64,000 nucleotides of DNA from Streptomyces sp. NBC_01244 (GTDB taxonomy: Bacteria > Actinomycetota > Actinomycetes > Streptomycetales > Streptomycetaceae). This document shows, in pieces, positions 1-64,000 of the stretch; within the stretch, counting starts at the first letter, position 1, and each line of letters starts with the position of its first letter. The notes under the pieces are model-generated. The model was not told the origin of the DNA. It saw nothing but the letters and a program-made list of their open reading frames with translations, and searched no databases. The stretch covers positions 8,680,001 to 8,744,000 of the forward strand of contig NZ_CP108488.1 of NCBI RefSeq assembly GCF_035987325.1, in the 5' to 3' direction. The translations under genes and the position numbers were made by a program.

Positions 1-626
1 TACGTGCCCCAGCGGGGCACGTTGCCCTTGAGGTCCCAGGTCCGCGCGTTGTGTCGGTCGACCACCAGTTGGCCGTTGACGTAGAGGGCGAAGGAACCGT
101 TGGTGGACGACCGGGCGTTGATGCCCAGCTCGATCTTGTTCCAGGTGCCCGGGGTCCAGGGGACGCTTCCTGCGGCGATCCATTCCTCGCCCGGCGCGAC
201 GTACCAGATCTTCAGCCGGCTGTCCTCCACCTTCATCAGCACGGGGTAGTTCTGGTCCTGCTCCGCATCGGTGCCCCACGACTTCCACTGGAAGACGGTC
301 TGAGCGTTCCCCGTCTTGGTCATGGACTCCCAGCCGAACCAGTACGTCCTGCCCTCGGTGAGGGTCCGGCCGGCGATGCCGAGGCCTTCGCAGCGTTCGG
401 AGCCCGCCGGTTTGGTGAACGCGAAGATCTTGCCGCGGCCGTCGTTCCAGTCGGGCTGGTAGACGTACGAGGGGTCGTCGCACACGACCGTGGCGAAGAC
501 GGCGGTCCCTCCGTTGTCCGCGTCGCCGTCCCACTCGACCGCGGCGTGCGCGGGCGATGTCGTGGCGAAGGTGAGTGCGGCGGCCAGGGCGGTGGGGGCG
601 AGGAGTCGGACGTTGCTTCGTTGCAT
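1..626 (-). CDS. Secreted polysaccharide lyase (heparin-lyase-I-like fold), 3' end outside window
   Basis: An open frame of 208 codons runs off the left edge. The ATG at 626 is preceded by an AGGAGG-like site. The product starts with a clear Sec signal peptide (QRSNVRLL, a hydrophobic run, cleavage near AHA-AVEW). The mature part is rich in Trp, Gly and Asn with motifs such as YWFGWESM, VFQWKSWG, GTWNKIELGI and ALYVNGQLVVD. These are typical of the jelly-roll polysaccharide lyases of the heparin lyase I-like family, and the WNKIELGI/YVNGQLV strands match the concanavalin-like fold. It lies directly downstream, on the same strand, of a PL8 lyase, so both probably serve the same extracellular polymer. 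The family call is by motif recognition only; the substrate cannot be read from the sequence. Confidence 0.62.
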   Translation of the reverse strand, partial: MQRSNVRLLAPTALAAALTFATTSPAHAAVEWDGDADNGGTAVFATVVCDDPSYVYQPDWNDGRGKIFAFTKPAGSERCEGLGIAGRTLTEGRTYWFGWESMTKTGNAQTVFQWKSWGTDAEQDQNYPVLMKVEDSRLKIWYVAPGEEWIAAGSVPWTPGTWNKIELGINARSSTNGSFALYVNGQLVVDRHNARTWDLKGNVPRWGT

Positions 627-640
627 GGTGTCCTCCTGGG

Positions 641-690
641 AGTGGGGAAAGGGGAGTGGGGAGTCGGGAGTGGGGAAAGGGGCGAACGGG
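641..690. repeat. Purine-rich direct repeat in leader
   Basis: The unit gagtggggaaagggg occurs twice in a short G-rich stretch just upstream of the ribosome binding site of the leftmost lyase gene. It is a simple repeat with no recognised function; it lies in the untranslated gap between the two lyase genes. Confidence 0.5.
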
Positions 691-772
691 GGAGCGGAAG
701 AGCCGGGTTGGCAACGTTGTCAACCCGTCGGCGAGGGGTCCGCCGCCACCGGCGGGCCCCTCGCCGGGCGGT

Positions 773-3193
773 TCAGCCGAGTCGGACCGTGATGGTCTGC
801 GGCCCCCCGGCCCGGGCCGTGAGGTCGCCGAACGTGAGGGTCAGCGCATCGCCGGTGGTGGCCCCGGTGACGGTGGACGGCTTGGAGAGGACCTTGGAGA
901 CGCGGCGGTTCCACCGGACCTCCAGCGAGGTCGCCTGCCGGGCGGGGTCCGATACGACGACGGTCGCGGTTCCGTTCCGGTTCTCCCGGATCAGGACGGA
1001 GGCGGGGGCGCTTGCGGTGATCTTGTCCACGGTGCCCGGCATCCAGAAGTTGACGGCGGTGAAGCCGAGCCTGGCGACGCGCACGCCCTGCTGGGCGGCG
1101 GTGTTCGCCAGGACCTTCAGCCGGCCCCGGTCGCAGGAACGCTGCTGGGTGGACCGGGCACTGGCGCCCGGCAGGAGGACGTAGGCGTAGCCGGCGTCCA
1201 CGGGATCGGTGCCGTGGTCGGTGAACAGGGTGAGGTAGCGGCGGGTGATCGGGTCGGCGGAGCCGCCGGTGTTGATGTCCTTCCAGGCGCCGGTGCGTTC
1301 CTCGCGTACGGCGCCGAGCCTGGTCCCGGCGGGGAAGACGTAGCCGGCCTGGCCCTCGATGTGCGCCCACTCGGCGCCCTCGAAGGTGGCCGTCCAGCCC
1401 TGCGTGACCGGCTGCCGCCTGCCGTCGACGGTCAGGGCGGGGGCGCCGGTGGTTCCGAGGTGGCGGTTGTCGATGGTGGTCTCGACGGGGAACCCGTCGG
1501 TGGAGCCGATGCCGGCGCCGAGGCAGACGATGGAGTCGTCCAGCCAGAACCAGGACTTCCTGGCGCTCATCGTGCCGCCCAGGCCCTTGAGGTGCTGGCC
1601 CGTGGCGCCGAACTCGCCGTCGGTGGTGCCGCCGACCCAGGCCGCGTCCGGTCGGGGGCCGCCCCAGTTGCCGCCCTGCCCGTCGGCGAGGGGCTTGCGG
1701 GAGGCGGTGATGCCGGGCAGCCGGTACGGGTCGACCGTGGGCCAGTACGCGTCGGAGTACTGCTCGAGACCGAAATCGCTGCCCCACCACGACAGCCAGC
1801 CGGCGCCCGTGTGGTATCCGCGGGCGTGCTCGCCGTTGCCGAACTCGTAGTGCGCGATGCGCTGGGACGCCATGCTCACCGAAGCCGCCCAGCCGCGGCG
1901 CCGGTGGGTGACCCGGTCCATGTTGTGGAACAGCCGGTGCCCGACGGGCTCGGGAGCCGCGGTCACCGAGGCGTCGTCCTGCAGAGCCTGCAGCAAGGAG
2001 GCCCGGATCAGGCTCAGGCCGGGGTTCTTGAGGGCGGGGTAGTGGTAGTCGCGCCGGAGCCAGCCCTTGACCATGGCGCGCCACCGCGCGTTCTCCTCCG
2101 GGGAAGCGCCCTGGCCGAGGAGGACGAGGGTGGCGAGGAGGCCGTGGGCGCGCACGTGGTCGCTGCCGCCCTGGCGGCTGATGCCCCGGGAGGAGACGTT
2201 GTCCATCATCAGGCCGTTGTAGATGAAGGGTGCGACGGCCGATTCCACGGTGTCGAGGAAGAGCTGGGTGTGGGGATCGTTCAGTTGCCAGGGGGATCCG
2301 CGCAGCAGTGCGAGGATCCGGCCCACGCCGTCGTGCAGCACCGAGCCGTAGCCGCCTATGTAGGGGACGGAGGTGTGCTGGATGAAGGAGCCGTCGGCGT
2401 AGAAGCCGTCGCCGGAGGTGACGTACGGGAAGACGGGGGTCAGGGCCCGGGCGGCCAGGGCGATCTTGTCGGGGTTCTCGCCGACCACCCCGCGCAGGAT
2501 GATGCCGCGGCACAGGTCGACACGGTTCGCGCCGGTGCTGGTTCCGGTGTACGCGCCCACGGCCGAATCGGGCAGGAAGTGGTCCACGGCCGCGCAGAAG
2601 CGGGCCTTCTGGTCCTCCGTCAGGTGGTCGTGGATCAGCACGCAGGTGTCCATGAGGGCCTGCGGGGCGCCGATCTGCCAGTTCCACCAGTTGCCGTACG
2701 GGACGGTGGCCGGGTTGTACACCTGGTCATGGACGTGTTCGAGTCCGGTGATGACCGCTTCGAGCAGGGCGGTGTCACCGGTGAGCCCGGTTCCGGGCTG
2801 GCAGAAGGCCTGGGCCATGACGTTCAGCCTGGTGTAGCTGTCGTTCATGCGGGCCGAGAAGGCGTACGACTCCGCGTCGAGGTCGGGATCCGGGTCGGTC
2901 CAGATCACGCCGGGCCACAGGGAGCCGCCGGCGGGGGCCATCGTGGAGAGGTGACCGCGGGCCGTCGAGCCGAGGTTGGCGAGCAGTGTTCTGAAGGGTT
3001 CGGCCGTCGGGCTGAATCCGGTGCCAAGGATCAGGTTCCGCCATTGCGCGCGCAGGGCGGCGAACTCCTCCTCGCCGGCGGCCGCTTCGGCCGCCGTGGC
3101 CGGGAGAGAGGCCCAACCCGTGAGGCCCAACGCGAGGGCGCTGCCCCCCGCTGCGTGCAGGAAGGTACGACGGGGCCAGGGGGAAGCAGGCAT
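773..3193 (-). CDS. Polysaccharide lyase family 8 (hyaluronate/chondroitin/xanthan lyase type)
   Basis: The 806-residue product begins with a twin-arginine-type signal (PRRTFLHAAGGSALALGL, cleavage near ATAAEA), so it is exported folded. The layout is that of PL8 lyases: an N-terminal alpha-toroid, then beta-sandwich domains. The PL8 catalytic set is visible: Asn223 (GANRVDLCRG), His273 and Tyr282 (SFIQHTSVPYIGGYG), spaced as in the pneumococcal enzyme (N to H 50, H to Y 9), plus the aromatic patch NWWNW at 168-172. PL8 enzymes cleave uronic-acid polymers by beta-elimination. I chose the ATG at 3193 because the signal peptide starts there; a TTG at 3280 would add 29 atypical residues. It lies downstream of the DeoR/LacI-like regulator on the same strand. 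Hyaluronate, chondroitin and xanthan specificity cannot be separated here. Confidence 0.88.
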   Translation of the reverse strand: MPASPWPRRTFLHAAGGSALALGLTGWASLPATAAEAAAGEEEFAALRAQWRNLILGTGFSPTAEPFRTLLANLGSTARGHLSTMAPAGGSLWPGVIWTDPDPDLDAESYAFSARMNDSYTRLNVMAQAFCQPGTGLTGDTALLEAVITGLEHVHDQVYNPATVPYGNWWNWQIGAPQALMDTCVLIHDHLTEDQKARFCAAVDHFLPDSAVGAYTGTSTGANRVDLCRGIILRGVVGENPDKIALAARALTPVFPYVTSGDGFYADGSFIQHTSVPYIGGYGSVLHDGVGRILALLRGSPWQLNDPHTQLFLDTVESAVAPFIYNGLMMDNVSSRGISRQGGSDHVRAHGLLATLVLLGQGASPEENARWRAMVKGWLRRDYHYPALKNPGLSLIRASLLQALQDDASVTAAPEPVGHRLFHNMDRVTHRRRGWAASVSMASQRIAHYEFGNGEHARGYHTGAGWLSWWGSDFGLEQYSDAYWPTVDPYRLPGITASRKPLADGQGGNWGGPRPDAAWVGGTTDGEFGATGQHLKGLGGTMSARKSWFWLDDSIVCLGAGIGSTDGFPVETTIDNRHLGTTGAPALTVDGRRQPVTQGWTATFEGAEWAHIEGQAGYVFPAGTRLGAVREERTGAWKDINTGGSADPITRRYLTLFTDHGTDPVDAGYAYVLLPGASARSTQQRSCDRGRLKVLANTAAQQGVRVARLGFTAVNFWMPGTVDKITASAPASVLIRENRNGTATVVVSDPARQATSLEVRWNRRVSKVLSKPSTVTGATTGDALTLTFGDLTARAGGPQTITVRLG

Positions 3194-3260
3194 GGAGGAC
3201 CCAATCTGGTGCGGCGGAATCCGGTGCGGCGGTTGGTCTCGCTGGTTGGCCAGACTTCGA

Positions 3261-3275
3261 TTCCGGTGACCGGAA
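3261..3275. promoter_or_regulatory. 15-bp palindrome upstream of PL8 lyase, possible operator
   Basis: The sequence ttccggtgaccggaa is a perfect inverted repeat with one central base, about 70 bp upstream of the PL8 start. A minus-strand TTGACC (complement of 3298-3303) lies just upstream and could be a -35 element. The palindrome would then sit over the core promoter. Which protein binds it is unknown; the neighbouring regulator is one candidate. Confidence 0.35.
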
Positions 3276-3329
3276 GTCAATGCTCCGCTCTCATTCGGTC
3301 AAGAAGCGGTCACCGAGCCGCCGTTCGGG

Positions 3330-4460
3330 TCAACCGGCTGGGGGAGTTTGACGCCCCTGGGCGAGGGCGGGGGCGCCGCACGAGTTGCGCACCTTCAGCC
3401 GCGGCAGCAGCGCGACGTGCGAACTCTCGGCACCGGGGTGCTCCAGCCGGCGCAGCAGCAGGTTCAGGGCCGCTTCGCCGACCGCTCCCTTGACGGGTCC
3501 GACCGAGGTCAGGGGCACGTCCGCCAGCGTCGCCAGCTCGTCGTCGTAGCAGACGATCGAGAAGTCCTCCGGCACGCGCAGGCCCCGCGCGGTCAGCCGC
3601 TGGAGCAGGCAGATCGCGGCGGAGTCGGGATGTACGAGTGCGGCGCACACCTCGCCCGCGGCAGCGAGGCCGAGCAGCCGGTCGAGGCGCCGCTCGAAGC
3701 GATCGGCTTCACCCGGCTCCAGCGCTCCGGCCGGGGAGAGGTCGTCCTCGGGCAGGCCGAGGGACCCGACCGCGGCGCGGTACCCCTGCCGCAGGGCGGG
3801 TGAGGTGTGCGTGGCGCGGGAGAGCAGGGCCACGCGGCGATGTCCGAGGGCCGCCAGATGGCGGACGCCTGCGGCGGCGCCGTCCGCATGGGCCGAGCTG
3901 ACACGGTCGATCTCCGCTCCGGGCGAGCCCGCCGGAACGTGCCGCTCCACCAGCACGGCGGGGACCGGCAGATCCGCGAGCTCCTGGAGGTCGCCGGGGT
4001 CCGGGCCGTCCACGCCCCAACTGGGGGTGAGCAGCAGGCCGGTGGCGCCCGCCCCGATGAGGGCGTCGATCCGCGTCTTGTCCTGCTCCCGGTCGTACTC
4101 GGTGGTCGCGACGAGCAGCCGGGCCCCGGCATCGGCGGCCGCGTCCCGGGCGCCGCGAATGACCGACGGATAGAAGTAGCCGGCCGCCGGGACCACCATC
4201 CCGAGCACGAGCCCGCGGGGTGCGACCGCAGGCACCTCGCGCGCCAGGCGTGCCTCGCGGGGGCTCAGCCGCGCCGTCGGCCACAGAGCCGAACCGTGCA
4301 GTCTCCGTACGAGCCCCGCGTCGGCGAGTGCCGCGACGTCACGTCTCGCGGTTTCCACGGAGATCCCGAGCTCGGTGGCGAGGTCGGAGACCCGCACGCT
4401 GCCGTGTTCCCGCACGAGGCGCAGCACCCTCTTGTGCCGCTCGTCGACCGTCTCCCGCAT
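3330..4460 (-). CDS. DeoR-type HTH / LacI-type sensor transcriptional regulator
   Basis: A 376-residue regulator. Residues 1-55 form a DeoR-type winged helix (ERHKRVLRLVREHGSVRVSD, then ELGISVETARRDVAALADAG). Residues from about 75 to the end form a LacI/periplasmic-binding-like sugar sensor (GLVLGMVVPAAGYFYPSVIRG, LLVATTEYD, GLLLTPSWG, FSIVCYDDELATLADVPLTS). This DeoR-head/LacI-body arrangement is common in actinobacterial carbohydrate regulators. It is divergent from the GH35 beta-galactosidase and upstream of the PL8 lyase, so the likely role is sugar-responsive repression of these genes. A perfect palindrome in the divergent promoter region is the likely operator. The effector sugar is unknown. 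Confidence 0.85.
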   Translation of the reverse strand: MRETVDERHKRVLRLVREHGSVRVSDLATELGISVETARRDVAALADAGLVRRLHGSALWPTARLSPREARLAREVPAVAPRGLVLGMVVPAAGYFYPSVIRGARDAAADAGARLLVATTEYDREQDKTRIDALIGAGATGLLLTPSWGVDGPDPGDLQELADLPVPAVLVERHVPAGSPGAEIDRVSSAHADGAAAGVRHLAALGHRRVALLSRATHTSPALRQGYRAAVGSLGLPEDDLSPAGALEPGEADRFERRLDRLLGLAAAGEVCAALVHPDSAAICLLQRLTARGLRVPEDFSIVCYDDELATLADVPLTSVGPVKGAVGEAALNLLLRRLEHPGAESSHVALLPRLKVRNSCGAPALAQGRQTPPAG

Positions 4461-4513
4461 GCGATCTCCCTTGACCCCTCGGGCTGGTTCAGCCTAGCGT
4501 GATCCACGGCCTG

Positions 4514-4529
4514 TAGAAAGCGCTTTCTA
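4514..4529. promoter_or_regulatory. Perfect 16-bp palindrome between regulator and GH35 gene
   Basis: tagaaagcgctttcta is a perfect inverted repeat with a central CG, in the 148-bp gap between the DeoR/LacI-like gene (start 4460) and the beta-galactosidase gene (start 4609). Its form, A/T-rich arms around a GCGC core, is that of LacI-family operators. Its position suits autoregulation plus control of the galactosidase. No second copy was noticed in this neighbourhood. Confidence 0.6.
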
Positions 4530-4608
4530 TGCGGGGCTTTCCTCCTGCCGGAGCCCTGTCGGCCCACGAGTCGAGCACCACCGGAAGTCACCGAAAGAGA
4601 GCGCACAC

Positions 4609-6438
4609 GTGAAGCCACCCCACCCGCCCACTGCGGCGCCGACCGCGACGCCCGTCGCGACGTCGATCACGACGCTGGCCACGGACGAGACCGGCTTCCT
4701 GCGGAACGGCCGCCCGCACCGGATCGTTTCCGCGGCCATCCACTACTTCCGGGTGCATCCGGACCTCTGGGCCGACCGCCTGCTGCGCCTGCGCGCGATG
4801 GGCGTGAACACCATCGAGACCTATGTGGCCTGGAACGTCCACGAGCCCAGCCCCGGCGCCTTCACCTTCGGCGGGCCGAACGACGTGGCGGCCTTCATCC
4901 GGACCGCCGGTGACCTGGGCCTCGACGTCATCGTCCGGCCCGGCCCCTACATCTGCGCCGAATGGGACTTCGGCGGACTGCCCGGATGGCTGCTGGCCGA
5001 CCGCACCATCCGGATCCGCCGCCGTGACCCCGCGTACCTGGCCGCCGTCGACGCGTGGTTCGACACCCTGGCCCCCGTACTGGTGCCCCTCCTCGGCAGC
5101 CGGGGCGGGCCGGTGGTGGCCGTGGGCGTCGAGAACGAGTACGGCAGCTTCGGCAACGACACCGGCTATCTGGAACACCTCCGCGACGGCCTGGTCCGAC
5201 GGGGCCTGGACTGCCTGCTGTTCACCACCGACGGGGCCGACCACGGGTTCCAGCTCGGCGGGCGCATCCCCGGCGTCCTGACCACCGGGACCTTCGGTTC
5301 GCGCCCCGAGAGCTCGCTCGCGACCCTGCGCACGTACCAGCCGCAAGGGCCGCTGGTCTGCGTGGAGTACTGGCACGGCTGGTTCGACCACTGGGGCGAG
5401 CCGCACCACACGCGCGACGCGGAAGACGCCGCCGCCACCCTGGACAGCCTGCTCGCCGCGGGCGCCTCGGTGAACATCTACATGGGGCACGGCGGCACCA
5501 ACTTCGGCTGGTGGAACGGCGCGAACCACGACGGCGCCTCCTACCAGCCCGACGTGACCAGCTACGACTACGACGCCCCCGTCGGCGAGGCCGGCGAACT
5601 CACCCGGAAGTTCCACCTCTTCCGCGAGGTCATCGCCCGGAACACCGGCCCCGTCACCCACGAACCCCCGCCTCTGCCCCCGCGCGTGGTTCCCCGGCTG
5701 CTCTCGGTGGACGGACACGTCTCGCTGGCCGACTCCCTGGACGCACTCGCCAAGCCCCTGCACCACGTCGAGCCGCTGACCATGGAGGAAGCGGGCCAGT
5801 CCCTGGGCCTGATCCACTACCGGACCCGCCTGCGGGGACCCCTGCCCGAGGCGGCGCTGCGCATCGACGGGCTGGCCGACCGGGCCCAAGTCTTCCTGGA
5901 CGGAAGGGAGATCGGGCTCCTGGAGCGGGACGAGCCGCTCGCGGCCCTGCCCGTCGCCGTGCCCGACGGGGGTGCGGTGCTCGACATCCTGGTGGAGAAC
6001 CAGGGGCGGATCAACTACGGGCCCCTGCTGGCCGATCGCAAGGGCATCCGCGACGGGGTCAGGCTGGACAACCAGTACCAGTTCGGCTGGGAGACCAGAC
6101 CGCTGCCCCTCGACGACCTGTCCGGACTCGAGTTCGGCCACGGCGCGCTCCCGGACGGCCCCTCCTTCCACCGGGTCACCGTCGAACTGGACTCCGCCGC
6201 CGACGCGTTCATCGCCCTCCCCGGGTGGACCAAGGGCATGGTCTGGCTGAACGGCTTCGCCCTGGGCCGGTTCTGGGAGCGCGGTCCGCAGAAGACGCTG
6301 TACGCACCGGGTCCCCTGTGGCGCGCGGGCGAGAACACCCTGGTGATCCTCGAACTCCACCGGTCCGGGAACACCGTCGAACTCCGCGACGCACCGGACC
6401 TCGGCACGGAGGCGCCCGCGCCCATTCCCGTCTGGTAG
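4609..6438 (+). CDS. Beta-galactosidase, glycoside hydrolase family 35
   Basis: The 609-residue enzyme has a GH35 TIM barrel in its first 330 residues, followed by jelly-roll domains. Signatures include SAAIHYFRVHPDLWADRL, ETYVAWNVHEP, RPGPYICAEWDFGGLPGWL, the acid/base Glu177 in GVENEYGS, the nucleophile Glu253 in VCVEYWHGWFDHWG, and MGHGGTNFGWWNG. GH35 enzymes release terminal beta-galactose. There is no signal peptide, so it acts inside the cell on imported oligosaccharides. The GTG start at 4609 follows a GAAAGAGAG site. It is divergent from the sugar regulator, with the palindrome at 4514-4529 between them. The length fits bacterial GH35 enzymes of about 580-610 residues. Confidence 0.93.
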   Translation: MKPPHPPTAAPTATPVATSITTLATDETGFLRNGRPHRIVSAAIHYFRVHPDLWADRLLRLRAMGVNTIETYVAWNVHEPSPGAFTFGGPNDVAAFIRTAGDLGLDVIVRPGPYICAEWDFGGLPGWLLADRTIRIRRRDPAYLAAVDAWFDTLAPVLVPLLGSRGGPVVAVGVENEYGSFGNDTGYLEHLRDGLVRRGLDCLLFTTDGADHGFQLGGRIPGVLTTGTFGSRPESSLATLRTYQPQGPLVCVEYWHGWFDHWGEPHHTRDAEDAAATLDSLLAAGASVNIYMGHGGTNFGWWNGANHDGASYQPDVTSYDYDAPVGEAGELTRKFHLFREVIARNTGPVTHEPPPLPPRVVPRLLSVDGHVSLADSLDALAKPLHHVEPLTMEEAGQSLGLIHYRTRLRGPLPEAALRIDGLADRAQVFLDGREIGLLERDEPLAALPVAVPDGGAVLDILVENQGRINYGPLLADRKGIRDGVRLDNQYQFGWETRPLPLDDLSGLEFGHGALPDGPSFHRVTVELDSAADAFIALPGWTKGMVWLNGFALGRFWERGPQKTLYAPGPLWRAGENTLVILELHRSGNTVELRDAPDLGTEAPAPIPVW

Positions 6439-6540
6439 GCAGGCGCCCGGGGCGCTCGCGGAGGCGGGGCGACGGGGAGGCGGCGCGCAGGCTGCCGCGG
6501 TCCCGACAGCAGGCGCCCTCCGCCGCCCCGCAGCCTGGCA

Positions 6541-6568
6541 GGCCCCGCAGCCCCGCCGCTGCGGGGCC
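6541..6568. terminator. Hairpin after GH35 gene
   Basis: A perfect 10-bp stem (ggccccgcag / ctgcggggcc) with an 8-base loop lies about 100 bp after the galactosidase stop and before the next gene. There is no U-run, as is usual in Streptomyces; it is the likely transcription end. Confidence 0.5.
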
Positions 6569-6692
6569 CCGCGCGGGACCGTCAGGGCCGGATGGACCAA
6601 GGCCCGCCGGTGTGTGGCCGTGTCGCCGCCGGTGCCGGTGGGGCCCCTGTCATCGTGGGCCACCGCGTCCGTCTTCCCCGGGAGGTACCTCC

Positions 6693-7886
6693 GTGTCCCG
6701 ACGCCCGCACGGCCACTCCGGCCGGATCCGCCCGTCGCTGCGCCTGGCCGCCGCCACCGCCGCGTGCGGCGCCCTGCTCGCCGTCTCCGTGCAGCCCGCA
6801 CAGGCCGGAGCCGACCGCAATCCGCCGCCCGGAGCCGCCCTCCACCAAGAGCTGCGGGAGCTGGTGGAGCGGCCCGACGGGCCTCCCGGGGTCATCGCCG
6901 TCCTGCGCGACGGCGACCGCACGAAGGTCTACCGGGCGGGTGTCGCCGACGTGGAGAGCGGCCGGCCGCCGCGGGTCACGGACCACATGCGGATCGCCAG
7001 CGTCGCCAAGGCCTTCAGCGGAGCGGTGGCCCTCGGGCTCGTCGACCGCGGCCGGCTGCACCTCGACGACACGATCGGAGAGGTGCTGCCCGGACAGCCG
7101 GCCGCGTGGCACGAAGTGACGCTCCGTCAACTTCTGAATCACACCAGTGGGTTGCCCGACTACTCCAACTCCCAGGGGTTCATCGACATCGTCTCCGAGG
7201 ACCCCCGTCACCACTTCGACTCCCGCCGCCTGCTGGAGTTCGTAGCCGACGAGGACCTCGCGTTCCGGCCGGGCAGCCGCTACGCGTACTCCAACTCCGA
7301 CAACATCGCCGTCGCCCTCATGGCCGAGGCCGCCACCGGACGCCGGTACGAGACGCTGCTGCGCGAGCTCGTCTACGAACCCCTCGGCATGCGGGCCACC
7401 AGCCTGCCCCAGGGATACCGGCTGCCCGAGCCCTACCTCCACGGCTACCAGATCGATCCGCAGGAGGGGCCCGTCGACGTCAGCGAGGCCGTGGGCGCCT
7501 CGGGGGCCTGGGCGTCCGGAGGCATCGTCTCGACGCCGAAGGACCTGACCGCCTTCATCCGCGGCTACGCGGGCGGCACCCTGATCTCGGAGCGCACCCG
7601 GCGACAGCAGTTCACCTTCATCCCCGGAGCCCTGTCCCAGCCCCCCGGCCCCGGCCGCACCGAGGCGGGCCTGGCGATCTTCCGCTACACAACGCGCTGC
7701 GGAACGGTGTACGGGCACACCGGCAACACGCCCGGCTACACGCAGTTCGCGGCGGCCACGGCGGACGGCCGGCGCTCGCTGACCTTCTCCATCACCACGC
7801 AGACGTCCCTGAGCAACAACCCCGACCTGCTCGAGCAGGTCCGGGAGGTCCAGGAGGACTTCGTCTGCGCCCTGCTGCGCAAGTGA
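6693..7886 (+). CDS. Secreted serine hydrolase (class C beta-lactamase / DD-peptidase family)
   Basis: A 397-residue exported protein. The GTG start at 6693 has a GGAGG site 7 bases upstream, and the N-terminus is a signal peptide ending near AQAGA. The penicillin-recognising serine hydrolase motifs are in order: the nucleophile motif SVAK in RIASVAKAF, YSN in RYAYSNSDN, and HTG in VYGHTGNTPGY. LDDTIGEVLPG and LLNHTSGLPDYSN are also typical of the family. Members are D-alanyl-D-alanine carboxypeptidases, esterases or beta-lactamases, and sequence alone does not say which. Similar secreted hydrolases are very common in Streptomyces. It is a single gene with a strong hairpin just after its stop. 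Confidence 0.88.
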   Translation: MSRRPHGHSGRIRPSLRLAAATAACGALLAVSVQPAQAGADRNPPPGAALHQELRELVERPDGPPGVIAVLRDGDRTKVYRAGVADVESGRPPRVTDHMRIASVAKAFSGAVALGLVDRGRLHLDDTIGEVLPGQPAAWHEVTLRQLLNHTSGLPDYSNSQGFIDIVSEDPRHHFDSRRLLEFVADEDLAFRPGSRYAYSNSDNIAVALMAEAATGRRYETLLRELVYEPLGMRATSLPQGYRLPEPYLHGYQIDPQEGPVDVSEAVGASGAWASGGIVSTPKDLTAFIRGYAGGTLISERTRRQQFTFIPGALSQPPGPGRTEAGLAIFRYTTRCGTVYGHTGNTPGYTQFAAATADGRRSLTFSITTQTSLSNNPDLLEQVREVQEDFVCALLRK

Positions 7887-7893
7887 CCCGGCG

Positions 7894-7924
7894 CCCGCAC
7901 CCGCACGGTCCCCGCGGGTGCGGG
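7894..7924. terminator. Hairpin after serine hydrolase gene
   Basis: A perfect 11-bp stem (cccgcacccgc / gcgggtgcggg) with a 9-base loop begins 8 bases after the stop codon of the serine hydrolase. Confidence 0.6.
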
Positions 7925-7998
7925 CTGCACCCCCATGGGGGAAGCTGGGAATACCCCGGTGGTGCCGGCGGCGCACAGAGTGGCGAGGAAGGTCTTCC

Positions 7999-8523
7999 GT
8001 GAACGTTTCCGCAGGTGGCCGCCCCGGACACGCATCCCGGCGCAACGCGTCCCGGCGCAAGGCGCGGACCGCCACCCTGCTGTGCGCGGTGGCGGCGATG
8101 ACGGCCGCCGTGCTCCCGGCCTCCGCGGCCCCCTCCTCGCACACCGGCGGCTCCGCCTCCGCGGCCCGGGCGCCGGTCGGTGAGGATCCGGTCGTGGTCG
8201 TCGACTGCTTCTCGCAGGCACAGATGCGCCCCCAGGAGTACCTCCTGGCCTGCGGCGACGGGAACAACCGGCTCGTCGGGCTCCGCTGGGACAGCTGGGG
8301 GCCGGGCAGCGCCACGGCCACCGGCACCGACATGGTGAACGACTGCCGCCCGTACTGCGCCGCCGGCCGCTTCCACGCCTACCCGGTCAGGGTGACCCTG
8401 AGCAACCCGCAGGCCTGGCCCGAGCACCCCGATCTCCGGCGCTTCACCACGATCCGGCTCCTCTACACCGACACCGCACCGGACCCGGTCCCCAAGGACG
8501 TCACCTACAAGCTGGTGTACTGA
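7999..8523 (+). CDS. Small secreted protein of unknown function
   Basis: A 174-residue product. I chose the GTG at 7999 because GAGGAAGG lies 7-14 bases before it and the residues that follow make a basic, then hydrophobic signal peptide ending near ASAAPS. An earlier in-frame ATG at 7918 would place the signal peptide deep inside the protein. The mature part has four Cys (VVDCFSQ, LLACGDG, NDCRPYC), suggesting two disulphides, and a LVGLRWDSWGPGSATATG stretch. This pattern occurs in many uncharacterised secreted actinobacterial proteins. I do not recognise a named domain. It is probably extracellular or cell-wall associated. Confidence 0.75.
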   Translation: MNVSAGGRPGHASRRNASRRKARTATLLCAVAAMTAAVLPASAAPSSHTGGSASAARAPVGEDPVVVVDCFSQAQMRPQEYLLACGDGNNRLVGLRWDSWGPGSATATGTDMVNDCRPYCAAGRFHAYPVRVTLSNPQAWPEHPDLRRFTTIRLLYTDTAPDPVPKDVTYKLVY

Positions 8524-8580
8524 CGCGGATTCGACGCCGATTCGACGCGGATCACGTGCTCCCGGGTTACGGTCGGCGGC

Positions 8581-9774
8581 ATGGACCTTGATCGACAAGG
8601 GTGGCGCCGGTGTCTGCTGAGCGGGGCCGTCTTCGCCGTCTGCATGGCCGGTACCACGCTGCCGACCCCCCTCTACGGGCTCTACCAGGAGAAATTCGGC
8701 TTCTCCGCGCTGATGGTGACCGTGGTGTACGCCGTGTACGCCTTCGGGGTCATCGGCGTCCTGCTGCTCGCGGGCAACGCCTCGGACGCCGTGGGCCGGC
8801 GGCCGGTGCTGCTGGCGGGGCTCGGGTTCGCCGCGGTGAGCGCCGTCTGTTTCCTGTGCGCCGACGGGATGCCCTGGCTGTACGCGGGACGGCTGCTGTC
8901 GGGTCTGTCCGCCGGCCTGTTCACCGGGGCCGCCACGGCGTACGTGATGGAGCTGGCACCGCCCGGCGGAGCCTCGCGGGCCACGCTCGTGGCGACGGCC
9001 GCCAACATGGGCGGACTGGGCTGCGGTCCGCTGCTCGCCGGAGTCCTCTCGCAGTACGCCTCCTGGCCGCTGTACCTGCCGTTCGTGGTGCACCTCGTGC
9101 TCGTGGCCGGCGCGGCGGTGGTCCTGCTGCGGCTCCCGGAGACGGTCCGTGAGCGACGGCCGCTGAGCACGGTACGACCGCAGCGGCCCGCTCTGCCCCC
9201 GCAGGTGCGGGCGGTGTTCGGGCCGGCCGCGATCGCCGCGTTCGTGGGATTCGCCCTGCTCGGGGTGTTCACCTCCGTCAGCCCGGCGTTCCTCGCGCAG
9301 TCCCTGGACGTGCACAACCGCGCCCTGAGCGGGCTGGTGGTCGCACTGGCCTTCTTCGCCTCGACCGCCGGGCAGTCGGTGGTCGGCCGCGTCGGCGTGC
9401 AGCGCTCGCTGCCGCTCGGGTGCGCCGCGCTCCTCGCCGGGCTGGCGCTGCTCGCGGGCGCGCTGTGGTGGGACCTGCTGACGCTGGTGGTGCTGAGCGC
9501 CCTCGTCGGCGGACTCGGGCAGGGGCTGGCCTTCCGCGGGGCACTGTCCGCGGTGGCCGGGGCGTCCCCCGCGGACCAGCGGGCAGCGGTGATCTCCACG
9601 CTGTTCCTGGTGGCGTACACCGGCATCTCGCTGCCCGTGATCGGGGTGGGCGTCCTGGAAGGACCCCTCGGGCTGGAGGGTGCGGGACTGGTGTTCATCG
9701 GGTGCATGGCGGTGCTCGTCCTGACCGCGGCCGGTTACCTGCTCAGGCGCCCGGAGCGGGCCGCCGCGCACTGA
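8581..9774 (+). CDS. MFS transporter
   Basis: A 397-residue membrane protein with 12 predicted helices. The first loop carries the MFS signature in the form GNASDAVGRRPVLL, and helix 1 has the TTLPTPLYGLYQEKFG start seen in the YcaD/AraJ-like drug and metabolite group. Glycine- and alanine-rich helices alternate with short basic loops across the rest. The substrate is not predictable. Its 3' end overlaps the 3' end of the convergent xdhC gene by 32 bp. The gap upstream (8524-8580) holds a short direct repeat of the form gattcgacgc. Confidence 0.85.
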   Translation: MDLDRQGWRRCLLSGAVFAVCMAGTTLPTPLYGLYQEKFGFSALMVTVVYAVYAFGVIGVLLLAGNASDAVGRRPVLLAGLGFAAVSAVCFLCADGMPWLYAGRLLSGLSAGLFTGAATAYVMELAPPGGASRATLVATAANMGGLGCGPLLAGVLSQYASWPLYLPFVVHLVLVAGAAVVLLRLPETVRERRPLSTVRPQRPALPPQVRAVFGPAAIAAFVGFALLGVFTSVSPAFLAQSLDVHNRALSGLVVALAFFASTAGQSVVGRVGVQRSLPLGCAALLAGLALLAGALWWDLLTLVVLSALVGGLGQGLAFRGALSAVAGASPADQRAAVISTLFLVAYTGISLPVIGVGVLEGPLGLEGAGLVFIGCMAVLVLTAAGYLLRRPERAAAH

Positions 9775-10670
9775 GCGCCACCTCGGCCATCGTGTCCGGG
9801 ACCGGGACCGAGTCCGGGGCGGGGACCGGGACCGGGGCGGGGACCGGGACCGGGACCGCCCAATGACGGTCCTGCTCGAAGGTGCGGAGCAGGTCCGCCG
9901 CGACGCTCACCGCGATCGTGGCCGGCTCCTTGCCCGTGATCTCGGTCAGCCCGATCGGGGTGGTGATCCGGTCGATGGTGCCGGCGTCGTGACCGCCCTC
10001 GGCCGCCAGGCGCTGCCGGAACCGCGCCCACTTCGCGGACGAGCCGATCAGACCGATCGAGCCGAGACCGTCGGTGCGCAGGGCGGCGTCGCACAGCGCG
10101 GCGTCCTCGGCGTGGTCGTGCGTCATGATCAGGACGTGGGTGCCGGGCGGCAGCTCCCCGAGCACCGTCTCCGGCAGCAGCGGGGTGTGGTGCACGTGGA
10201 CCTGCGCCACCGCGTCGCCGAGCACACCGAGCCGTTCGCCGGTGAGCATGTCGGCGCGGCTGTCGACGAGGTGCAGGTCGAGGTCCTGGCGGGCCAGGAT
10301 GCGCGCAAGTTCCAGCCCGACGTGCCCGACGCCGAAGACGGCCACCGCCTGGACCACCGGCAGCGGTTCGAGCAGCACGGTGACGGCTCCGCCGCAGCAC
10401 TGCACGCCGTGCCGGCTGGTGACCTTGTCGTTCAGGGCGAACTCCATCAGCTCCGGCTCCGGATCGGCCGCGCCGCTCAGTTCGCGCGCCCGGTCGATGG
10501 CGACGGCCTCGATGTTGCCGCCGCCGATCGAACCCCAGGTCCCGGTCCGTCCCACGACCAGCTTGGCACCGGCCCGCCGGGGCGCGTGGCCGCGCACGGC
10601 CGCGACGGTCACGAGCACACCGGGTTCCCGGCGTGCCCGCAACCGCGCGACCGCGGCGACCCAGCTCATG

Positions 10671-10678
<8 letters not shown>
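9743..10678 (-). CDS. xdhC: XdhC-family xanthine dehydrogenase maturation protein
   Basis: A 311-residue protein with the XdhC/CoxI N-terminal domain (PGVLVTVAAVRGHAPRRAGA, GTWGSIGGGNIE) and the C-terminal Rossmann domain (AVFGVGHVGLELARILARQ, LIMTHDHAEDAALCDAAL, GLIGSSAKWARFRQRL). XdhC binds molybdenum cofactor, promotes its sulfuration and inserts it into the large subunit. The start overlaps the end of xdhB by 8 bp, so the two are translationally coupled. Unusually, the C-terminus ends in a Pro-Val repeat (PVPVPAPVPVPAPDSVPVPD) encoded by a gggacc microsatellite, and this tail overlaps the convergent MFS gene. Confidence 0.9.
9798..9858. repeat. 6-bp microsatellite inside xdhC 3' end
   Basis: Repeats of ggga(c)c/gggacc-ggggcg units encode the Pro-Val tail of XdhC on the minus strand. 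The unit is a multiple of three, so length changes keep the frame. Confidence 0.75.
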
Positions 10679-14542
<3,864 letters not shown>

Positions 14543-14991
14543 GGCACGTCCCCGTTCCGGGGCGCGGTCGATCGGACAGTCCTTGTTGCCATGGCAGGAG
14601 CTTTCTCGTTCAGTGGCCGCGGCTCGACAACCCGGAGCGCGGCGAATCGGCACGCGAGGAGGCGCCGTAAGTGCTGACAGAGTGGTGGAAAACGTCCGGG
14701 GCCGCGAGCGGGCACGCCGGGAAAGAGGGCCGTTCAGCAGCCGTGTGCGACCCGACCCGGAGCCCAGGCGATCTGGTGTGCGAGGCGAAGCGGTACGGAG
14801 ATGGTCGACATCCGGCTTCGCCTCCTTCCAGTGGCTCTCGAGTTGGTGCGGTCGAAGTTACGTGCCGGAGATTGATCGGTCAAGCACATCTCGGTCGATT
14901 CCACGAAGTCCGGCGACGGTACGGGGCGCGCATTCGTACGCGAAACCAGTCGCCGACCCGCAGGTTTTCCCGACGGACCGGGCCGCGTCGG
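14543..14991. other. 449-bp intergenic region upstream of xdhA
   Basis: No convincing gene. It separates xdhA from the end of the P450 gene; both read leftward. The xdh promoter candidate at 14855-14883 would leave a leader of about 300 bases before the xdhA start. Nothing in that leader was recognised as a known riboswitch. A short 18-codon frame beginning at 14591 overlaps the xdhA start region in another phase and may be chance. Confidence 0.6.
14855..14883 (-). promoter_or_regulatory. Candidate promoter of the xdh operon
   Basis: On the minus strand TTGACC (complement of 14878-14883) is followed after exactly 17 bases by TAACTT (complement of 14855-14860). This is a good match to the Streptomyces housekeeping consensus TTGAC-N17-TAnnnT. 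Predicted transcription start is near 14848. Confidence 0.5.
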
Positions 14992-16305
14992 TCACCGGGG
15001 GCCGCAGACACGGGGGCGGCCGGCGACGTCGAGGGTGAGGCCGTGCGGCTGGAGGATGGTGCGGGTGTCGAAGGTGGCCGTGGTGCCGGGGGACTGGCCG
15101 ATCCGGTAGTCGCGGGCGAGGGTCGCGGCGGCGATGGTCATGGCGGTGGTGGCGAAGTGCGTACCGAGGCAGTTGCGCGGCCCGCCGCCGAAGGGCATGA
15201 ACGCGTACTTGGGCAGGGGGCTGTCGGGGCGCTCGATCCAGCGGTCCGGGTCGAAGGCGGCGGGCCGGTCGTAGTGCTGCGGGTCGCGGTGTAGGACGAA
15301 GGGGCTGACGCCGACCCGCTGGCCGCGGCGGAGCGGGTAGCCGGCGAGCTCGGTGGGTTCCTCCACGGTCCGCTGGACCAGCCAGAGCGGGGGATAGAGC
15401 CTCAGGGTCTCCTTCACGACGGCCCCGGCGACGGCCAGCCGGGGCACATCGGCCGCGGTGGGGGGCCGCCCGGCGAGTTCCCGGTCGGCCTCGTCCCGCA
15501 CCCGACGGCGCAGGTGCGGATGCCGGTCGAGGAGGAGAAGCAGCCAGGAGAGCGCGGCGGCGGTGGTCTCGTGGGCGGCGAACAGGTTGGCGACGATCAC
15601 GCTCGTCGCGCCCTCGCGGGTGAGGGCGCCTTCCTCACACGCGGCGTCGAGGAGGTCGGCGACCGCGGGCGGGGAGTCGTCCCGCCGTGTGGTGCGGCGC
15701 CGCAGCATCAGCGAGGAGACCTCTTCGGCGAGGTCGCGGGAGGCGCGGAGCAGGCGGCGCCGGCGCGGCGCGTGCCAGCGCGCGGGCAGGGGCAGGGCGG
15801 GAGGCAGCAGCGCGTCCTGTAGACGGGCCAGGAGACCGGGGACCGCGCCCGTCTCGGGCCCGAGGCAGAATTCCGCGATGAGGTGGGCGGTGAGGTCCTC
15901 CAGTGCCGGGATCGCCTCGATCCTGCCGCGTGCGTGCCAGGTGTCCGCGTGCCGGGTGACGGTGGCCGCGAGGCTGTCACCGGCGGCCCGCGCGGCGGTC
16001 CGGTTCAGGCCGCGTCCGGCGAGGGAGCGGGCCCGCATCCACAGGGCCAGGTCCTCGGAGGCGCGGCTTCCGTCGATCGTTTCGCCCAGCAGGTCGCGGG
16101 CGATGGTGTAGGTGGTGTTGGTGTGCTTGAGCACCTGCTCCGCGAGGACGGGTGAGTTCACGAGGTACAGGTCGTCGTCGAAGCGGACCAGGTCGCCGTA
16201 CTCCTGCTGGTCGAGCAGGAAGCCGAGGCGGTCCCGCTCGAACGCACGCCTGTTGCCGTGCCGCCCGGCCCCGGAAGGGCCGGGCGGCATGCGGGTCGAC
16301 AGCAC
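14992..16305 (-). CDS. Cytochrome P450 coupled to a small Tyr-rich secreted peptide
   Basis: A 437-residue P450. It has a Pro-rich start (MPPGPSG), the I-helix AAHETTAAALSW, the K-helix ExxR in VKETLRLYPP, the meander-region FDPDRW, and the haem loop FMPFGGGPRNCLG with Cys379 as haem ligand. This long form with RTVEEPTELAGYPLRRGQRV resembles actinobacterial terpene and fatty-acid oxidising P450s rather than the shorter CYP107 type. Its GTG start lies 3 bases after the stop of the 72-residue peptide gene, with AGGGAC inside the end of that gene as ribosome site, so the two are translationally coupled. Substrate unknown: the upstream peptide or a terpenoid are both possible. No ferredoxin gene is adjacent. 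Confidence 0.88.
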   Translation of the reverse strand: MLSTRMPPGPSGAGRHGNRRAFERDRLGFLLDQQEYGDLVRFDDDLYLVNSPVLAEQVLKHTNTTYTIARDLLGETIDGSRASEDLALWMRARSLAGRGLNRTAARAAGDSLAATVTRHADTWHARGRIEAIPALEDLTAHLIAEFCLGPETGAVPGLLARLQDALLPPALPLPARWHAPRRRRLLRASRDLAEEVSSLMLRRRTTRRDDSPPAVADLLDAACEEGALTREGATSVIVANLFAAHETTAAALSWLLLLLDRHPHLRRRVRDEADRELAGRPPTAADVPRLAVAGAVVKETLRLYPPLWLVQRTVEEPTELAGYPLRRGQRVGVSPFVLHRDPQHYDRPAAFDPDRWIERPDSPLPKYAFMPFGGGPRNCLGTHFATTAMTIAAATLARDYRIGQSPGTTATFDTRTILQPHGLTLDVAGRPRVCGPR

Positions 16306-16308
16306 GGG

Positions 16309-16527
16309 CTAGCGTCCCTGTACGTAGTAGTAGCCGTACGCGGTGGATGTGTCCTGGCCACCGAGTGTGCTCTTCACCGGACTGCTGCGTTGCACCTTCG
16401 CTCCGGATGGGTCGTTGGCCAGGTGGGCGGAGCCCGATGCGGCGTAGGCGGATCCGGTGCCGAGGAGCGCGGCGACGGCGGAGACGGCGATCAGGAGCGA
16501 CTTGCGCAGGGGAATCAGGGCAGCCAT
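16309..16527 (-). CDS. 72-residue secreted peptide with Tyr-rich C-terminus
   Basis: The ATG at 16527 follows a strong AAGGAGGA site. The product has a clear signal peptide (basic PLRKSL, hydrophobic LLIAVSAVAALL, cleavage at AYA-ASGS), leaving a mature peptide of about 43 residues. It ends in TSTAYGYYYVQGR with four Tyr within five residues. It has no Cys. The stop codon is three bases from the start of the P450 gene. Tyr-rich C-termini beside a P450 recall biaryl-forming ribosomal peptide systems, but those leaders usually lack Sec signals, so a plain secreted peptide is equally possible. I do not recognise a named family. Confidence 0.72.
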   Translation of the reverse strand: MAALIPLRKSLLIAVSAVAALLGTGSAYAASGSAHLANDPSGAKVQRSSPVKSTLGGQDTSTAYGYYYVQGR

Positions 16528-16866
16528 GGCTGTCCTCCTTGTTTCGGGGTGTCGGGCGGCGGGTCCGCCCTGTTCGTTGCCCTCATTGCGCCATCCCGCG
16601 GATCCCGGGGGCACGCCCCGGAATCACGTGACGTGACCGCCCGGCCGGTCTGTGGCACACTGCCCGGCTTTCGGGGCCGCGCGGACCCGGCTGAATATCG
16701 TCGGTCCGCCAAACAAACCTCGGGCGGGACAAGATCACCGGAACGAAGCAACGGCAACGATTTTTCACAGTGGGGCGGGGATCTCCGCCGTTACGGTTCC
16801 CCGGGATCTGGACGGACGCCCAGACGTTCGCCTTCCTTTCCCCGCTGATGAAGGAGAGCTCGACCG
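16528..16866. other. 339-bp divergent promoter region between peptide/P450 and 2-MIB cluster
   Basis: No gene. It must hold the promoters of both the leftward peptide-P450 pair and the rightward encapsulin operon. Visible elements are a tcacgtga palindrome at 16624-16631 and a 7-bp inverted repeat (gcggacc at 16681-16687, ggtccgc at 16703-16709). No clear -35/-10 pair was found. Confidence 0.5.
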
Positions 16867-18279
16867 ATGACCGTTGACACCAGCCCGGAAGCACAGCTGG
16901 ATCCGCCCAAGCAGTCCAGCCTGGGCACGTCGGCCGCCCGCAACCTTGCCACCACGACCAAGTCCGCCCCGCAGATGCAGGAGATCACCTCCCGCTGGCT
17001 GCTGAGGATGCTCCCCTGGGTGGAGACCAAGGGCGGCGCCTACCGGGTGAACCGCCGGCTGAGCTACACCGTCGGCGACGGGAGCATCGAGTTCGTCCAG
17101 GACGGTGCCCGCGTCCAGGTGATCCCGCGCGAGCTCGGCGAGCTGGCCCTGCTGCGCGGCTTCGACGACGAGGAAGTGCTGGCGGCGATCGCCGGCCGCT
17201 GCGTCCAGCGCGATTTCCGCGCCGGTGAGGTGCTGGTCGAGCGGGGGGCTCCCGCCGAGCAGATCCACTTGATCGCCCACGGCCGGATCAGCCAGACCTC
17301 CGCGGGCAAGTACGGCGACGAGATCTCCGTAGCGGTGCTCGCCGACGGCGACCGGTTCGGCGAGAACGCCCTGCTGGACTCCGACGCCCGGTGGGACTAC
17401 ACCGCCACCGCGGAGACCCCCGGCACCCTGCTCACGCTCTCCCGCGCCGACTTCGCCGGCATCGTGGCCGGGGCGCCGCACCTCCAGGAGCACATCCAGC
17501 GGTTCAGCTCGCTGCCCCTGCAGCGGCAGAACAAGCACGGCGAGGCCGAGATCGCGATGTCGGCCGGCCACACCGGCGAGGCCGAACTGCCCGGCACCTT
17601 CGTCGACTACGAATCCAAGCCGCGCGAGTACGAACTCTCCATCGCCCAGACCGTCCTGCGGGTCCACACGAGGGTCGCCGACCTCTACAACGGGCCGATG
17701 AACCAGACCGAGGAGCAACTCAGGCTCACCATCGAGGCGTTGCGCGAGCGCCAGGAACACGAGCTGGTGAACAACCGGGAGTTCGGCCTGCTCCACAACG
17801 CCGCCTTCAAGCAGCGGATCCAGACCCACTCCGGCCCGCCCACCCCGGACGACATGGACGAGCTGCTCTGCCGTCGCCGCGGCACCAAGTTGTTCCTGGC
17901 CCACCCGCGCACGATCGCGGCGATCGGCCGCGAGATGAACGCCCGCGGGCTCTACCCGGACCACGTGGACGTGGGCGGGCAGCAGGTCCCGGCCTGGCGC
18001 GGGGTCCCGATTCTGCCCTGCAACAAGATCCCCATCAGCAAGGAAAACACCAGTTCGATCCTCGCCATGCGTACCGGCGAGGACAACCAGGGCGTCATCG
18101 GGCTGCGCCAGACCGGTCTGCCGGAGGAGTACGAGCCGGGCCTGTCGGTCCGCTTCATGGGCATCGACGAGAAGTCGATCATTTCCTACCTGGTCACCAC
18201 CTACTACTCCGCCGCGATCCTGGTGCCCGACGCGCTCGGCGTCCTGGAGAACGTGCAGATCGCCCGCCGGAGCGACTGA
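16867..18279 (+). CDS. Family 2B encapsulin shell protein with cyclic-nucleotide-binding insertion
   Basis: A 470-residue protein. An HK97-fold shell domain is interrupted by a cNMP-binding (Crp-like) domain at about residues 95-215 ([49 protein letters not shown]). The shell half continues with [40 protein letters not shown] and [20 protein letters not shown]. This is the architecture of family 2B encapsulins, known in Streptomyces next to 2-methylisoborneol synthase. The shell would enclose that enzyme. The start ATG follows GAAGGAGAG. It is first of three same-strand genes; spacing to the synthase is 100 bp. Whether the cNMP site senses a nucleotide is unknown. Confidence 0.93.
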
Positions 18280-18379
18280 CCGGCCCGGCGGCCCCGTCCG
18301 GCGATGCCCGGACCTTCCCGGGCCGGCCGAGCACGCCCGGGATCCGGGACGGACCACCCACCTCACCAAGGAGTCACGG

Positions 18380-19726
18380 ATGCCCGAGCCCGGGCCTTCC
18401 CCTCTGCAGTCGGGCCTGCCCGGCGCCGCGGCCCGATTCGGGGCCCACGTCCTCGGCAGCGCCCAGGCCCACGCGTCCGGCGGCCTGCCGGGCCTGCCCG
18501 CAGGGCCGGGCCTGCCCTTCCCGTCGCCATCGGCTGCCCCACCCACCCCGCAGACCCCACCCACCCTGCAGACCACACCCGCCCCGCCCACCCCGAGCCC
18601 CGCCCTGCGACGGCTCCTGAGCGGACCCAGCGGCCTGGGTACGGCGGGACTGCACCCGGCCCGCCGGGAAGCGCACCCCGCGCCCGCGGCGGCCTCGGAG
18701 CCCGGTGCTCCCGAGCCCGGTGCTCCCGAGCCCGGGGCTCCGGCGGCCGGAAATCCGATCCCGGGCCTCTACTACCACCCCGTGCCGGAGCCGGACCCGG
18801 TGCGGGTGGAGGAGGTCAGCCGGCGCATCAAGGCCTGGGCGGTGGACGAGGTCGACCTGTTCCCCGAGGACTGGGAGAAGCAGTTCGACGGCTTCCAGGT
18901 CGGGCGCTACATGGTGGCCTGCCACCCGGACGCCCCCACCATCGAGCACCTGATGGTCGCCACCCGGCTGATGGTCGCCGAGAACGCGGTCGACGACGTC
19001 TACTGCGAGGACCACGGCGGCTCGCCGATCGGCCTCGGCGGACGCCTCCTGCTGGCGCACACCGCCATCGACCCCCTCCACACGACGAAGGAGTACGAGC
19101 CGCAGTGGGTGCGGTCGCTCCAATCCGACGCGCCCCGGCGCGCCTACAGCTCCGCCATGGAGTACTTCCTCGCGCAGGCCGGCCCCTCGCAGGCGGACCG
19201 CTACCGGCACGACATGGCCCGGCTGCACCTGGGGTACCTCGCCGAGGCGGCCTGGAGCCAGACGGAGTACGTCCCCGAGGTGTGGGAGTACCTGGCCATG
19301 CGGCAGTTCAACAACTTCCGCCCCTGCCCCACCATCACCGACACCGTCGGCGGGTACGAACTCCCGGCCGACCTGCACGCCCAGGCGCCCATGCAACGGG
19401 TCATCGCACTCGCCGGGAACGCCACCACCATCGTCAACGACCTGTACTCCTACACCAAGGAGCTCGCCGCCCCGGGACGGCACATGAACCTTCCCGTGGT
19501 CATCGCCGACCGGGAGGGGACCTCCGACCAAGAGGGCTACCTGAAGGCGGTCGAGGTCCACAACGACCTCATGCACACCTTCGAGGAGGAGGCCGCCGCC
19601 CTGGCCGCGGCCTGCCCCGTCCCGAGCGTGCTGCGCTTCCTGCGGGGAGTCGCCGTCTGGGTCGACGGCAACCACTACTGGCACCAGACCAATACCTATC
19701 GCTACAGCCTGCCCGACTTCTGGTAA
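18380..19726 (+). CDS. 2-Methylisoborneol synthase, encapsulin cargo terpene cyclase
   Basis: A 448-residue class I terpene cyclase that converts 2-methylgeranyl diphosphate to the earthy-musty volatile 2-methylisoborneol. The first 130 residues are disordered and rich in Pro, Ala and Gly, the region known to target family 2 encapsulin cargo. It includes a PGAPE repeat encoded by a 15-bp minisatellite. The catalytic domain follows, with the metal motif DDVYCE (Asp205, Asp206) and the second metal motif NDLYSYTKE (Asn353, Ser357, Glu361). Length and layout match Streptomyces 2-MIB synthases of about 440 residues. It sits between the encapsulin and GPP methyltransferase genes. The ATG follows AAGGAGTCACGG. 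Confidence 0.94.
   Translation: MPEPGPSPLQSGLPGAAARFGAHVLGSAQAHASGGLPGLPAGPGLPFPSPSAAPPTPQTPPTLQTTPAPPTPSPALRRLLSGPSGLGTAGLHPARREAHPAPAAASEPGAPEPGAPEPGAPAAGNPIPGLYYHPVPEPDPVRVEEVSRRIKAWAVDEVDLFPEDWEKQFDGFQVGRYMVACHPDAPTIEHLMVATRLMVAENAVDDVYCEDHGGSPIGLGGRLLLAHTAIDPLHTTKEYEPQWVRSLQSDAPRRAYSSAMEYFLAQAGPSQADRYRHDMARLHLGYLAEAAWSQTEYVPEVWEYLAMRQFNNFRPCPTITDTVGGYELPADLHAQAPMQRVIALAGNATTIVNDLYSYTKELAAPGRHMNLPVVIADREGTSDQEGYLKAVEVHNDLMHTFEEEAAALAAACPVPSVLRFLRGVAVWVDGNHYWHQTNTYRYSLPDFW
18698..18742 (+). repeat. 15-bp minisatellite in 2-MIB synthase N-terminal region
   Basis: Three units of gagcccggtgctccc (the third diverged) encode EPGAP repeats in the disordered cargo-targeting region. The unit length keeps the frame. 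Confidence 0.8.
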
Positions 19727-19741
19727 GGACGGACTTCATTC

Positions 19742-20638
19742 GTGACCAGCATCGATCTGACCACCGGCACCCACGGCACCACCCCCGCCTCCGTGATCAT
19801 TCCCGGGCCGTCCACCCCCTACCAGGGGGACATCGCCCGCTACTGGAACAACGAGGCCAGGCCCGTGAACCTGCGCCTCGGCGATGTGGACGGCCTCTAC
19901 CACCACCACTACGGCATCGGTGACGTCGACCACGCCGCCCTGGGCGACACCGGCGACAGCGCGTACGAGAAGAGGCTGGTCGCCGAGCTCCACCGACTGG
20001 AGTCGGCACAGGCCGAACTGCTCCTGGACCACCTCGGCCCCATCGGCCGCGAGGACACCCTCGTGGACGCCGGCTGTGGCCGCGGCGGCTCGATGGTGAT
20101 GGCCCACCAGCGCTTCGGCTGCACGGTCGAGGGCGTCACGCTGTCCGCCAAGCAGGCCGACTTCGCCAACCAGCGCGCCCGCGAACTCGGCATCGACGAC
20201 CACGTCAGGGCCCGCGTCTGCAACATGCTCGGCACGCCCTTCGAGACCGGTCAGGCCACGGCGTCCTGGAACAACGAGTCCAGCATGTACGTCGACCTGG
20301 AAGACCTCTTCGCCGAGCACTCCCGGGTCCTGAAGGTCGGCGGCCGGTACGTGACCATCACCGGCTGCTGGAACCCGCGGTACGGCCAGCCCTCGAAGTG
20401 GGTCTCCCAGATCAACGCGCACTTCGAGTGCAACATCCACTCCCGCCGGGAGTACCTGCGGGCCATGGCCGACAACCGCCTCGTGCCGCAGGCCGTCATC
20501 GACCTGACCCCGGCGACCCTGCCCTACTGGGAGCTGCGGGCCACGTCCTCGCTGGTCACCGGCATCGAGGAGGCGTTCATCGAGTCCTACAAGGACGGCT
20601 CCTTCCAGTACCTGCTGATCGCGGCCGACCGCGTCTGA
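19742..20638 (+). CDS. Geranyl diphosphate 2-C-methyltransferase
   Basis: A 298-residue SAM-dependent methyltransferase that adds a methyl group to C2 of geranyl diphosphate, the first step to 2-methylisoborneol. Evidence: YYHHHYGIGD-type N-terminal segment (LYHHHYGIGDVDHAALGDTG), the SAM-binding DTLVDAGCGRGGSMVMAHQR, TLSAKQADFANQRA and WNNESSMYVDLEDLFAE. These are the hallmarks of the GPP methyltransferase branch of the sterol/cyclopropane methyltransferase family. The GTG start lies 15 bp after the synthase stop, with AAGGAC upstream. It completes the operon, and a long hairpin follows the stop. Confidence 0.93.
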   Translation: MTSIDLTTGTHGTTPASVIIPGPSTPYQGDIARYWNNEARPVNLRLGDVDGLYHHHYGIGDVDHAALGDTGDSAYEKRLVAELHRLESAQAELLLDHLGPIGREDTLVDAGCGRGGSMVMAHQRFGCTVEGVTLSAKQADFANQRARELGIDDHVRARVCNMLGTPFETGQATASWNNESSMYVDLEDLFAEHSRVLKVGGRYVTITGCWNPRYGQPSKWVSQINAHFECNIHSRREYLRAMADNRLVPQAVIDLTPATLPYWELRATSSLVTGIEEAFIESYKDGSFQYLLIAADRV

Positions 20639-20648
20639 CGACCGCTCC

Positions 20649-20683
20649 GGTGCCGGGCCCCGCCAATCGGCGGGCCCGGCACC
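20649..20683. terminator. Hairpin after 2-MIB operon
   Basis: A long stem of about 15 bp with one bulged base and an AATC loop lies 11 bases after the methyltransferase stop. Arms start ggtgccgggc and end gcccggcacc. Confidence 0.7.
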
Positions 20684-20918
20684 ACCGGTTGGGCCTCAGG
20701 GCGGCAACCGGGCGGCGTGCGCGAGGAGTTCCGCCGTCACGGCGGCCCGCGCCAGCCCGTGTCCAGGGGCAGGGCGGTGACCGGACGGGTCCGGCAGGGG
20801 CGGCCCCGCCACAGCCGCGGGCCGGCCTCCGGTTCGAGCGCGCCGAGCCGGCCCCCCCGTTCGGGCCGGGTGCCGTGTGAGAGCTGGGCCACCACGGTGA
20901 CGTCTTCCCGGGCGCCGC
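20684..20918. other. Intergenic region without a convincing gene
   Basis: Frames here have poor coding character and no ribosome site. The region separates the convergent ends of the methyltransferase and rhodanese genes. Confidence 0.5.
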
Positions 20919-21251
20919 TCAGACGCCGGACTCGGTCGGGAGGCCGCCGCCCACCCAGTCCTCCTTGCCGCCCTCGTACGTGAAGACCTTCGAGTAGCCG
21001 AGCTCCGCGAGCCGCCGGGCCGCGATCCCCGAGTTGGAGCAGGTCGTACCGGTGCAGTAGACGATGACCTCGGCGTCCTTGTCGGGCAGCAGGCCGGGGG
21101 CCAGCTCGTCGACGTCGTCGACCGGGAGGAGCAGCGCCCCCGGCAGGTGCGCCTCCCTGTAGTACTGCTCCGGCAAAGCCTCGACGACCGCGGCCCGGCC
21201 GCCGTCGAGCTTCTGCCTGACCTCGTCGCGGGAGAGGTTCCGAACCGCCAT
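20919..21251 (-). CDS. Single-domain rhodanese-like protein
   Basis: A 110-residue rhodanese domain with the active-site loop CTGTTCSNSG, whose first Cys (in VIVYCTG) is the expected persulfide-carrying residue. LSRDEVRQKL, LPGALLLPVDDVDEL and GYSKVFTYEGGKEDWV complete the fold. Such proteins transfer sulfane sulfur in the cytosol. The ATG follows a GGAGG site. It is divergent from a MarR regulator, with two palindromes in the 93-bp gap, so MarR probably controls it in response to reactive sulfur, oxidant or electrophile. Confidence 0.88.
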   Translation of the reverse strand: MAVRNLSRDEVRQKLDGGRAAVVEALPEQYYREAHLPGALLLPVDDVDELAPGLLPDKDAEVIVYCTGTTCSNSGIAARRLAELGYSKVFTYEGGKEDWVGGGLPTESGV

Positions 21252-21283
21252 GTAGCCAGCCTCCGAAGATCAAGGATTAATAA

Positions 21284-21295
21284 GTGCGTACGCAC
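21284..21295. promoter_or_regulatory. Perfect palindrome, MarR operator candidate 1
   Basis: gtgcgtacgcac is a perfect 12-bp palindrome between the rhodanese and marR starts. A second palindrome with related gtgcg/cgcac arms lies 14 bp further on. Confidence 0.5.
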
Positions 21296-21308
21296 GCACC
21301 TTAACAAG

Positions 21309-21326
21309 TGTGTGCGGGCGCACACA
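21309..21326. promoter_or_regulatory. Inverted repeat, MarR operator candidate 2
   Basis: tgtgtgcg-gg-cgcacaca has 8-bp arms and a 2-base spacer and ends 18 bases before the marR start. It shares the GTGCG/CGCAC core of the palindrome at 21284, as expected for two sites of one regulator. Confidence 0.5.
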
Positions 21327-21344
21327 ATGGAGTAGGATCGCGGC

Positions 21345-21800
21345 GTGAACGGACAGGACGATCGACTCGAGGCGTGGCGGGCGCTGCTCCTCGCGCACAA
21401 CACCGCCGTGCGCGCCATCGAGAGCGACGTGCAGCGCGACGGCCGGATCCCCTTGACGTGGTACGACGTACTGCTCGAACTCAAGGCGGCGGGCGAGGGC
21501 GGGCTACGGATGCAGGAAGTGGCCAACCGGGTGGTCCTCAGCCGCACCCGGGTCAGCCGCCTGATCGACGAGATGGTGCGCGCCGGGCTCGTGGCCAAGC
21601 TGCCCGACCCCCACGACAAACGCGCCTCGTGGGCCGTCATCACGCCGGAGGGGGCCGAGGCCCATCGGGCGACGGCCCCGGTCTACATGCGCAGCATCCA
21701 AAAGCACTTCTCCGCGCACCTCACCGACGAGGAGGCCGCGGTGATCGCCCGGGCGCTGTTCAGGGTGGCCCAGCCCGACACCGACGTCCAACTGGGCTGA
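21345..21800 (+). CDS. MarR-family transcriptional regulator
   Basis: A 151-residue winged-helix regulator. HTH and wing are visible in WYDVLLELKAAGEGGLRMQE, VANRVVLSRTRVSRLIDEMV and LVAKLPDPHDKRASWAVITPE. It has no Cys, so it is not a thiol-switch type by its own sequence. It starts with GTG and is divergent from the rhodanese gene; the two palindromes between them make autoregulation likely. The ligand is unknown. Confidence 0.88.
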   Translation: MNGQDDRLEAWRALLLAHNTAVRAIESDVQRDGRIPLTWYDVLLELKAAGEGGLRMQEVANRVVLSRTRVSRLIDEMVRAGLVAKLPDPHDKRASWAVITPEGAEAHRATAPVYMRSIQKHFSAHLTDEEAAVIARALFRVAQPDTDVQLG

Positions 21801-21870
21801 CGTCCGGCGGGCCGGCGTCCTGCCGGGCCGGCGTCCAGCCGGGCTGACGTCCTGCCGGACCGGCGTCCAC
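21790..21870. repeat. Tandem GC-rich repeat after marR
   Basis: Imperfect units of the type cggcgtcctgccgggc occur about five times just after the marR stop. They separate marR from the terminator at 21910. Confidence 0.55.
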
Positions 21871-21909
21871 CTCGCGTACCGTGCGCGCACACCCGTGCGG
21901 GCGTCTTTC

Positions 21910-21946
21910 GGGCCGGGCCCGCCGCGCCGTGCGGCGGGCCCGGCCC
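21910..21946. terminator. Bidirectional hairpin between marR and fur-type gene
   Basis: A perfect 16-bp stem (arm gggccgggcccgccgc) with a 5-base loop lies between the convergent marR and Fur-type genes, 7 bases past the stop of the latter. It can serve both. Confidence 0.75.
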
Positions 21947-21952
21947 GTCTTC

Positions 21953-22363
21953 TCACGCGCAGGAGGAACAGAGTCCCCGATAGGTGACCTCGACCCCGGA
22001 CACCGTGAAGCCGAACCGCTGCTCGGCCGGGAGGCCGGCCAGCGGGTCGCCGGTGGGGTGGACGTCGCGGATCGTTCCGCAGCCGGAACACACCAGGTGC
22101 TGGTGCGGGTGGTGTGCGTTGGGGTCGTACCGTTTGGCGCGGCCGTCGGTGGTGACCTCCAGGACCTCGCCGAGGGAGACCAGCTCACCCAGGGCGTTGT
22201 AGACGGTGGCCCGGGAGATCTCCGGCAACCGCTCCACCGCGCGGGCGTGCACCTCGTCGGCGGTGAGGTGCACGTGGTCGCCGTCGAGCACCTCCGCGAC
22301 CACGCGCCGCTGGGAGGTCATCCGCCAGCCGCGCTCGCGCAGCCGCTCCAGCAGGTCACTCAT
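21953..22363 (-). CDS. Fur-family regulator (peroxide/iron-sensing type), partner of katG
   Basis: A 136-residue Fur-family repressor with winged helix (MTSQRRVVAEVL, SRATVYNALGELVSLGEV), the metal-binding HHPHQHLVC stretch (84-92) and two structural zinc CxxC motifs (Cys92/Cys95 and Cys132/Cys135). It is divergent from the catalase-peroxidase gene katG, the usual setting of FurA/FurS/CatR-type regulators in actinobacteria, which release catalase genes when oxidised by peroxide. Regulation of katG is inferred from position. The short direct repeat caggttcggcgggg lies just upstream of its start. Confidence 0.87.
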   Translation of the reverse strand: MSDLLERLRERGWRMTSQRRVVAEVLDGDHVHLTADEVHARAVERLPEISRATVYNALGELVSLGEVLEVTTDGRAKRYDPNAHHPHQHLVCSGCGTIRDVHPTGDPLAGLPAEQRFGFTVSGVEVTYRGLCSSCA

Positions 22364-22467
22364 ACCGGCTCACCACTTTCAGGTTCGGCGGGGGCAGGTT
22401 CGGCGGGGTACCGGGAATCTACCCGCGGACGTCCGGGATCCGACAGGATGTGGGCTTGGTGTCGTTC

Positions 22468-22495
22468 TTGACTTGGATTGCGTCCATCGTAGGAT
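22468..22495 (+). promoter_or_regulatory. Candidate katG promoter in the 332-bp fur-katG gap
   Basis: TTGACT (22468-22473) and TAGGAT (22490-22495) are separated by 16 bases, a good match to the housekeeping consensus. Transcription from about 22502 would give a leader of roughly 190 bases before katG. The gap 22364-22695 holds no gene. A Fur-type operator is expected near here, but I could not define one. Confidence 0.45.
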
Positions 22496-22572
22496 CGGTT
22501 GTGTTGATAGCCAAGGGACAGGAACGGTCCGGCGCAGCGCGAGACCGAACTTGAGACCGTCCGCGACGGTGA

Positions 22573-24927
<2,355 letters not shown>

Positions 24928-24934
24928 TCCCGGC

Positions 24935-24973
24935 GCCCGGGCCGGCCCGCCGCGAACGGCGGCCGGCCCGGGC
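24935..24973. terminator. Hairpin after katG
   Basis: An approximately 17-bp stem with one bulge (arm gcccgggccggcc) and a CGAA loop lies 8 bases after the katG stop. Confidence 0.7.
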
Positions 24974-25120
24974 CCCCGGCGGGGCCCGTGGGCTCCGGGT
25001 CCCCGGCGCGTCGCCACGGGGCCGCGTTCACCCGGACGGCGGAGCAGCGGGGGCCGCGCGCGCCGTGCCGGGGCAGTCTGTGCGTAGGACCGCCATCACC
25101 GCACAGACGAGGACCGCGCC

Positions 25121-25471
25121 ATGTCCCACAGCAGGCGTATCAGCATCATCGCGGGAACGGCAGCGCTGCTGCTGACGGCCACCGCCTGCTCGGGCCTGGG
25201 CCGGAGCACCGTCGGGATGCTCGAACTCCGCGGCCACGACTCGCCGCTCGAGGTGAGCTACATCAACACCTCGGTCAAGGGCTGTCAGAAGATCGGCCTG
25301 CCCAAGGGGGCGACCCACGTGGAGAACAACACCCTCGTGGACGTCGTCCTCTACCAGACGGAAGACTGCCGCAAGCTCGACCGCGGCGACGGCACCTACG
25401 TGGCCACGACCCTCTCGAACGTCACGGCTCCTCAGGCCCTGCCCTGGCGCAGCTTCAGCGTCATCCACTGA
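25121..25471 (+). CDS. Small lipoprotein of unknown function
   Basis: A 116-residue product with a lipoprotein signal: basic SRR, hydrophobic [14 protein letters not shown], then lipobox Cys in ATAC. Two further Cys (VKGCQKIG and TEDCRKLD) may pair. No named domain is recognised. It is probably anchored to the outer face of the membrane. A 52-bp gap separates it from the TrkA-N gene downstream on the same strand, so co-transcription is possible. Confidence 0.75.
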
Positions 25472-25523
25472 CGCACGGGCGCCCGCCGCCGGACCGGACC
25501 GGCCGGCACGGCATGCTGGGACG

Positions 25524-27545
25524 GTGTCCCCTCCTTCCGCGCATCCTCACCAACAGACCGAATCCGCAGACCTGATGGTCGTCTGCGGGGACGACGGGCT
25601 CGCCCACCGGCTGGCAGCGGAGCTCCGCGACGTGTACGAGGAGCGGGTGACGCTGGTCGTGCCCGCCGTCCGCGAGGTACGGCCCGGAGCAGGTCCCGGA
25701 CAGAGCCGGACCCGGGCCCGGGTCGGGGCCGGGCGCGCGCTGCTCGGGCGGTTCCCGGCCGCGCGGATCCGTACGGCCGCCGGGGACCGTACGGCCGCCG
25801 CGGGGGAGGCGCCCGTACCGGAACTGCGGGTGCTGGAGGCTCCCGCCCCCGACGAGGAGGCGCTGGCCGCCGCCGGAGTGACCGGGGCGGCCGCACTGGC
25901 ACTCGTCTACGAGGACGACGAGACGAACGTACGGGCCGCCCTGGTGGCCCGTCGGCTGAACCCCAGGCTGCGGCTCGTCATCCGCCTCTACAACCGCAAA
26001 CTCGGCCAGCACCTCGAGGAGTTGCTCGACCAGGCGGCGCTCGTCGCGGAACCCGGCATCGACCGGCGGGGGCTCGACACCGCCACGACGGTGCTCTCCG
26101 ACGCCGATACGGCCGCCCCCGCCCTCGTCGCCTCAGCGGTCGCCGGCACCAGCAAGGTGATCCAGGCAGACGGGCTGCTCCTGCGCGCGGTGGAGCGCAC
26201 ACCTCCGGGCCCCGGCGAGGTCGCCGAACCGGGCCTGTGCACGCTGGCCCTGCTCTCCGCCACCGCCGTGGACCCGGCCGGCGCCGACGGATCGGAGCTC
26301 GGCGGCGACCGGGGTCCGCAACTCCTCCCGGACGACCGGTCGGTGGCGGCCGCGACCGGGCGCGGGATCGTCGCACTGGAAGCGGTCTCCCACGCCACGG
26401 CCGCACAGGAAGGGCGACGGCTGAACCAGGTCTCCCTGCCGGTGGGTTCACTGTTCTCCCGCAGGCTCCGCTGGTCGCTGGCCGGGATCACGGCCGCCGT
26501 CGGCGCCCTGGCCGTGGCCTCCTCCCTGGTCACGGGGGACACCCCGCTGCACGCCGTCTACCTGACCCTGCTCGACGTCTTCGCGATCAACGACCCCGCG
26601 CTCGACCAGCCCACCGAGCGGCAACTCCTGCAGATCCTGGCCGGCTTCGTCGGGCTGCTCCTGCTGCCCGTCCTGGTCGCGGCGGCGCTCGAGGCGCTGG
26701 GCGCCTTCCGTACCGCCACGGCCCTGCGCAGACCGCCGCGCGGACTCTCCGGCCACGTCGTGCTGCTCGGCCTCGGCAAGGTCGGCGCCCGGGTGCTCGC
26801 GCGGCTGCGGGAGCTGGGGATCCCCGTGGTGTGCGTGGAGTCCGATCCCGGGGCCCGCGGAATCGCCCTCGCACGCCGCCTGCACGTGCCCGTCGTGGTC
26901 GGAGACGTCACCGACGAAGGGGTCCTGGAGGCCGCCCGGATCCACCGCGCCGCCGCCCTGCTGGCGGTGACCAGCTCGGACACCACCAATCTGGAGGCCG
27001 CGCTCTACGCCCGCTCGGTGAAACCCGACGTACGGGTGGTGATGCGGCTGTACGACAACGAGTTCGCCACCGCCGTCTACCGCACCCTGCGCGAGGCGCA
27101 CCCGGCGGCCCTCACCCGGAGCCGCAGCGTTTCCCACCTGGCCGCGCCCGCGTTCGCCGGGGCGATGATGGGCCGCCAGGTGCTCGGCGCGATCCCGGTG
27201 GAGCGCAGGGTGCTGGTGTTCGCGGTGCTGGAGGTGGCCGGCCATCCCCAGCTCGAGGGGCGCACCATCGCGGAATCGTTCCGGCCCGGTGCGTGGCGGG
27301 TCGTCGCCCTGGACACCGCCGCCCCGGCGAACCGCCGCCCCGGCCTCGCCACGGAACCGGGCTACGACGCGGCCAGGCGGCCCGCCCTGGTGTGGGACCT
27401 GCGCCCCGGCTACGTCCTGCGGCCGGAGGACCGCGTGGTCATGGCCGCCACCCGGCGCGGGCTGGCGGAACTGCTCGGCCGCGGGCAGGCCCGTACGGCC
27501 GGGGCCGGGGACACCGCGGCGGGTCAGTCCGGCCGACCGGTCTGA
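25524..27545 (+). CDS. Membrane protein with two TrkA-N (RCK-like) NAD-binding domains
   Basis: A 673-residue protein. An N-terminal Rossmann domain (LMVVCGDDGLAHRLAAEL) is followed by two hydrophobic segments (WSLAGITAAVGALAVASSLV and LAGFVGLLLLPVLVAAALEA) and a second canonical TrkA-N domain (HVVLLGLGKVGARVLARL, VVGDVTDEGVLEAARIHRAA, LLAVTSSDTTNLEAALYARS). This is the layout of a 2TM channel flanked by RCK-like domains. The loop between the helices (YLTLLDVFAINDPA) lacks the potassium selectivity filter TxGYG. It may be a regulatory or non-potassium transport protein. GTG start. Its 3' end overlaps a convergent gene by 22 bp. Confidence 0.8.
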   Translation: MSPPSAHPHQQTESADLMVVCGDDGLAHRLAAELRDVYEERVTLVVPAVREVRPGAGPGQSRTRARVGAGRALLGRFPAARIRTAAGDRTAAAGEAPVPELRVLEAPAPDEEALAAAGVTGAAALALVYEDDETNVRAALVARRLNPRLRLVIRLYNRKLGQHLEELLDQAALVAEPGIDRRGLDTATTVLSDADTAAPALVASAVAGTSKVIQADGLLLRAVERTPPGPGEVAEPGLCTLALLSATAVDPAGADGSELGGDRGPQLLPDDRSVAAATGRGIVALEAVSHATAAQEGRRLNQVSLPVGSLFSRRLRWSLAGITAAVGALAVASSLVTGDTPLHAVYLTLLDVFAINDPALDQPTERQLLQILAGFVGLLLLPVLVAAALEALGAFRTATALRRPPRGLSGHVVLLGLGKVGARVLARLRELGIPVVCVESDPGARGIALARRLHVPVVVGDVTDEGVLEAARIHRAAALLAVTSSDTTNLEAALYARSVKPDVRVVMRLYDNEFATAVYRTLREAHPAALTRSRSVSHLAAPAFAGAMMGRQVLGAIPVERRVLVFAVLEVAGHPQLEGRTIAESFRPGAWRVVALDTAAPANRRPGLATEPGYDAARRPALVWDLRPGYVLRPEDRVVMAATRRGLAELLGRGQARTAGAGDTAAGQSGRPV

Positions 27546-28084
27546 TCCGCCTGCTCGGTGAGATCCGCCTGCTCGGTGACATCCGTCTGATCCGCCTGAT
27601 CCGCCTGATCCGTCGCCGCCCGCGGTCCGGACGGGACCGGGTCGGTGCGCAGGAGGACGTGGTGCGTGCCGTGCCCGGCGGCGTCGACGTGCACGACGTG
27701 GCTGCCGACGCGCACGGTCTGGGAGCCCGCGGCGAACCAGCAGCCGGTGGGGCCCTGCGCGTACGGCAGCGGGGACCACACCTCCAGGAAGGTGCTGCCG
27801 TCGAGGTTGCTCCCCGTTTCGATCAGGCGGATGCCGTCGGGGCGCAGGACTCCCACGTCGTGGCCGGGGGCGCCGACGTGGTGGTGGAAGGTGATCTGCC
27901 GGCCGTCGTACGAGGTGGTTCCGGCGAACCCGCGGCTGTCCGCGTACAGGGTGTCGGTCTGGAGCCACACGACGTGCTCCGTTTCCCGGAGCGGGCCGCC
28001 GTTCCGGCTGATTCCGGTGCGAAGCCAGGCGCCGTGGCGTGGCGCGTCCACTGCGGGGGCCTCAGGCCCGGTCGCCGTGGACAC
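27524..28084 (-). CDS. Hypothetical protein with repeated C-terminal tail
   Basis: A 186-residue soluble protein with no signal peptide. The core (residues 15-150) is rich in beta-type segments such as GRQITFHHHVGAPGHDVGVL and STFLEVWSPLPYAQG. The last 30 residues are a TDQADQ/TEQADL repeat encoded by a tandem repeat. It is not a family I recognise. It starts with GTG preceded by GTGAAG and overlaps the end of the TrkA-N gene tail-to-tail. The tail looks like a recent expansion rather than a functional domain. Confidence 0.6.
   Translation of the reverse strand: MSTATGPEAPAVDAPRHGAWLRTGISRNGGPLRETEHVVWLQTDTLYADSRGFAGTTSYDGRQITFHHHVGAPGHDVGVLRPDGIRLIETGSNLDGSTFLEVWSPLPYAQGPTGCWFAAGSQTVRVGSHVVHVDAAGHGTHHVLLRTDPVPSGPRAATDQADQADQTDVTEQADLTEQADQTGRPD
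27544..27612. repeat. Tandem repeat at convergent gene ends
   Basis: Imperfect units such as gatccgcctgctcggtga and gatccgcct fill the overlap and the 3' end of the 27524-28084 gene, encoding its TDQADQ tail. Confidence 0.7.
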
Positions 28085-28223
28085 CGGTGGACTTCACCCG
28101 TGCGGTGGTGGAGGTCTCCATGGCGACACAGTAACGGCGGAGCGGGAGGCACGGAGGGTCTCGGACAGGACTGCTCCGCCCCGGTTCGGGGGGCGGTCCG
28201 GGGGCTGTCGTAGCATCACGGAC

Positions 28224-28727
28224 ATGCAGCCCATCCGCGCCCGTCACCGCGCCTCGGCCCTCGCCGCGGGCGTCGTGGCGGTGCTGCTGCTCGTCTGTGG
28301 CGGGCTGTTCACGCATCCCGCGTCCGCGGGGGACGCGGCGGGCACGCGGATGGCCGGGGCGCCGCCGAACGGGTCGCCTGCCATGGCCGGTATGGCCGGT
28401 ATGGCCGGGGCCGAGATGGCCGGTATGGCCGCGACGGCAGGGATGGGCGAGGCGCCGGTGACCGCCGGGACGCCCGCGATGGCCACGGCCCCGGAGAGCG
28501 GCGCTGGCGCGGGCACCGACGGAGACTGCTCGGCCTCCGGGCAGGACTGCCCGCTGGCGTCGGCGTACGCGCCCACCGTGCAGGCCGGTCCGGCCGGAGA
28601 TCTCGCCGGCTGCGCCATATGGGGGACGCGGTCCGTGGCCGACGGCCACCCGCGGCCCGTGCCGCCCCCGGAACGCTCCCGCCCGAGAGCACCCGATCTC
28701 GACTCCCTCTGCGTCAGCCGGACCTGA
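28224..28727 (+). CDS. Met-rich secreted or membrane-anchored protein, possible copper binder
   Basis: A 167-residue product with an N-terminal signal or anchor (ALAAGVVAVLLLVCGGLF). Residues 45-80 repeat MAG and GM units (PAMAGMAGMAGAEMAGMAA) encoded by a 9-bp repeat. A Cys pair follows (GDCSASGQDCPLASA) and another Cys at AGCAIWG. Met-rich repeats plus Cys are typical of exported copper-binding proteins. It precedes a TauE/SafE-cupredoxin remnant and an HMA copper chaperone on the same strand, which supports a copper role. It may belong to a small actinobacterial DUF family; I could not confirm which. Confidence 0.68.
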   Translation: MQPIRARHRASALAAGVVAVLLLVCGGLFTHPASAGDAAGTRMAGAPPNGSPAMAGMAGMAGAEMAGMAATAGMGEAPVTAGTPAMATAPESGAGAGTDGDCSASGQDCPLASAYAPTVQAGPAGDLAGCAIWGTRSVADGHPRPVPPPERSRPRAPDLDSLCVSRT

Positions 28728-28828
28728 CCGGTCCCGCACCGGTACCCGCCCGCTCGCCGGACGGCCGGGGTGCTTCGCCGTGTCCTGATCCACCGCGACG
28801 TACAGGGTGTCCGTTCCCCACGGCTTCA

Positions 28829-29514
28829 TCCACCGCGTTGTTCGTCACCGGTGTCTCCACCGGTCTGTTCGCCCACGGCCGTCACCATCCCGGCCGTGCT
28901 CGGCTTCCTGACCGTGCTGATCCCCTGCGGGGTGACCCTGAGCGTCGAGCTCCTCGCCGTCACCTCGGGCGGCCCCCTCGCGGGAGCGGCCGTCATGGCC
29001 GGCTTCGTCCTCGGGACCGGACCGCTCTTCGCCGCCCTCGGCTTCTTCCTGCGCTCCGCCGCCGGGCTGTGGCAGGGGCGGCTGACTCTGGCGACCGCCG
29101 TCGTGGTGCTGCTCGTCGCGGTGTGGACCCTCGGCAGCGGGCTGCGGCTCGGCGGCTGGTGGCCCACCGGAGACCCCGCGGCGGTCGCCGCCCCCGAGGC
29201 GGCCCGGACGGTGGTGCTCAACCCTGACGGCACGCAGACCGTGACCATCCGGGCCCGTACGAACGCGTACGCACCGGCCGCCGTCATCGCGAAGGCGGGC
29301 GTCCCCACCACCCTGGTCGTCGCCACGCAGGGGACGGGCGGCTGCGTCCGCGCCTTCGTCATCCCCGACCTCGGCGTCCAGGAGATCCTCCCCACGACCG
29401 GGACCACCGGCATCGACCTGGGTGCGCGGAAGCCGGGGACCCTCGAGTACAGCTGCGGCATGGGCATGTACGGCGGCCGGGATCACCTTCGAGAGCCAGG
29501 AGGGCACCTCGTGA
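28829..29514 (+). pseudogene. Broken TauE/SafE-type transporter with cupredoxin domain
   Basis: Two lesions are visible. The N-terminal fragment STALFVTGVSTGLFA (about 28832-28870) is in one frame; the rest, from VLGFLTVLIPCGVTLSVELL onward, is in another. The middle of the transporter's first half, with its usual CAxxQGGLL segment, is missing. Second, a cupredoxin domain (AYAPAAVIAKAGVPTTLVVA, GGCVRAFVIPDLG, LEYSCGMGMY) is cut by one extra G in the run at 29479-29481. Removing it restores ITFESQEGTS and a stop at 29512-29514, overlapping the HMA start as GTGA. As written, the frame runs on into the HMA gene as a false fusion. The intact parent would be a copper- or sulfite-type exporter. Confidence 0.7.
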
Positions 29515-29726
29515 GGGAGCGCATGGAGTTCACCGTGACCGGCATGCACTGCACCGGTTGCGGGCTGCTGATCGACGACGAGGTGGAGGAGTTGGCGGGG
29601 GTGGTCGCCAGCGCCACGGGCGTCCGCGCCGGCCGCACCGTCGTCGACGCCGACCGGGCCGTCGACCCGGCCGCCGTCATCGCGGCGATCGCCGCCGCCG
29701 GCTACACGGCGCACCACGCACCGTGA
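29511..29726 (+). CDS. HMA-domain copper chaperone (CopZ-like)
   Basis: A 71-residue ferredoxin-fold metal chaperone with the metal motif MHCTGC (FTVTGMHCTGCGLLIDDEV) and the closing AAIAAAGYTAHHAP. It binds Cu(I) and hands it to a transporter or regulator. I chose GTG 29511, with AGGAGG at 29498-29503, because it overlaps the repaired stop of the upstream cupredoxin gene by GTGA; ATG 29523 is the alternative. Because of the frameshift upstream it can be read as a C-terminal domain of a 318-residue fusion, but the two-gene reading is better supported. Confidence 0.75.
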   Translation: MRERMEFTVTGMHCTGCGLLIDDEVEELAGVVASATGVRAGRTVVDADRAVDPAAVIAAIAAAGYTAHHAP

Positions 29727-29769
29727 TCCGTGATCCGTGATCCGTGATCCGTGATCCGTGATCCGTGCT
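29721..29769. repeat. 7-bp tandem repeat
   Basis: Six copies of ccgtgat plus one diverged copy, in perfect head-to-tail order. The first copy holds the HMA stop codon. No function is evident; it is a classic slippage-prone array. Confidence 0.85.
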
Positions 29770-29825
29770 CTACGATCTCGGTGCCCGGCGGGCCCGGGAC
29801 GACCGGAGCTGAGAAAAGGACTGAC

Positions 29826-30440
29826 ATGCCAAACGGTTTCACGGGCGTCCCGCCCACCACCCTCGCCGACCTCCTCGGGCGCGAGCAGGTCATGGACATC
29901 GGCATCCGCCCGCTGTGGGACGCCCCGCGCGTCGCGGGACCCGCGTACACGGTGCGGTGCGAGCCCGGGGACAACCTGATGCTGCACGCGGCCATCTACC
30001 GCGCCGAGCCCGGCTCGGTCATCGTCGTGGAATCGGGCGACCTGGACCACGCGCTCGCCGGCGGCAACGTGTGCGCGGTCGCCCAGCGGCGCGGCATCGC
30101 CGCGTTCGTGCTGGACGGGCTGCTGCGCGACCTCGGGGAGGTGCGCGAAGCGGGCTTCCCGGTCTTCGCCCGCGGAGTCGTCCCCATCCCGGGCGCCAAG
30201 AAGAAGCTCGGCTCGCTCGGTGGCCCGGTCCGGGTCGGCGGCGTGAGCGTGCACCCCGGTGACATCGTGGTCGCCGACGAGGAGGGCATCGTGGTCACCC
30301 CGGCCGCCCGGCAGGAGGAGATCCTGAGCGCCGCCCTGGACAGGCTGGCCAAGGAGGCCGGGCAGTCCCTGGATGCCTGGGAGGAGCAGCACCGCGCCCG
30401 CGTCGAGAAGGCGTTGGGCGGCCTCGGCTTCACCGGCTGA
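29826..30440 (+). CDS. RraA-like / 4-hydroxy-4-methyl-2-oxoglutarate aldolase-fold protein
   Basis: A 204-residue protein of the RraA/HMG-aldolase fold. Motifs: TTLADLLGREQVMDIGIRPL, the substrate loop GDNLMLHAAIYRAEPGSVIV, AGGNVCAVAQRRGIAAFVLDG-type region (metal and substrate Asp near VLDGLLRD), and PGDIVVADEEGIVV. Family members are pyruvate-type aldolases or RNase E inhibitors; Streptomyces copies are often misnamed dimethylmenaquinone methyltransferases. The ATG at 29826 follows GAGAAAAGGA. It stands alone between the 7-bp repeat and the universal stress gene. Confidence 0.85.
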   Translation: MPNGFTGVPPTTLADLLGREQVMDIGIRPLWDAPRVAGPAYTVRCEPGDNLMLHAAIYRAEPGSVIVVESGDLDHALAGGNVCAVAQRRGIAAFVLDGLLRDLGEVREAGFPVFARGVVPIPGAKKKLGSLGGPVRVGGVSVHPGDIVVADEEGIVVTPAARQEEILSAALDRLAKEAGQSLDAWEEQHRARVEKALGGLGFTG

Positions 30441-30596
30441 CCGCACGTGCGCCGGGCCCCCGCGTCAGGGACCCGTCAGGGCTTCCGCGTTCCACGTCAG
30501 GGCTCTGTCAGAAGTCCGCCGGGGGAGGGGCGAACGCCCCGTCGCCGTCGTTTCCTTGAGGCGACGGAGCGGCAGCGGACGGGGAGGACGGCCACG

Positions 30597-31124
30597 TTGC
30601 GGGGACGAGTGGTGGTGGGGGCGTACGGATCCCTCGGGAGCCTGACGGCATTGCACGCGGCGCACGCCGAGGCCCGGGCGCGGGAGGCGGAACTGCGGGT
30701 CGTACTGGCCTGGCAGCCGCCGCTCGGCGGCCTGGGCGCCCGGCGCGGCGGGGGAGGGACCGCGCTGCTCACCGCCTCGCGGGACGCGGCGGTCGAGCGG
30801 TTGCGGGAGGTCCTCGACACCGCCTTCGGGGGTGCCCCGCCGGGCGTGACCCTGGCCGGGCTGGTGGTCATGGGCACCCCGGGCGCTGCCCTGGTGGGCG
30901 AGGCCCGGGACCCCGGCGACCTGCTGGTGGTGGGTACGGGACCGCGCGGCCCCCTGCTGCGAGCCCTGCGGCCCTCGGTGTCCCGGTACTGCCTGGCGCA
31001 CGCCCCCTGTCCGGTGCTGGCCGTGCCGCCCGGCCCGCTGCGGGCCGACCTGAACGCCGTACGCCGCCGCATCGTGTGGCGTCGGACCCTGGACGCGGGA
31101 GACCTGGTCAGACGGGCGGCGTGA
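30597..31124 (+). CDS. Universal stress protein (UspA family)
   Basis: A 175-residue single USP domain: RVVVGAYGSLGSLTALHAAH at the start, ARDPGDLLVVGTGPRGPLLR and SRYCLAHAPCPVLAVPP at the end. The glycine loop VGTGPRGPLLRALRPSVS is the ATP-binding motif in slightly degenerate form. I chose TTG 30597, 10 bases after GGGGAGGA, because the fold begins right there; GTG 30609 is an alternative. The longer frame to 30447 would add an unstructured Arg-rich tail. USP proteins act in the cytosol under stress. Confidence 0.78.
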   Translation: MRGRVVVGAYGSLGSLTALHAAHAEARAREAELRVVLAWQPPLGGLGARRGGGGTALLTASRDAAVERLREVLDTAFGGAPPGVTLAGLVVMGTPGAALVGEARDPGDLLVVGTGPRGPLLRALRPSVSRYCLAHAPCPVLAVPPGPLRADLNAVRRRIVWRRTLDAGDLVRRAA

Positions 31125-31165
31125 CCCGGCCACGTGATCCGGCCACGTGATCCGGTCGCGTGATC
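31125..31165. repeat. Short tandem repeat after usp gene
   Basis: Three imperfect units of ccggccacgtgat lie directly after the stop codon and lead into the hairpin at 31160. Confidence 0.5.
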
Positions 31166-31202
31166 CGGCCCCGGCCGCGTCACGCGACGGGGGCCGGATC
31201 AC
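31160..31202. terminator. Bidirectional hairpin between usp and the urease/amt operon
   Basis: A perfect 13-bp stem (gtgatccggcccc / ggggccggatcac) with a 17-base loop sits between the convergent usp and amt genes. It probably ends the ten-gene urea operon. Confidence 0.7.
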
Positions 31203-31237
31203 CTGGTGCGGCCGTGGTCAGCCGTACTCAGCCGTGC

Positions 31238-32680
31238 TCAGCCGCGGTCGTCGCCGCCCGTCCGGTCGCCCCCGCTCTGCCGGTCGCCGCCGCTCTGCGC
31301 ACTCGTCAGCAGGACCTCGCGCAGCCGGGCGACCAGGGCGGAGGCGCTCTCCGGCTCCTCCTCGGCCCCCTTGGCCCGGGAATCGTCGGTCGTCAGCTGC
31401 TCCAGGTTGTCGGAGAGGGCGTCGGCGTAGGCCTGCTCCTTCTCCACCATTCCGCCGGGCTGGCGCAGCCCGATGGTGACCTCGATGGCCTTGCCGATCA
31501 GTGCGGTCATCACGAAGGAGTACAGGCCGAGCACCACCGTGGCGGTGAGCTGCTTGCTCAGCAGGTCCCAGGAGCCGCCGTAGAAGAGGCCCTTGTGGCC
31601 CGTCAGGGTCCCGGTCGCGCAGAGGCCGGCCATGACCATGCCGACGATGCCGCCCCAGCCGTGGATGCCGACGACGTCCAGGGTGTCGTCCACGCCCAGC
31701 CGGTACTTCCAGCTGATCGCGAACGCGCAGCTCAGCCCGGCGAGGAAGCCGATGACGGTGGCCCATACCGGGCTCACCCCGCCGGCCAGCGGGGTCATGG
31801 CCACCAGGCCCGTGACGGCGCCCATGCACATGTCGAGCAGGCCGACCTGCCGGGTGCGCCACCAGCTGGTCACCGCCCAGCCGGCCATCGCCGCACCCGC
31901 CGCGAGCTGGCTGTTGAGGAAGGCCATCGCCGCGCCGCCCGGGGTCTCCAGGGAGGAACCGGTGTTGAAGCCGAACCAGCCGAACCACATGAGCGACAGC
32001 CCGATGACCACGAGCGGCAGGTTGTGCGGCCGGATGCCCTGGCGGTCGAAGTCCGCGCGCTTGCCCGCGACGATGGCCAGGGCGAGTCCGGCGGCCCCCG
32101 ATCCGATCTCCACGACGGTGCCGCCGGAGAAGTCGACGGCGCCGAGCTGCTTGGCGACCCAGCCGGCCGGGTCGAACACCCAGTGGGCCATGGGGATGTA
32201 GACCAGCAGGGTCCAGGCGATGACGAAGGCGATCCAGCCGCCCATCTTCGCGCGGCCCGCGATGGAGCCGGCGATCAGGGCCACGGTGACGACCGCGAAG
32301 GACAGGTGGAAGACCACGAAGGTGACCGTGGGCACGGAGCCGGTCAGCGACCGGGCATCGATCCCGCGCAGGAAGGCGTGGTCGAGCGTGCCGATGACGC
32401 CGAGCCCGCCGGCATCGGGGCCGAAGGCCAGGGAGTAGCCGATCGCGAACCAGAGCACGGTGACGATCACCATGCAGAAGAAGATCATCTTCAGCATGGC
32501 GACGATCTGGCCGGTGCGGACCATACCGCCGTAGAAGAAGGCCACTCCGGGAGCCATCAGCAGCACCAGGGCCGTGGCCATCATCAGCCAGGACGCGTTG
32601 CCGGAGTCGGCGACGGCGGGTGCGGCGGCGGGTGCGGCGGAGACCGCCGCTACGGCGGCGGCAATCGTGTGCGCGGTCAC
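31238..32680 (-). CDS. amt: Ammonium channel of the Amt/Mep/Rh family, second of a tandem pair
   Basis: A 480-residue membrane protein with 11 predicted helices, entry motif MAPGVAFFYGGMVRTG, the signature HNLPLVVIGLSLMWFGWFGF and HGWGGIVG. The second pore His is present (His340, GIHGWGG). The first is replaced by Glu191 (GGTVVEIGSG), where E. coli AmtB has His168. The last 80 residues are cytosolic, acidic, and end in a GGDR repeat. Its start overlaps the end of the other amt gene by 4 bp (ATGA). It is the last gene of the urea/urease operon, so it likely moves ammonium made by urease. Confidence 0.93.
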   Translation of the reverse strand: MTAHTIAAAVAAVSAAPAAAPAVADSGNASWLMMATALVLLMAPGVAFFYGGMVRTGQIVAMLKMIFFCMVIVTVLWFAIGYSLAFGPDAGGLGVIGTLDHAFLRGIDARSLTGSVPTVTFVVFHLSFAVVTVALIAGSIAGRAKMGGWIAFVIAWTLLVYIPMAHWVFDPAGWVAKQLGAVDFSGGTVVEIGSGAAGLALAIVAGKRADFDRQGIRPHNLPLVVIGLSLMWFGWFGFNTGSSLETPGGAAMAFLNSQLAAGAAMAGWAVTSWWRTRQVGLLDMCMGAVTGLVAMTPLAGGVSPVWATVIGFLAGLSCAFAISWKYRLGVDDTLDVVGIHGWGGIVGMVMAGLCATGTLTGHKGLFYGGSWDLLSKQLTATVVLGLYSFVMTALIGKAIEVTIGLRQPGGMVEKEQAYADALSDNLEQLTTDDSRAKGAEEEPESASALVARLREVLLTSAQSGGDRQSGGDRTGGDDRG

Positions 32681-34050
32681 TTGTCACGCTCTCGTCGGTC
32701 CAGCACGGATACGATTTCGGCGAGCAGCGCGGCGTCCTGCTGCTCCGCCCCGTCCTTGGAGGCGCCCACCGTGGCGGGCTCGCGGGCCGGGGCCGCGGCT
32801 CCGCCGATGCGGTCGCGGATCTCGTCCAGGGTCTCGTTGTCGTAGGCGACCTCCTCCTCCCGGCCGGGTACGTTCTCGTACTCCTCGGAGGCGCGGAAAC
32901 CGACGGCCTTGTCGATCACCTTGGCGATGAGCCAGGTCATGGCGAAGGCGAAGGAGCCGACGGCCAGGACGGCGACGGCCTGACGCCAGAGCTGGTCGAG
33001 GCCGCCCCCGTAGAAGAGGCCCTTCTTGCCGCTCATCGCGGCCGTGGCGAAGAAGCCGATGGAGAGGACGCCAACGATGCCGCCCCAGCCGTGCACGCCG
33101 ACCACGTCGAGCGTGTCGTCGACGCCGATCTTGAACTTCATGTTGATGGCGAAGCAGCAGACCACACCGGCGGTGAAGCCGATGATCAGCGCTCCGAGCG
33201 GGGAGACCTCGCCGCAGGCGGGGGTGATGGCCACCATGCCGGCGACCGCCGCCGAGGCCACGCCCAGCATCTCCACGTGGCCCAGACGCCACTTCTCGAT
33301 GATCGGCCAGCCGATCATCGCGCCCGCGGCGGCGAGTTGGGTGTTGAAGAAGGTGGTCGGGGCGCTGCCCTCGACCTGGAGCGCGGAGCCCGCGTTGAAG
33401 CCGAACCAGCCGAACCACAGCAGCGCCAGACCGATGATGACCAGGGGCAGGTTGTGCGGGCGGATCGTCTCGCGCTCGAAGTCCTTGCGCTTGCGCAGCA
33501 CGATGGCCACCGCGAGGCCCGAGGCCCCCGAGCTGAGCTCGACCGGCAGACCGCCGGCGTAGTCGAGAGCGCCCAGGGACTTGTTGATCCAGCCGTCGGG
33601 GGCGAACACCCAGTGCGCGGTGGGCACGTAGACCAGCATCGTCCAGGCGACGACGAAGACCAGCCACCCCTTCATGGTGGCGCGGCCCGCGATCGAGCCG
33701 CTGATCAGCGCCACCGTGATGATCGCGAAGGACATCTGGAAACAGGCGAAGATCACGGTCGGGATGGAGCCGTGCAGGGAGTCCATCCCGATGCCGCGGA
33801 AGAAGGCGTGGTCGAGATTGCCGATCATGCCGCCGCCGGAGTCCTTGCCGAAGGCGAGGGAGTAACCGACGGCGACCCACAGGATGGTCACCAGCGACAG
33901 GCAGGCGAAGCTCATCTTGAGCATCACCAGCACGTGCTTGGTCTTGACCATGCCCCCGTAGAAGAAGGCGAGGCCGGGGGTCATCAGCAGCACCATGGCG
34001 GTGCTCGCCATCATCCAGGCGGTATTACCCGTGTCGTAGCCACTGGGCAT
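32677..34050 (-). CDS. amt: Ammonium channel of the Amt/Mep/Rh family, first of a tandem pair
   Basis: A 457-residue Amt protein. It has TPGLAFFYGGMVKTKHVLVM, HNLPLVIIGLALLWFGWFGF, and His320 in GVHGWGGIVG, but Glu171 (GGLPVELSSG) in place of the first pore His. Its similarity to the downstream gene suggests tandem duplication. I chose ATG 34050 after GAGAGAG: upstream residues of the longer frame are not membrane protein-like. It lies 47 bp downstream of ureD. No glnK or glnD gene is adjacent, unlike the usual Streptomyces amtB-glnK-glnD operon, so PII control is not indicated here. Confidence 0.93.
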   Translation of the reverse strand: MPSGYDTGNTAWMMASTAMVLLMTPGLAFFYGGMVKTKHVLVMLKMSFACLSLVTILWVAVGYSLAFGKDSGGGMIGNLDHAFFRGIGMDSLHGSIPTVIFACFQMSFAIITVALISGSIAGRATMKGWLVFVVAWTMLVYVPTAHWVFAPDGWINKSLGALDYAGGLPVELSSGASGLAVAIVLRKRKDFERETIRPHNLPLVIIGLALLWFGWFGFNAGSALQVEGSAPTTFFNTQLAAAGAMIGWPIIEKWRLGHVEMLGVASAAVAGMVAITPACGEVSPLGALIIGFTAGVVCCFAINMKFKIGVDDTLDVVGVHGWGGIVGVLSIGFFATAAMSGKKGLFYGGGLDQLWRQAVAVLAVGSFAFAMTWLIAKVIDKAVGFRASEEYENVPGREEEVAYDNETLDEIRDRIGGAAAPAREPATVGASKDGAEQQDAALLAEIVSVLDRRERDK

Positions 34051-34097
34051 GTGTGGAGCTCTCTCTGGTCGTGAACAGGCGGGAGGGGTGGGGGAGT

Positions 34098-35153
34098 TCA
34101 GGTCTTGCGCAGGTCCGGGGAGGGTACGCCGATCAGCCTGCGCCGCACCGCGTCCCAGACGGCCCCGAGCGCCAGGGTCACGGCCTCGGTGTGCTCGCCG
34201 AGCACCCGCACCCAGGCCCCGCACTCCTGCGGCAGCACGCTGACCCCGTACGGGAGTCCGCGTCCGGCCAGGGTCTCGTGGAGCAGGTCGGCGAGCTCGC
34301 GGGCGGGGGCGAGCGGGCTGACCGCGAAGAAGCAGGCCATCACGGAATGACCGGCCAGCACGGCGGGCCCGTCGATGGAGCGGTCGTCGACGGAGCGGTC
34401 GTCGACGGAGCGGTCGTCGACGGAGCGGCCGTCGACGGAGCGGCCTCGGACCCCCTCGGCCCCGCCCGGTTCCAGCCGTACGGTGTCCAGTGCCACCAAC
34501 TCGCCGCTCGGTCGGCGCAGTTCGAAATCGGAGGCGAAGACCTGATAGGCGTTGCGCTCCCCGTGCGCGAGCCGGCCGGACAGGACGGTCTCGCTCGCCA
34601 GCACGGTGGCCGTGGGGTCGGCGGTGACCACCGTGCGCTGGTAGAAGCGGGAGTCGACGTACGGGATGACCGGGTCCGGCAGGTACTCCACGTACGCGTC
34701 CGGGCCGGCGGTCAGGAAGGTCTGCAGGACGGCGTAGTCGTGCTCCATCCGGTAGACCTTGGTGGCCGCCTGGGTGGTCACGTGCCCCGAGGTGCCGGGG
34801 CCGAAGGACAGGTCGGTGCGCAGCCGGTCGGCCTGGACGACCCCGCCGCCCGTGGACATCAGGAAGGTGATGGGCAGGTCGGGGCGGTGCGGGTCGAAGT
34901 AGAGCGGCCGCATGATCTGGAGCGGGGACTTCTGGTAGTGCCGCACCAGCTCGGTCCGGTCGCCGACCCGCTCGAAGCCCAGCTCCAGCAGGCCGACCTT
35001 GCCGGGGCGCCCGACACCGAGGGTGTCGGGCACCGAGGAGTGCCGCAGGACCTCCAGGGGGACGCGCGGCGGTTCGTAGTGCGCGGCCTCCAGGCGTGCG
35101 GGCGGCAGGAGGGTGCGGGGCGGAGTGCGGGGCGGGTGCGCCACTGCGCTCAC
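34098..35153 (-). CDS. ureD: Urease accessory protein UreD
   Basis: A 351-residue urease chaperone with typical UreD features: LGVGRPGKVGLLELGFER, LMSTGGGVVQADRLRTDL, TTQAATKVYRM and YLPDPVIPYVDSRFYQ. UreD docks on apo-urease and, with UreF and UreG, guides nickel and CO2 to the active site. The start GTG overlaps the ureG stop as GTGA. About residues 236-261 are an acidic repeat of the DRSVD type encoded by five 15-bp units, absent from other UreD proteins I know; it probably forms a flexible loop. The rest looks intact. Confidence 0.92.
   Translation of the reverse strand: MSAVAHPPRTPPRTLLPPARLEAAHYEPPRVPLEVLRHSSVPDTLGVGRPGKVGLLELGFERVGDRTELVRHYQKSPLQIMRPLYFDPHRPDLPITFLMSTGGGVVQADRLRTDLSFGPGTSGHVTTQAATKVYRMEHDYAVLQTFLTAGPDAYVEYLPDPVIPYVDSRFYQRTVVTADPTATVLASETVLSGRLAHGERNAYQVFASDFELRRPSGELVALDTVRLEPGGAEGVRGRSVDGRSVDDRSVDDRSVDDRSIDGPAVLAGHSVMACFFAVSPLAPARELADLLHETLAGRGLPYGVSVLPQECGAWVRVLGEHTEAVTLALGAVWDAVRRRLIGVPSPDLRKT
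34371..34445. repeat. Five-unit 15-bp minisatellite inside ureD
   Basis: Five consecutive units of gtcgacggagcggtc, with single-base variants, lie inside ureD. Fifteen bases equal five codons, so gain or loss of units leaves the frame intact. Confidence 0.9.
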
Positions 35154-35773
35154 GCCGGCACCCGGCGGAAGGACTCGATGAAGTTGGCCACGTCCTCCAG
35201 GCCCTGCCCGGTCAGGCAGTTGGTCAGGACCACGGGGCGCCCCTCGCGCACGCGGTGCGCGTCGGACTCCATGACGTTGATGTCGCAGCGGACGTACTGG
35301 GCGATGTCGATCTTGTTGATCACGAGCATGTCGGACTCGGTGATGCCCGGGCCGCGCTTGCGGGGCATCTTCTCGCCCTCGGCGGTGTCCAGGACGAAGA
35401 GGAAGAGGTCGACCAGGACGGGGCTGAAGGTGAGGGTGAGGTTGTCGCCGCCCGACTCGTAGAGCAGGGTGTCGACATCGGGGAACCGCTCCAGCATTTC
35501 GGCGCCCGCGGCCAGGTTCATCGTCGGGTCGTCGCGCACGGCGGTGTGCGGGCAGGCGCCGGTCTCCACGCCCACGACGCGCTCGGGGTCGAGCACCCCG
35601 GCCAGGGTGCGGCGGACCTGGCGGGCGTCCTCCTGGGTGTAGATGTCGTTCGTGATCACGGCGGGCCGGTGGCCGCGCGCGATGAGCACCGGCACCAGGG
35701 CCTCGATCAGCGCCGTCTTGCCGGAGCCGACGGGGCCGCCGACGCCGACGCGCAGGACGTTGTCCTCGGTCAT
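35150..35773 (-). CDS. ureG: Urease accessory GTPase UreG
   Basis: A 207-residue SIMIBI-class GTPase that powers nickel delivery to urease. P-loop GGPVGSGKT (12-20), the nickel-binding CPH motif in ETGACPHTAVRDD, SGGDNLTLTFSP and DMLVINKIDIA. I chose ATG 35773; an in-frame GTG at 35782 is possible. The usual His-rich N-terminal stretch of some actinobacterial UreG proteins is absent here, which makes the His-rich CbiX-like protein upstream more noteworthy. Located between ureF and ureD. Confidence 0.94.
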   Translation of the reverse strand: MTEDNVLRVGVGGPVGSGKTALIEALVPVLIARGHRPAVITNDIYTQEDARQVRRTLAGVLDPERVVGVETGACPHTAVRDDPTMNLAAGAEMLERFPDVDTLLYESGGDNLTLTFSPVLVDLFLFVLDTAEGEKMPRKRGPGITESDMLVINKIDIAQYVRCDINVMESDAHRVREGRPVVLTNCLTGQGLEDVANFIESFRRVPA

Positions 35774-35831
35774 CAAAGTCACACACCTTGGGTAAAAGAC
35801 GGCTTGGGGAAAGGAGCGGAGTTGGGGGACG

Positions 35832-36563
35832 CTAGGTCGCGAACAGCCGTGCCTCGGCCCGCTCATGACGGCCCGACATCACATCGGCCATCGGAACGCA
35901 TCCGCCGAGATCGGCGAGTTCACGGCACAGGGCCGCCCCCGCCACCTCCTCGATGACGGGTGCGATCCCGCGCAGCACCACCTGCGCCTTGCGGTGGTCG
36001 GTGAGCCGCAGCCGCAGCGCGGCCCCGGTGAAGCTCGCCGAGTAGGCGAACAGGTCGCTCACGACGGCCTGTTCGGCCGGGACCCCGGCGGCCGCGTAGG
36101 CGACCCCGGCGGCCACGGCCTGCGAGCCCGGCGCCCGCTTGGCGGCCACGAGCTCCGCGTACCGCTCCAGCGGCTCGCCGCCGACGCACTCGCGGGCGAG
36201 GTCCAGCAGCTGGCGGCCGGTGCGGGTGGCGGCGCGGCGCAGCCCCTCGTTCAGCTTGGCCGCGTTCAACCGCCGGTCGGTCTCGGCCAGGGCCTCCCAG
36301 TCGCCGGCCACTGCGGCCCCGTGGGCCAGCGCCAGCGCGGTGGCGTCGGAAGGCCCCACCGAATGCCGCAGCAGATCGGCCAGCAGGACCGGCACGCCCT
36401 CGGGGGTCACGGCCTTGGCCTGGGCGTACCCCTCCAGGCCGTGGGAGAGGGTGTAGAAGCCGCTGGGGAAGGCCGAGTCGGTGAGCTGGAGGCTGACCAG
36501 CAGGGCCCGTACCGGCGTCACGGCCGCGGGGCTGGCCACGGCGGAGTTGGCGGCAGTGCTCAT
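35832..36563 (-). CDS. ureF: Urease accessory protein UreF
   Basis: A 243-residue all-helical urease chaperone: [20 protein letters not shown] is the diagnostic UreF motif, followed by [14 protein letters not shown] and [18 protein letters not shown]. UreF bridges UreD and UreG in the maturation complex. Its start overlaps the end of ureC by 4 bp. The 58-bp gap to ureG is the largest within the ureC-to-ureD run. Confidence 0.94.
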
Positions 36564-38284
36564 GCCAGGTAGAACAGGTGGTTCAGGGGCAGTTCGCGGG
36601 CCGGCTCGATGGTGGCGGGCACCCCGTCGAGGGTGACCTTGTAGGTCTCCGGGTCGACGGCGATGACCGGGAGGGCGTCGTTGCGGACCATGTGCTGCTT
36701 GCCGACGGTGCGGCAGTGCCTGACCGGCAGGACCTTGCTGTCGAGGCCCAGCTTCTGCGGTACGCCGAGATCGATCGCGGCCTGCGACATGAAGGACACC
36801 CGGGTGGCCTGCTTGGCCTTGCCGTACGCGCCGAACATCGGCCGGTAGTAGACCGGTTGCGGGGTCGGCAGCGAGGCGTTGGGGTCACCCATCAGCGCCC
36901 AGTTGATCAGCCCGCCCTTGATGACCATCTTCGGCTTGGCGGCGAACGAGCCGATCGGCCACAGCACGACGTCGGCGAGCTTGCCCGTCTCCAGGGAGCC
37001 GATGTGCTCGGCGGTGCCCGTGGCGATCGCCGGGTTGATCGTGATCTTGGCGAGGTAGCGCAGGGCGCGGAAGTTGTCGTTGCGCTCGGTGTCGCCGTCG
37101 AGCTTGCCGCGCTGGTCCTTGCAGTGGTGCGCGGTCTGGAAGGCGCGGGTCCAGGACTCGCCGATGCGGCCCATGGCCTGGGAGTCGGAGGAGAAGATCG
37201 AGATGACCCCCTCGTCGTGCAGCACCGTCTCGGCGGCGATCGTCTCGGCGCGCACGCGCGAGTCCGCGAAGGAGACGTCCTCCGGGATGTCGTGCGACAG
37301 GTGGTGACAGACCATCACCATGTCGAGCAGCTCGTCGACCGAGTTCACCGTGTACGGCAGCGTCGGGTTGGTGGAGGACGGCAGGACGTTGGGCTCGCCG
37401 GCCACCCGCATGATGTCGGGGGCGTGGCCGCCGCCCGCGCCCTCGGTGTGGAAGGTGTGGATGGTGCGCCCGTCGATGGCGGAGCGGGTGTCCTCGAAGA
37501 AGCCGGACTCGTTCAGGGTGTCGGTGTGCACCGCGACCTGCACGTCGTAGGTGTCGGCCACGTCCAGGGCGCGGCTCAGCGCGGCCGGGGTGGTGCCCCA
37601 GTCCTCGTGCACCTTCAGGCCGCAGACGCCCGCCTCGACCTGCTCAATGAGGGCCTCCGGCAGCGAGCCGTTGCCCTTGCCCAGCAGACCCACGTTGACC
37701 GGCAGGTCCTCGGACGCCTGGTACATGCGGCCGATGTTCCACGGACCCGGGGTGCACGTGGTGCCGTTGGTCCCGTCGGAGGGGCCGGTGCCGCCGCCGA
37801 TGAGGGTGGTGATGCCGTTGGACAGGCCGTGCTCGGCCTGCTGCGGGGAGATGAAGTGGATGTGGCTGTCGATGCCGCCGGCCGTGGCGATCATGTGCTC
37901 GCCGGAGATGACCTCGGTGCCGGGCCCGATGACCAGCTTGGGGTGGACCCCGGACTGGGTGTGCGGGTTGCCGGCCTTGCCGAGACCCGCGATGAAACCG
38001 TCCTTGATGCCGAGGTCGCCCTTGACCACACCCAGGATCGCGTCCATGACCACCACGTTGGTGATGACCAGGTCCAGGGCCCCCTGCAGGCTCGTGGCCT
38101 GCGGGTCCTGCGCCATGCCGTCGCGGATGCCCTTGCCGCCGCCGTAGACGGCCTCGTCGCCGTAGTGGCCCTCGTTGTGGTCCTTCTCGACCTCGACGAC
38201 CAGGTTGGTGTCCGCCAGGTGGAAGCGGTCGCCGACGGTCGGCCCGAACAGGTCGGTGTACTGCTTGCGGCTCAGGACAGCCAT
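36560..38284 (-). CDS. ureC: Urease alpha subunit (catalytic)
   Basis: The 574-residue catalytic subunit hydrolyses urea to ammonia and carbamate. All nickel ligands and catalytic residues are present at a constant offset of seven from Klebsiella urease: His141, His143 ([10 protein letters not shown]), carbamylated Lys224 ([10 protein letters not shown]), His253, His279, flap Cys326 and His327 (MVCHHLS), and Asp367 (SSDSQAMGR). It should be fully active when nickel is supplied. It overlaps ureF by 4 bp and lies 2 bp after ureB. Confidence 0.97.
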
Positions 38285-38286
38285 CG

Positions 38287-38844
38287 CTACTTGTCGCCCT
38301 TCTTGGAGGTCTTGGCCTTCTTGGCGGCCGCGGTCTTGGCGGGAGCCTTGGCGGCTGGCTTGGCCGCCGGCTTGGAGGCGGGCTTTGCGGCCTGCTTCGA
38401 GGCCCGCTTCGAGGGGGCCTCCACGGCCTGCGCGGCGGCCTGCGCGGCCGCGGCCTGCTGCGCCGACTCCGCCCGGGCTCCCAGGAATCCGAGCTCGACG
38501 GCCCGGTTCATGGCCCGGACGCGGGTGTCGGTGGAGCCGAGCCCGCCGTTCACGAGGGAGCTGAAACCGATCAGCCGGCCGTGGCCGCTGTACGCGGTGA
38601 GTTCCACCTCGCGGGTGTCGCCCGGCTCGAAGCGGACACCGGTGCCGGCGGGGAGGTCGAGGTGCATGCCGTAGGCGGCGTTGCGGTCGAAGTCGAGGGC
38701 TCGGTTGACCTCGAAGAAGTGGTAGTGCGAGCCGACCTGGACCGCACGGTCACCGGTGTTGGAGACGGTGACCTTGGCCTTGCGGCGGCCGGCGTTGATC
38801 TCTACGGTGCCTTCGCCGTAAAGGTATGTGGCGCCACCTGACAT
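38287..38844 (-). CDS. ureB: Urease beta subunit with Lys/Ala-rich histone-like tail
   Basis: Residues 1-115 are a normal UreB ([54 protein letters not shown]). Stand-alone UreB proteins are usually about 100-130 residues; this one has 185. The extra part begins with an Ala/Gln helix ([19 protein letters not shown]) and ends in [22 protein letters not shown] repeats and [12 protein letters not shown]. It resembles the tails of histone H1 and of HupS-type actinobacterial nucleoid proteins. The tail could bind nucleic acid, polyphosphate or the cell surface, or be a neutral expansion. It is 23 bp downstream of the CbiX-like gene. Confidence 0.93.
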
Positions 38845-38867
38845 GGTGGTACTTCCCTTCCTTCGGA

Positions 38868-39752
38868 TCAGTGGGGGGAATGGCCGTGCGGGTGGCCGTG
38901 ACCCCGGCCGTCCGCGCGGCGGTGGCTCTCGCCGTGTGCGTGGCCGTGCGCGTGTGTGTGGTGGGTGTCCGCGTCCGTGTCCGAGTGGTCGTGGTCGCCG
39001 CCCGGGCCGTGGGAGTGCGCGTACCCGTGCCCGTGCTCGGCGTCCAGCCCCTCGGCCACGCCGTCCTGCCCGTGGGCCAGCCGGTGCAGCGCCTCCTGCG
39101 CGCGGGCCCGTACGACCTGGGCGATCGCCGCACCGGACAGCAGCGGACCGGTGTCCAGGACCCCGGCCGGAAGCTCGGCCGGCGGGGCGAACGCGGCCCG
39201 GACCAGGGCGATGTGGCCGGCGCCGAGGCGGCGGCAGCGCTCCGCACCCTCCGCGAGGTCCGGGTCACCCCCGTCGAAGGCGACCTCGACCCAGCGGTGC
39301 TGCCCGTACTGGCGCACCAGCCGGGCCACCCGGAACAGGTCCGCGTCCTCGAAGGGTCCCGCGGCGGGCGCGGTGACCAGGACGGCGGAGGTGTCGGGCG
39401 CCTCGCGCACCGCCTTGAGGGCGGCGGTACGGAGCCACGCGGTCAAGTGGTCCACCGTGGCGAAGGGCGGCGCCAGCACGAGCCGCCCGACCCCCTCCTC
39501 CCGGCCCAGCCAGCGCAGGGCGCGGGCGCAGTCGGCGATCAGCCCGGGGTCGCGCCCCAGCGTCATCGGGACCACGCACACCGGCTCGGGCGAGGCGGTG
39601 AGCGCCGCCCGCACGGCTTCGGCCAGCGGCCGGCCCGGGTGCACGGCGCCTGCCGCGGTGCCACCCTCGTGACCGCCGGCCAGGATGACCGTGGCCGCCG
39701 ATTCCGGTGCCCGGCCGGGCCGTTCGGGCCGTTCGGGTGCGATGGCCGTCAC
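38868..39752 (-). CDS. CbiX/SirB-like chelatase-family protein with His-rich tail, likely nickel protein for urease
   Basis: A 294-residue protein. Residues 20-235 match the two-lobed CbiX/SirB class II chelatase fold: [14 protein letters not shown] (His28 at the usual metal-binding place), [40 protein letters not shown] and [20 protein letters not shown]. Residues 240-294 hold about 18 His among Gly, Ala and Asp ([17 protein letters not shown] is part). Known CbiX proteins insert cobalt, and a relative inserts nickel into sirohydrochlorin. Here the gene lies between ureA and ureB, 3 bp after ureA, and no ureE exists in the operon. UreE also ends in a His-rich tail, so I infer a nickel store or donor for urease. 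Confidence 0.82.
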
Positions 39753-39755
39753 CGC

Positions 39756-40061
39756 TCAGGCGCCGACGGGGTCGTGGCAGGAGACGAGCTTGGTGCCGTC
39801 CACGAAGGCGGCCTCGACCTGGAGCAGCGGAAGCATCTCCCGCACGCCCTTCATGACATCGGCGGCGGAGACGATCTGCTTGCCGAGCTCCATGCACTCG
39901 GCGACGGTCCTGCCGTCGCGGGCGCCTTCGAGGATGCCCTCGCTGATCAGGGCGCAGGCCTCGCTGTAGTTGAGCTTGACGCCCCGGTCCCGCCGCTTGC
40001 GGGCCAGGTCGGCCACGACGTAGATCCAGAGCTTGTCCATCTCACGGGGAGCGAGATTCAT
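39756..40061 (-). CDS. ureA: Urease gamma subunit
   Basis: A 101-residue structural subunit with the standard features LAPREMDKLWIYVVADLARK, LNYSEACALISEGILEGARD and VEAAFVDGTKLVSCHDPV. It packs against UreC in the urease trimer. It starts the structural part of the operon, with the CbiX-like gene following after 3 bp. A 120-bp gap with a short gttgccagagct repeat separates it from the urea transporter upstream. Confidence 0.96.
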   Translation of the reverse strand: MNLAPREMDKLWIYVVADLARKRRDRGVKLNYSEACALISEGILEGARDGRTVAECMELGKQIVSAADVMKGVREMLPLLQVEAAFVDGTKLVSCHDPVGA

Positions 40062-40181
40062 CGGTCACTCACTTTCGGCTCTCAAGGTGGTTCACGTGCT
40101 GCTGTTGCCAGAGCTGTTGCCAGAGCTGTCGCCGAAGCCGTTGTCACGGCTGTTGCCGCGGGGGCTTCGGCCGGGGTGGTG

Positions 40182-41147
40182 TCAGGTCCGTTGCAGCCGG
40201 GGGATCTGGGGTACCGCGGCGACGAAGACGACCGTGGTCAGGACGAACGGCCAGGTGAAGGTGTGGCCGCCGAACGGGTCGAAGAAGGCGGTCATCGCGG
40301 CCGTGAGCCCGGTCGCCGCCGCGGCTCCCAGGACGGCGAACGCGAAGCTCCAGCGGGACCGGACGATGAACACTCCGCACAGGGCCATCGCGACGAGCAC
40401 GCTGCTGTAGCCCATGAGCCCCTGCGAGACGCCATCGGACGGTGAACCCATCGCCCAGGCAACGAAGATGGCCGTGACGCTGCCGACGCAGGCCATGACC
40501 CCGGCGACCCGGCTGGCCACGAAGATGCCGGCGAGGAAGATCAGGCCGACGAACCACTGCGGCATGAAGAAGATCTGGCCGACGTTGGCGAAGAAGGCAC
40601 GCCACAGCTGTCCCCAGTCGAGGGCGGTGGTCCCGCCGGCGGCCGCGGGCAGCGCCGCCAGATCGGGGCCGGTGTGCCACACCCGGGAGAAGCTGGGCGC
40701 CGCGATGGTCATCACGCTCGCGATGATGCAGAACGGCGCGGTGAACGTGGGGATGTTCCAGGTGCCGAGGATCGTCGCCAGCGCCGAGGTGACGACCACC
40801 ACGGTGATGCTGCCGCCGATCGCGAGCAGCAGCGTGGACAGGTGGTCCCACCCGAGGAAGACGGCGAAGCCGAGCGAGACGAGGGTGCCGTTGAAGCCGC
40901 GCAGCCCGGCCGAGACGATCTCTCGGTCGATGCCGAACGCGTAGGCGGTGGCGGTGCCGACGACCGCGCCGAGGAGGCCGTAGAGGGCGTACTGCCAGCC
41001 GGCGGCGGCCAGGGCGGCGAGGAAGAAGATCCCGGTGATCGCGCTCGGCATGAAATCGACCTGGGCGACGCCACGCAGGACTTCCTGAATGAAGCTCGCG
41101 GGTTGAGCGGGAGCCTGGCGTGCGGGCTCCGTTGCCAAGGCCTGCAT
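40182..41147 (-). CDS. Urea transporter (UT/Yut family)
   Basis: A 321-residue membrane channel with ten predicted helices. Each half has the urea-transporter hallmarks: GLRGFNGTLVSLGFAVFLGW with the TWNIPTFTAPF signature in the first half and GLMGYSSVLVAMALCGVFI plus FTWPFVL in the second. UT proteins are trimeric channels that let urea flow through the membrane. It is the first gene of the leftward urea operon, 120 bp before ureA. The upstream region 41148-41369 is shared with a divergent transporter gene. Confidence 0.92.
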   Translation of the reverse strand: MQALATEPARQAPAQPASFIQEVLRGVAQVDFMPSAITGIFFLAALAAAGWQYALYGLLGAVVGTATAYAFGIDREIVSAGLRGFNGTLVSLGFAVFLGWDHLSTLLLAIGGSITVVVVTSALATILGTWNIPTFTAPFCIIASVMTIAAPSFSRVWHTGPDLAALPAAAGGTTALDWGQLWRAFFANVGQIFFMPQWFVGLIFLAGIFVASRVAGVMACVGSVTAIFVAWAMGSPSDGVSQGLMGYSSVLVAMALCGVFIVRSRWSFAFAVLGAAAATGLTAAMTAFFDPFGGHTFTWPFVLTTVVFVAAVPQIPRLQRT

Positions 41148-41369
41148 TTCATTCTCCCATGTGCAAAAAGAGAGGGCCCTGAAGGGCCCGTGAATCGGCG
41201 GTGCGTTGACGACGACAGTACCGGTGAACCGGGGTAATTCCGCCTGGAGATGGGCGTGTCGGGGGAAGCGGGGGAATGCGGCCGGGTTGTCATAAATGTG
41301 TTCGTCGTTCCCGGTCCTGTGGGCAGAAATAGGATCGGAATATCGAATCTAGAATGAGGGGGGAAGAGG
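41148..41369. promoter_or_regulatory. Divergent promoter region of the urea operon and TDT transporter
   Basis: 222 bp without a gene, more A/T-rich than its surroundings (ttgtcataaatg, ggaatatcgaatctagaatg). It must hold the promoter of the ten-gene urea operon. A small hairpin (agggccctgaagggccc) lies at about 41173. I could not identify clear GlnR or nickel-regulator (Nur) boxes by eye. Confidence 0.45.
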
Positions 41370-42401
41370 GTGTTCGCCGAGCCCGGAAGGGTCAATGGCC
41401 CCGCCCGATGGCGCGCCGCAGCGGCCGGAACCGCCGCGGTGGTGTCCCTTGGCGGGGTGCGATTCCTTGTGGGTGCCCGGTGGTGGGCCGAGCTGTCCCC
41501 GGCCGCCGGCGCCGCCGTCATGGCGGCCGGGATCATCTCGGCAGGCCTGCACCTGATCGGCCGCGACACGCTGTCGATCGCCGCGCTGGCCGTCTCCGCC
41601 GCGCTGTGGCTGCTGCTCGCCGCCGAGTTCGCCGCCCGGCTCCTGGGTGACCGGCGCCGGTTCCGCGCCGAGGCCGACACCCCGGCGGCCCTCACCGCCG
41701 TGGCCGCCGCGACCGTGCTGGGCACCCGGCTCTCCCTCCTCGGATGGCAGCCCGTGGCCCTCGGGCTACTGGCGCTGGCCGCCGCGCTCTGGCCGGGGCT
41801 GATGGTCGCCGTACTGCGGCACTGGGGCTACCGCATGCCCGGCGCGGCGTTCCTCGTCTGCGTGGCCACCCAGGGGCTCGCCGTCCTGGCGGGCGTCCTG
41901 GCCGCCCCCACCGGCCACGACTGGCTCGGCCGGGCCGCGCTGGCCGCCTTCTGCCTGGGCTTGCTGCTCTACGCCGAGGCCCTCGTACGCTTCGACTTCC
42001 GCCAGGTCGTCTCGGGCGCGGGCGACCACTGGGTGGCCGGCGGGGCGCTCTCCATCACCGCCCTCGCCGGATCCGGGCTCACGGCGTCACCGTTGTGGAC
42101 GGGGTGGGTGCACGCGGGACTGCGTACCGTCACCCTGGCGACCCTCGGCCTCTCCCTGGCCTGGTACGCCGTGCTGCTCGCCGCCGAGGGGGTCCGGCCG
42201 CGCCCCCGCTACGACATCCGGCGCTGGTCGAGCGTCTTCCCGCTCGGCATGACGGCGACCGCCTGCCTCTCGGCGGCCGCCCCGACCGGGGTGGCGTGGC
42301 TGCGGCCCCTCGGCACCGTGCTGCTCTGGGTGGCGGTCGGGGCCTGGGTGTTCACCTTTGCGGCCCTCCTCGTGGAGCGCGGGCCCCGTCCGCGCAAATG
42401 A
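41370..42401 (+). CDS. TDT-family (TehA/SLAC1-like) transporter
   Basis: A 343-residue membrane protein with about ten helices, closing with the family marker RRWSSVFPLGMTATACLSAA. This is typical of the tellurite-resistance/dicarboxylate transporter family, which includes TehA, Mae1 and the anion channel SLAC1. Probable role is export or flow of a small anion. GTG start after GGGGGAAGAGG. It is divergent from the urea transporter. No tellurite genes are nearby, so the tellurite label is only a family name. Confidence 0.8.
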   Translation: MFAEPGRVNGPARWRAAAAGTAAVVSLGGVRFLVGARWWAELSPAAGAAVMAAGIISAGLHLIGRDTLSIAALAVSAALWLLLAAEFAARLLGDRRRFRAEADTPAALTAVAAATVLGTRLSLLGWQPVALGLLALAAALWPGLMVAVLRHWGYRMPGAAFLVCVATQGLAVLAGVLAAPTGHDWLGRAALAAFCLGLLLYAEALVRFDFRQVVSGAGDHWVAGGALSITALAGSGLTASPLWTGWVHAGLRTVTLATLGLSLAWYAVLLAAEGVRPRPRYDIRRWSSVFPLGMTATACLSAAAPTGVAWLRPLGTVLLWVAVGAWVFTFAALLVERGPRPRK

Positions 42402-42456
42402 GCCGTGTTCCCGCCGGGGGAGGAATGCGGCGAACGGAAGACCGTAGCGGAAACAC

Positions 42457-42475
42457 CTCCGCCGAAAGGGCGGAG
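42457..42475. terminator. Hairpin between convergent TDT and YoaK genes
   Basis: ctccgcc-gaaag-ggcggag forms a 7-bp stem in the 215-bp convergent gap (42402-42616). No gene is visible in this gap. Confidence 0.45.
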
Positions 42476-42616
42476 TCGAATTTCCGCTGCCGAAAGGCCG
42501 CCCTCATGGCGCCCCCACCGGAATACCGTTGCGCGCGGCGGGGAAGGGCGTACGGCCATGGCGGCGGGCCCTGAATGCGAGCCGATGCGCACCGGAGGCG
42601 GACCCCGCTCCTGCGC

Positions 42617-43327
42617 CTACCGCCCGGTGCCGTCCCACCGCGGGGAGAGGGTGACGCAGGCCAGCAGAGCCACAGCCAAGACCAGGGCCCACAGCGCACC
42701 ATGACGAAGCGTCAGGAAACCTCCGGCGAGGGCCCCGAGCAGCAGGGCCGCGACCGTCACGAGGCGGCGCAGCGGCCCCGGCCCCCAGGGATCGGCCGCC
42801 AGACCGGTCAGGGCCCTGGTGACGACGGTGGTGGTCAGATCGGGGACGGCGAGCCGGTGCACGACGGCGTTCTGCAGGCCCATGCCGAGGGCGAGCAGGG
42901 CGATGACGCCCGGCGGCCCGGCGCCGAGCACGGTCAGGGCGAGCGCCCCGCCCACCAAGACGGTCTGCACCGCCACCAGCGGAGCGAACATCTTGGCCGC
43001 CGCCGTGGTCCGCCGCAGCCGCCCGGCGGCGGCCGCCCCGGCCAGGAAGGCGCCGACGGCCAGCAGGGAGTCCGGGGCCGACAGGGAGCGGTCCCCGGCG
43101 ATCGCGAAGCCGAGGAAGACCACGTTGCCCGTCATATTGGCCACGAAGACGTGACCGAGGCCCAGGTAGCTCACCGCGTCGACCACACCGCTGACGAAGG
43201 TGAGGACGATCAACAGGGGCGGCAGCACCCCGTGGGGAGATTCCGCGCCGGCCGGCTCCGGCGGGAACAGCCGCGCGGCCAGCGGGCGCAGGACCCCGCG
43301 CCGCCGCCGGGGTGGGGTGGAGGTCAT
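42617..43327 (-). CDS. YoaK family (DUF1275) membrane protein
   Basis: A 236-residue protein with six predicted helices and the YoaK motif series VLTFVSGVVDAVSYLGLGHV, FVANMTGNVVFLG and GLQNAVVHRLAVPDLTTTV. The biochemical role of YoaK proteins is unknown. I chose ATG 43327, preceded by AGAGGT, because upstream residues are low-complexity. The gap to the next gene (43328-43581) holds purine-rich short repeats (agcggagcgggccgt) and no gene. Confidence 0.85.
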   Translation of the reverse strand: MTSTPPRRRRGVLRPLAARLFPPEPAGAESPHGVLPPLLIVLTFVSGVVDAVSYLGLGHVFVANMTGNVVFLGFAIAGDRSLSAPDSLLAVGAFLAGAAAAGRLRRTTAAAKMFAPLVAVQTVLVGGALALTVLGAGPPGVIALLALGMGLQNAVVHRLAVPDLTTTVVTRALTGLAADPWGPGPLRRLVTVAALLLGALAGGFLTLRHGALWALVLAVALLACVTLSPRWDGTGR

Positions 43328-43581
43328 GGGGTACCTCTGGTCATCGCGTGGGCCGGTCCGCGACGGGCGGGAGTGGGCCGTCGGGAGCGGAGCGGGCCGT
43401 TGGGAACGGAGCGGGCCGAGCCCCTGAAGAAGGCGGAGAGGAAGGGCGGTGGAGAGGAGGGGGTGGAGTGGAAGGGAGCTTCGTCCCCGGAATGCTAGCG
43501 ATGCCGGGAGCGTGCGAGGAGGAGCGACCCGGCGGCGCTCCCCGCCGCGGATCCAGGGGGCGCCGCGGGTAGGGTCGCCGC

Positions 43582-44016
43582 ATGGCCTACACGTTTCAGG
43601 TGACCGTGGACTCCGCGGCACCGCACGCCCTCGCCGACTGGTGGGCCGAGGCCCTCGGCTGGGAAGTCGAGCCCAGTGACGAGGAGTTCATCCGCGAGAT
43701 GATCGCCGTCGGACGGGCGACGGAGGAGGACACCACCACCCACCGGGGTGTCCTCGTCTGGAAGGCGGGCCAGGGGATCCGCCACCCCGAGGGCCTGGAG
43801 CGGGCGCCCCGCATCCTCTTCCAGTTCATCGAGGAGCCCAAGACCGTCAAGAACCGGGTCCACCTCGACGTTCGCACCGGGCAGGACGACCCGCGCGCGC
43901 TGGTCGAGCGGCTCCTCGCCAAGGGCGCCCGCCACCTGCACGAGGGCAGCCAGGGCCCCTTCGCCTGGACCACCCTCGCCGACCCCGAGGGCAACGAGCT
44001 GTGCGTCTCCCACTGA
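43582..44016 (+). CDS. VOC-family (glyoxalase-like) protein
   Basis: A 144-residue protein with two beta-alpha-beta-beta-beta halves: FQVTVDSAAPHALADWWAEA at the start, and RVHLDVRTGQDDPRALVERL then WTTLADPEGNELCVSH at the end. These are features of the glyoxalase-like VOC family common in actinobacteria. Metal-binding positions are only partly kept, so it may be a binding or resistance-like protein rather than an enzyme. The inverted-repeat element begins 30 bp after the stop. Confidence 0.85.
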   Translation: MAYTFQVTVDSAAPHALADWWAEALGWEVEPSDEEFIREMIAVGRATEEDTTTHRGVLVWKAGQGIRHPEGLERAPRILFQFIEEPKTVKNRVHLDVRTGQDDPRALVERLLAKGARHLHEGSQGPFAWTTLADPEGNELCVSH

Positions 44017-44046
44017 GTCTCCCGCCGGCCGCTCCCACCCCGCTCC

Positions 44047-44220
44047 AGGGCCTGTCGTCACACTCCCGTCTGCCTCGCGACGCCTGGCACGCGCTCTCGC
44101 CGCACCGGGCGAAAGCCAAGTACGTCCAGTACGCGGGCTTCCGCCCGGCACGCCGAGAGCGCGCACCAGACGCCGCGACGCCGCCCTTCGGGCGACGACG
44201 GGAGTGTGACGACAGGCCCT
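44047..44220. mobile_element. MITE-like element with perfect 24-bp terminal inverted repeats
   Basis: A 174-bp element. Its ends (44047-44070 and 44197-44220) are exact reverse complements over 24 bp, starting agggcctgtcgtcacact. Inside the ends the arms continue to pair imperfectly for about 30 bp more, so the whole can fold into a long hairpin. It encodes no transposase. It lies between the VOC gene and the next gene, 11 bases before its GTG start. No clear target duplication was found. Confidence 0.7.
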
Positions 44221-44231
44221 AGGCTGGACCC

Positions 44232-44936
44232 GTGAACGTCATCCTCTTCGGTGCGACCGGCATGATCGGCCGGGGCGTGCTGCGCGAGTGCCTGCGCGAC
44301 GATTCCGTCGAAAGCGTGCTCGCCGTCGGCCGCAGCCCCCTCGCCGTCACCCACCCCAAGCTGCGCGAGCTCGTCCGGGCGGATCCGACCGACCTGTCGG
44401 AGTCCGGCCTGGACCTGGCCTCGTACGACGCGTGCTTCTTCTGCCTGGGCATCTCCTCCTTCCGCATGAAGGAGGAGGAGTACCGGCGGATCACCTACGA
44501 CCTGACGCTCGCCGCGGCCCGCCCCCTCGCCGCCGCCAACCCGCGGCTGACCTTCGCCTACGTCTCCGGCGAGGGCACCGACAGCACCGAGAGCGGCCGC
44601 TCCATGTGGGCCCGGGTCAAGGGGAAGACCGAGAACGACCTGCTCAAGCTCCCCTTCGAGGCCTACATGTTCCGCCCCGGGATCGTGCAGCCGGACCGCG
44701 GCATTCCCTCCAAGACTCCGCTCTACCGCGCCGGGTACACCGTCACCGCACCGCTCTTCCCGCTCCTGCGGCGCTTCGCACCCCACCTCGTGACCACCAC
44801 CGGGGCGCTGGGCCGCGCCATGATCGCCGTCGCCGCGGCCGGGCCCGGCAACGAGGACACCCAGCGGATCCTGCGGCCGCGCGACATCAACAGGGTGGGC
44901 GGCCAGGGCCCGCGCGGAGCGTCGGACCTGGGGTAA
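44232..44936 (+). CDS. NAD(P)-binding Rossmann protein (atypical SDR)
   Basis: A 234-residue protein with the nucleotide-binding start NVILFGATGMIGRGVLRECL, followed by CFFCLGISSFRMKEEEYRRI, YVSGEGTDSTESGRSMWARV (with Lys in VKGKTEND) and AYMFRPGIVQPDRGI. This resembles the NAD(P)H-binding/epimerase-like group of atypical short-chain dehydrogenases. Substrate unknown. GTG start only 11 bases after the inverted-repeat element, so its promoter or ribosome site may lie in that element. Confidence 0.82.
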   Translation: MNVILFGATGMIGRGVLRECLRDDSVESVLAVGRSPLAVTHPKLRELVRADPTDLSESGLDLASYDACFFCLGISSFRMKEEEYRRITYDLTLAAARPLAAANPRLTFAYVSGEGTDSTESGRSMWARVKGKTENDLLKLPFEAYMFRPGIVQPDRGIPSKTPLYRAGYTVTAPLFPLLRRFAPHLVTTTGALGRAMIAVAAAGPGNEDTQRILRPRDINRVGGQGPRGASDLG

Positions 44937-45008
44937 CGGGCGGATATTCGGTTTCGGCCGGGGCCCTCCGACCCCGAGAATGAGGCATCTCGAACCGGGA
45001 GGAACCCC

Positions 45009-46220
45009 ATGAGCCAGGACCGCCTGACTCTGCACGACCTGATGCCCGCGCAGGCGCTGACCGAGGCCATCGACGCCGGATACGTGGCCCGCAAGGCACA
45101 CCCCGAGCTGCCGCTGTCCCTCTACACCTACACCCGGACCGCCCAGTACGAGCAGGTCTGGAACCAGGTCACCACGGTCTGCCGCGGACTCGTCGCCGAC
45201 GACGTCAGCGGCGAGGTCGTCGCGCTGCCGCTGCCCAAGTTCTTCAACGTCGGCGAGCACGAGGCCGGCCGGCCGTACGCGCCGGCCCTGCCCGACGAGC
45301 CGTTCGAGGTGTACGACAAGGTCGACGGCAGTCTCGGGGTGCTCTTCCACTACGCGGGCAAGTGGCGGGCCGCGTCCAAGGGTTCCTTCACCAGCACCCA
45401 GGCCGTCTGGGCGCAGCGCCGCCTCGACGGACGGGACACCTCCGGGCTGGTCCCCGGCACCACTTACCTCGCGGAGATCCTGTACCCGCAGAACCGCATC
45501 GTCGTGGACTACGGGGACCGCCGCGACCTGGTCCTGCTCGCCGCGTACGGAGCGGACGGCGCCGAGGTGCCGCTCGCGGAAGCCGCCGCGCACTGGGAGG
45601 GCATCGGCTCCGTGGTCACCGTGTGGCCCGCCATGCCGCTGGGCGAGCTGCTCGCGCTGACCGGGTCCAGCACCCTGCCGGGCGGCGCTCCCGCGACCGG
45701 CACCGACGCGGAGGGCTTCGTCCTGCGCTTCGCCTCGGGCGTCCGGGCCAAGGCCAAGATCGCCGAGTACGTACGCCTCCACAAGGTGCTCACCGGGGTG
45801 ACCGAGCGGGACATCTGGCGCGGCCACGGCATCCAGCGGTTCGCCGGCCTGCCCCTCAAGCAGCTCGCCCAGGGCCTGCACTGCACCGTCGCCGATATCG
45901 AGGCCTCGGGCGGCAAGCCGCTCGACGCGCTGCTGGAGCAGGTGCCCGACGAGTTCGACCACTGGGTGCGCTCGGTGATCGAACGCCTGGAGGCCGAGGC
46001 CGCGCTCCGTGAGCGCGCCATCGACGAGGCCTACGCCTCGCTGGCCCACCTGGCCGGCGACCGGGGCGCGTTCGCGCGCGCCGCCAAGACGACGATCCGC
46101 GACAGCGGGGTCCGCGGCGCGCTGTTCCAGCGCCTCGAGGGCAGGACCACCGAGCTCGTCACCTGGCGGCAGGTGCGACCCGAGGCGTCCGACCCCTTCA
46201 CGCACGACGAGGAGAACTGA
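45009..46220 (+). CDS. T4 Rnl1-like RNA ligase
   Basis: A 403-residue ATP-dependent RNA ligase. The adenylated Lys104 lies in motif I, YDKVDGSLGVLF. Further motifs: CRGLVADDVSGEVVALPLPK (upstream domain), YLAEILYPQNRIVVDYG (motif IIIa region), EGFVLRF (motif IV) and RAKAKIAEYVRLH (motif V). The N- and C-terminal parts match the phage T4 RNA ligase 1 group. It seals broken RNA with 3'-OH and 5'-phosphate ends in the cytosol. It is 4 bp upstream of a polynucleotide kinase-phosphatase gene that makes such ends. Confidence 0.9.
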   Translation: MSQDRLTLHDLMPAQALTEAIDAGYVARKAHPELPLSLYTYTRTAQYEQVWNQVTTVCRGLVADDVSGEVVALPLPKFFNVGEHEAGRPYAPALPDEPFEVYDKVDGSLGVLFHYAGKWRAASKGSFTSTQAVWAQRRLDGRDTSGLVPGTTYLAEILYPQNRIVVDYGDRRDLVLLAAYGADGAEVPLAEAAAHWEGIGSVVTVWPAMPLGELLALTGSSTLPGGAPATGTDAEGFVLRFASGVRAKAKIAEYVRLHKVLTGVTERDIWRGHGIQRFAGLPLKQLAQGLHCTVADIEASGGKPLDALLEQVPDEFDHWVRSVIERLEAEAALRERAIDEAYASLAHLAGDRGAFARAAKTTIRDSGVRGALFQRLEGRTTELVTWRQVRPEASDPFTHDEEN

Positions 46221-46224
46221 ACCC

Positions 46225-47193
46225 GTGTCCGAAGCACCCGAAACCGAGACCCCCGCATCGCCGGCCGCGCCCCCCGCGCTGCCGGTGGTCCACGTCATGA
46301 CGGGTCTGCCGGCCTCCGGGAAGACCACCGCCGCGCGCGCCCTCCAGGCGGAGTCCGGCGGTCGGATGCGCCGCGTCAACCTCGACGACCTGCGGGCCAT
46401 GCTCGACGTGCCCGACCCGGAGCGCGCGCGTTCGTACAAGCACGAGCAGACCGTGCTGGACATCCAGGACGCGGCCGTCAGCGCGGCCGTCGAGGGCGGC
46501 TTCGACGTGGTCGTCGACAACACCCACCTGACCTCGTACATCCCCAAGCGGCTCAAGGCGGCCGTCGCGGGACGGGCCACCTTCGTGGTGCACGATTACA
46601 CGGACGTGCCGGTGGAGGAGTGCCTGCGGCGCGACGCCGCGCGCGAGCGGCAGGTCGGCGAGGAGATCATCCGGATACTCGCGGACAAGCACGCGAAGGC
46701 CAGGAAGGGCGGCTGGCGGCTCACCGCGGACTGGTTCAACGACCAGCCGGACGTGTCGCCGTACGTCCCCGACCCGGCACTGCCCACGGCGGTGATGTGC
46801 GATATCGACGGCACGCTCGCGATGACCGGCGACCGCAATCCGTACGACTTCTCGCGCTGCGGCCTGGACACGCTGAACGCGCCGGTGCGCGACGCGCTGG
46901 ACTCCTTCCGCCGGGCCGACGGCGACACCATCGTGCTGCTGTCCGGGCGGGGCGAGGAGCACCGGGAGCCGACCGAGTCCTGGCTGCGGGAGCACGAAGT
47001 CCCGTACGACGAGCTGTGGATGCGGGGAGCGGGCGACACGCGCCGTGACGACATCGTCAAGGCGGAGCTGTTCAACGCGCACGTGCGGGGCCGGTACGCG
47101 GTCCGGGTCTCGCTGGACGACCGCGACCGCGTGGTGGCCATCTGGCGCCGCATGGGGCTGGCCACCTGGCAGGTCAACTACGGCGACTTCTAG
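46225..47193 (+). CDS. Polynucleotide 5'-kinase / 3'-phosphatase (T4 Pnkp-like)
   Basis: A 322-residue two-domain RNA/DNA end-healing enzyme. The N-terminal kinase has the P-loop GLPASGKT (27-34), DNTHLT and RRDAARERQVGEEII. The C-terminal phosphatase of the HAD type has nucleophile Asp193 and Asp195 in CDIDGTLAMTG. Same order and size as T4 Pnkp (301 residues). It phosphorylates 5'-OH and removes 3'-phosphate/cyclic phosphate ends left by RNA-cleaving toxins. GTG 46225 follows the ligase stop by 4 bases; the longer open frame to 46009 only overlaps the ligase gene. Confidence 0.9.
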   Translation: MSEAPETETPASPAAPPALPVVHVMTGLPASGKTTAARALQAESGGRMRRVNLDDLRAMLDVPDPERARSYKHEQTVLDIQDAAVSAAVEGGFDVVVDNTHLTSYIPKRLKAAVAGRATFVVHDYTDVPVEECLRRDAARERQVGEEIIRILADKHAKARKGGWRLTADWFNDQPDVSPYVPDPALPTAVMCDIDGTLAMTGDRNPYDFSRCGLDTLNAPVRDALDSFRRADGDTIVLLSGRGEEHREPTESWLREHEVPYDELWMRGAGDTRRDDIVKAELFNAHVRGRYAVRVSLDDRDRVVAIWRRMGLATWQVNYGDF

Positions 47194-47253
47194 GACGGCG
47201 GCCGCGGCGACTTCTCGTACGACGGCCACCGGCCCGCTCGCCATACTGGGGAG

Positions 47254-47619
47254 ATGGACGAGCCGAACGTACTGATCGTGGACGGTGCCAACGTCGTCGG
47301 GTCGGTGCCGGACGGCTGGTGGCGGGACCGGCGCGGCGCCGCCGAGCGGCTGCGCGACCGGCTGGCGCTGCGCGACGAGGGCGAGGAGATCGTCCTCGTC
47401 GTCGAAGGCGCCGCGCGGGGCGTCGCATCGGTGCCCGGCGTACGGGTGGACGAGGCGCCGGGCAGTGGCGACGACCGGATCGTGGAGCTCGCGGCCGGGT
47501 ACGCGGGGAGCGGCGGGCGCGTCGTGGTCGTGGTCACGGCCGACCGTGAACTCCGGACACGGCTACGGGCGTACGGTGCGCGGTGCGTGGGACCGCGGAC
47601 CGTACGCCCGCAAGCGTAG
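47254..47619 (+). CDS. NYN-domain (YacP-like) nuclease
   Basis: A 121-residue PIN-like protein starting with NVLIVDGANVVGSVPDGWWR (metal-binding Asp10, Asn13) and carrying GSGDDRIVELA and VVVVTADRELRTRLRAYGA. The D-x-x-N and DD motifs are those of the NYN/YacP endoribonucleases. It follows the RNA-repair pair by 60 bp on the same strand, giving a possible cutter next to a repair system. Single-gene relatives are widespread in Streptomyces, so the link may be chance. Confidence 0.8.
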   Translation: MDEPNVLIVDGANVVGSVPDGWWRDRRGAAERLRDRLALRDEGEEIVLVVEGAARGVASVPGVRVDEAPGSGDDRIVELAAGYAGSGGRVVVVVTADRELRTRLRAYGARCVGPRTVRPQA

Positions 47620-47624
47620 GACCG

Positions 47625-47643
47625 GCCGCCGTATCACGGCGGC
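47625..47643. terminator. Bidirectional hairpin after NYN gene
   Basis: gccgccgt-atc-acggcggc forms a perfect 8-bp stem between the convergent NYN and SH3-protein genes. Confidence 0.6.
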
Positions 47644-47650
47644 GGGGCGG

Positions 47651-48145
47651 CTACGAGCGGCAGTACTTGACCTCGCCGAAGTTCTTGACGTAGCGGGCGG
47701 CGACCCAGTTGTCGTCGCGGTCCTTGGCGGCCTTCGGGGTCATCGCGCCGTTGCGGTCCTCGTCCATGACGTCCTCCTGGTCACGGTCCTTGAGCAGGTA
47801 CCAGATGTTGTTGCCGTCGACCCGCTCGCCGCGCGTCTTGCACTCGATGACGACCTTCTCGTGCGGGTGCAGCCGGCCCACCTTGTGGGAGTGGGTGGTC
47901 GGCTTGCTGCGGACGGTCAGCGGGCCGCGCGAGATGACGACGCCCCGGGCGTGCTTGCGCTTCCCGTACTCGTCGTCCCCGCCGAAGCCGTTCTCGTCGT
48001 GCTCGTCGTGCTCGTCGACGGGCGTCGTCAGGACCGGGCCACGGGGCTCCGATCGGTCGTCCGCGACGGCCGTGCCCGCTCCGACCAGGCCGAGTACCAG
48101 GCTTCCGGCGGTGAGGGCGAGGATGGTCCTGGTGGGCTTCAGCAT
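47651..48145 (-). CDS. Secreted SH3-like domain protein
   Basis: A 164-residue product. ATG 48145 follows GGAGGA and starts a signal peptide (LKPTRTILALTAGSLVLGLV, cleavage near AVADDR). A charged linker rich in Asp, Glu and His follows (DEHDEHDENGFGGDDEYG), then a bacterial SH3-like domain (TVRSKPTTHSHKVGRLHPHE, NNIWYLLKD, WVAARYVKNFGEVKYC). These domains bind cell-wall or carbohydrate. Two Cys may form a disulphide (IECKTRG and KYCRS). Confidence 0.82.
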   Translation of the reverse strand: MLKPTRTILALTAGSLVLGLVGAGTAVADDRSEPRGPVLTTPVDEHDEHDENGFGGDDEYGKRKHARGVVISRGPLTVRSKPTTHSHKVGRLHPHEKVVIECKTRGERVDGNNIWYLLKDRDQEDVMDEDRNGAMTPKAAKDRDDNWVAARYVKNFGEVKYCRS

Positions 48146-48382
48146 GAGCCGGCTCCTCCGAAAATACGTCCGCCCGGCCGCGGCACGCGGCGCGGGCGGC
48201 AACCAGGCGGTTGCCAGGGACGACTATGGCGACGGAAGGCCGGGAGGTCCCGCTGACGCACCGTGACTTCGCCCGATATGCCCAATACGCCGAGTCCGCC
48301 CGGGTGTGCAACCCGGGTGCCCCGAAGCCCCGGCCCCCTGCTCCGGATGCGGGCACCGCGCGGGGCCGCCAGAGTGGATGCC

Positions 48383-48757
48383 ATGGGTATCGAGGATTAC
48401 GGCGGCGGCCCCGGCGCACAGCAGACCGGCGTCATGGTGGTGACGACGAACGACGTCCCCGGCTACCGGGTCGAGCAGGTCATCGGCGAGGTCTTCGGCC
48501 TCACCGTGCGCTCCCGCCATCTGGGCAGCCAGATCGGCGCGGGCCTGAAATCGATGATCGGCGGCGAGCTGAAGGGCCTCACCAAAACCCTGGTGGAGAC
48601 CCGCAACCAGGCCATGGAACGCCTCATCGAACAGGCGAAGGCGCGCGGCGCGAACGCCGTGCTGATGATGCGCTTCGACGTGACCGACGCGGCCGACGTC
48701 GGCACCGAGGTGTGCGCGTACGGGACGGCCGTCATCCTGGTTCCGGCGAGCACCTAG
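48383..48757 (+). CDS. YbjQ-family (DUF74) protein
   Basis: A 124-residue protein of the YbjQ family: VVTTNDVPGYRVEQVIGEVF, GLTVRSRHLGSQIGAGLKSM, GELKGLTKTLVETRNQAMER and GANAVLMMRFDV. The family forms homo-pentamers and is called heavy-metal-binding on weak evidence. I chose ATG 48383; the upstream open stretch is Pro/Arg-rich without a ribosome site. No clear operon partner. Confidence 0.85.
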   Translation: MGIEDYGGGPGAQQTGVMVVTTNDVPGYRVEQVIGEVFGLTVRSRHLGSQIGAGLKSMIGGELKGLTKTLVETRNQAMERLIEQAKARGANAVLMMRFDVTDAADVGTEVCAYGTAVILVPAST

Positions 48758-48852
48758 AGGCCGTCCAAGCCGCCCTCCGGATCTTGCCCGGCCCGCCGGG
48801 AAGTTCCGCACGAGCACTCTTGGCGATCACCAGGAGGAGGCTCTAGCCTCCC

Positions 48853-48918
48853 GTGGTGATCCGCGAAGAATTCAAACGCATACCCGATGCCGGGACGGTC
48901 GCCGGGGCCGCGCCGTGA
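48853..48918 (+). CDS. Possible 21-residue leader peptide of MFS gene
   Basis: A GTG frame reads MVIREEFKRIPDAGTVAGAAP and stops in GTGA overlapping the MFS start at 48915. AGGAGGAGG lies about 14 bases upstream, partly inside the small inverted repeat gaggctctagcctc (48837-48850). Position suggests translational coupling or attenuation. It may be a chance frame. Confidence 0.3.
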   Translation: MVIREEFKRIPDAGTVAGAAP

Positions 48919-50240
48919 CCGGCCCCCTCGACCCGCGCACCGCGGGACGCCGCTACGTGACCGCCTGCGTCCTGTACTGGTTCCCCGTGGGCCTGGCCGT
49001 CAGCCCGCTGATCCTGCTCTTCACCGAGCGCGGCATGTCCCTGGCCGCCGTCGCCGCGTTCTTCGTCGCGCACTCCGTCACCGCCGCCGTACTGGAACTG
49101 CCCACCGGCGGACTCTCCGACGTGCTCGGCCGCCGCGCCGTGCTGGCCGCCGCCGGCCTGCTCAACCTGACGGCCTTCGTCCTCCAGGGCCTCGGCACCG
49201 CGCCCTGGGTCCTCGCCCTCGGGATGGCCCTCATGGGTGCGGGGCGCGCGCTGTCCAGCGGGCCCGCCGAGGCCTGGTACGTGGACACGGTCCAAGCCCA
49301 CTCCGGCCCCGACGCCGAACTGCGCACCGGACTGGCCCGCGGCGGCACCGCGGTCTCCGCCGCGCTCGCGGCGGGCACCCTGCTCGGGGGCGCGCTGCCC
49401 TGGCTGCTCGCCCGGGGCGACGGACTCGCCGCAGGGCTGAGCCGGGCGACCTCCGGGCTGGTGCTCCCGCTCTCCACGCCACCGCTGCTGGGCGCGGTGG
49501 TGGTGACGGCCTTCGTGCTGTACGTCCTCGCCGCGCTCCCCGAGCCGCCCCGCCCGCCGAGCACCCTGCGCTCCGTACTCCACGGCATCCCGGCCACCAT
49601 CGCCGAGGGCGTACGGCTGGGCGGCCGCGACCCGCTGATCCGCCGGGTGCTGCTGAGCGCGGCGGCCGCGGGCGGCGCCCTCGCCGCGCTCGAACTGCTG
49701 ACACCGGGCCGCGCCGCGTCGTTCACGGGGGCGCCCGAGTCGGGCGCGATGCTCTTCGCCGTCCTCGCCTGCGCCGGCTTCCTCTGCTCCGGGCTCGGCA
49801 ACCACCTCGCGCCCCTGACCGCCCGGCTCGCGGGCAGCGGCGAACGCGCGGTCCTGGTGGGCCTGGGCGCCAGCGCGAGCGGACTGCTCCTGCTCGGCGC
49901 CACCGCGGTGGCCGCGGGCCCCTTCGCCCTGGCGCTCGCGATCCTCGGCTACGGCCTGGTGTACCTGGGCCTCGGCGCGGCGGGACCGAGCCAGAACGAC
50001 CTCCTGCACCGCCGGGTGCCGAGCGCGGGACGGGCCACGGCGCTGTCGGTCCAGTCCCTCGCCCTGCAACTGACCGGGGCGCTCACCGGCCTTCTGGTCG
50101 CCCTGCTGCCGCGGGGCCCGCTGCCCTGGCTGACGGGGGGCGCGATGCTCCTGGCGGGCGCCCTGCTGTGGATCCGGAGCGGCGAGCCCGCGGCCTCGTA
50201 CCCGACTCCCCGAGGGGCGGAGGGGGTCGAGCGGGTGTAG
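48915..50240 (+). CDS. MFS transporter
   Basis: A 441-residue MFS protein with 12 predicted helices. Features: YVTACVLYWFPVGLAVSPLI, the loop motif TGGLSDVLGRRAVLAAAGL and GYGLVYLGLGAAGPSQNDLL. It resembles drug or metabolite exporters of the DHA1-like group. The GTG start overlaps the short upstream frame as GTGA. No regulator is adjacent. Region 50241-50489 after it holds ccggggcggg repeats and GC hairpins and no gene. Confidence 0.87.
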   Translation: MTGPLDPRTAGRRYVTACVLYWFPVGLAVSPLILLFTERGMSLAAVAAFFVAHSVTAAVLELPTGGLSDVLGRRAVLAAAGLLNLTAFVLQGLGTAPWVLALGMALMGAGRALSSGPAEAWYVDTVQAHSGPDAELRTGLARGGTAVSAALAAGTLLGGALPWLLARGDGLAAGLSRATSGLVLPLSTPPLLGAVVVTAFVLYVLAALPEPPRPPSTLRSVLHGIPATIAEGVRLGGRDPLIRRVLLSAAAAGGALAALELLTPGRAASFTGAPESGAMLFAVLACAGFLCSGLGNHLAPLTARLAGSGERAVLVGLGASASGLLLLGATAVAAGPFALALAILGYGLVYLGLGAAGPSQNDLLHRRVPSAGRATALSVQSLALQLTGALTGLLVALLPRGPLPWLTGGAMLLAGALLWIRSGEPAASYPTPRGAEGVERV

Positions 50241-50489
50241 GGCGGGTGTAGGGGTGTCCTTCGGGCCGGGTGGGTGCGGCCTTCGGCCCGGGGCGGGCCG
50301 GGGCGGGCCGGGTGCGGTCGCGGCGCGTGCGCCCACCCGACCCACCCGTCACATAAGTCCAGGACGGGGTTCGGCTTTGTCCATGGGCCTGCCGGGCCGC
50401 GGTCCGCAGGCTGTCAGGTCAGTGAGCGGACCGCCGGCCTCCACGGTGTGCGGTCTTGTGCCCAGGAAGCGCCGACTCCCGGAGGTCCG

Positions 50490-53400
50490 ATGCGAACCCC
50501 CCTCTGGCCGGCCGCAGCCGCGGTGGCCGGTCTCGTGGCCACCTTGGTCGTGGCCGTGCCCGCCACCCCCGCCGTGGCGGCCGGTCCCGTGACGATCACC
50601 TCGCCCGAGCTGTCCGTGAGCGTGGACAGCGCCTTCCCCCGCGTCATCAGCTACACCCGCACCGCCACCGGGGACGTGCTGAACGGCAACGAGGACACCA
50701 TCGGCGCGATCGTCGTCAACGGAACCACCTACAACCCCACCGTCACCGCCACCCCCTCCGCCTCCGGCGTGGACTACGCGCTGGCCTTCTCCGGAGTGAC
50801 CATCAGGTCCCGTCTCTCGGTGGCCGGGTCGGTGGTGGAGTTCAAGGTCACCGCGATCGAGGACACGACCGCCCTGCGCGTACGCAGCTTCGCCATCCCC
50901 CACCACAACCTGGTCAGCGTCCGCAGCAGCCAGGCGGGCGCCGCGCTCTCCACCGCGAAGATGCACACCGCCACCACCGGCACCGGGGACACCTTCACCC
51001 CGATCACGGCGAACACCCCGGTCGACGCCTCCGCCACGACCGTGATGTACGGCCTGGCCAACACCGGCAAGCTGGCCGCGGCCATCGACTCCAACTCGTA
51101 CTACGACGCCCCCTCGGGCGCCACCGCCAACGAGAACGGCCGGATCAGCAAGCAGGTCACCGACAAGGGCACCTACCGCCGGGCCGGCTTGTGGAGCGGA
51201 TCCTGGCTCTACCGGGCCTCGGGCGCCGCCGACACCGACACCGAGCCCCTGCCCTACGTCCGCGTCGCGATCACGGCCGACCGCAACGCCGACTCCACCG
51301 TGGACTGGCAGGACGCGGCGGTCGCCTACCGCGACATCTGGACCGCGCCCACGGGCTGGCAGCAGACCGCCGACCGGGTCGTGCAGCGCATCCCCTTCAA
51401 CTTCGCCTCCGCGGCCACCCACCCGTTCGCCGAGACCCTCGACGAGACCAAGCGGGTCAACCTCGCCACCGACGGCCTCGGCCAGTTCGTCCTGCTCAAG
51501 GGGTACGCCTCCGAGGGCCACGACTCGGCCCACATGGACTACAAGAACATCGGCTCCAAGCTCGGCGGCGCCACCGACCTCAACACCCTCACCACCGTCG
51601 GCCACACCTACAACGCCGACTTCGGTGTCCACATCAACGCCACCGAGGAGTACCCGGTCTCGGCCACCTTCGACCCGGCGCACCAGACCGGCGGCCTCGG
51701 CTGGGACTGGCTCGACCAGTCGTACTACGTGGACACCCGCAAGGACGGCCAGTCCGGCGAGCGCCTCAAGAGGCTCCAGGACCTCAAGGTGGCCGCCCCC
51801 GGCCTGGACTTCCTCTACGTGGACGTCTGGTACGGCGACGGCTACCTCTCGCGCAAGCTCGAACGCGAGATCGGCGGCCTCGGCTACCAGCTCGCCACCG
51901 AGTTCCCCGCCTCCATGACCGGACAGTCCCTCTGGCACCACTGGGCCACCGACGTCAACTACGGCGGCACCGACCTCAAGGGCATCAACTCGAACATCGC
52001 CCGCTTCATCGCCAACCACACCAAGGACGACTGGATCGCCGCCAACCCGCTGCTCGGCGGCGCGGAGATCACCGCCTACGAGGGCTGGCAGGGCAAGCGG
52101 GACTTCACCTCCTTCCTCACCACCACCTTCGGGACGAACCTGCCGACCAAGTACCTCCAGGAATCCCCGATCGTGAAGTGGACCGCGGGCGCCGTCACCC
52201 TCGCCAACGGCACCACCGTCACCACCTCCGGGAACACCCGCAAGATCACCACGGCCGGGCGGACCGTCCTCGACGGCTCCGCCTACCTGCTCCCGCGCGA
52301 CGGCAAGCTCTACCACTGGAACGACAAGGCCGCCTCCACCACCTGGACCCTGCCGGCCGGCTGGTCCTCGCCCAAGCTGTACAAACTGACCGACACCGGC
52401 CGTCAGCCGGTCGGCGACCTGGCCGTCACCGGCGGGCAGGTCACCATCAACGCCGCCGCCAGGACCGCCTACGTCGTCACCAACGGCGCCGCCCCCGCCC
52501 AGGCCGACCCGAACTGGGGCGAGGGCGCCCCCGTCAAGGACCCCTCCTTCTTCTCCGGCAACCTGAACGCCTGGTCCGTCACCGGGACCGGCGCCGCCGT
52601 CACCCGCAACGCCCAGGGACAGAACGAGCTCACGATGGCCGCGAGCACCGCGCCCGCCGTCTCCCAGCAGCTCACCGGGCTCACCCCCGGCACCCACGCC
52701 GCCTCCGTCTGGGTCTCCACCCCGGCCGGACGCGCCGCCACCCTCACCGTGACCCCCGCCGGAGGCACGGCCGTCTCCGTCTACGCCGACTCCTCGACGC
52801 TGACCAACAACCTCGGCGGCAGCGAGAAGAACGGCACCAAGATGCAGCGCATGAAGGTGCTCTTCGACGTGCCGTCCGGCCAGTCCACGGCCACCCTCAA
52901 GCTGTCCGCGGTCGCCGGATCCGGCATCGTCCACCTGGACGACGTACGGGTCGTCCGTTCCGCCCGCACCCCGCTGAACGGCCACTGGTTCACCGAGGAC
53001 TTCGAGAACGTCGACGCGGGCTGGGGCCCCTTCGCCTTCGGCGGCGCCGGCGGCTCGGCCACCGACCCGCGCACGCACATCGCCCAGCGCAACGCCCCGT
53101 ACACCCAGGCCGGATGGAGCGGAAAGCTGGTCGACGACGTGATCAGCGGGCAGAACTCGCTGAAATCGCACGAGGAGCGGCAGGGCCTGGTCTACCGCAC
53201 CCTCCCGCAGACGCTGCGGCTGGCGCCCGGCCGCTCGTACAAGGTCACCTTCAGCTACGAGAACGGCTTCAGCGGGGACTACCAGTTCGTCACCGGCTCC
53301 GGCAGCACCGAGACGGCAACCGCGCTGAACCAGGCCCGGACGGCCACCACCTTCACCAAGACCTTCACCGCGGGGACCGACGCCTGGATCGGCGTACGGA

Positions 53401-53927
53401 AGGTCACCGGCGAAGGCTCCCACAACGAGGCCGACTTCATCCTCGACGACCTCGCCGTCGACGACCTGGGCACCGGGAGCGGCGGCGAACTCCTCGTCCC
53501 GCAGACGCAGATGAGCGTCAAGGCCGTCGACAGCCAGGAGACCGCCGGGGAGAACGGCGCCGCGGCCAACGTGCTCGACGGGGACAGCGCCACCATCTGG
53601 CACACCCAGTGGTACCAGGCGACCGCCCCGATGCCGCACGAGATCACCCTCGACCTCGGCGCCTCCTACAACGTCTCCGCCCTCCACTACCTGCCCCGGC
53701 AGACGCAGAGCAACGGGCGCATCGCCGACTACCAGGTCCTCACGTCCACGGACGGGGTCACCTGGGGGACGGCGGCCGCTTCGGGATCCTTCGCCAACAC
53801 CACCGCGCAGCAGGACGTCGCCTTCACGGCGCGCACAGCGCGCTACGTCAAGCTCAAGGCCACGAGGGAGGTTTCGGGCAACCCGTGGACGGCGGTCGCG
53901 GAACTCAACATCGGCTACCTGCCGTGA
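50490..53927 (+). CDS. Secreted endo-alpha-N-acetylgalactosaminidase, GH101, with C-terminal F5/8 domain
   Basis: A 1145-residue exported enzyme. Sec signal in residues 1-31. A beta-sandwich N-terminus is followed by the GH101 barrel with the catalytic Asp near residue 446 (LDFLYVDVWYGDGYLSRKLE) and the acid/base Glu near 470 (QLATEFPASMTGQSLWHHWA), plus GGTDLKGINSNIARFIANHT and LLGGAEITAYEGWQ. Later domains are carbohydrate-binding modules, ending in an F5/8-type (CBM32-like) domain (LDLGASYNVSALHYLPRQ, ARYVKLKATREVSGNPW). GH101 releases the core-1 disaccharide Gal-beta1,3-GalNAc from mucin-type glycans. ATG 50490 after GGAGG. Tail-to-tail overlap of 23 bp with an AraC gene. Confidence 0.92.
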   Translation: MRTPLWPAAAAVAGLVATLVVAVPATPAVAAGPVTITSPELSVSVDSAFPRVISYTRTATGDVLNGNEDTIGAIVVNGTTYNPTVTATPSASGVDYALAFSGVTIRSRLSVAGSVVEFKVTAIEDTTALRVRSFAIPHHNLVSVRSSQAGAALSTAKMHTATTGTGDTFTPITANTPVDASATTVMYGLANTGKLAAAIDSNSYYDAPSGATANENGRISKQVTDKGTYRRAGLWSGSWLYRASGAADTDTEPLPYVRVAITADRNADSTVDWQDAAVAYRDIWTAPTGWQQTADRVVQRIPFNFASAATHPFAETLDETKRVNLATDGLGQFVLLKGYASEGHDSAHMDYKNIGSKLGGATDLNTLTTVGHTYNADFGVHINATEEYPVSATFDPAHQTGGLGWDWLDQSYYVDTRKDGQSGERLKRLQDLKVAAPGLDFLYVDVWYGDGYLSRKLEREIGGLGYQLATEFPASMTGQSLWHHWATDVNYGGTDLKGINSNIARFIANHTKDDWIAANPLLGGAEITAYEGWQGKRDFTSFLTTTFGTNLPTKYLQESPIVKWTAGAVTLANGTTVTTSGNTRKITTAGRTVLDGSAYLLPRDGKLYHWNDKAASTTWTLPAGWSSPKLYKLTDTGRQPVGDLAVTGGQVTINAAARTAYVVTNGAAPAQADPNWGEGAPVKDPSFFSGNLNAWSVTGTGAAVTRNAQGQNELTMAASTAPAVSQQLTGLTPGTHAASVWVSTPAGRAATLTVTPAGGTAVSVYADSSTLTNNLGGSEKNGTKMQRMKVLFDVPSGQSTATLKLSAVAGSGIVHLDDVRVVRSARTPLNGHWFTEDFENVDAGWGPFAFGGAGGSATDPRTHIAQRNAPYTQAGWSGKLVDDVISGQNSLKSHEERQGLVYRTLPQTLRLAPGRSYKVTFSYENGFSGDYQFVTGSGSTETATALNQARTATTFTKTFTAGTDAWIGVRKVTGEGSHNEADFILDDLAVDDLGTGSGGELLVPQTQMSVKAVDSQETAGENGAAANVLDGDSATIWHTQWYQATAPMPHEITLDLGASYNVSALHYLPRQTQSNGRIADYQVLTSTDGVTWGTAAASGSFANTTAQQDVAFTARTARYVKLKATREVSGNPWTAVAELNIGYLP

Positions 53928-54852
53928 CGCCTTCGTGCGGTGTCGGGGCCGACGACGGCGGCGGCTCCGGCAGCTCCGGGGGCGAAGGCTCCTGGGGCAG
54001 CGGGTGCCACCGCGCCGACTGCTGCTGCACCGCCTGCTGTCGGCGGAACCGGACGGGCGCCACGCCCACCCGGCGGCTGAACAGCCTGCTGAAGTAGGCG
54101 GCGTCCTCGTAGCCGACCCGCCGGGCGACCCCGGCGACCGGCAGGTCGGTGCGGGCCAGCAGCTCCTTCGCCCGGCTCAGGCGGATACCGAGGAGGTACT
54201 CCTTGACCCCCTCCCCGGTACTGCCCCGCACGGCCCCGCGCAGTTCGGGGAGGGTCATCCCGAGCCGGGCGGCGTGCTCGGCCACCGATATCGGCAGCAG
54301 CGCGTCCCGGGCGAGGGTGTCCATCACGGTGTCCCCGTGCCGCGACACCCCGGCCCGGGCGTAGCGCAGCGCGACGAGCAGCCCGTGCACGGCCGCGGCG
54401 GCCTCCACCTCCAGCAGGGGGCCGCCCAGCCGGGCCGCCCGTACGATCCCGTCGACCACGTGCCGCACCCCGGCCGTGCCGCTGAGCGGTACCAGCGGGC
54501 GGTCGGGGGTGACGTAGCCGAGGTCGGTGTACGCCTCCACGCTGTGGCCGGCGAAATCCACGAAGCACTCGTCCCAGCCCGTCTGCGGATCGGGGCCGTA
54601 GTGGTGCTCCACCCCGGGCACGAGCCACAGCAGCGCCGGGGCCGTCACCGGCTGCGGGGCCCGCCCGCCGTGGCTGAACCAGCCCCGGCCGGCGCAGACC
54701 ACCACCGCGACGTGGTGGTCGAGCACGCGCGGCCCGACCACCGGCAGCACGCCCTGCTGCACCCCCACCCCGAGACACACGAGCCCGAGCCGGCGGTGGT
54801 TGGCGGTCGGCGAGAAGTACCGCATCCAGCTGCTGTACGGAGGCGTTGCCAT
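53905..54852 (-). CDS. AraC-family transcriptional regulator
   Basis: A 315-residue regulator with an N-terminal cupin sensor (DHHVAVVVCAGRGWFSHGGR, LLWLVPGVEHHYGPD) and a C-terminal pair of HTHs (VKEYLLGIRLSRAKELLART, VAGVARRVGYEDAAYFSRLF, GVAPVRFRRQ). The tail is low-complexity (PQEPSPPELPEPPPSSAPTP). Start ATG 54852; upstream starts to 54888 are possible. It may control the adjacent GH101 gene or another sugar gene; the two overlap at their ends by 23 bp, so no shared promoter. Confidence 0.87.
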   Translation of the reverse strand: MATPPYSSWMRYFSPTANHRRLGLVCLGVGVQQGVLPVVGPRVLDHHVAVVVCAGRGWFSHGGRAPQPVTAPALLWLVPGVEHHYGPDPQTGWDECFVDFAGHSVEAYTDLGYVTPDRPLVPLSGTAGVRHVVDGIVRAARLGGPLLEVEAAAAVHGLLVALRYARAGVSRHGDTVMDTLARDALLPISVAEHAARLGMTLPELRGAVRGSTGEGVKEYLLGIRLSRAKELLARTDLPVAGVARRVGYEDAAYFSRLFSRRVGVAPVRFRRQQAVQQQSARWHPLPQEPSPPELPEPPPSSAPTPHEGVTAGSRC

Positions 54853-54884
54853 CTGCGGATTGTGATCCACAACGCGGGGCCTGC

Positions 54885-55898
54885 TCAAGGGGCGGCGGGC
54901 TCATGGGCGTTACGAGGCTTTCGCGCGGCCGGCGCGGCCGGGGTGGCTCGCGCGGCCGGCGCGGGCATTGTGGCCGTCGGCCCGCCCGGGGCCCGCTCCG
55001 CCCGGAGTCCGACCGCCAGCCCGGCGACCACCACGGCCAGGCCCAGCCACACCGCAGGCCCGGGCACTCCGCCGCCGGTGGCGGCGCCCGCGCCCGCCGC
55101 CGCGAGCGGGGCCACCCCGGTCAGCAGCCCGGCCCGGCCGGAACCCACCGCGGCCACCGTGCGGTACCAGAGCAGGAAGGCCACGGCTGTCACCATGACG
55201 GCGAGGTAGCCCGTGGCCGCCCACTGGCGCGGGCTCACGGTCACGAGCTCCGAAGGCCCCTCGACGCAGACGGTGAGCACCGCCAGCATCACCGCGCCCA
55301 TCCACACCGCGTGCAGCGACACCCCCCACGCTCCGTGGCGCCGCAGCACCGGCACCGCGAGCAGCGTGAAGCCGGCCTCGCAGCCCAGCGCCAGCGCCGC
55401 CCATCCGACACCGGCCGCGTCCGTCCGGCCCGTTCCCTCCACCAGGACGGCGCCGGCGACCACCACCGGCGCGGCCAGCAGTACCCGGCGGCTGGGCGTG
55501 CGGCCCTCCATCAGCGGGCCGACCACCCCGAACAGGACGGGGACGCAGGCCACGGCGACGGCGATCACGGCCGGCTCGGCGTGCGCGACGCCCCGTACGA
55601 CGGCCACGTTGAACAGCACCAGCCCGGTCGCGGCGACCCCGGCCAGCCACAGCCACTCCCGGCCGCGCGGCACGGTGATCCGCACCCGGGCGAGGCGGGC
55701 CAGGCCGAACAGGAGCAGCGCGGCCATCGTGTAGCGAACGGCCTGCACCCCGAAGAGCGGGGCGTCCACGAGGGAGCGGGAGACGGTGACGCTGCTGCCG
55801 ACGAGTGCCATGCCGGCGACACCGGGGGCGAGGTCCCGCAGCTGCCGGGACGAAGGGGGTGAGGGGTGCGAAGGGTGCGAAGGGGGTGAGGTGTTCAT
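54885..55898 (-). CDS. EamA/DMT-family exporter
   Basis: A 337-residue protein with ten predicted helices in two EamA repeats (GMALVGSSVTVSRSLVDAPL, MAALLLFGLARLARVRI, GAVMLAVLTVCVEGPSELV, TAVAFLLWYRTVAAVGSGRA). DMT exporters release amino acids or other metabolites. ATG 55898 starts a Ser/Pro/His stretch encoded by a gggtgcgaa repeat. It is divergent from the MocR regulator with 29 bp between the start codons, so MocR very likely controls it. It ends 32 bp upstream of the araC-type start. Confidence 0.88.
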   Translation of the reverse strand: MNTSPPSHPSHPSPPSSRQLRDLAPGVAGMALVGSSVTVSRSLVDAPLFGVQAVRYTMAALLLFGLARLARVRITVPRGREWLWLAGVAATGLVLFNVAVVRGVAHAEPAVIAVAVACVPVLFGVVGPLMEGRTPSRRVLLAAPVVVAGAVLVEGTGRTDAAGVGWAALALGCEAGFTLLAVPVLRRHGAWGVSLHAVWMGAVMLAVLTVCVEGPSELVTVSPRQWAATGYLAVMVTAVAFLLWYRTVAAVGSGRAGLLTGVAPLAAAGAGAATGGGVPGPAVWLGLAVVVAGLAVGLRAERAPGGPTATMPAPAARATPAAPAARKPRNAHEPAAP

Positions 55899-55927
55899 AT
55901 CGTCGAGCCTGGCGCCACAATGGACCG

Positions 55928-57499
55928 GTGGACAGGTCCAAAGAGAGCGATATCCAGGGGTCCGTAACGGCACGTGCCGAAGCGGCGCGGTCCGAAGCGA
56001 CGGGGTCGGACTTCCTCCAGTTGGACATCGGCCGGGCCCCGGCCGGCGGCCGCACCGACTGGCTCGCCGACCGGCTCCGTACGGCCATCGCCGACGGCAC
56101 GCTCGCCGTCGGCAGCCGCCTCCCGGCCAGCCGCGTCCTCGCCGCCGAACTGCGGGTCTCGCGGGGGCTGGTCACCGAGGCGTACCAGCGGCTGGCGGAG
56201 ACCGGCCAGGTGGCCGGCCGCGGCCGCGCGGGGACGGTCGTGGTGGCCGCACCGGTGACCGGAGGGCAGCCCCCGTCCGGGCCCGCGCGCTCCGCGCTCC
56301 CGGACCCGGCCGGCCCGTTCGGCACGAGGGCGCGGGGCGCCCTCGTCGACGCGCTGCGCGCGGCCCCGGGCCGGATCGACCTCTCGCCCGGGGCGCCGGA
56401 CCTGGCCGCGTTCCCGCGCACGGCCTGGCTCCAGGCGGAACGCCGGGTCCTCGCCGAGCTGACCCCTGCCGACTTCGGCTACGGGAACCCGCAGGGCACT
56501 CCCGCGCTGCGCGAGGCCATCGTCGGCTGGCTCGCCCTGAACCGCGGGATCCGGGCGGACCCCGGCGAGGTGGTCGTGGTGGCGGGCGTGGCGCAGGCGC
56601 TCGGACTGCTGGCACAGGTGCTGCGCGCGGAAGGCGTACGGCAGGTGGGGGTCGAGGACCCCGGCTCGCTCGGGACGCGCCGGCAACTGGAACACGGTGG
56701 CATGCGCATCCTGCCCGTACCGGTGGACGCGGGCGGCATCGACACCGCCGCCCTGGCGGCCGGCCCGGCCCAGGCGGTGGTGCTGACCCCGGCGCACCAG
56801 TTCCCGACCGGGGTCGTCCTCGACGGAGAACGGCGCCGCGAACTCCTCGGCTGGGCGGCCGCCGGGGGAGTCGTCATCGAGGACGACTACGACGCCGAAC
56901 ACCGCTACGACCGCGCCCCCGTCCCCGCCCTGCGGGCCCTGCTCCCGGAGGCCGTCTGCTACACCGGCAGCGTCTCCAAGCTCCTCGCCCCCGCCCTGCG
57001 ACTGGGCTGGCTGCTGGTCCCGCCCCGCCGGCTGGACGCCGTGATCGAGGCCAAGCGCTACGCCGACCTCGGCAATCCCGTCCTCGCCCAGCTGGTGCTG
57101 GCCCGGCTGATGGCCTCGGGGGAACTGGAGCGTCACCTGCGCTTCGTACGCCGTCGCCACCGGGCCCGCCGGGACGCGATGCTCCGCGCGATCGCCGCCG
57201 AACTGCCCGGCGCGCGCGTGCACGGGGCCGCGGCCGGGCTGCACCTGATGGTCACCTTCGACGGCGATGCCGCCGGGGCACCAGCCTTCGACGACACGGC
57301 CCTCGCCGCCGCGGCCCTGGAGCTCGGGGTCAAGGCGCACCCGCTGTCCTGGCACCGGATGACCCCGGGCCCGGCGGGCCTGGTGCTCGGCTACGCGTCG
57401 GGCACGGTGGGGGAGATCGAGGAGGGGGTGGCCGTCATCGGTACGGCCCTGCGGCGGCTGCGGGAGGCACGGGGCCGGCGGGGGTCGCGCCGGGTCTGA
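55928..57499 (+). CDS. MocR/PdxR-type regulator (GntR HTH + aminotransferase)
   Basis: A 523-residue fusion. N-terminal GntR-type HTH (RTDWLADRLRTAIADGTLAV, LAAELRVSRGLVTEAYQRLA). C-terminal class I aminotransferase fold that binds PLP: GYGNPQGTPALREAIVGWLA, EDDYDAEHRYDRAP and the Schiff-base Lys in GSVSKLLAPALRLGW. MocR proteins sense PLP or amino-acid derivatives and control adjacent genes. It is divergent from the EamA exporter, so it probably controls that exporter. GTG 55928 chosen: the frame extends upstream into the exporter gene but with no structure. Without a ribosome site it may be leaderless. Confidence 0.9.
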   Translation: MDRSKESDIQGSVTARAEAARSEATGSDFLQLDIGRAPAGGRTDWLADRLRTAIADGTLAVGSRLPASRVLAAELRVSRGLVTEAYQRLAETGQVAGRGRAGTVVVAAPVTGGQPPSGPARSALPDPAGPFGTRARGALVDALRAAPGRIDLSPGAPDLAAFPRTAWLQAERRVLAELTPADFGYGNPQGTPALREAIVGWLALNRGIRADPGEVVVVAGVAQALGLLAQVLRAEGVRQVGVEDPGSLGTRRQLEHGGMRILPVPVDAGGIDTAALAAGPAQAVVLTPAHQFPTGVVLDGERRRELLGWAAAGGVVIEDDYDAEHRYDRAPVPALRALLPEAVCYTGSVSKLLAPALRLGWLLVPPRRLDAVIEAKRYADLGNPVLAQLVLARLMASGELERHLRFVRRRHRARRDAMLRAIAAELPGARVHGAAAGLHLMVTFDGDAAGAPAFDDTALAAAALELGVKAHPLSWHRMTPGPAGLVLGYASGTVGEIEEGVAVIGTALRRLREARGRRGSRRV

Positions 57500-57623
57500 G
57501 CGGGCGGCGCCAGGGGCCGCGAAAAGTTTTTCCGGAACGGCGGCAACCTCCCGGGCACTCGCGCGTCGTGCGGGGGTGAAGGGCGTGATCCCGCGCCCCC
57601 GCAGCCGACCGTGGAGAACCACC

Positions 57624-58079
57624 GTGAAGAACCTGAAGCGCGCCCCGCTGTCCGTCCGCAGGGCGGCGGGTCTCGCCGTCGCCGCCGCCGGGGTGGCCGT
57701 CGCGCTGGCCGGGCCGGCCTCCGCCGCGCAAGGGGCGTCCGCCTCGCCCACCGTGGCCGCGCCCGCGCCCGCACCGTCGACGGCCACGCCGAGCACCGCG
57801 CCGAGCGTGGTCCCCTCGGCCCCCGCGCCCTCGGCGAGCCTGCCTCCGGGCACGAAGCCGAGCGCGTCCCCCAGCCGGCCCCCGACCGCGACCCCCAGCG
57901 CCGCCCCGACCGCGGTCCCGAGCGCCGCCCCGAGCGCCGCCCCCGCCTCGCCCGGCGGTCCCGAGCTCGCGCATACTGGCTCCTCCGCCACCAACGCCGC
58001 GCTCGGCGCCGGGGCCGCCGTGCTGATCACCGCCGGGGCCGCGACCCTGTACGCCGTGCGGCGCCGCGCCAACGGCTGA
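57624..58079 (+). CDS. Sortase-anchored (LAXTG) Pro/Ala/Ser-rich surface protein
   Basis: A 151-residue protein. Signal peptide (KNLKRAPLSVRRAAGLAVAA, cleavage near ASAAQ), then about 80 residues of Pro/Ser/Ala linker. It ends with the sorting motif LAHTG (115-119), a hydrophobic segment and RRRANG. LAXTG is the motif of class E sortases of Streptomyces, so it is probably linked to the cell wall. It has no folded domain. It lies 8 bp upstream of the SigE-type sigma gene, and the three genes look co-transcribed. The GTG 57624 follows GGAGAACC. Confidence 0.78.
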   Translation: MKNLKRAPLSVRRAAGLAVAAAGVAVALAGPASAAQGASASPTVAAPAPAPSTATPSTAPSVVPSAPAPSASLPPGTKPSASPSRPPTATPSAAPTAVPSAAPSAAPASPGGPELAHTGSSATNAALGAGAAVLITAGAATLYAVRRRANG

Positions 58080-58087
58080 GGACCCCC

Positions 58088-58750
58088 GTGCTCCACCTCG
58101 TACCGTCCATGGGCCCCACCGCGACCGGTTTCGACCGGCCGCGGCGGGGCTTGTGGTCGTTCCTGCTGCGCCGCGAGCGCTCCTCCGCGCCGGCCCCGCC
58201 CGCGCCGTCGGAGCCGTACCGGCACGGGTACACGTACGGCCATCCCTCCGAGGGAGGCGGCCCGCCTCCCACCGTGACCGAGCTCTACCACGCCCACCGG
58301 CTGAAGATGGTCCGGCTGGCGGTGCTGCTGGTGGACGATCTCGGCACCGCCGAAGACGTGGTGCAAGACGCCTTCACCGCCCTGTACCGGCGCCACGGCG
58401 AGCGGATCACCGAGGTGGACAACGCGCTGGGCTACCTGCGCACCGCCGTCGTCAACACGGCCCGGTCCGTGCTGCGCCGCCGCCGGACCGCCCGCGCGTG
58501 GACCCCGCAGGCGCCCGCCGACGTACCCTCCGCCGAAGCGTCCGTGGTCCTCGACGAGGCGCACCGCGAGGTCCTCGCCGCGTTGGGGCGGCTGACCCCG
58601 AGGCGGCGGCAGGTGCTGGTGCTGCGCTACTGGGCCGACCTCAGCGAGGCCGAGATAGCCGAGACGCTGGGGATCAGCCGGGGGGCGGTCAAGTCGAACG
58701 CGAGCCGTGGGCTGGCCGCGCTGGAACGGATTCTGGAGGGGCGGATATGA
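58088..58750 (+). CDS. SigE-family (SigE70) ECF RNA polymerase sigma factor
   Basis: A 220-residue sigma factor. Region 2: ELYHAHRLKMVRLAVLLVDD, AEDVVQDAFTALYRR. Region 4: ALGRLTPRRRQVLVLRYWAD, IAETLGISRGAVKSNASRGL. Its N-terminal 60 residues are extra and low-complexity. It would direct transcription of envelope or stress genes. I chose GTG 58088 after GAGGA; ATG 58109 is an alternative. The next gene starts inside its stop codon (ATGA) and looks like an anti-sigma factor. Confidence 0.85.
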   Translation: MLHLVPSMGPTATGFDRPRRGLWSFLLRRERSSAPAPPAPSEPYRHGYTYGHPSEGGGPPPTVTELYHAHRLKMVRLAVLLVDDLGTAEDVVQDAFTALYRRHGERITEVDNALGYLRTAVVNTARSVLRRRRTARAWTPQAPADVPSAEASVVLDEAHREVLAALGRLTPRRRQVLVLRYWADLSEAEIAETLGISRGAVKSNASRGLAALERILEGRI

Positions 58751-59310
58751 CGCGTGGGCAGGAGCCGCCCGCGGGGCCGGGCAGGGAGCCGGCCGAGCGG
58801 CCGGTGGAGTACCGGCTGCGGCAGGCCCTGGACGCCCGCGCGGCCGGGATCACCGTGCGCGAACTGCGCCCGGCGCAGCCGCCGGGGCCCGGGGTGCGAC
58901 GCCTGCCGTGGGCCCGGCCGCGCGGTTTCACGCTGCCGTTGGCGGGGCTGGCCGCGGCCGCCGCGGTGGTGGTGGGGTACGCCGTACTGGCGCCGGACGC
59001 TCCGGTCCGCCCGGGGCCGGTACCGGTGCCGCCGGCCGCGCCGCCGTCGCCCACGCCGACCGGCGCTGTTCCGGGACCGGTCCCGTCCGATCCGTCCCCG
59101 TCCGTTTCCCCGTCGCCGCTTTCGCCTTCGGCCGCGCCCACGAGCTCGTACACGTCCACCGTGCGCCCGTCGCGGGCGCCGGAGGCCGGTACGGGTGCGC
59201 CACGGCCCAGTTCTTCCGCCTCCGCTCCGTCGTCCCTGTCCCCGTCCCCGTCGCGGGCCTCGCCCTCGGCCTCGTCCCCGCCGCCCACGGCTTCACCGGG
59301 CCGCCGCTGA
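58747..59310 (+). CDS. Putative single-pass membrane anti-sigma factor
   Basis: A 187-residue protein translationally coupled to the sigma gene (ATGA). Cytosolic N-terminal 60 residues (VEYRLRQALDARAAGITVRE) resemble the small N-terminal domains paired with SigE-type factors. A single helix follows (LPLAGLAAAAAVVVGYAVLA), then an extracytoplasmic tail of about 100 residues of Pro/Ser/Thr. No zinc-binding anti-sigma motif (HxxxCxxC) is seen, so the call rests on coupling and topology. Confidence 0.62.
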   Translation: MTRGQEPPAGPGREPAERPVEYRLRQALDARAAGITVRELRPAQPPGPGVRRLPWARPRGFTLPLAGLAAAAAVVVGYAVLAPDAPVRPGPVPVPPAAPPSPTPTGAVPGPVPSDPSPSVSPSPLSPSAAPTSSYTSTVRPSRAPEAGTGAPRPSSSASAPSSLSPSPSRASPSASSPPPTASPGRR

Positions 59311-59419
59311 CGGGGGCGGGGGCCGGAACGGGGCGCCACGCGGCCCCAACCGTGCGCTGTCGGAGCCGCGTTGGCCGCACCCTTGGATCCTCTCGAAGAC
59401 TTCGGACAGGGGGCGCGGG

Positions 59420-59905
59420 ATGTGGCACGTGGTGTCGTCGGGCGGGGTGCCGGCGGGGGAGAGGTTCGACTGGTACGCCGACATCATCTCGCGCGAGGTG
59501 ATGCCGGCCGCCCTCAGCGGCGAGCGGCCGGCCGAATTCCAGGGCGAGGCGGCCGTGGCGGACCTGGGGCCCCTGCGCGCGTCCAAGTTCGCTCTGTCGC
59601 CCCTGCGTTCGCGACGGACCCCCGCGCTGATCCGGCGCGGTGATCCGGAGCAGTACCAACTGGCCCTGCTGCGCACGGGCGTCACGCCGAGCGTCCGGGC
59701 CCGGATCCGTCGGCGCCGCCTCTAACAGTGCCGCGCCGACCTGGGCCGGCCCGAACTCGCCGCCCACCGGGTGCAGTCCATCGCCGCCCGCTGGGGCTTC
59801 GGCGGACCCGTGGTCTTCAGCCGCTCCTTCCGCGAGGCGTACGGGCTCACGCCCTCGGAGTACCGCGCGCTGAGCGCCGGGGGCCCACACCGAGACAGCG
59901 CTTAG
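59420..59905 (+). pseudogene. AraC-family regulator remnant
   Basis: The N-terminal part (VSSGGVPAGERFDWYADIIS, LGPLRASKFALSPLRSRRTP) is the start of an AraC-binding-2 type regulator. It stops at 59723-59725. The next frame carries a C-terminal HTH piece (RVQSIAARWGFGGPVVFSRS, FREAYGLTPSEYRAL) ending at 59905. Everything between, most of the sensor and the first HTH, is missing. The gene has lost about half its length through deletion plus a frame change. Confidence 0.7.
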
Positions 59906-59914
59906 GCTCGTCCC

Positions 59915-60445
59915 ATGAACGACAGCACCCACGGCATACGGATCCGGCCCGGCGGCCCGGCGGACGTACCGGCCGTTCTGGACATGCTCGACTCCGCGGT
60001 GGCCTGGATGAACGCCCGCGGGAACACCGAGCAGTGGGGGACGGTCCCGTACTCGCGCATTCCCGGCGGGGTGGAGCGGGTCCAGCGGTACACGACCGAG
60101 AACTCCCCGTACCTCGCGGAGCTGGACGGGGTGCCCGTCGGGGCCCTGGTGCTGGACTCCGGGCCCAGCCCGAAGATGCCGATGATCGAGCCGGCCGGGG
60201 AACCCGAGCGGTACGTCCGGCTGCTGGTCTCCGACCGGCGCCACGCGGGCCTGGGCATCGGCGCCGCGCTGCTGGCCCGTGCCGTGGAGGAGACCAGGCG
60301 GGCCGGCGTGGAGCTGCTGCGGGTCGACTGCTGGGCGGGCGGTACGGGCGAACTGGTCGCGTACTACGAACGCAACGGCTTCACCCGCACCGACCGCTTC
60401 CTCTCCGGCACTTGGCCGGGCCAGGTACTGGCCCAGCGGGTCTAG
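59915..60445 (+). CDS. GNAT-family N-acetyltransferase
   Basis: A 176-residue acetyltransferase: IRIRPGGPADVPAVLDMLDS at the start, the acetyl-CoA loop VSDRRHAGLGIGAALLARAV (R-x-x-G-x-G/A type) and LVAYYERNGFTRTDRF. Substrate unknown. It starts 9 bases after the AraC remnant. An 18-bp repeat follows the stop. Confidence 0.88.
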   Translation: MNDSTHGIRIRPGGPADVPAVLDMLDSAVAWMNARGNTEQWGTVPYSRIPGGVERVQRYTTENSPYLAELDGVPVGALVLDSGPSPKMPMIEPAGEPERYVRLLVSDRRHAGLGIGAALLARAVEETRRAGVELLRVDCWAGGTGELVAYYERNGFTRTDRFLSGTWPGQVLAQRV

Positions 60446-60452
60446 CTTCCTA

Positions 60453-60498
60453 CCGGAGCCGGTGCCGGTGCCGGAGCCGGTGCCGGTGCCGGAGCCGG
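60453..60498. repeat. 18-bp GC repeat after GNAT gene
   Basis: Two and a half units of ccggagccggtgccggtg lie in the gap between the GNAT gene and the convergent marR-type gene. Confidence 0.8.
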
Positions 60499-60565
60499 AA
60501 GGGCACCCGCTTCTCCTCGCCCTTCTCCGGGGTGAACCAGCCGGAGACGCTCGCCGAGAGCGGGT

Positions 60566-61021
60566 TCAGGACGCCGGGGTGTTCCGTACGGCGGCCACCA
60601 GCAGGGCGAGCTCCGGATTGCGTGCCGCCTCGTCCAAGGCCTCGCGCAGGGCGGTGTCGTTGGTGGGCCGGGCCGCGGCCAGGAGCTCCAGACCGGCGGC
60701 GCTGACTTCGGTGTAGATGCCCCGGCGGTCGGTGTCGCACAGGTAGCGGCTGAGCAGCCCGCGGTCCTCCAGCCGGCTGACCAGCCGCGTCGTCGCGCTC
60801 TGGCTGAGCACCACCGAGTCCGCGACCTGGTGCATGCGCAGGTGCCCGCCCGGGCCGCTGTGCTGGCGGCTGAGCACGTCGAGCAGGGAGTACTCGCGCA
60901 CGCTCAGGTCGTGTCCCGCCTGGAGCGCGCGCTCGATGTGCGTCTCGATCCGCCCGTGCAGGAGGGAGAGGGCGCACCAGCCCTGGGAGAGGGCGGTGAG
61001 TGCGCTGTCCGTGGCCGTCAT
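60566..61021 (-). CDS. MarR-family transcriptional regulator
   Basis: A 151-residue MarR protein with winged helix (LSVREYSLLDVLSRQHSGPG, HQVADSVVLSQSATTRLVSR, LEDRGLLSRYLCDTDRRGIY). One Cys (Cys in RYLCDTD) lies next to the wing and could be a redox switch. ATG 61021 follows GAGGAGGAG. Divergent from an MFS exporter with a GlcG-like gene downstream, and repeated TGCAAT/TTGCAA sites lie between. It most likely represses the exporter. Confidence 0.88.
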   Translation of the reverse strand: MTATDSALTALSQGWCALSLLHGRIETHIERALQAGHDLSVREYSLLDVLSRQHSGPGGHLRMHQVADSVVLSQSATTRLVSRLEDRGLLSRYLCDTDRRGIYTEVSAAGLELLAAARPTNDTALREALDEAARNPELALLVAAVRNTPAS

Positions 61022-61065
61022 GGGCTCCTCCTCGAAGGCGTGTGAGTCCAGGATAGGGCACGTCT

Positions 61066-61109
61066 GCAATTGCCCACGCTTGCAAATATCCCGCGTCTGC
61101 AATTAATGT
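61066..61109. promoter_or_regulatory. MarR operator cluster and MFS promoter candidate
   Basis: Three related sites: gcaattgc palindrome (61066-61073), ttgcaa (61080-61085) and tgcaattaatg (61098-61108). TTGCAA with an 18-base spacer to TAATGT (61104-61109) makes a promoter-like pair for the rightward MFS gene, so binding would block it. Confidence 0.5.
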
Positions 61110-61247
61110 GGACGCAGGCAACCCGCCGTGGTCAATACCAGGCCGCCCGCCCCGCCCAGCCCCGCCCAGCCAGGGCCCTGTCGGCCCGGACCCCGCGGAC
61201 ACCGGCCGCGCAGCACACGCACCCTCCCCTTGAAGGGCACCCCCCTC

Positions 61248-62477
61248 ATGCCTCTCGCACTCCTCGCACTCGCCATCGGCGCCTTCGGGATCGGCACCAC
61301 CGAATTCGTGATCATGGGTCTGCTTCCCGAGGTCGCCGGCACCTACGGCGTCTCGATCCCCACCGCAGGCTTCCTCGTCACCGGCTACGCCCTCGGCGTG
61401 GTCCTCGGCGCCCCGCTGATGACCGTGCTCGGCACCCGCATCCCGCGCAAGCGCATGCTGATGCTGCTCATGGGCCTCTTCATCGTCGGCAACGTGATCT
61501 CCGCGCTGGCCCCCGCCTTCGGCGTCATGCTCGCCGGGCGGGTCGTGGCCTCCCTCGCCCACGGCGCCTTCTTCGGCATCGGGGCGGTCGTCGCGGCCGA
61601 GCTCGTCGCCCCCGAGAAGAAGGCCGGAGCCATCGCCATGATGTTCACCGGCCTCACCGTGGCCAACGTCGTCGGCGTCCCGCTCGGCACCCTCGTCGGC
61701 CAGCACCTCGGCTGGCGCGTCACCTTCCTGGTCGTCGCCTCGCTGGGCCTCCTCGGCCTGCTCGGCATCGCCCGGCTCGTTCCCGACCTGCCGCGCCCCG
61801 AGGGCGTACGGATCCGCCACGAGCTGGCCGCGTTCCGCAACGTCCAGGTGCTCCTGGCGATGGGGATGACCGTCCTCGGTTTCGGCGGGGTCTTCGCCGC
61901 CATCACCTACATCACCCCGATGATGACCAACGTCGCCGGATTCGCCGACACCTCCGTCACCTGGCTCCTCGTCCTCCTCGGCCTCGGCATGGTCGCGGGC
62001 AACCTCGTCGGCGGCCGCTTCGCCGACCGCGCGCTGATGCCGATGCTCTACACCTCCCTCGGCGCGCTCGCCGTGGTCCTGGCCGCCTTCACCCTCACCG
62101 CCCACACCCGGACCGGCGCCGCCGTCACCCTCTTCCTCATCGGGGCCCTCGGCTTCGCCACCGTGCCGCCGCTGCAAAAGCGCGTCCTCGACCAGGCCGC
62201 CGGCGCCCCCACCCTGGCCTCCGCCGTGAACATCGGCGCCTTCAACCTCGGCAACGCCCTCGCCGCCTGGCTCGGCGGGCTCGTCATCGCCGCCGGACTC
62301 GGCTGGACCGCCCCGAACTGGGTCGGCGCGGCCCTGGCCGCCTCCGCCCTGGCCCTCGCCCTGGCCTCCGGCGCGCTGGAACGGCGTACGGGGAACCGCG
62401 CGGGCGGCGAAGACGGCAGCCGGGTCGTCGCGGCCGGCCCCCCGGCGGCGACCGCCGCCGTCCCGGCCCACCACTGA
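61248..62477 (+). CDS. MFS drug/arabinose-type efflux transporter
   Basis: A 409-residue MFS protein of the DHA1/AraJ-Cml type: GTTEFVIMGLLPEVAGTYGV at helix 1, MTVLGTRIPRKRMLMLLMGL, GRVVASLAHGAFFGIGAVVA and NIGAFNLGNALAAWLGG. The TEFVIMGLLP motif is a marker of this drug-efflux subgroup. ATG 61248 follows TGAAGGG. Control by the divergent MarR is likely. It is followed after 73 bp by the GlcG-like gene. Confidence 0.9.
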   Translation: MPLALLALAIGAFGIGTTEFVIMGLLPEVAGTYGVSIPTAGFLVTGYALGVVLGAPLMTVLGTRIPRKRMLMLLMGLFIVGNVISALAPAFGVMLAGRVVASLAHGAFFGIGAVVAAELVAPEKKAGAIAMMFTGLTVANVVGVPLGTLVGQHLGWRVTFLVVASLGLLGLLGIARLVPDLPRPEGVRIRHELAAFRNVQVLLAMGMTVLGFGGVFAAITYITPMMTNVAGFADTSVTWLLVLLGLGMVAGNLVGGRFADRALMPMLYTSLGALAVVLAAFTLTAHTRTGAAVTLFLIGALGFATVPPLQKRVLDQAAGAPTLASAVNIGAFNLGNALAAWLGGLVIAAGLGWTAPNWVGAALAASALALALASGALERRTGNRAGGEDGSRVVAAGPPAATAAVPAHH

Positions 62478-62550
62478 TCCACCACCCCACCCACCTCGTC
62501 CCGGCCTGCACCCCCCACATCCACACATCCCCAGATCACAGGAGACCCGC

Positions 62551-62985
62551 ATGTCCACCCCCACCCCCACCCGCACCGCCGTCGCCCCTCTGACCACCGC
62601 GGACGCCGAGACGCTGGTCGCCGCCGCCACGGCCGCCGCCGAAGCGGCCGGGGTCGCCGTCAGCGTCACCGTGCTCGACGCGGGCGGCCACCCCCTCGCC
62701 TTCCGGCGCGACGACCGGGCCGTCCTGATCTCGGGCGAGACCAGTACCCGCAAGGCCTTCACGGCTCTGCAGCTGGACGCCCCGACCGCCGATCTCGTCG
62801 ACGCCGTCCAGCCCGGCGGCCCCTTCCACACCCTGCCCACCGCCCTGGACCGGCCGCTGCTGTTCATCGCGGGCGGGCTGCCGGTCCACCGCGACGGCCG
62901 GCTCGTCGGAGCCATCGGCGTCGGCGGCGGAGCCCCGGCCCAGGACCACGGGTTCGCCGAGTCGGCCCTCGGCACGCTCGCCTGA
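62551..62985 (+). CDS. GlcG/HbpS-family protein
   Basis: A 144-residue GlcG-like (DUF336) protein: LVAAATAAAEAAGVAVSVTV, LDAGGHPLAFRRDDRAVL, the TSTRKAFTALQL stretch and GGLPVHRDGRLVGAIGVGGG. The family includes secreted haem-binding HbpS, but this copy lacks a signal peptide. ATG follows CAGGAGAC. It is likely co-transcribed with the MFS gene under MarR control. Confidence 0.88.
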   Translation: MSTPTPTRTAVAPLTTADAETLVAAATAAAEAAGVAVSVTVLDAGGHPLAFRRDDRAVLISGETSTRKAFTALQLDAPTADLVDAVQPGGPFHTLPTALDRPLLFIAGGLPVHRDGRLVGAIGVGGGAPAQDHGFAESALGTLA

Positions 62986-63048
62986 TCCTCCGCCCGGGTC
63001 GCGCACCGCAGTCCCCCGTGCCACGTTGGTACGGGGGAAAGGTGAATG

Positions 63049-64000
63049 ATGCCGCAGACGAAGCAGTACGCGCGGAGCCACGTCATCGCGACGGCGACAG
63101 TCGCCGCGCTGGTCACCCTTGCCGCCGTCCCCGGCTGTGCGTCCGGCACGTCCGGCCCGGGGGAGGCACGCGCCCCGGCCGCCGCGAGCACCCCGGCGGG
63201 CGCGACGGCCCCCGACGCCACTCCAGCCGCCACGCCCTCCACCCCGCAGGCCCCGGCGCCCTCGCCGACGTCGGCCTTCCCGCTGTCCACCGCCCCGCGC
63301 ACCGTCCCGGCCGTACGGGAACACGTGCCGGCCCGCGGCCCCGGGTGGCGGCCCGGACCCGAGGCGCGGGTCGTCGTACCGCCGGCCGACAGCGCGGCCC
63401 TGGCGGACGAGGGCAAGCTGCTGGCCGGGGAGCTGCGCATCGGATTCGCCGAGTCGGCCACCCCGCGCAAGGGCGACGTGGAACTGTCCCTCGGGTCGAA
63501 GGGCTCCGGCGCGCCCGAGTCGTACACCCTCACCGTGCGCGACGGGCAGGTCCGGATCACCGGACCCGACCAGGCCGGGGTGTTCTACGGCACCCGCACC
63601 CTCAAACAGGAGGTGAGCGGCGGCCGTTCGGCCCCCGAAGGCACCGTGCGCGACGCCCCGGCCAAACCACAGCGCGGGCTCAACCTCGACATCGCCCGCA
63701 AGCACTTCACCCCGGACTGGATCGAGGACCGGCTGCGCGAGATGGCCGACCTGAAGCTCAACCAGCTCGGCCTGCACTTCTCCGACGACCAGGCCTTCCG
63801 CATCGAGTCCGACACCCACCCCGAGATCGTCTCCACCCCGCACCTCACCAAGGCGCAGGTCCGCGGGATCACCGCGCTCGCCGCCCGGCTGCACATCACG
63901 GTCGTCCCCGAGATCGACTCGCCGGGCCACCTCGGCGCGGTCCTGCGCGCCTACCCCGGGCTGCAACTGCGTGACGTGCAGGGCAGGGCCGTCAAGGGAG
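63049..64000 (+). CDS. Beta-N-acetylhexosaminidase lipoprotein, GH20, 5' part only
   Basis: 317 codons, running off the right edge. N-terminal lipoprotein-like signal ends at VPGC, then a Pro/Ala/Thr linker and the GH20 N-terminal domain (VELSLGSKG, YTLTVRDGQVRITGPDQAGVF). The barrel begins with RGLNLDIARKHFTPDWIEDR, KLNQLGLHFSDDQAF and VVPEIDSPGHLGAVL. The catalytic Asp-Glu pair lies beyond the window. It removes terminal GlcNAc or GalNAc from glycans outside the cell. ATG 63049 is better placed than 63046 relative to GGGGGAAAGG. Confidence 0.9.
   Translation, partial: MPQTKQYARSHVIATATVAALVTLAAVPGCASGTSGPGEARAPAAASTPAGATAPDATPAATPSTPQAPAPSPTSAFPLSTAPRTVPAVREHVPARGPGWRPGPEARVVVPPADSAALADEGKLLAGELRIGFAESATPRKGDVELSLGSKGSGAPESYTLTVRDGQVRITGPDQAGVFYGTRTLKQEVSGGRSAPEGTVRDAPAKPQRGLNLDIARKHFTPDWIEDRLREMADLKLNQLGLHFSDDQAFRIESDTHPEIVSTPHLTKAQVRGITALAARLHITVVPEIDSPGHLGAVLRAYPGLQLRDVQGRAVKG

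Follow-up and report, generated by a model that had tools for sequence, protein, structure and literature searches.

A histidine-tailed protein with a predicted chelatase fold, encoded in actinobacterial urease operons, is a candidate nickel reservoir for urease

In the DNA analyzed here (the window, 64,000 nucleotides of Streptomyces sp. NBC_01244), a gene between ureA and ureB specifies a CbiX-like protein with a His-rich tail, for which we coined the label CbiXu. Our comparisons show that CbiXu is a conserved urease-operon gene, carried by some soil actinobacteria. The product probably stores or hands over nickel for urease and, with a probability of roughly 0.6, we regard it as a CbiX-derived urease accessory protein whose catalytic metal pair has been lost and which acts as a nickel reservoir and metallochaperone. 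Synteny, predicted fold, loss of the second active-site His, retention of the tail, and alternation with His-rich UreG proteins argue for this reading.

Results

The urease cluster and the CbiXu gene

The cluster lies on the minus strand in the order UT, ureA, CbiXu, ureB, ureC, ureF, ureG, ureD, followed by an ammonium-transporter-like open reading frame. Its features, with the basis of each assignment, are:

40182..41147, minus strand: UT, urea transporter, first gene of the cluster (PF03253)
39756..40061, minus strand: ureA, urease gamma subunit (PF00547)
38868..39752, minus strand: CbiXu, CbiX/SirB-fold urease-operon protein, 294 aa, GTG start (ORF, weak PF01903 match, predicted fold)
38871..39041, minus strand: C-terminal tail of CbiXu, residues 238-294, 18 His, beginning at a conserved stretch (conservation in set A1 and in 91 distinct proteins)
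38287..38844, minus strand: ureB, urease beta subunit, with a Lys/Ala-rich C-terminal tail (PF00699 and sequence)
36560..38284, minus strand: ureC, urease alpha subunit (PF00449/PF01979, TIGR01792)
35832..36563, minus strand: ureF (PF01730)
35150..35866, minus strand: ureG, retaining the CPH motif and lacking a His-rich extension at either end (TIGR00101)
34098..35126, minus strand: ureD, start not fixed (frame reading and syntenic matches of relatives to the frame)

The true ureG start probably lies inside the frame 35150..35866. We take 34098..35126 to be ureD from its place in the cluster, and the frame that follows it on the same strand (32677-34224) is presumed to be ammonium-transporter-like from its type of sequence. 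UreB extends past its conserved domain in a long Ala-/Lys-rich tail (window 38287-38478, minus strand). A match to the Rfam 5'-ureB sRNA (RF02514; window 37828-38129, plus strand; 62.6 bits, gathering threshold 40) is antisense to the 5' portion of ureC, and may simply mirror how conserved the alpha-subunit coding sequence is. A riboswitch search of window positions 30000-46000 returned nothing at E≤0.1.

CbiXu begins 3 bp past ureA and ends 23 bp ahead of ureB by ORF coordinates, which confirms the coordinates, strand and gaps of the original prediction. That prediction, made from the window alone, also described a two-lobed CbiX/SirB-type protein with His28, a tail of about 18 His, and a UreG without a His-rich N-terminus, and each of these descriptions agrees with what we found. 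Of the protein's 25 His, 18 fall within the final 57 residues, and Cys occurs only at positions 59, 75 and 173. The CbiX assignment is weak by its own sequence (17.9 bits against PF01903 in a Pfam profile search, below the curated cut-off of 22), but two further lines support it. PF01903 is matched at E≤0.01 by 20 of 30 A1 proteins, the window protein counted, and structure matches place the predicted fold in the two-lobed SirB/CbiK/CfbA chelatase class. Sequence comparison with solved structures gave no useful match. Long open frames in two genomes (G362 and G312) raised a candidate CbiXu-UreB-UreC fusion, which was rejected because ureB lies in another frame. The source genome holds three other CbiX/SirB genes, and a search at E≤0.5 found no second CbiXu copy. 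Public records name relatives "sirohydrochlorin chelatase" or "CbiX", a probable misannotation.

Synteny and distribution

All 29 relatives in a scan of named genomes lie beside ureA and/or ureB, with both neighbors present in 26 and the other three at contig ends; because the scan used peptide patterns drawn from CbiXu with its tail, it favors near, tailed relatives. Among 31 short loci from genome surveys, a set that includes the window's own and overlaps in many genomes with the scan, ureA and ureB are both present in 30, and the remaining locus is at a contig end. Of 297 genomes surveyed in the window's family, 67 match CbiXu at E≤1e-10, 54 strongly (E≤1e-21) and 13 weakly. Two strong matches (G299 and G324) are orphans that lack the tail, and the 10 kb fetched around them showed no urease genes; the three weak matches that were read (G303, G309 and G484) are all other CbiX relatives. 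A second actinobacterial family (f4), which appears to include Rhodococcus, Antrihabitans and Speluncibacter, has matches at E≤1e-15 in 24 of 211 genomes. The arrangement ureA-CbiXu-ureB occurs at 24 of 25 f4 loci, the other being at a contig end, and the 24 complete loci share the order ureA-CbiXu-ureB-ureC-ureF-ureG-ureD, as does a Streptomyces plasmid record. An Embleya plasmid (NZ_CP108777.1, locus L227) carries a piece of UT, CbiXu and ureB, with ureA and ureC unmatched in 10.6 kb, and is a possible remnant of the operon.

The His-rich tail and the active site

By a scripted count, each of the 91 distinct proteins extracted, among them the window's own, has at least six tail His (median 14); some ORF ends in this set are poorly placed, and it leaves out the tail-less orphans L100 and L101. 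This constancy indicates that the tail is no chance reading of GC-rich DNA. His240, His246 and His248 are invariant across the 30 rows of A1. L100 and L101 are relatives without the tail, and no urease genes were matched in the 10 kb fetched around them.

For the active site, CbiXu was compared with the source genome's three other CbiX/SirB genes and with L104 and L105, canonical-looking His-tailed CbiX proteins of the window's family that have both catalytic His residues and an MNCDxC motif; no urease genes were matched within the 5 kb fetched around either. Positions were mapped through sequence alone, by aligning L105 to SirB (5zt7) and CbiXu to L105. The His of HGTR, the His of HAKGDIP and the Glu of FIEL in L105 align with the corresponding residues of HGSR, HAKHDIP and FLEL in SirB, which we take to be His10, His76 and Glu43 of PMC11301274. 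That paper (PMC11301274) gives His10/His76 as the metal-binding pair of SirB; by alignment this pair, a mark of the SirB/CfbA class II chelatases, is not kept in CbiXu. The second His is absent, HAKGDIP being replaced by approximately GLIADCA in the window protein, and motif reading of the 91 distinct proteins found E, G, R, K or other residues at this position, with His in 1 of the 71 that could be read. The Glu-bearing stretch is shortened as well. His28 follows the first strand near the first catalytic His, with a shift of one residue in a gap-free alignment. Core residues invariant in the 30 A1 rows are Gly27-His28-Glu29, Cys59, Pro62 to Asp68, His102 and Cys173, although His28 is missing from L261 and L272 in the wider set. 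From the missing second His and the shortened Glu stretch we infer that canonical chelatase activity has been lost, and by its active site CbiXu is no standard CbiX.

UreE in the genome and in the class

The original prediction held that CbiXu replaces UreE, which it found missing from the operon. CbiXu has no match to UreE in Pfam or NCBIfam at E≤1. An ureE elsewhere in the genome, which the prediction named as evidence against itself, was sought through the UreE_N domain and was not found (best E 0.21). HypB gave no match above cut-off in the source genome. This genome (G000) has four ureC copies above cut-off, as against one CbiXu. The second operon with accessory genes (L047) encodes a His-rich UreG that might help the CbiXu operon in trans; the other two loci (L048 and L049) match ureA, ureB and ureC only, with no accessory gene in the 14 kb fetched.

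A class-wide sample of 296 genomes, presumably Actinomycetes and with the source genome included, places this absence in context. UreC is present in 121 (E≤1e-20), and 116 of these are without UreE; the five genomes with UreE_N above cut-off all bear UreC, in counts that rest on UreE_N and that a divergent UreE could escape. CbiXu matches occur in three of the 296, one of them weak and at a distance from the urease genes looked for, leaving two that carry the gene. Within the window's family, UreC is found in 285 of 297 genomes (E≤1e-50) and UreE_N in none of the 297 (E≤0.001). UreE is generally absent, whether or not CbiXu is present, and since most of the 116 also lack CbiXu, the gene fills no hole peculiar to this operon. 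The proposed association of CbiXu with the absence of ureE did not hold up in its simple form, the UreE-less state being the norm in the class sample. Of the replacement idea itself, the chelatase fold, the His tail, the urease linkage and comparative evidence for a nickel-reservoir role stand; the class-wide lack of UreE speaks against the substitution as first framed.

Alternation with His-rich UreG

CbiXu alternates with His-rich extensions at the N- or C-terminus of UreG, defined by thresholds of our choosing as two or more His ahead of the P-loop or three or more at the C-terminus. Across 125 operons with distinct UreC, such extensions occur in 0 of 64 with CbiXu, 0 of 5 with UreE and 54 of 56 with neither. 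The 125 derive from 139 rows by removal of 14 with identical UreC. A further 22 rows in which a script motif found no UreG, and five incomplete ones, were also dropped. All of these 22 but L013 and L014, which are fragments of L048/L049, were read again, together with L047 from outside the set: all 12 with neither gene reach the threshold by eye, seven of the 20 yielded no UreG, and the CbiXu-bearing L118 shows, in a frame that is cut short, a His-free start before the P-loop. L148 was scored as CbiXu-bearing by hand from its family-survey match, UreG starts were picked by a simple Shine-Dalgarno score, and L249 and L038 are one and the same contig. Among 23 further CbiXu operons of f4 (L250-L272), 22 are below threshold by reading and L272 has two His in the N-terminus of its UreG.

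Both exceptions with neither gene nor a His-rich UreG, L094 and L095, are closely related to CbiXu operons and represent two losses of CbiXu with no visible compensation in the operon; a scan of these loci for other His-rich proteins gave only readings judged out of frame. In the same urease clade, five CbiXu-less operons encode a UreG that starts with MHDP and has five or six His there. Elsewhere, C-terminal UreG His stretches occur in UreE-less actinobacterial operons, including L187 (up to 20 His), L194, L197, L198, L201, L202 and L225.

The rows are related, and Fisher tests were for this reason set aside as evidence. CbiXu changes three times on one UreC tree and four times on a wider one, both from quick searches with some long branches. 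In independent pairs, UreG shifts the opposite way in about one or two of the CbiXu changes, respectively, and never the same way, numbers that place significance out of reach of a sign test. The CbiXu-less lineage with His-rich UreG is nested in the CbiXu clade on the wider tree, and an AU test (p 0.293) does not separate this placement from a basal one, so that the change there may be a gain or a loss. The alternation is strong as a description and modest as statistics. Two CbiXu genomes (G387 and G399) have a single ureC match each (E≤1e-50, four best candidates scored), so that one cannot assume help there from a UreG encoded in a different operon.

Discussion

We propose that the C-terminal tail of CbiXu would gather Ni(II), and that its folded cleft, which bears a conserved Gly-His-Glu loop (27-29) as well as His102 and the PMTLGRD segment, could dock on UreG or pass nickel to it within a UreD-UreF-UreG-apo-urease complex. 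UreG, with its CPH motif, would then deliver the metal. CbiXu would in this way take the role played elsewhere by a His-tailed UreE or by a UreG that itself bears a His-rich extension. The identity of the metal as nickel, its transfer to UreG and the docking site are elements that we infer. Several observations weaken the reservoir reading: the counts are not independent, with few changes on the trees; the losses in L094 and L095 are uncompensated; ureases with neither gene are the class norm; L272 has two UreG His; the orphans L100 and L101 exist; the His-rich UreG of L047 could possibly help in trans; and His tails bind several metals.

It is also conceivable, if unlikely, that CbiXu is an assembly factor: its chelatase-like fold would attach to UreA/UreB or to the UreABC trimer and prepare apo-urease for activation by shaping it, the tail adding nickel only locally. 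The position of the gene in complete loci, between structural-subunit genes and outside ureF-ureG-ureD, would fit such a role, as would invariant core residues that lie apart from the tail. Alternation with His-rich UreG points instead to the tail, however, and ureases whose UreC is 74-86% identical manage without CbiXu (L090-L095 and L099).

Improbable in our estimation is a nickel buffer or sensor that guards the cell or tunes nickel-dependent genes without donating to urease. CbiXhp of Streptomyces seoulensis, reportedly the subject of a 2003 paper in FEMS Microbiol Lett, is said to be a metal-binding CbiX homologue that affects nickel superoxide dismutase expression, which would lend such a role a precedent and could lower the novelty of CbiXu; canonical-looking His-tailed CbiX proteins such as L104 and L105 also exist in the window's family, as distinct from CbiXu. 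The urease synteny argues against a buffer or sensor, and a search of the window with a Nur-box-like pattern, allowing up to two mismatches, found no site. Slightly less credible again is a working chelatase for sirohydrochlorin or another tetrapyrrole, placed in the operon by chance: the names in public records and the fold matches to SirB, CbiK and CfbA would suggest one, yet the second catalytic His is replaced, the Glu stretch is shortened, three further CbiX/SirB genes are present in the genome, and the linkage seen is with urease genes. Least credible of all is a dispensable passenger held by operon structure, as the close spacing of ureA ahead of ureB after the losses in L094 and L095 might hint, since CbiXu is conserved across two families, its tail is kept, and core residues are invariant in A1.

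Returning to the reservoir and metallochaperone reading, one of the closest known parallels is CbiX-L of Bacillus megaterium, a long-form cobaltochelatase that, like CbiXu, has two lobes and a long His-rich C-terminal region. According to PMC7689651, this region had been proposed to store and deliver metal. CbiX-L differs in keeping the N-lobe residues His14 and His79, in having an MXCXXC Fe-S motif where CbiXu has no Cys after residue 173, in the second His, which CbiXu lacks, and in its setting, CbiXu being the one found in urease operons. UreE shares with CbiXu a place in the urease operon and, often, a C-terminal His tail; the two have no sequence match, and none of the 50 best structure matches listed is a UreE. 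Our best reading is that CbiXu functions like UreE without being UreE, through a chelatase fold in which the metal-binding His pair is not kept. Within the literature searched, largely open-access and including PMC4531530, PMC2667541, PMC11301274, PMC7689651, PMC11534348, PMC2770081 and PMC7055735, we found no description of CbiXu.

According to Haas et al. 2009 (PMC2770081), His stretches occur in UreG where UreE is missing and were proposed to compensate, and two genomes, Frankia CcI3 being one such exception, had neither UreE nor a His-rich UreG; for these two HypB was suggested. The pattern described here extends that observation, with CbiXu carrying on a separate protein the stretch that UreE-less operons otherwise place on UreG.

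The maturation of urease is a textbook metallochaperone system. Nickel supply in bacteria without UreE has been explained mainly by His stretches of UreG, and CbiXu provides a conserved candidate for operons with neither, here in a genome without HypB above cut-off. We give even odds to a broader view, in which actinobacteria recruited a catalytically disabled chelatase as a dedicated metallochaperone and third route of nickel supply, and the His-rich segment tends to be kept in one place at a time, moving among UreE, the ends of UreG, and CbiXu. If true, a chelatase fold would have been turned into a protein-to-protein metal donor.
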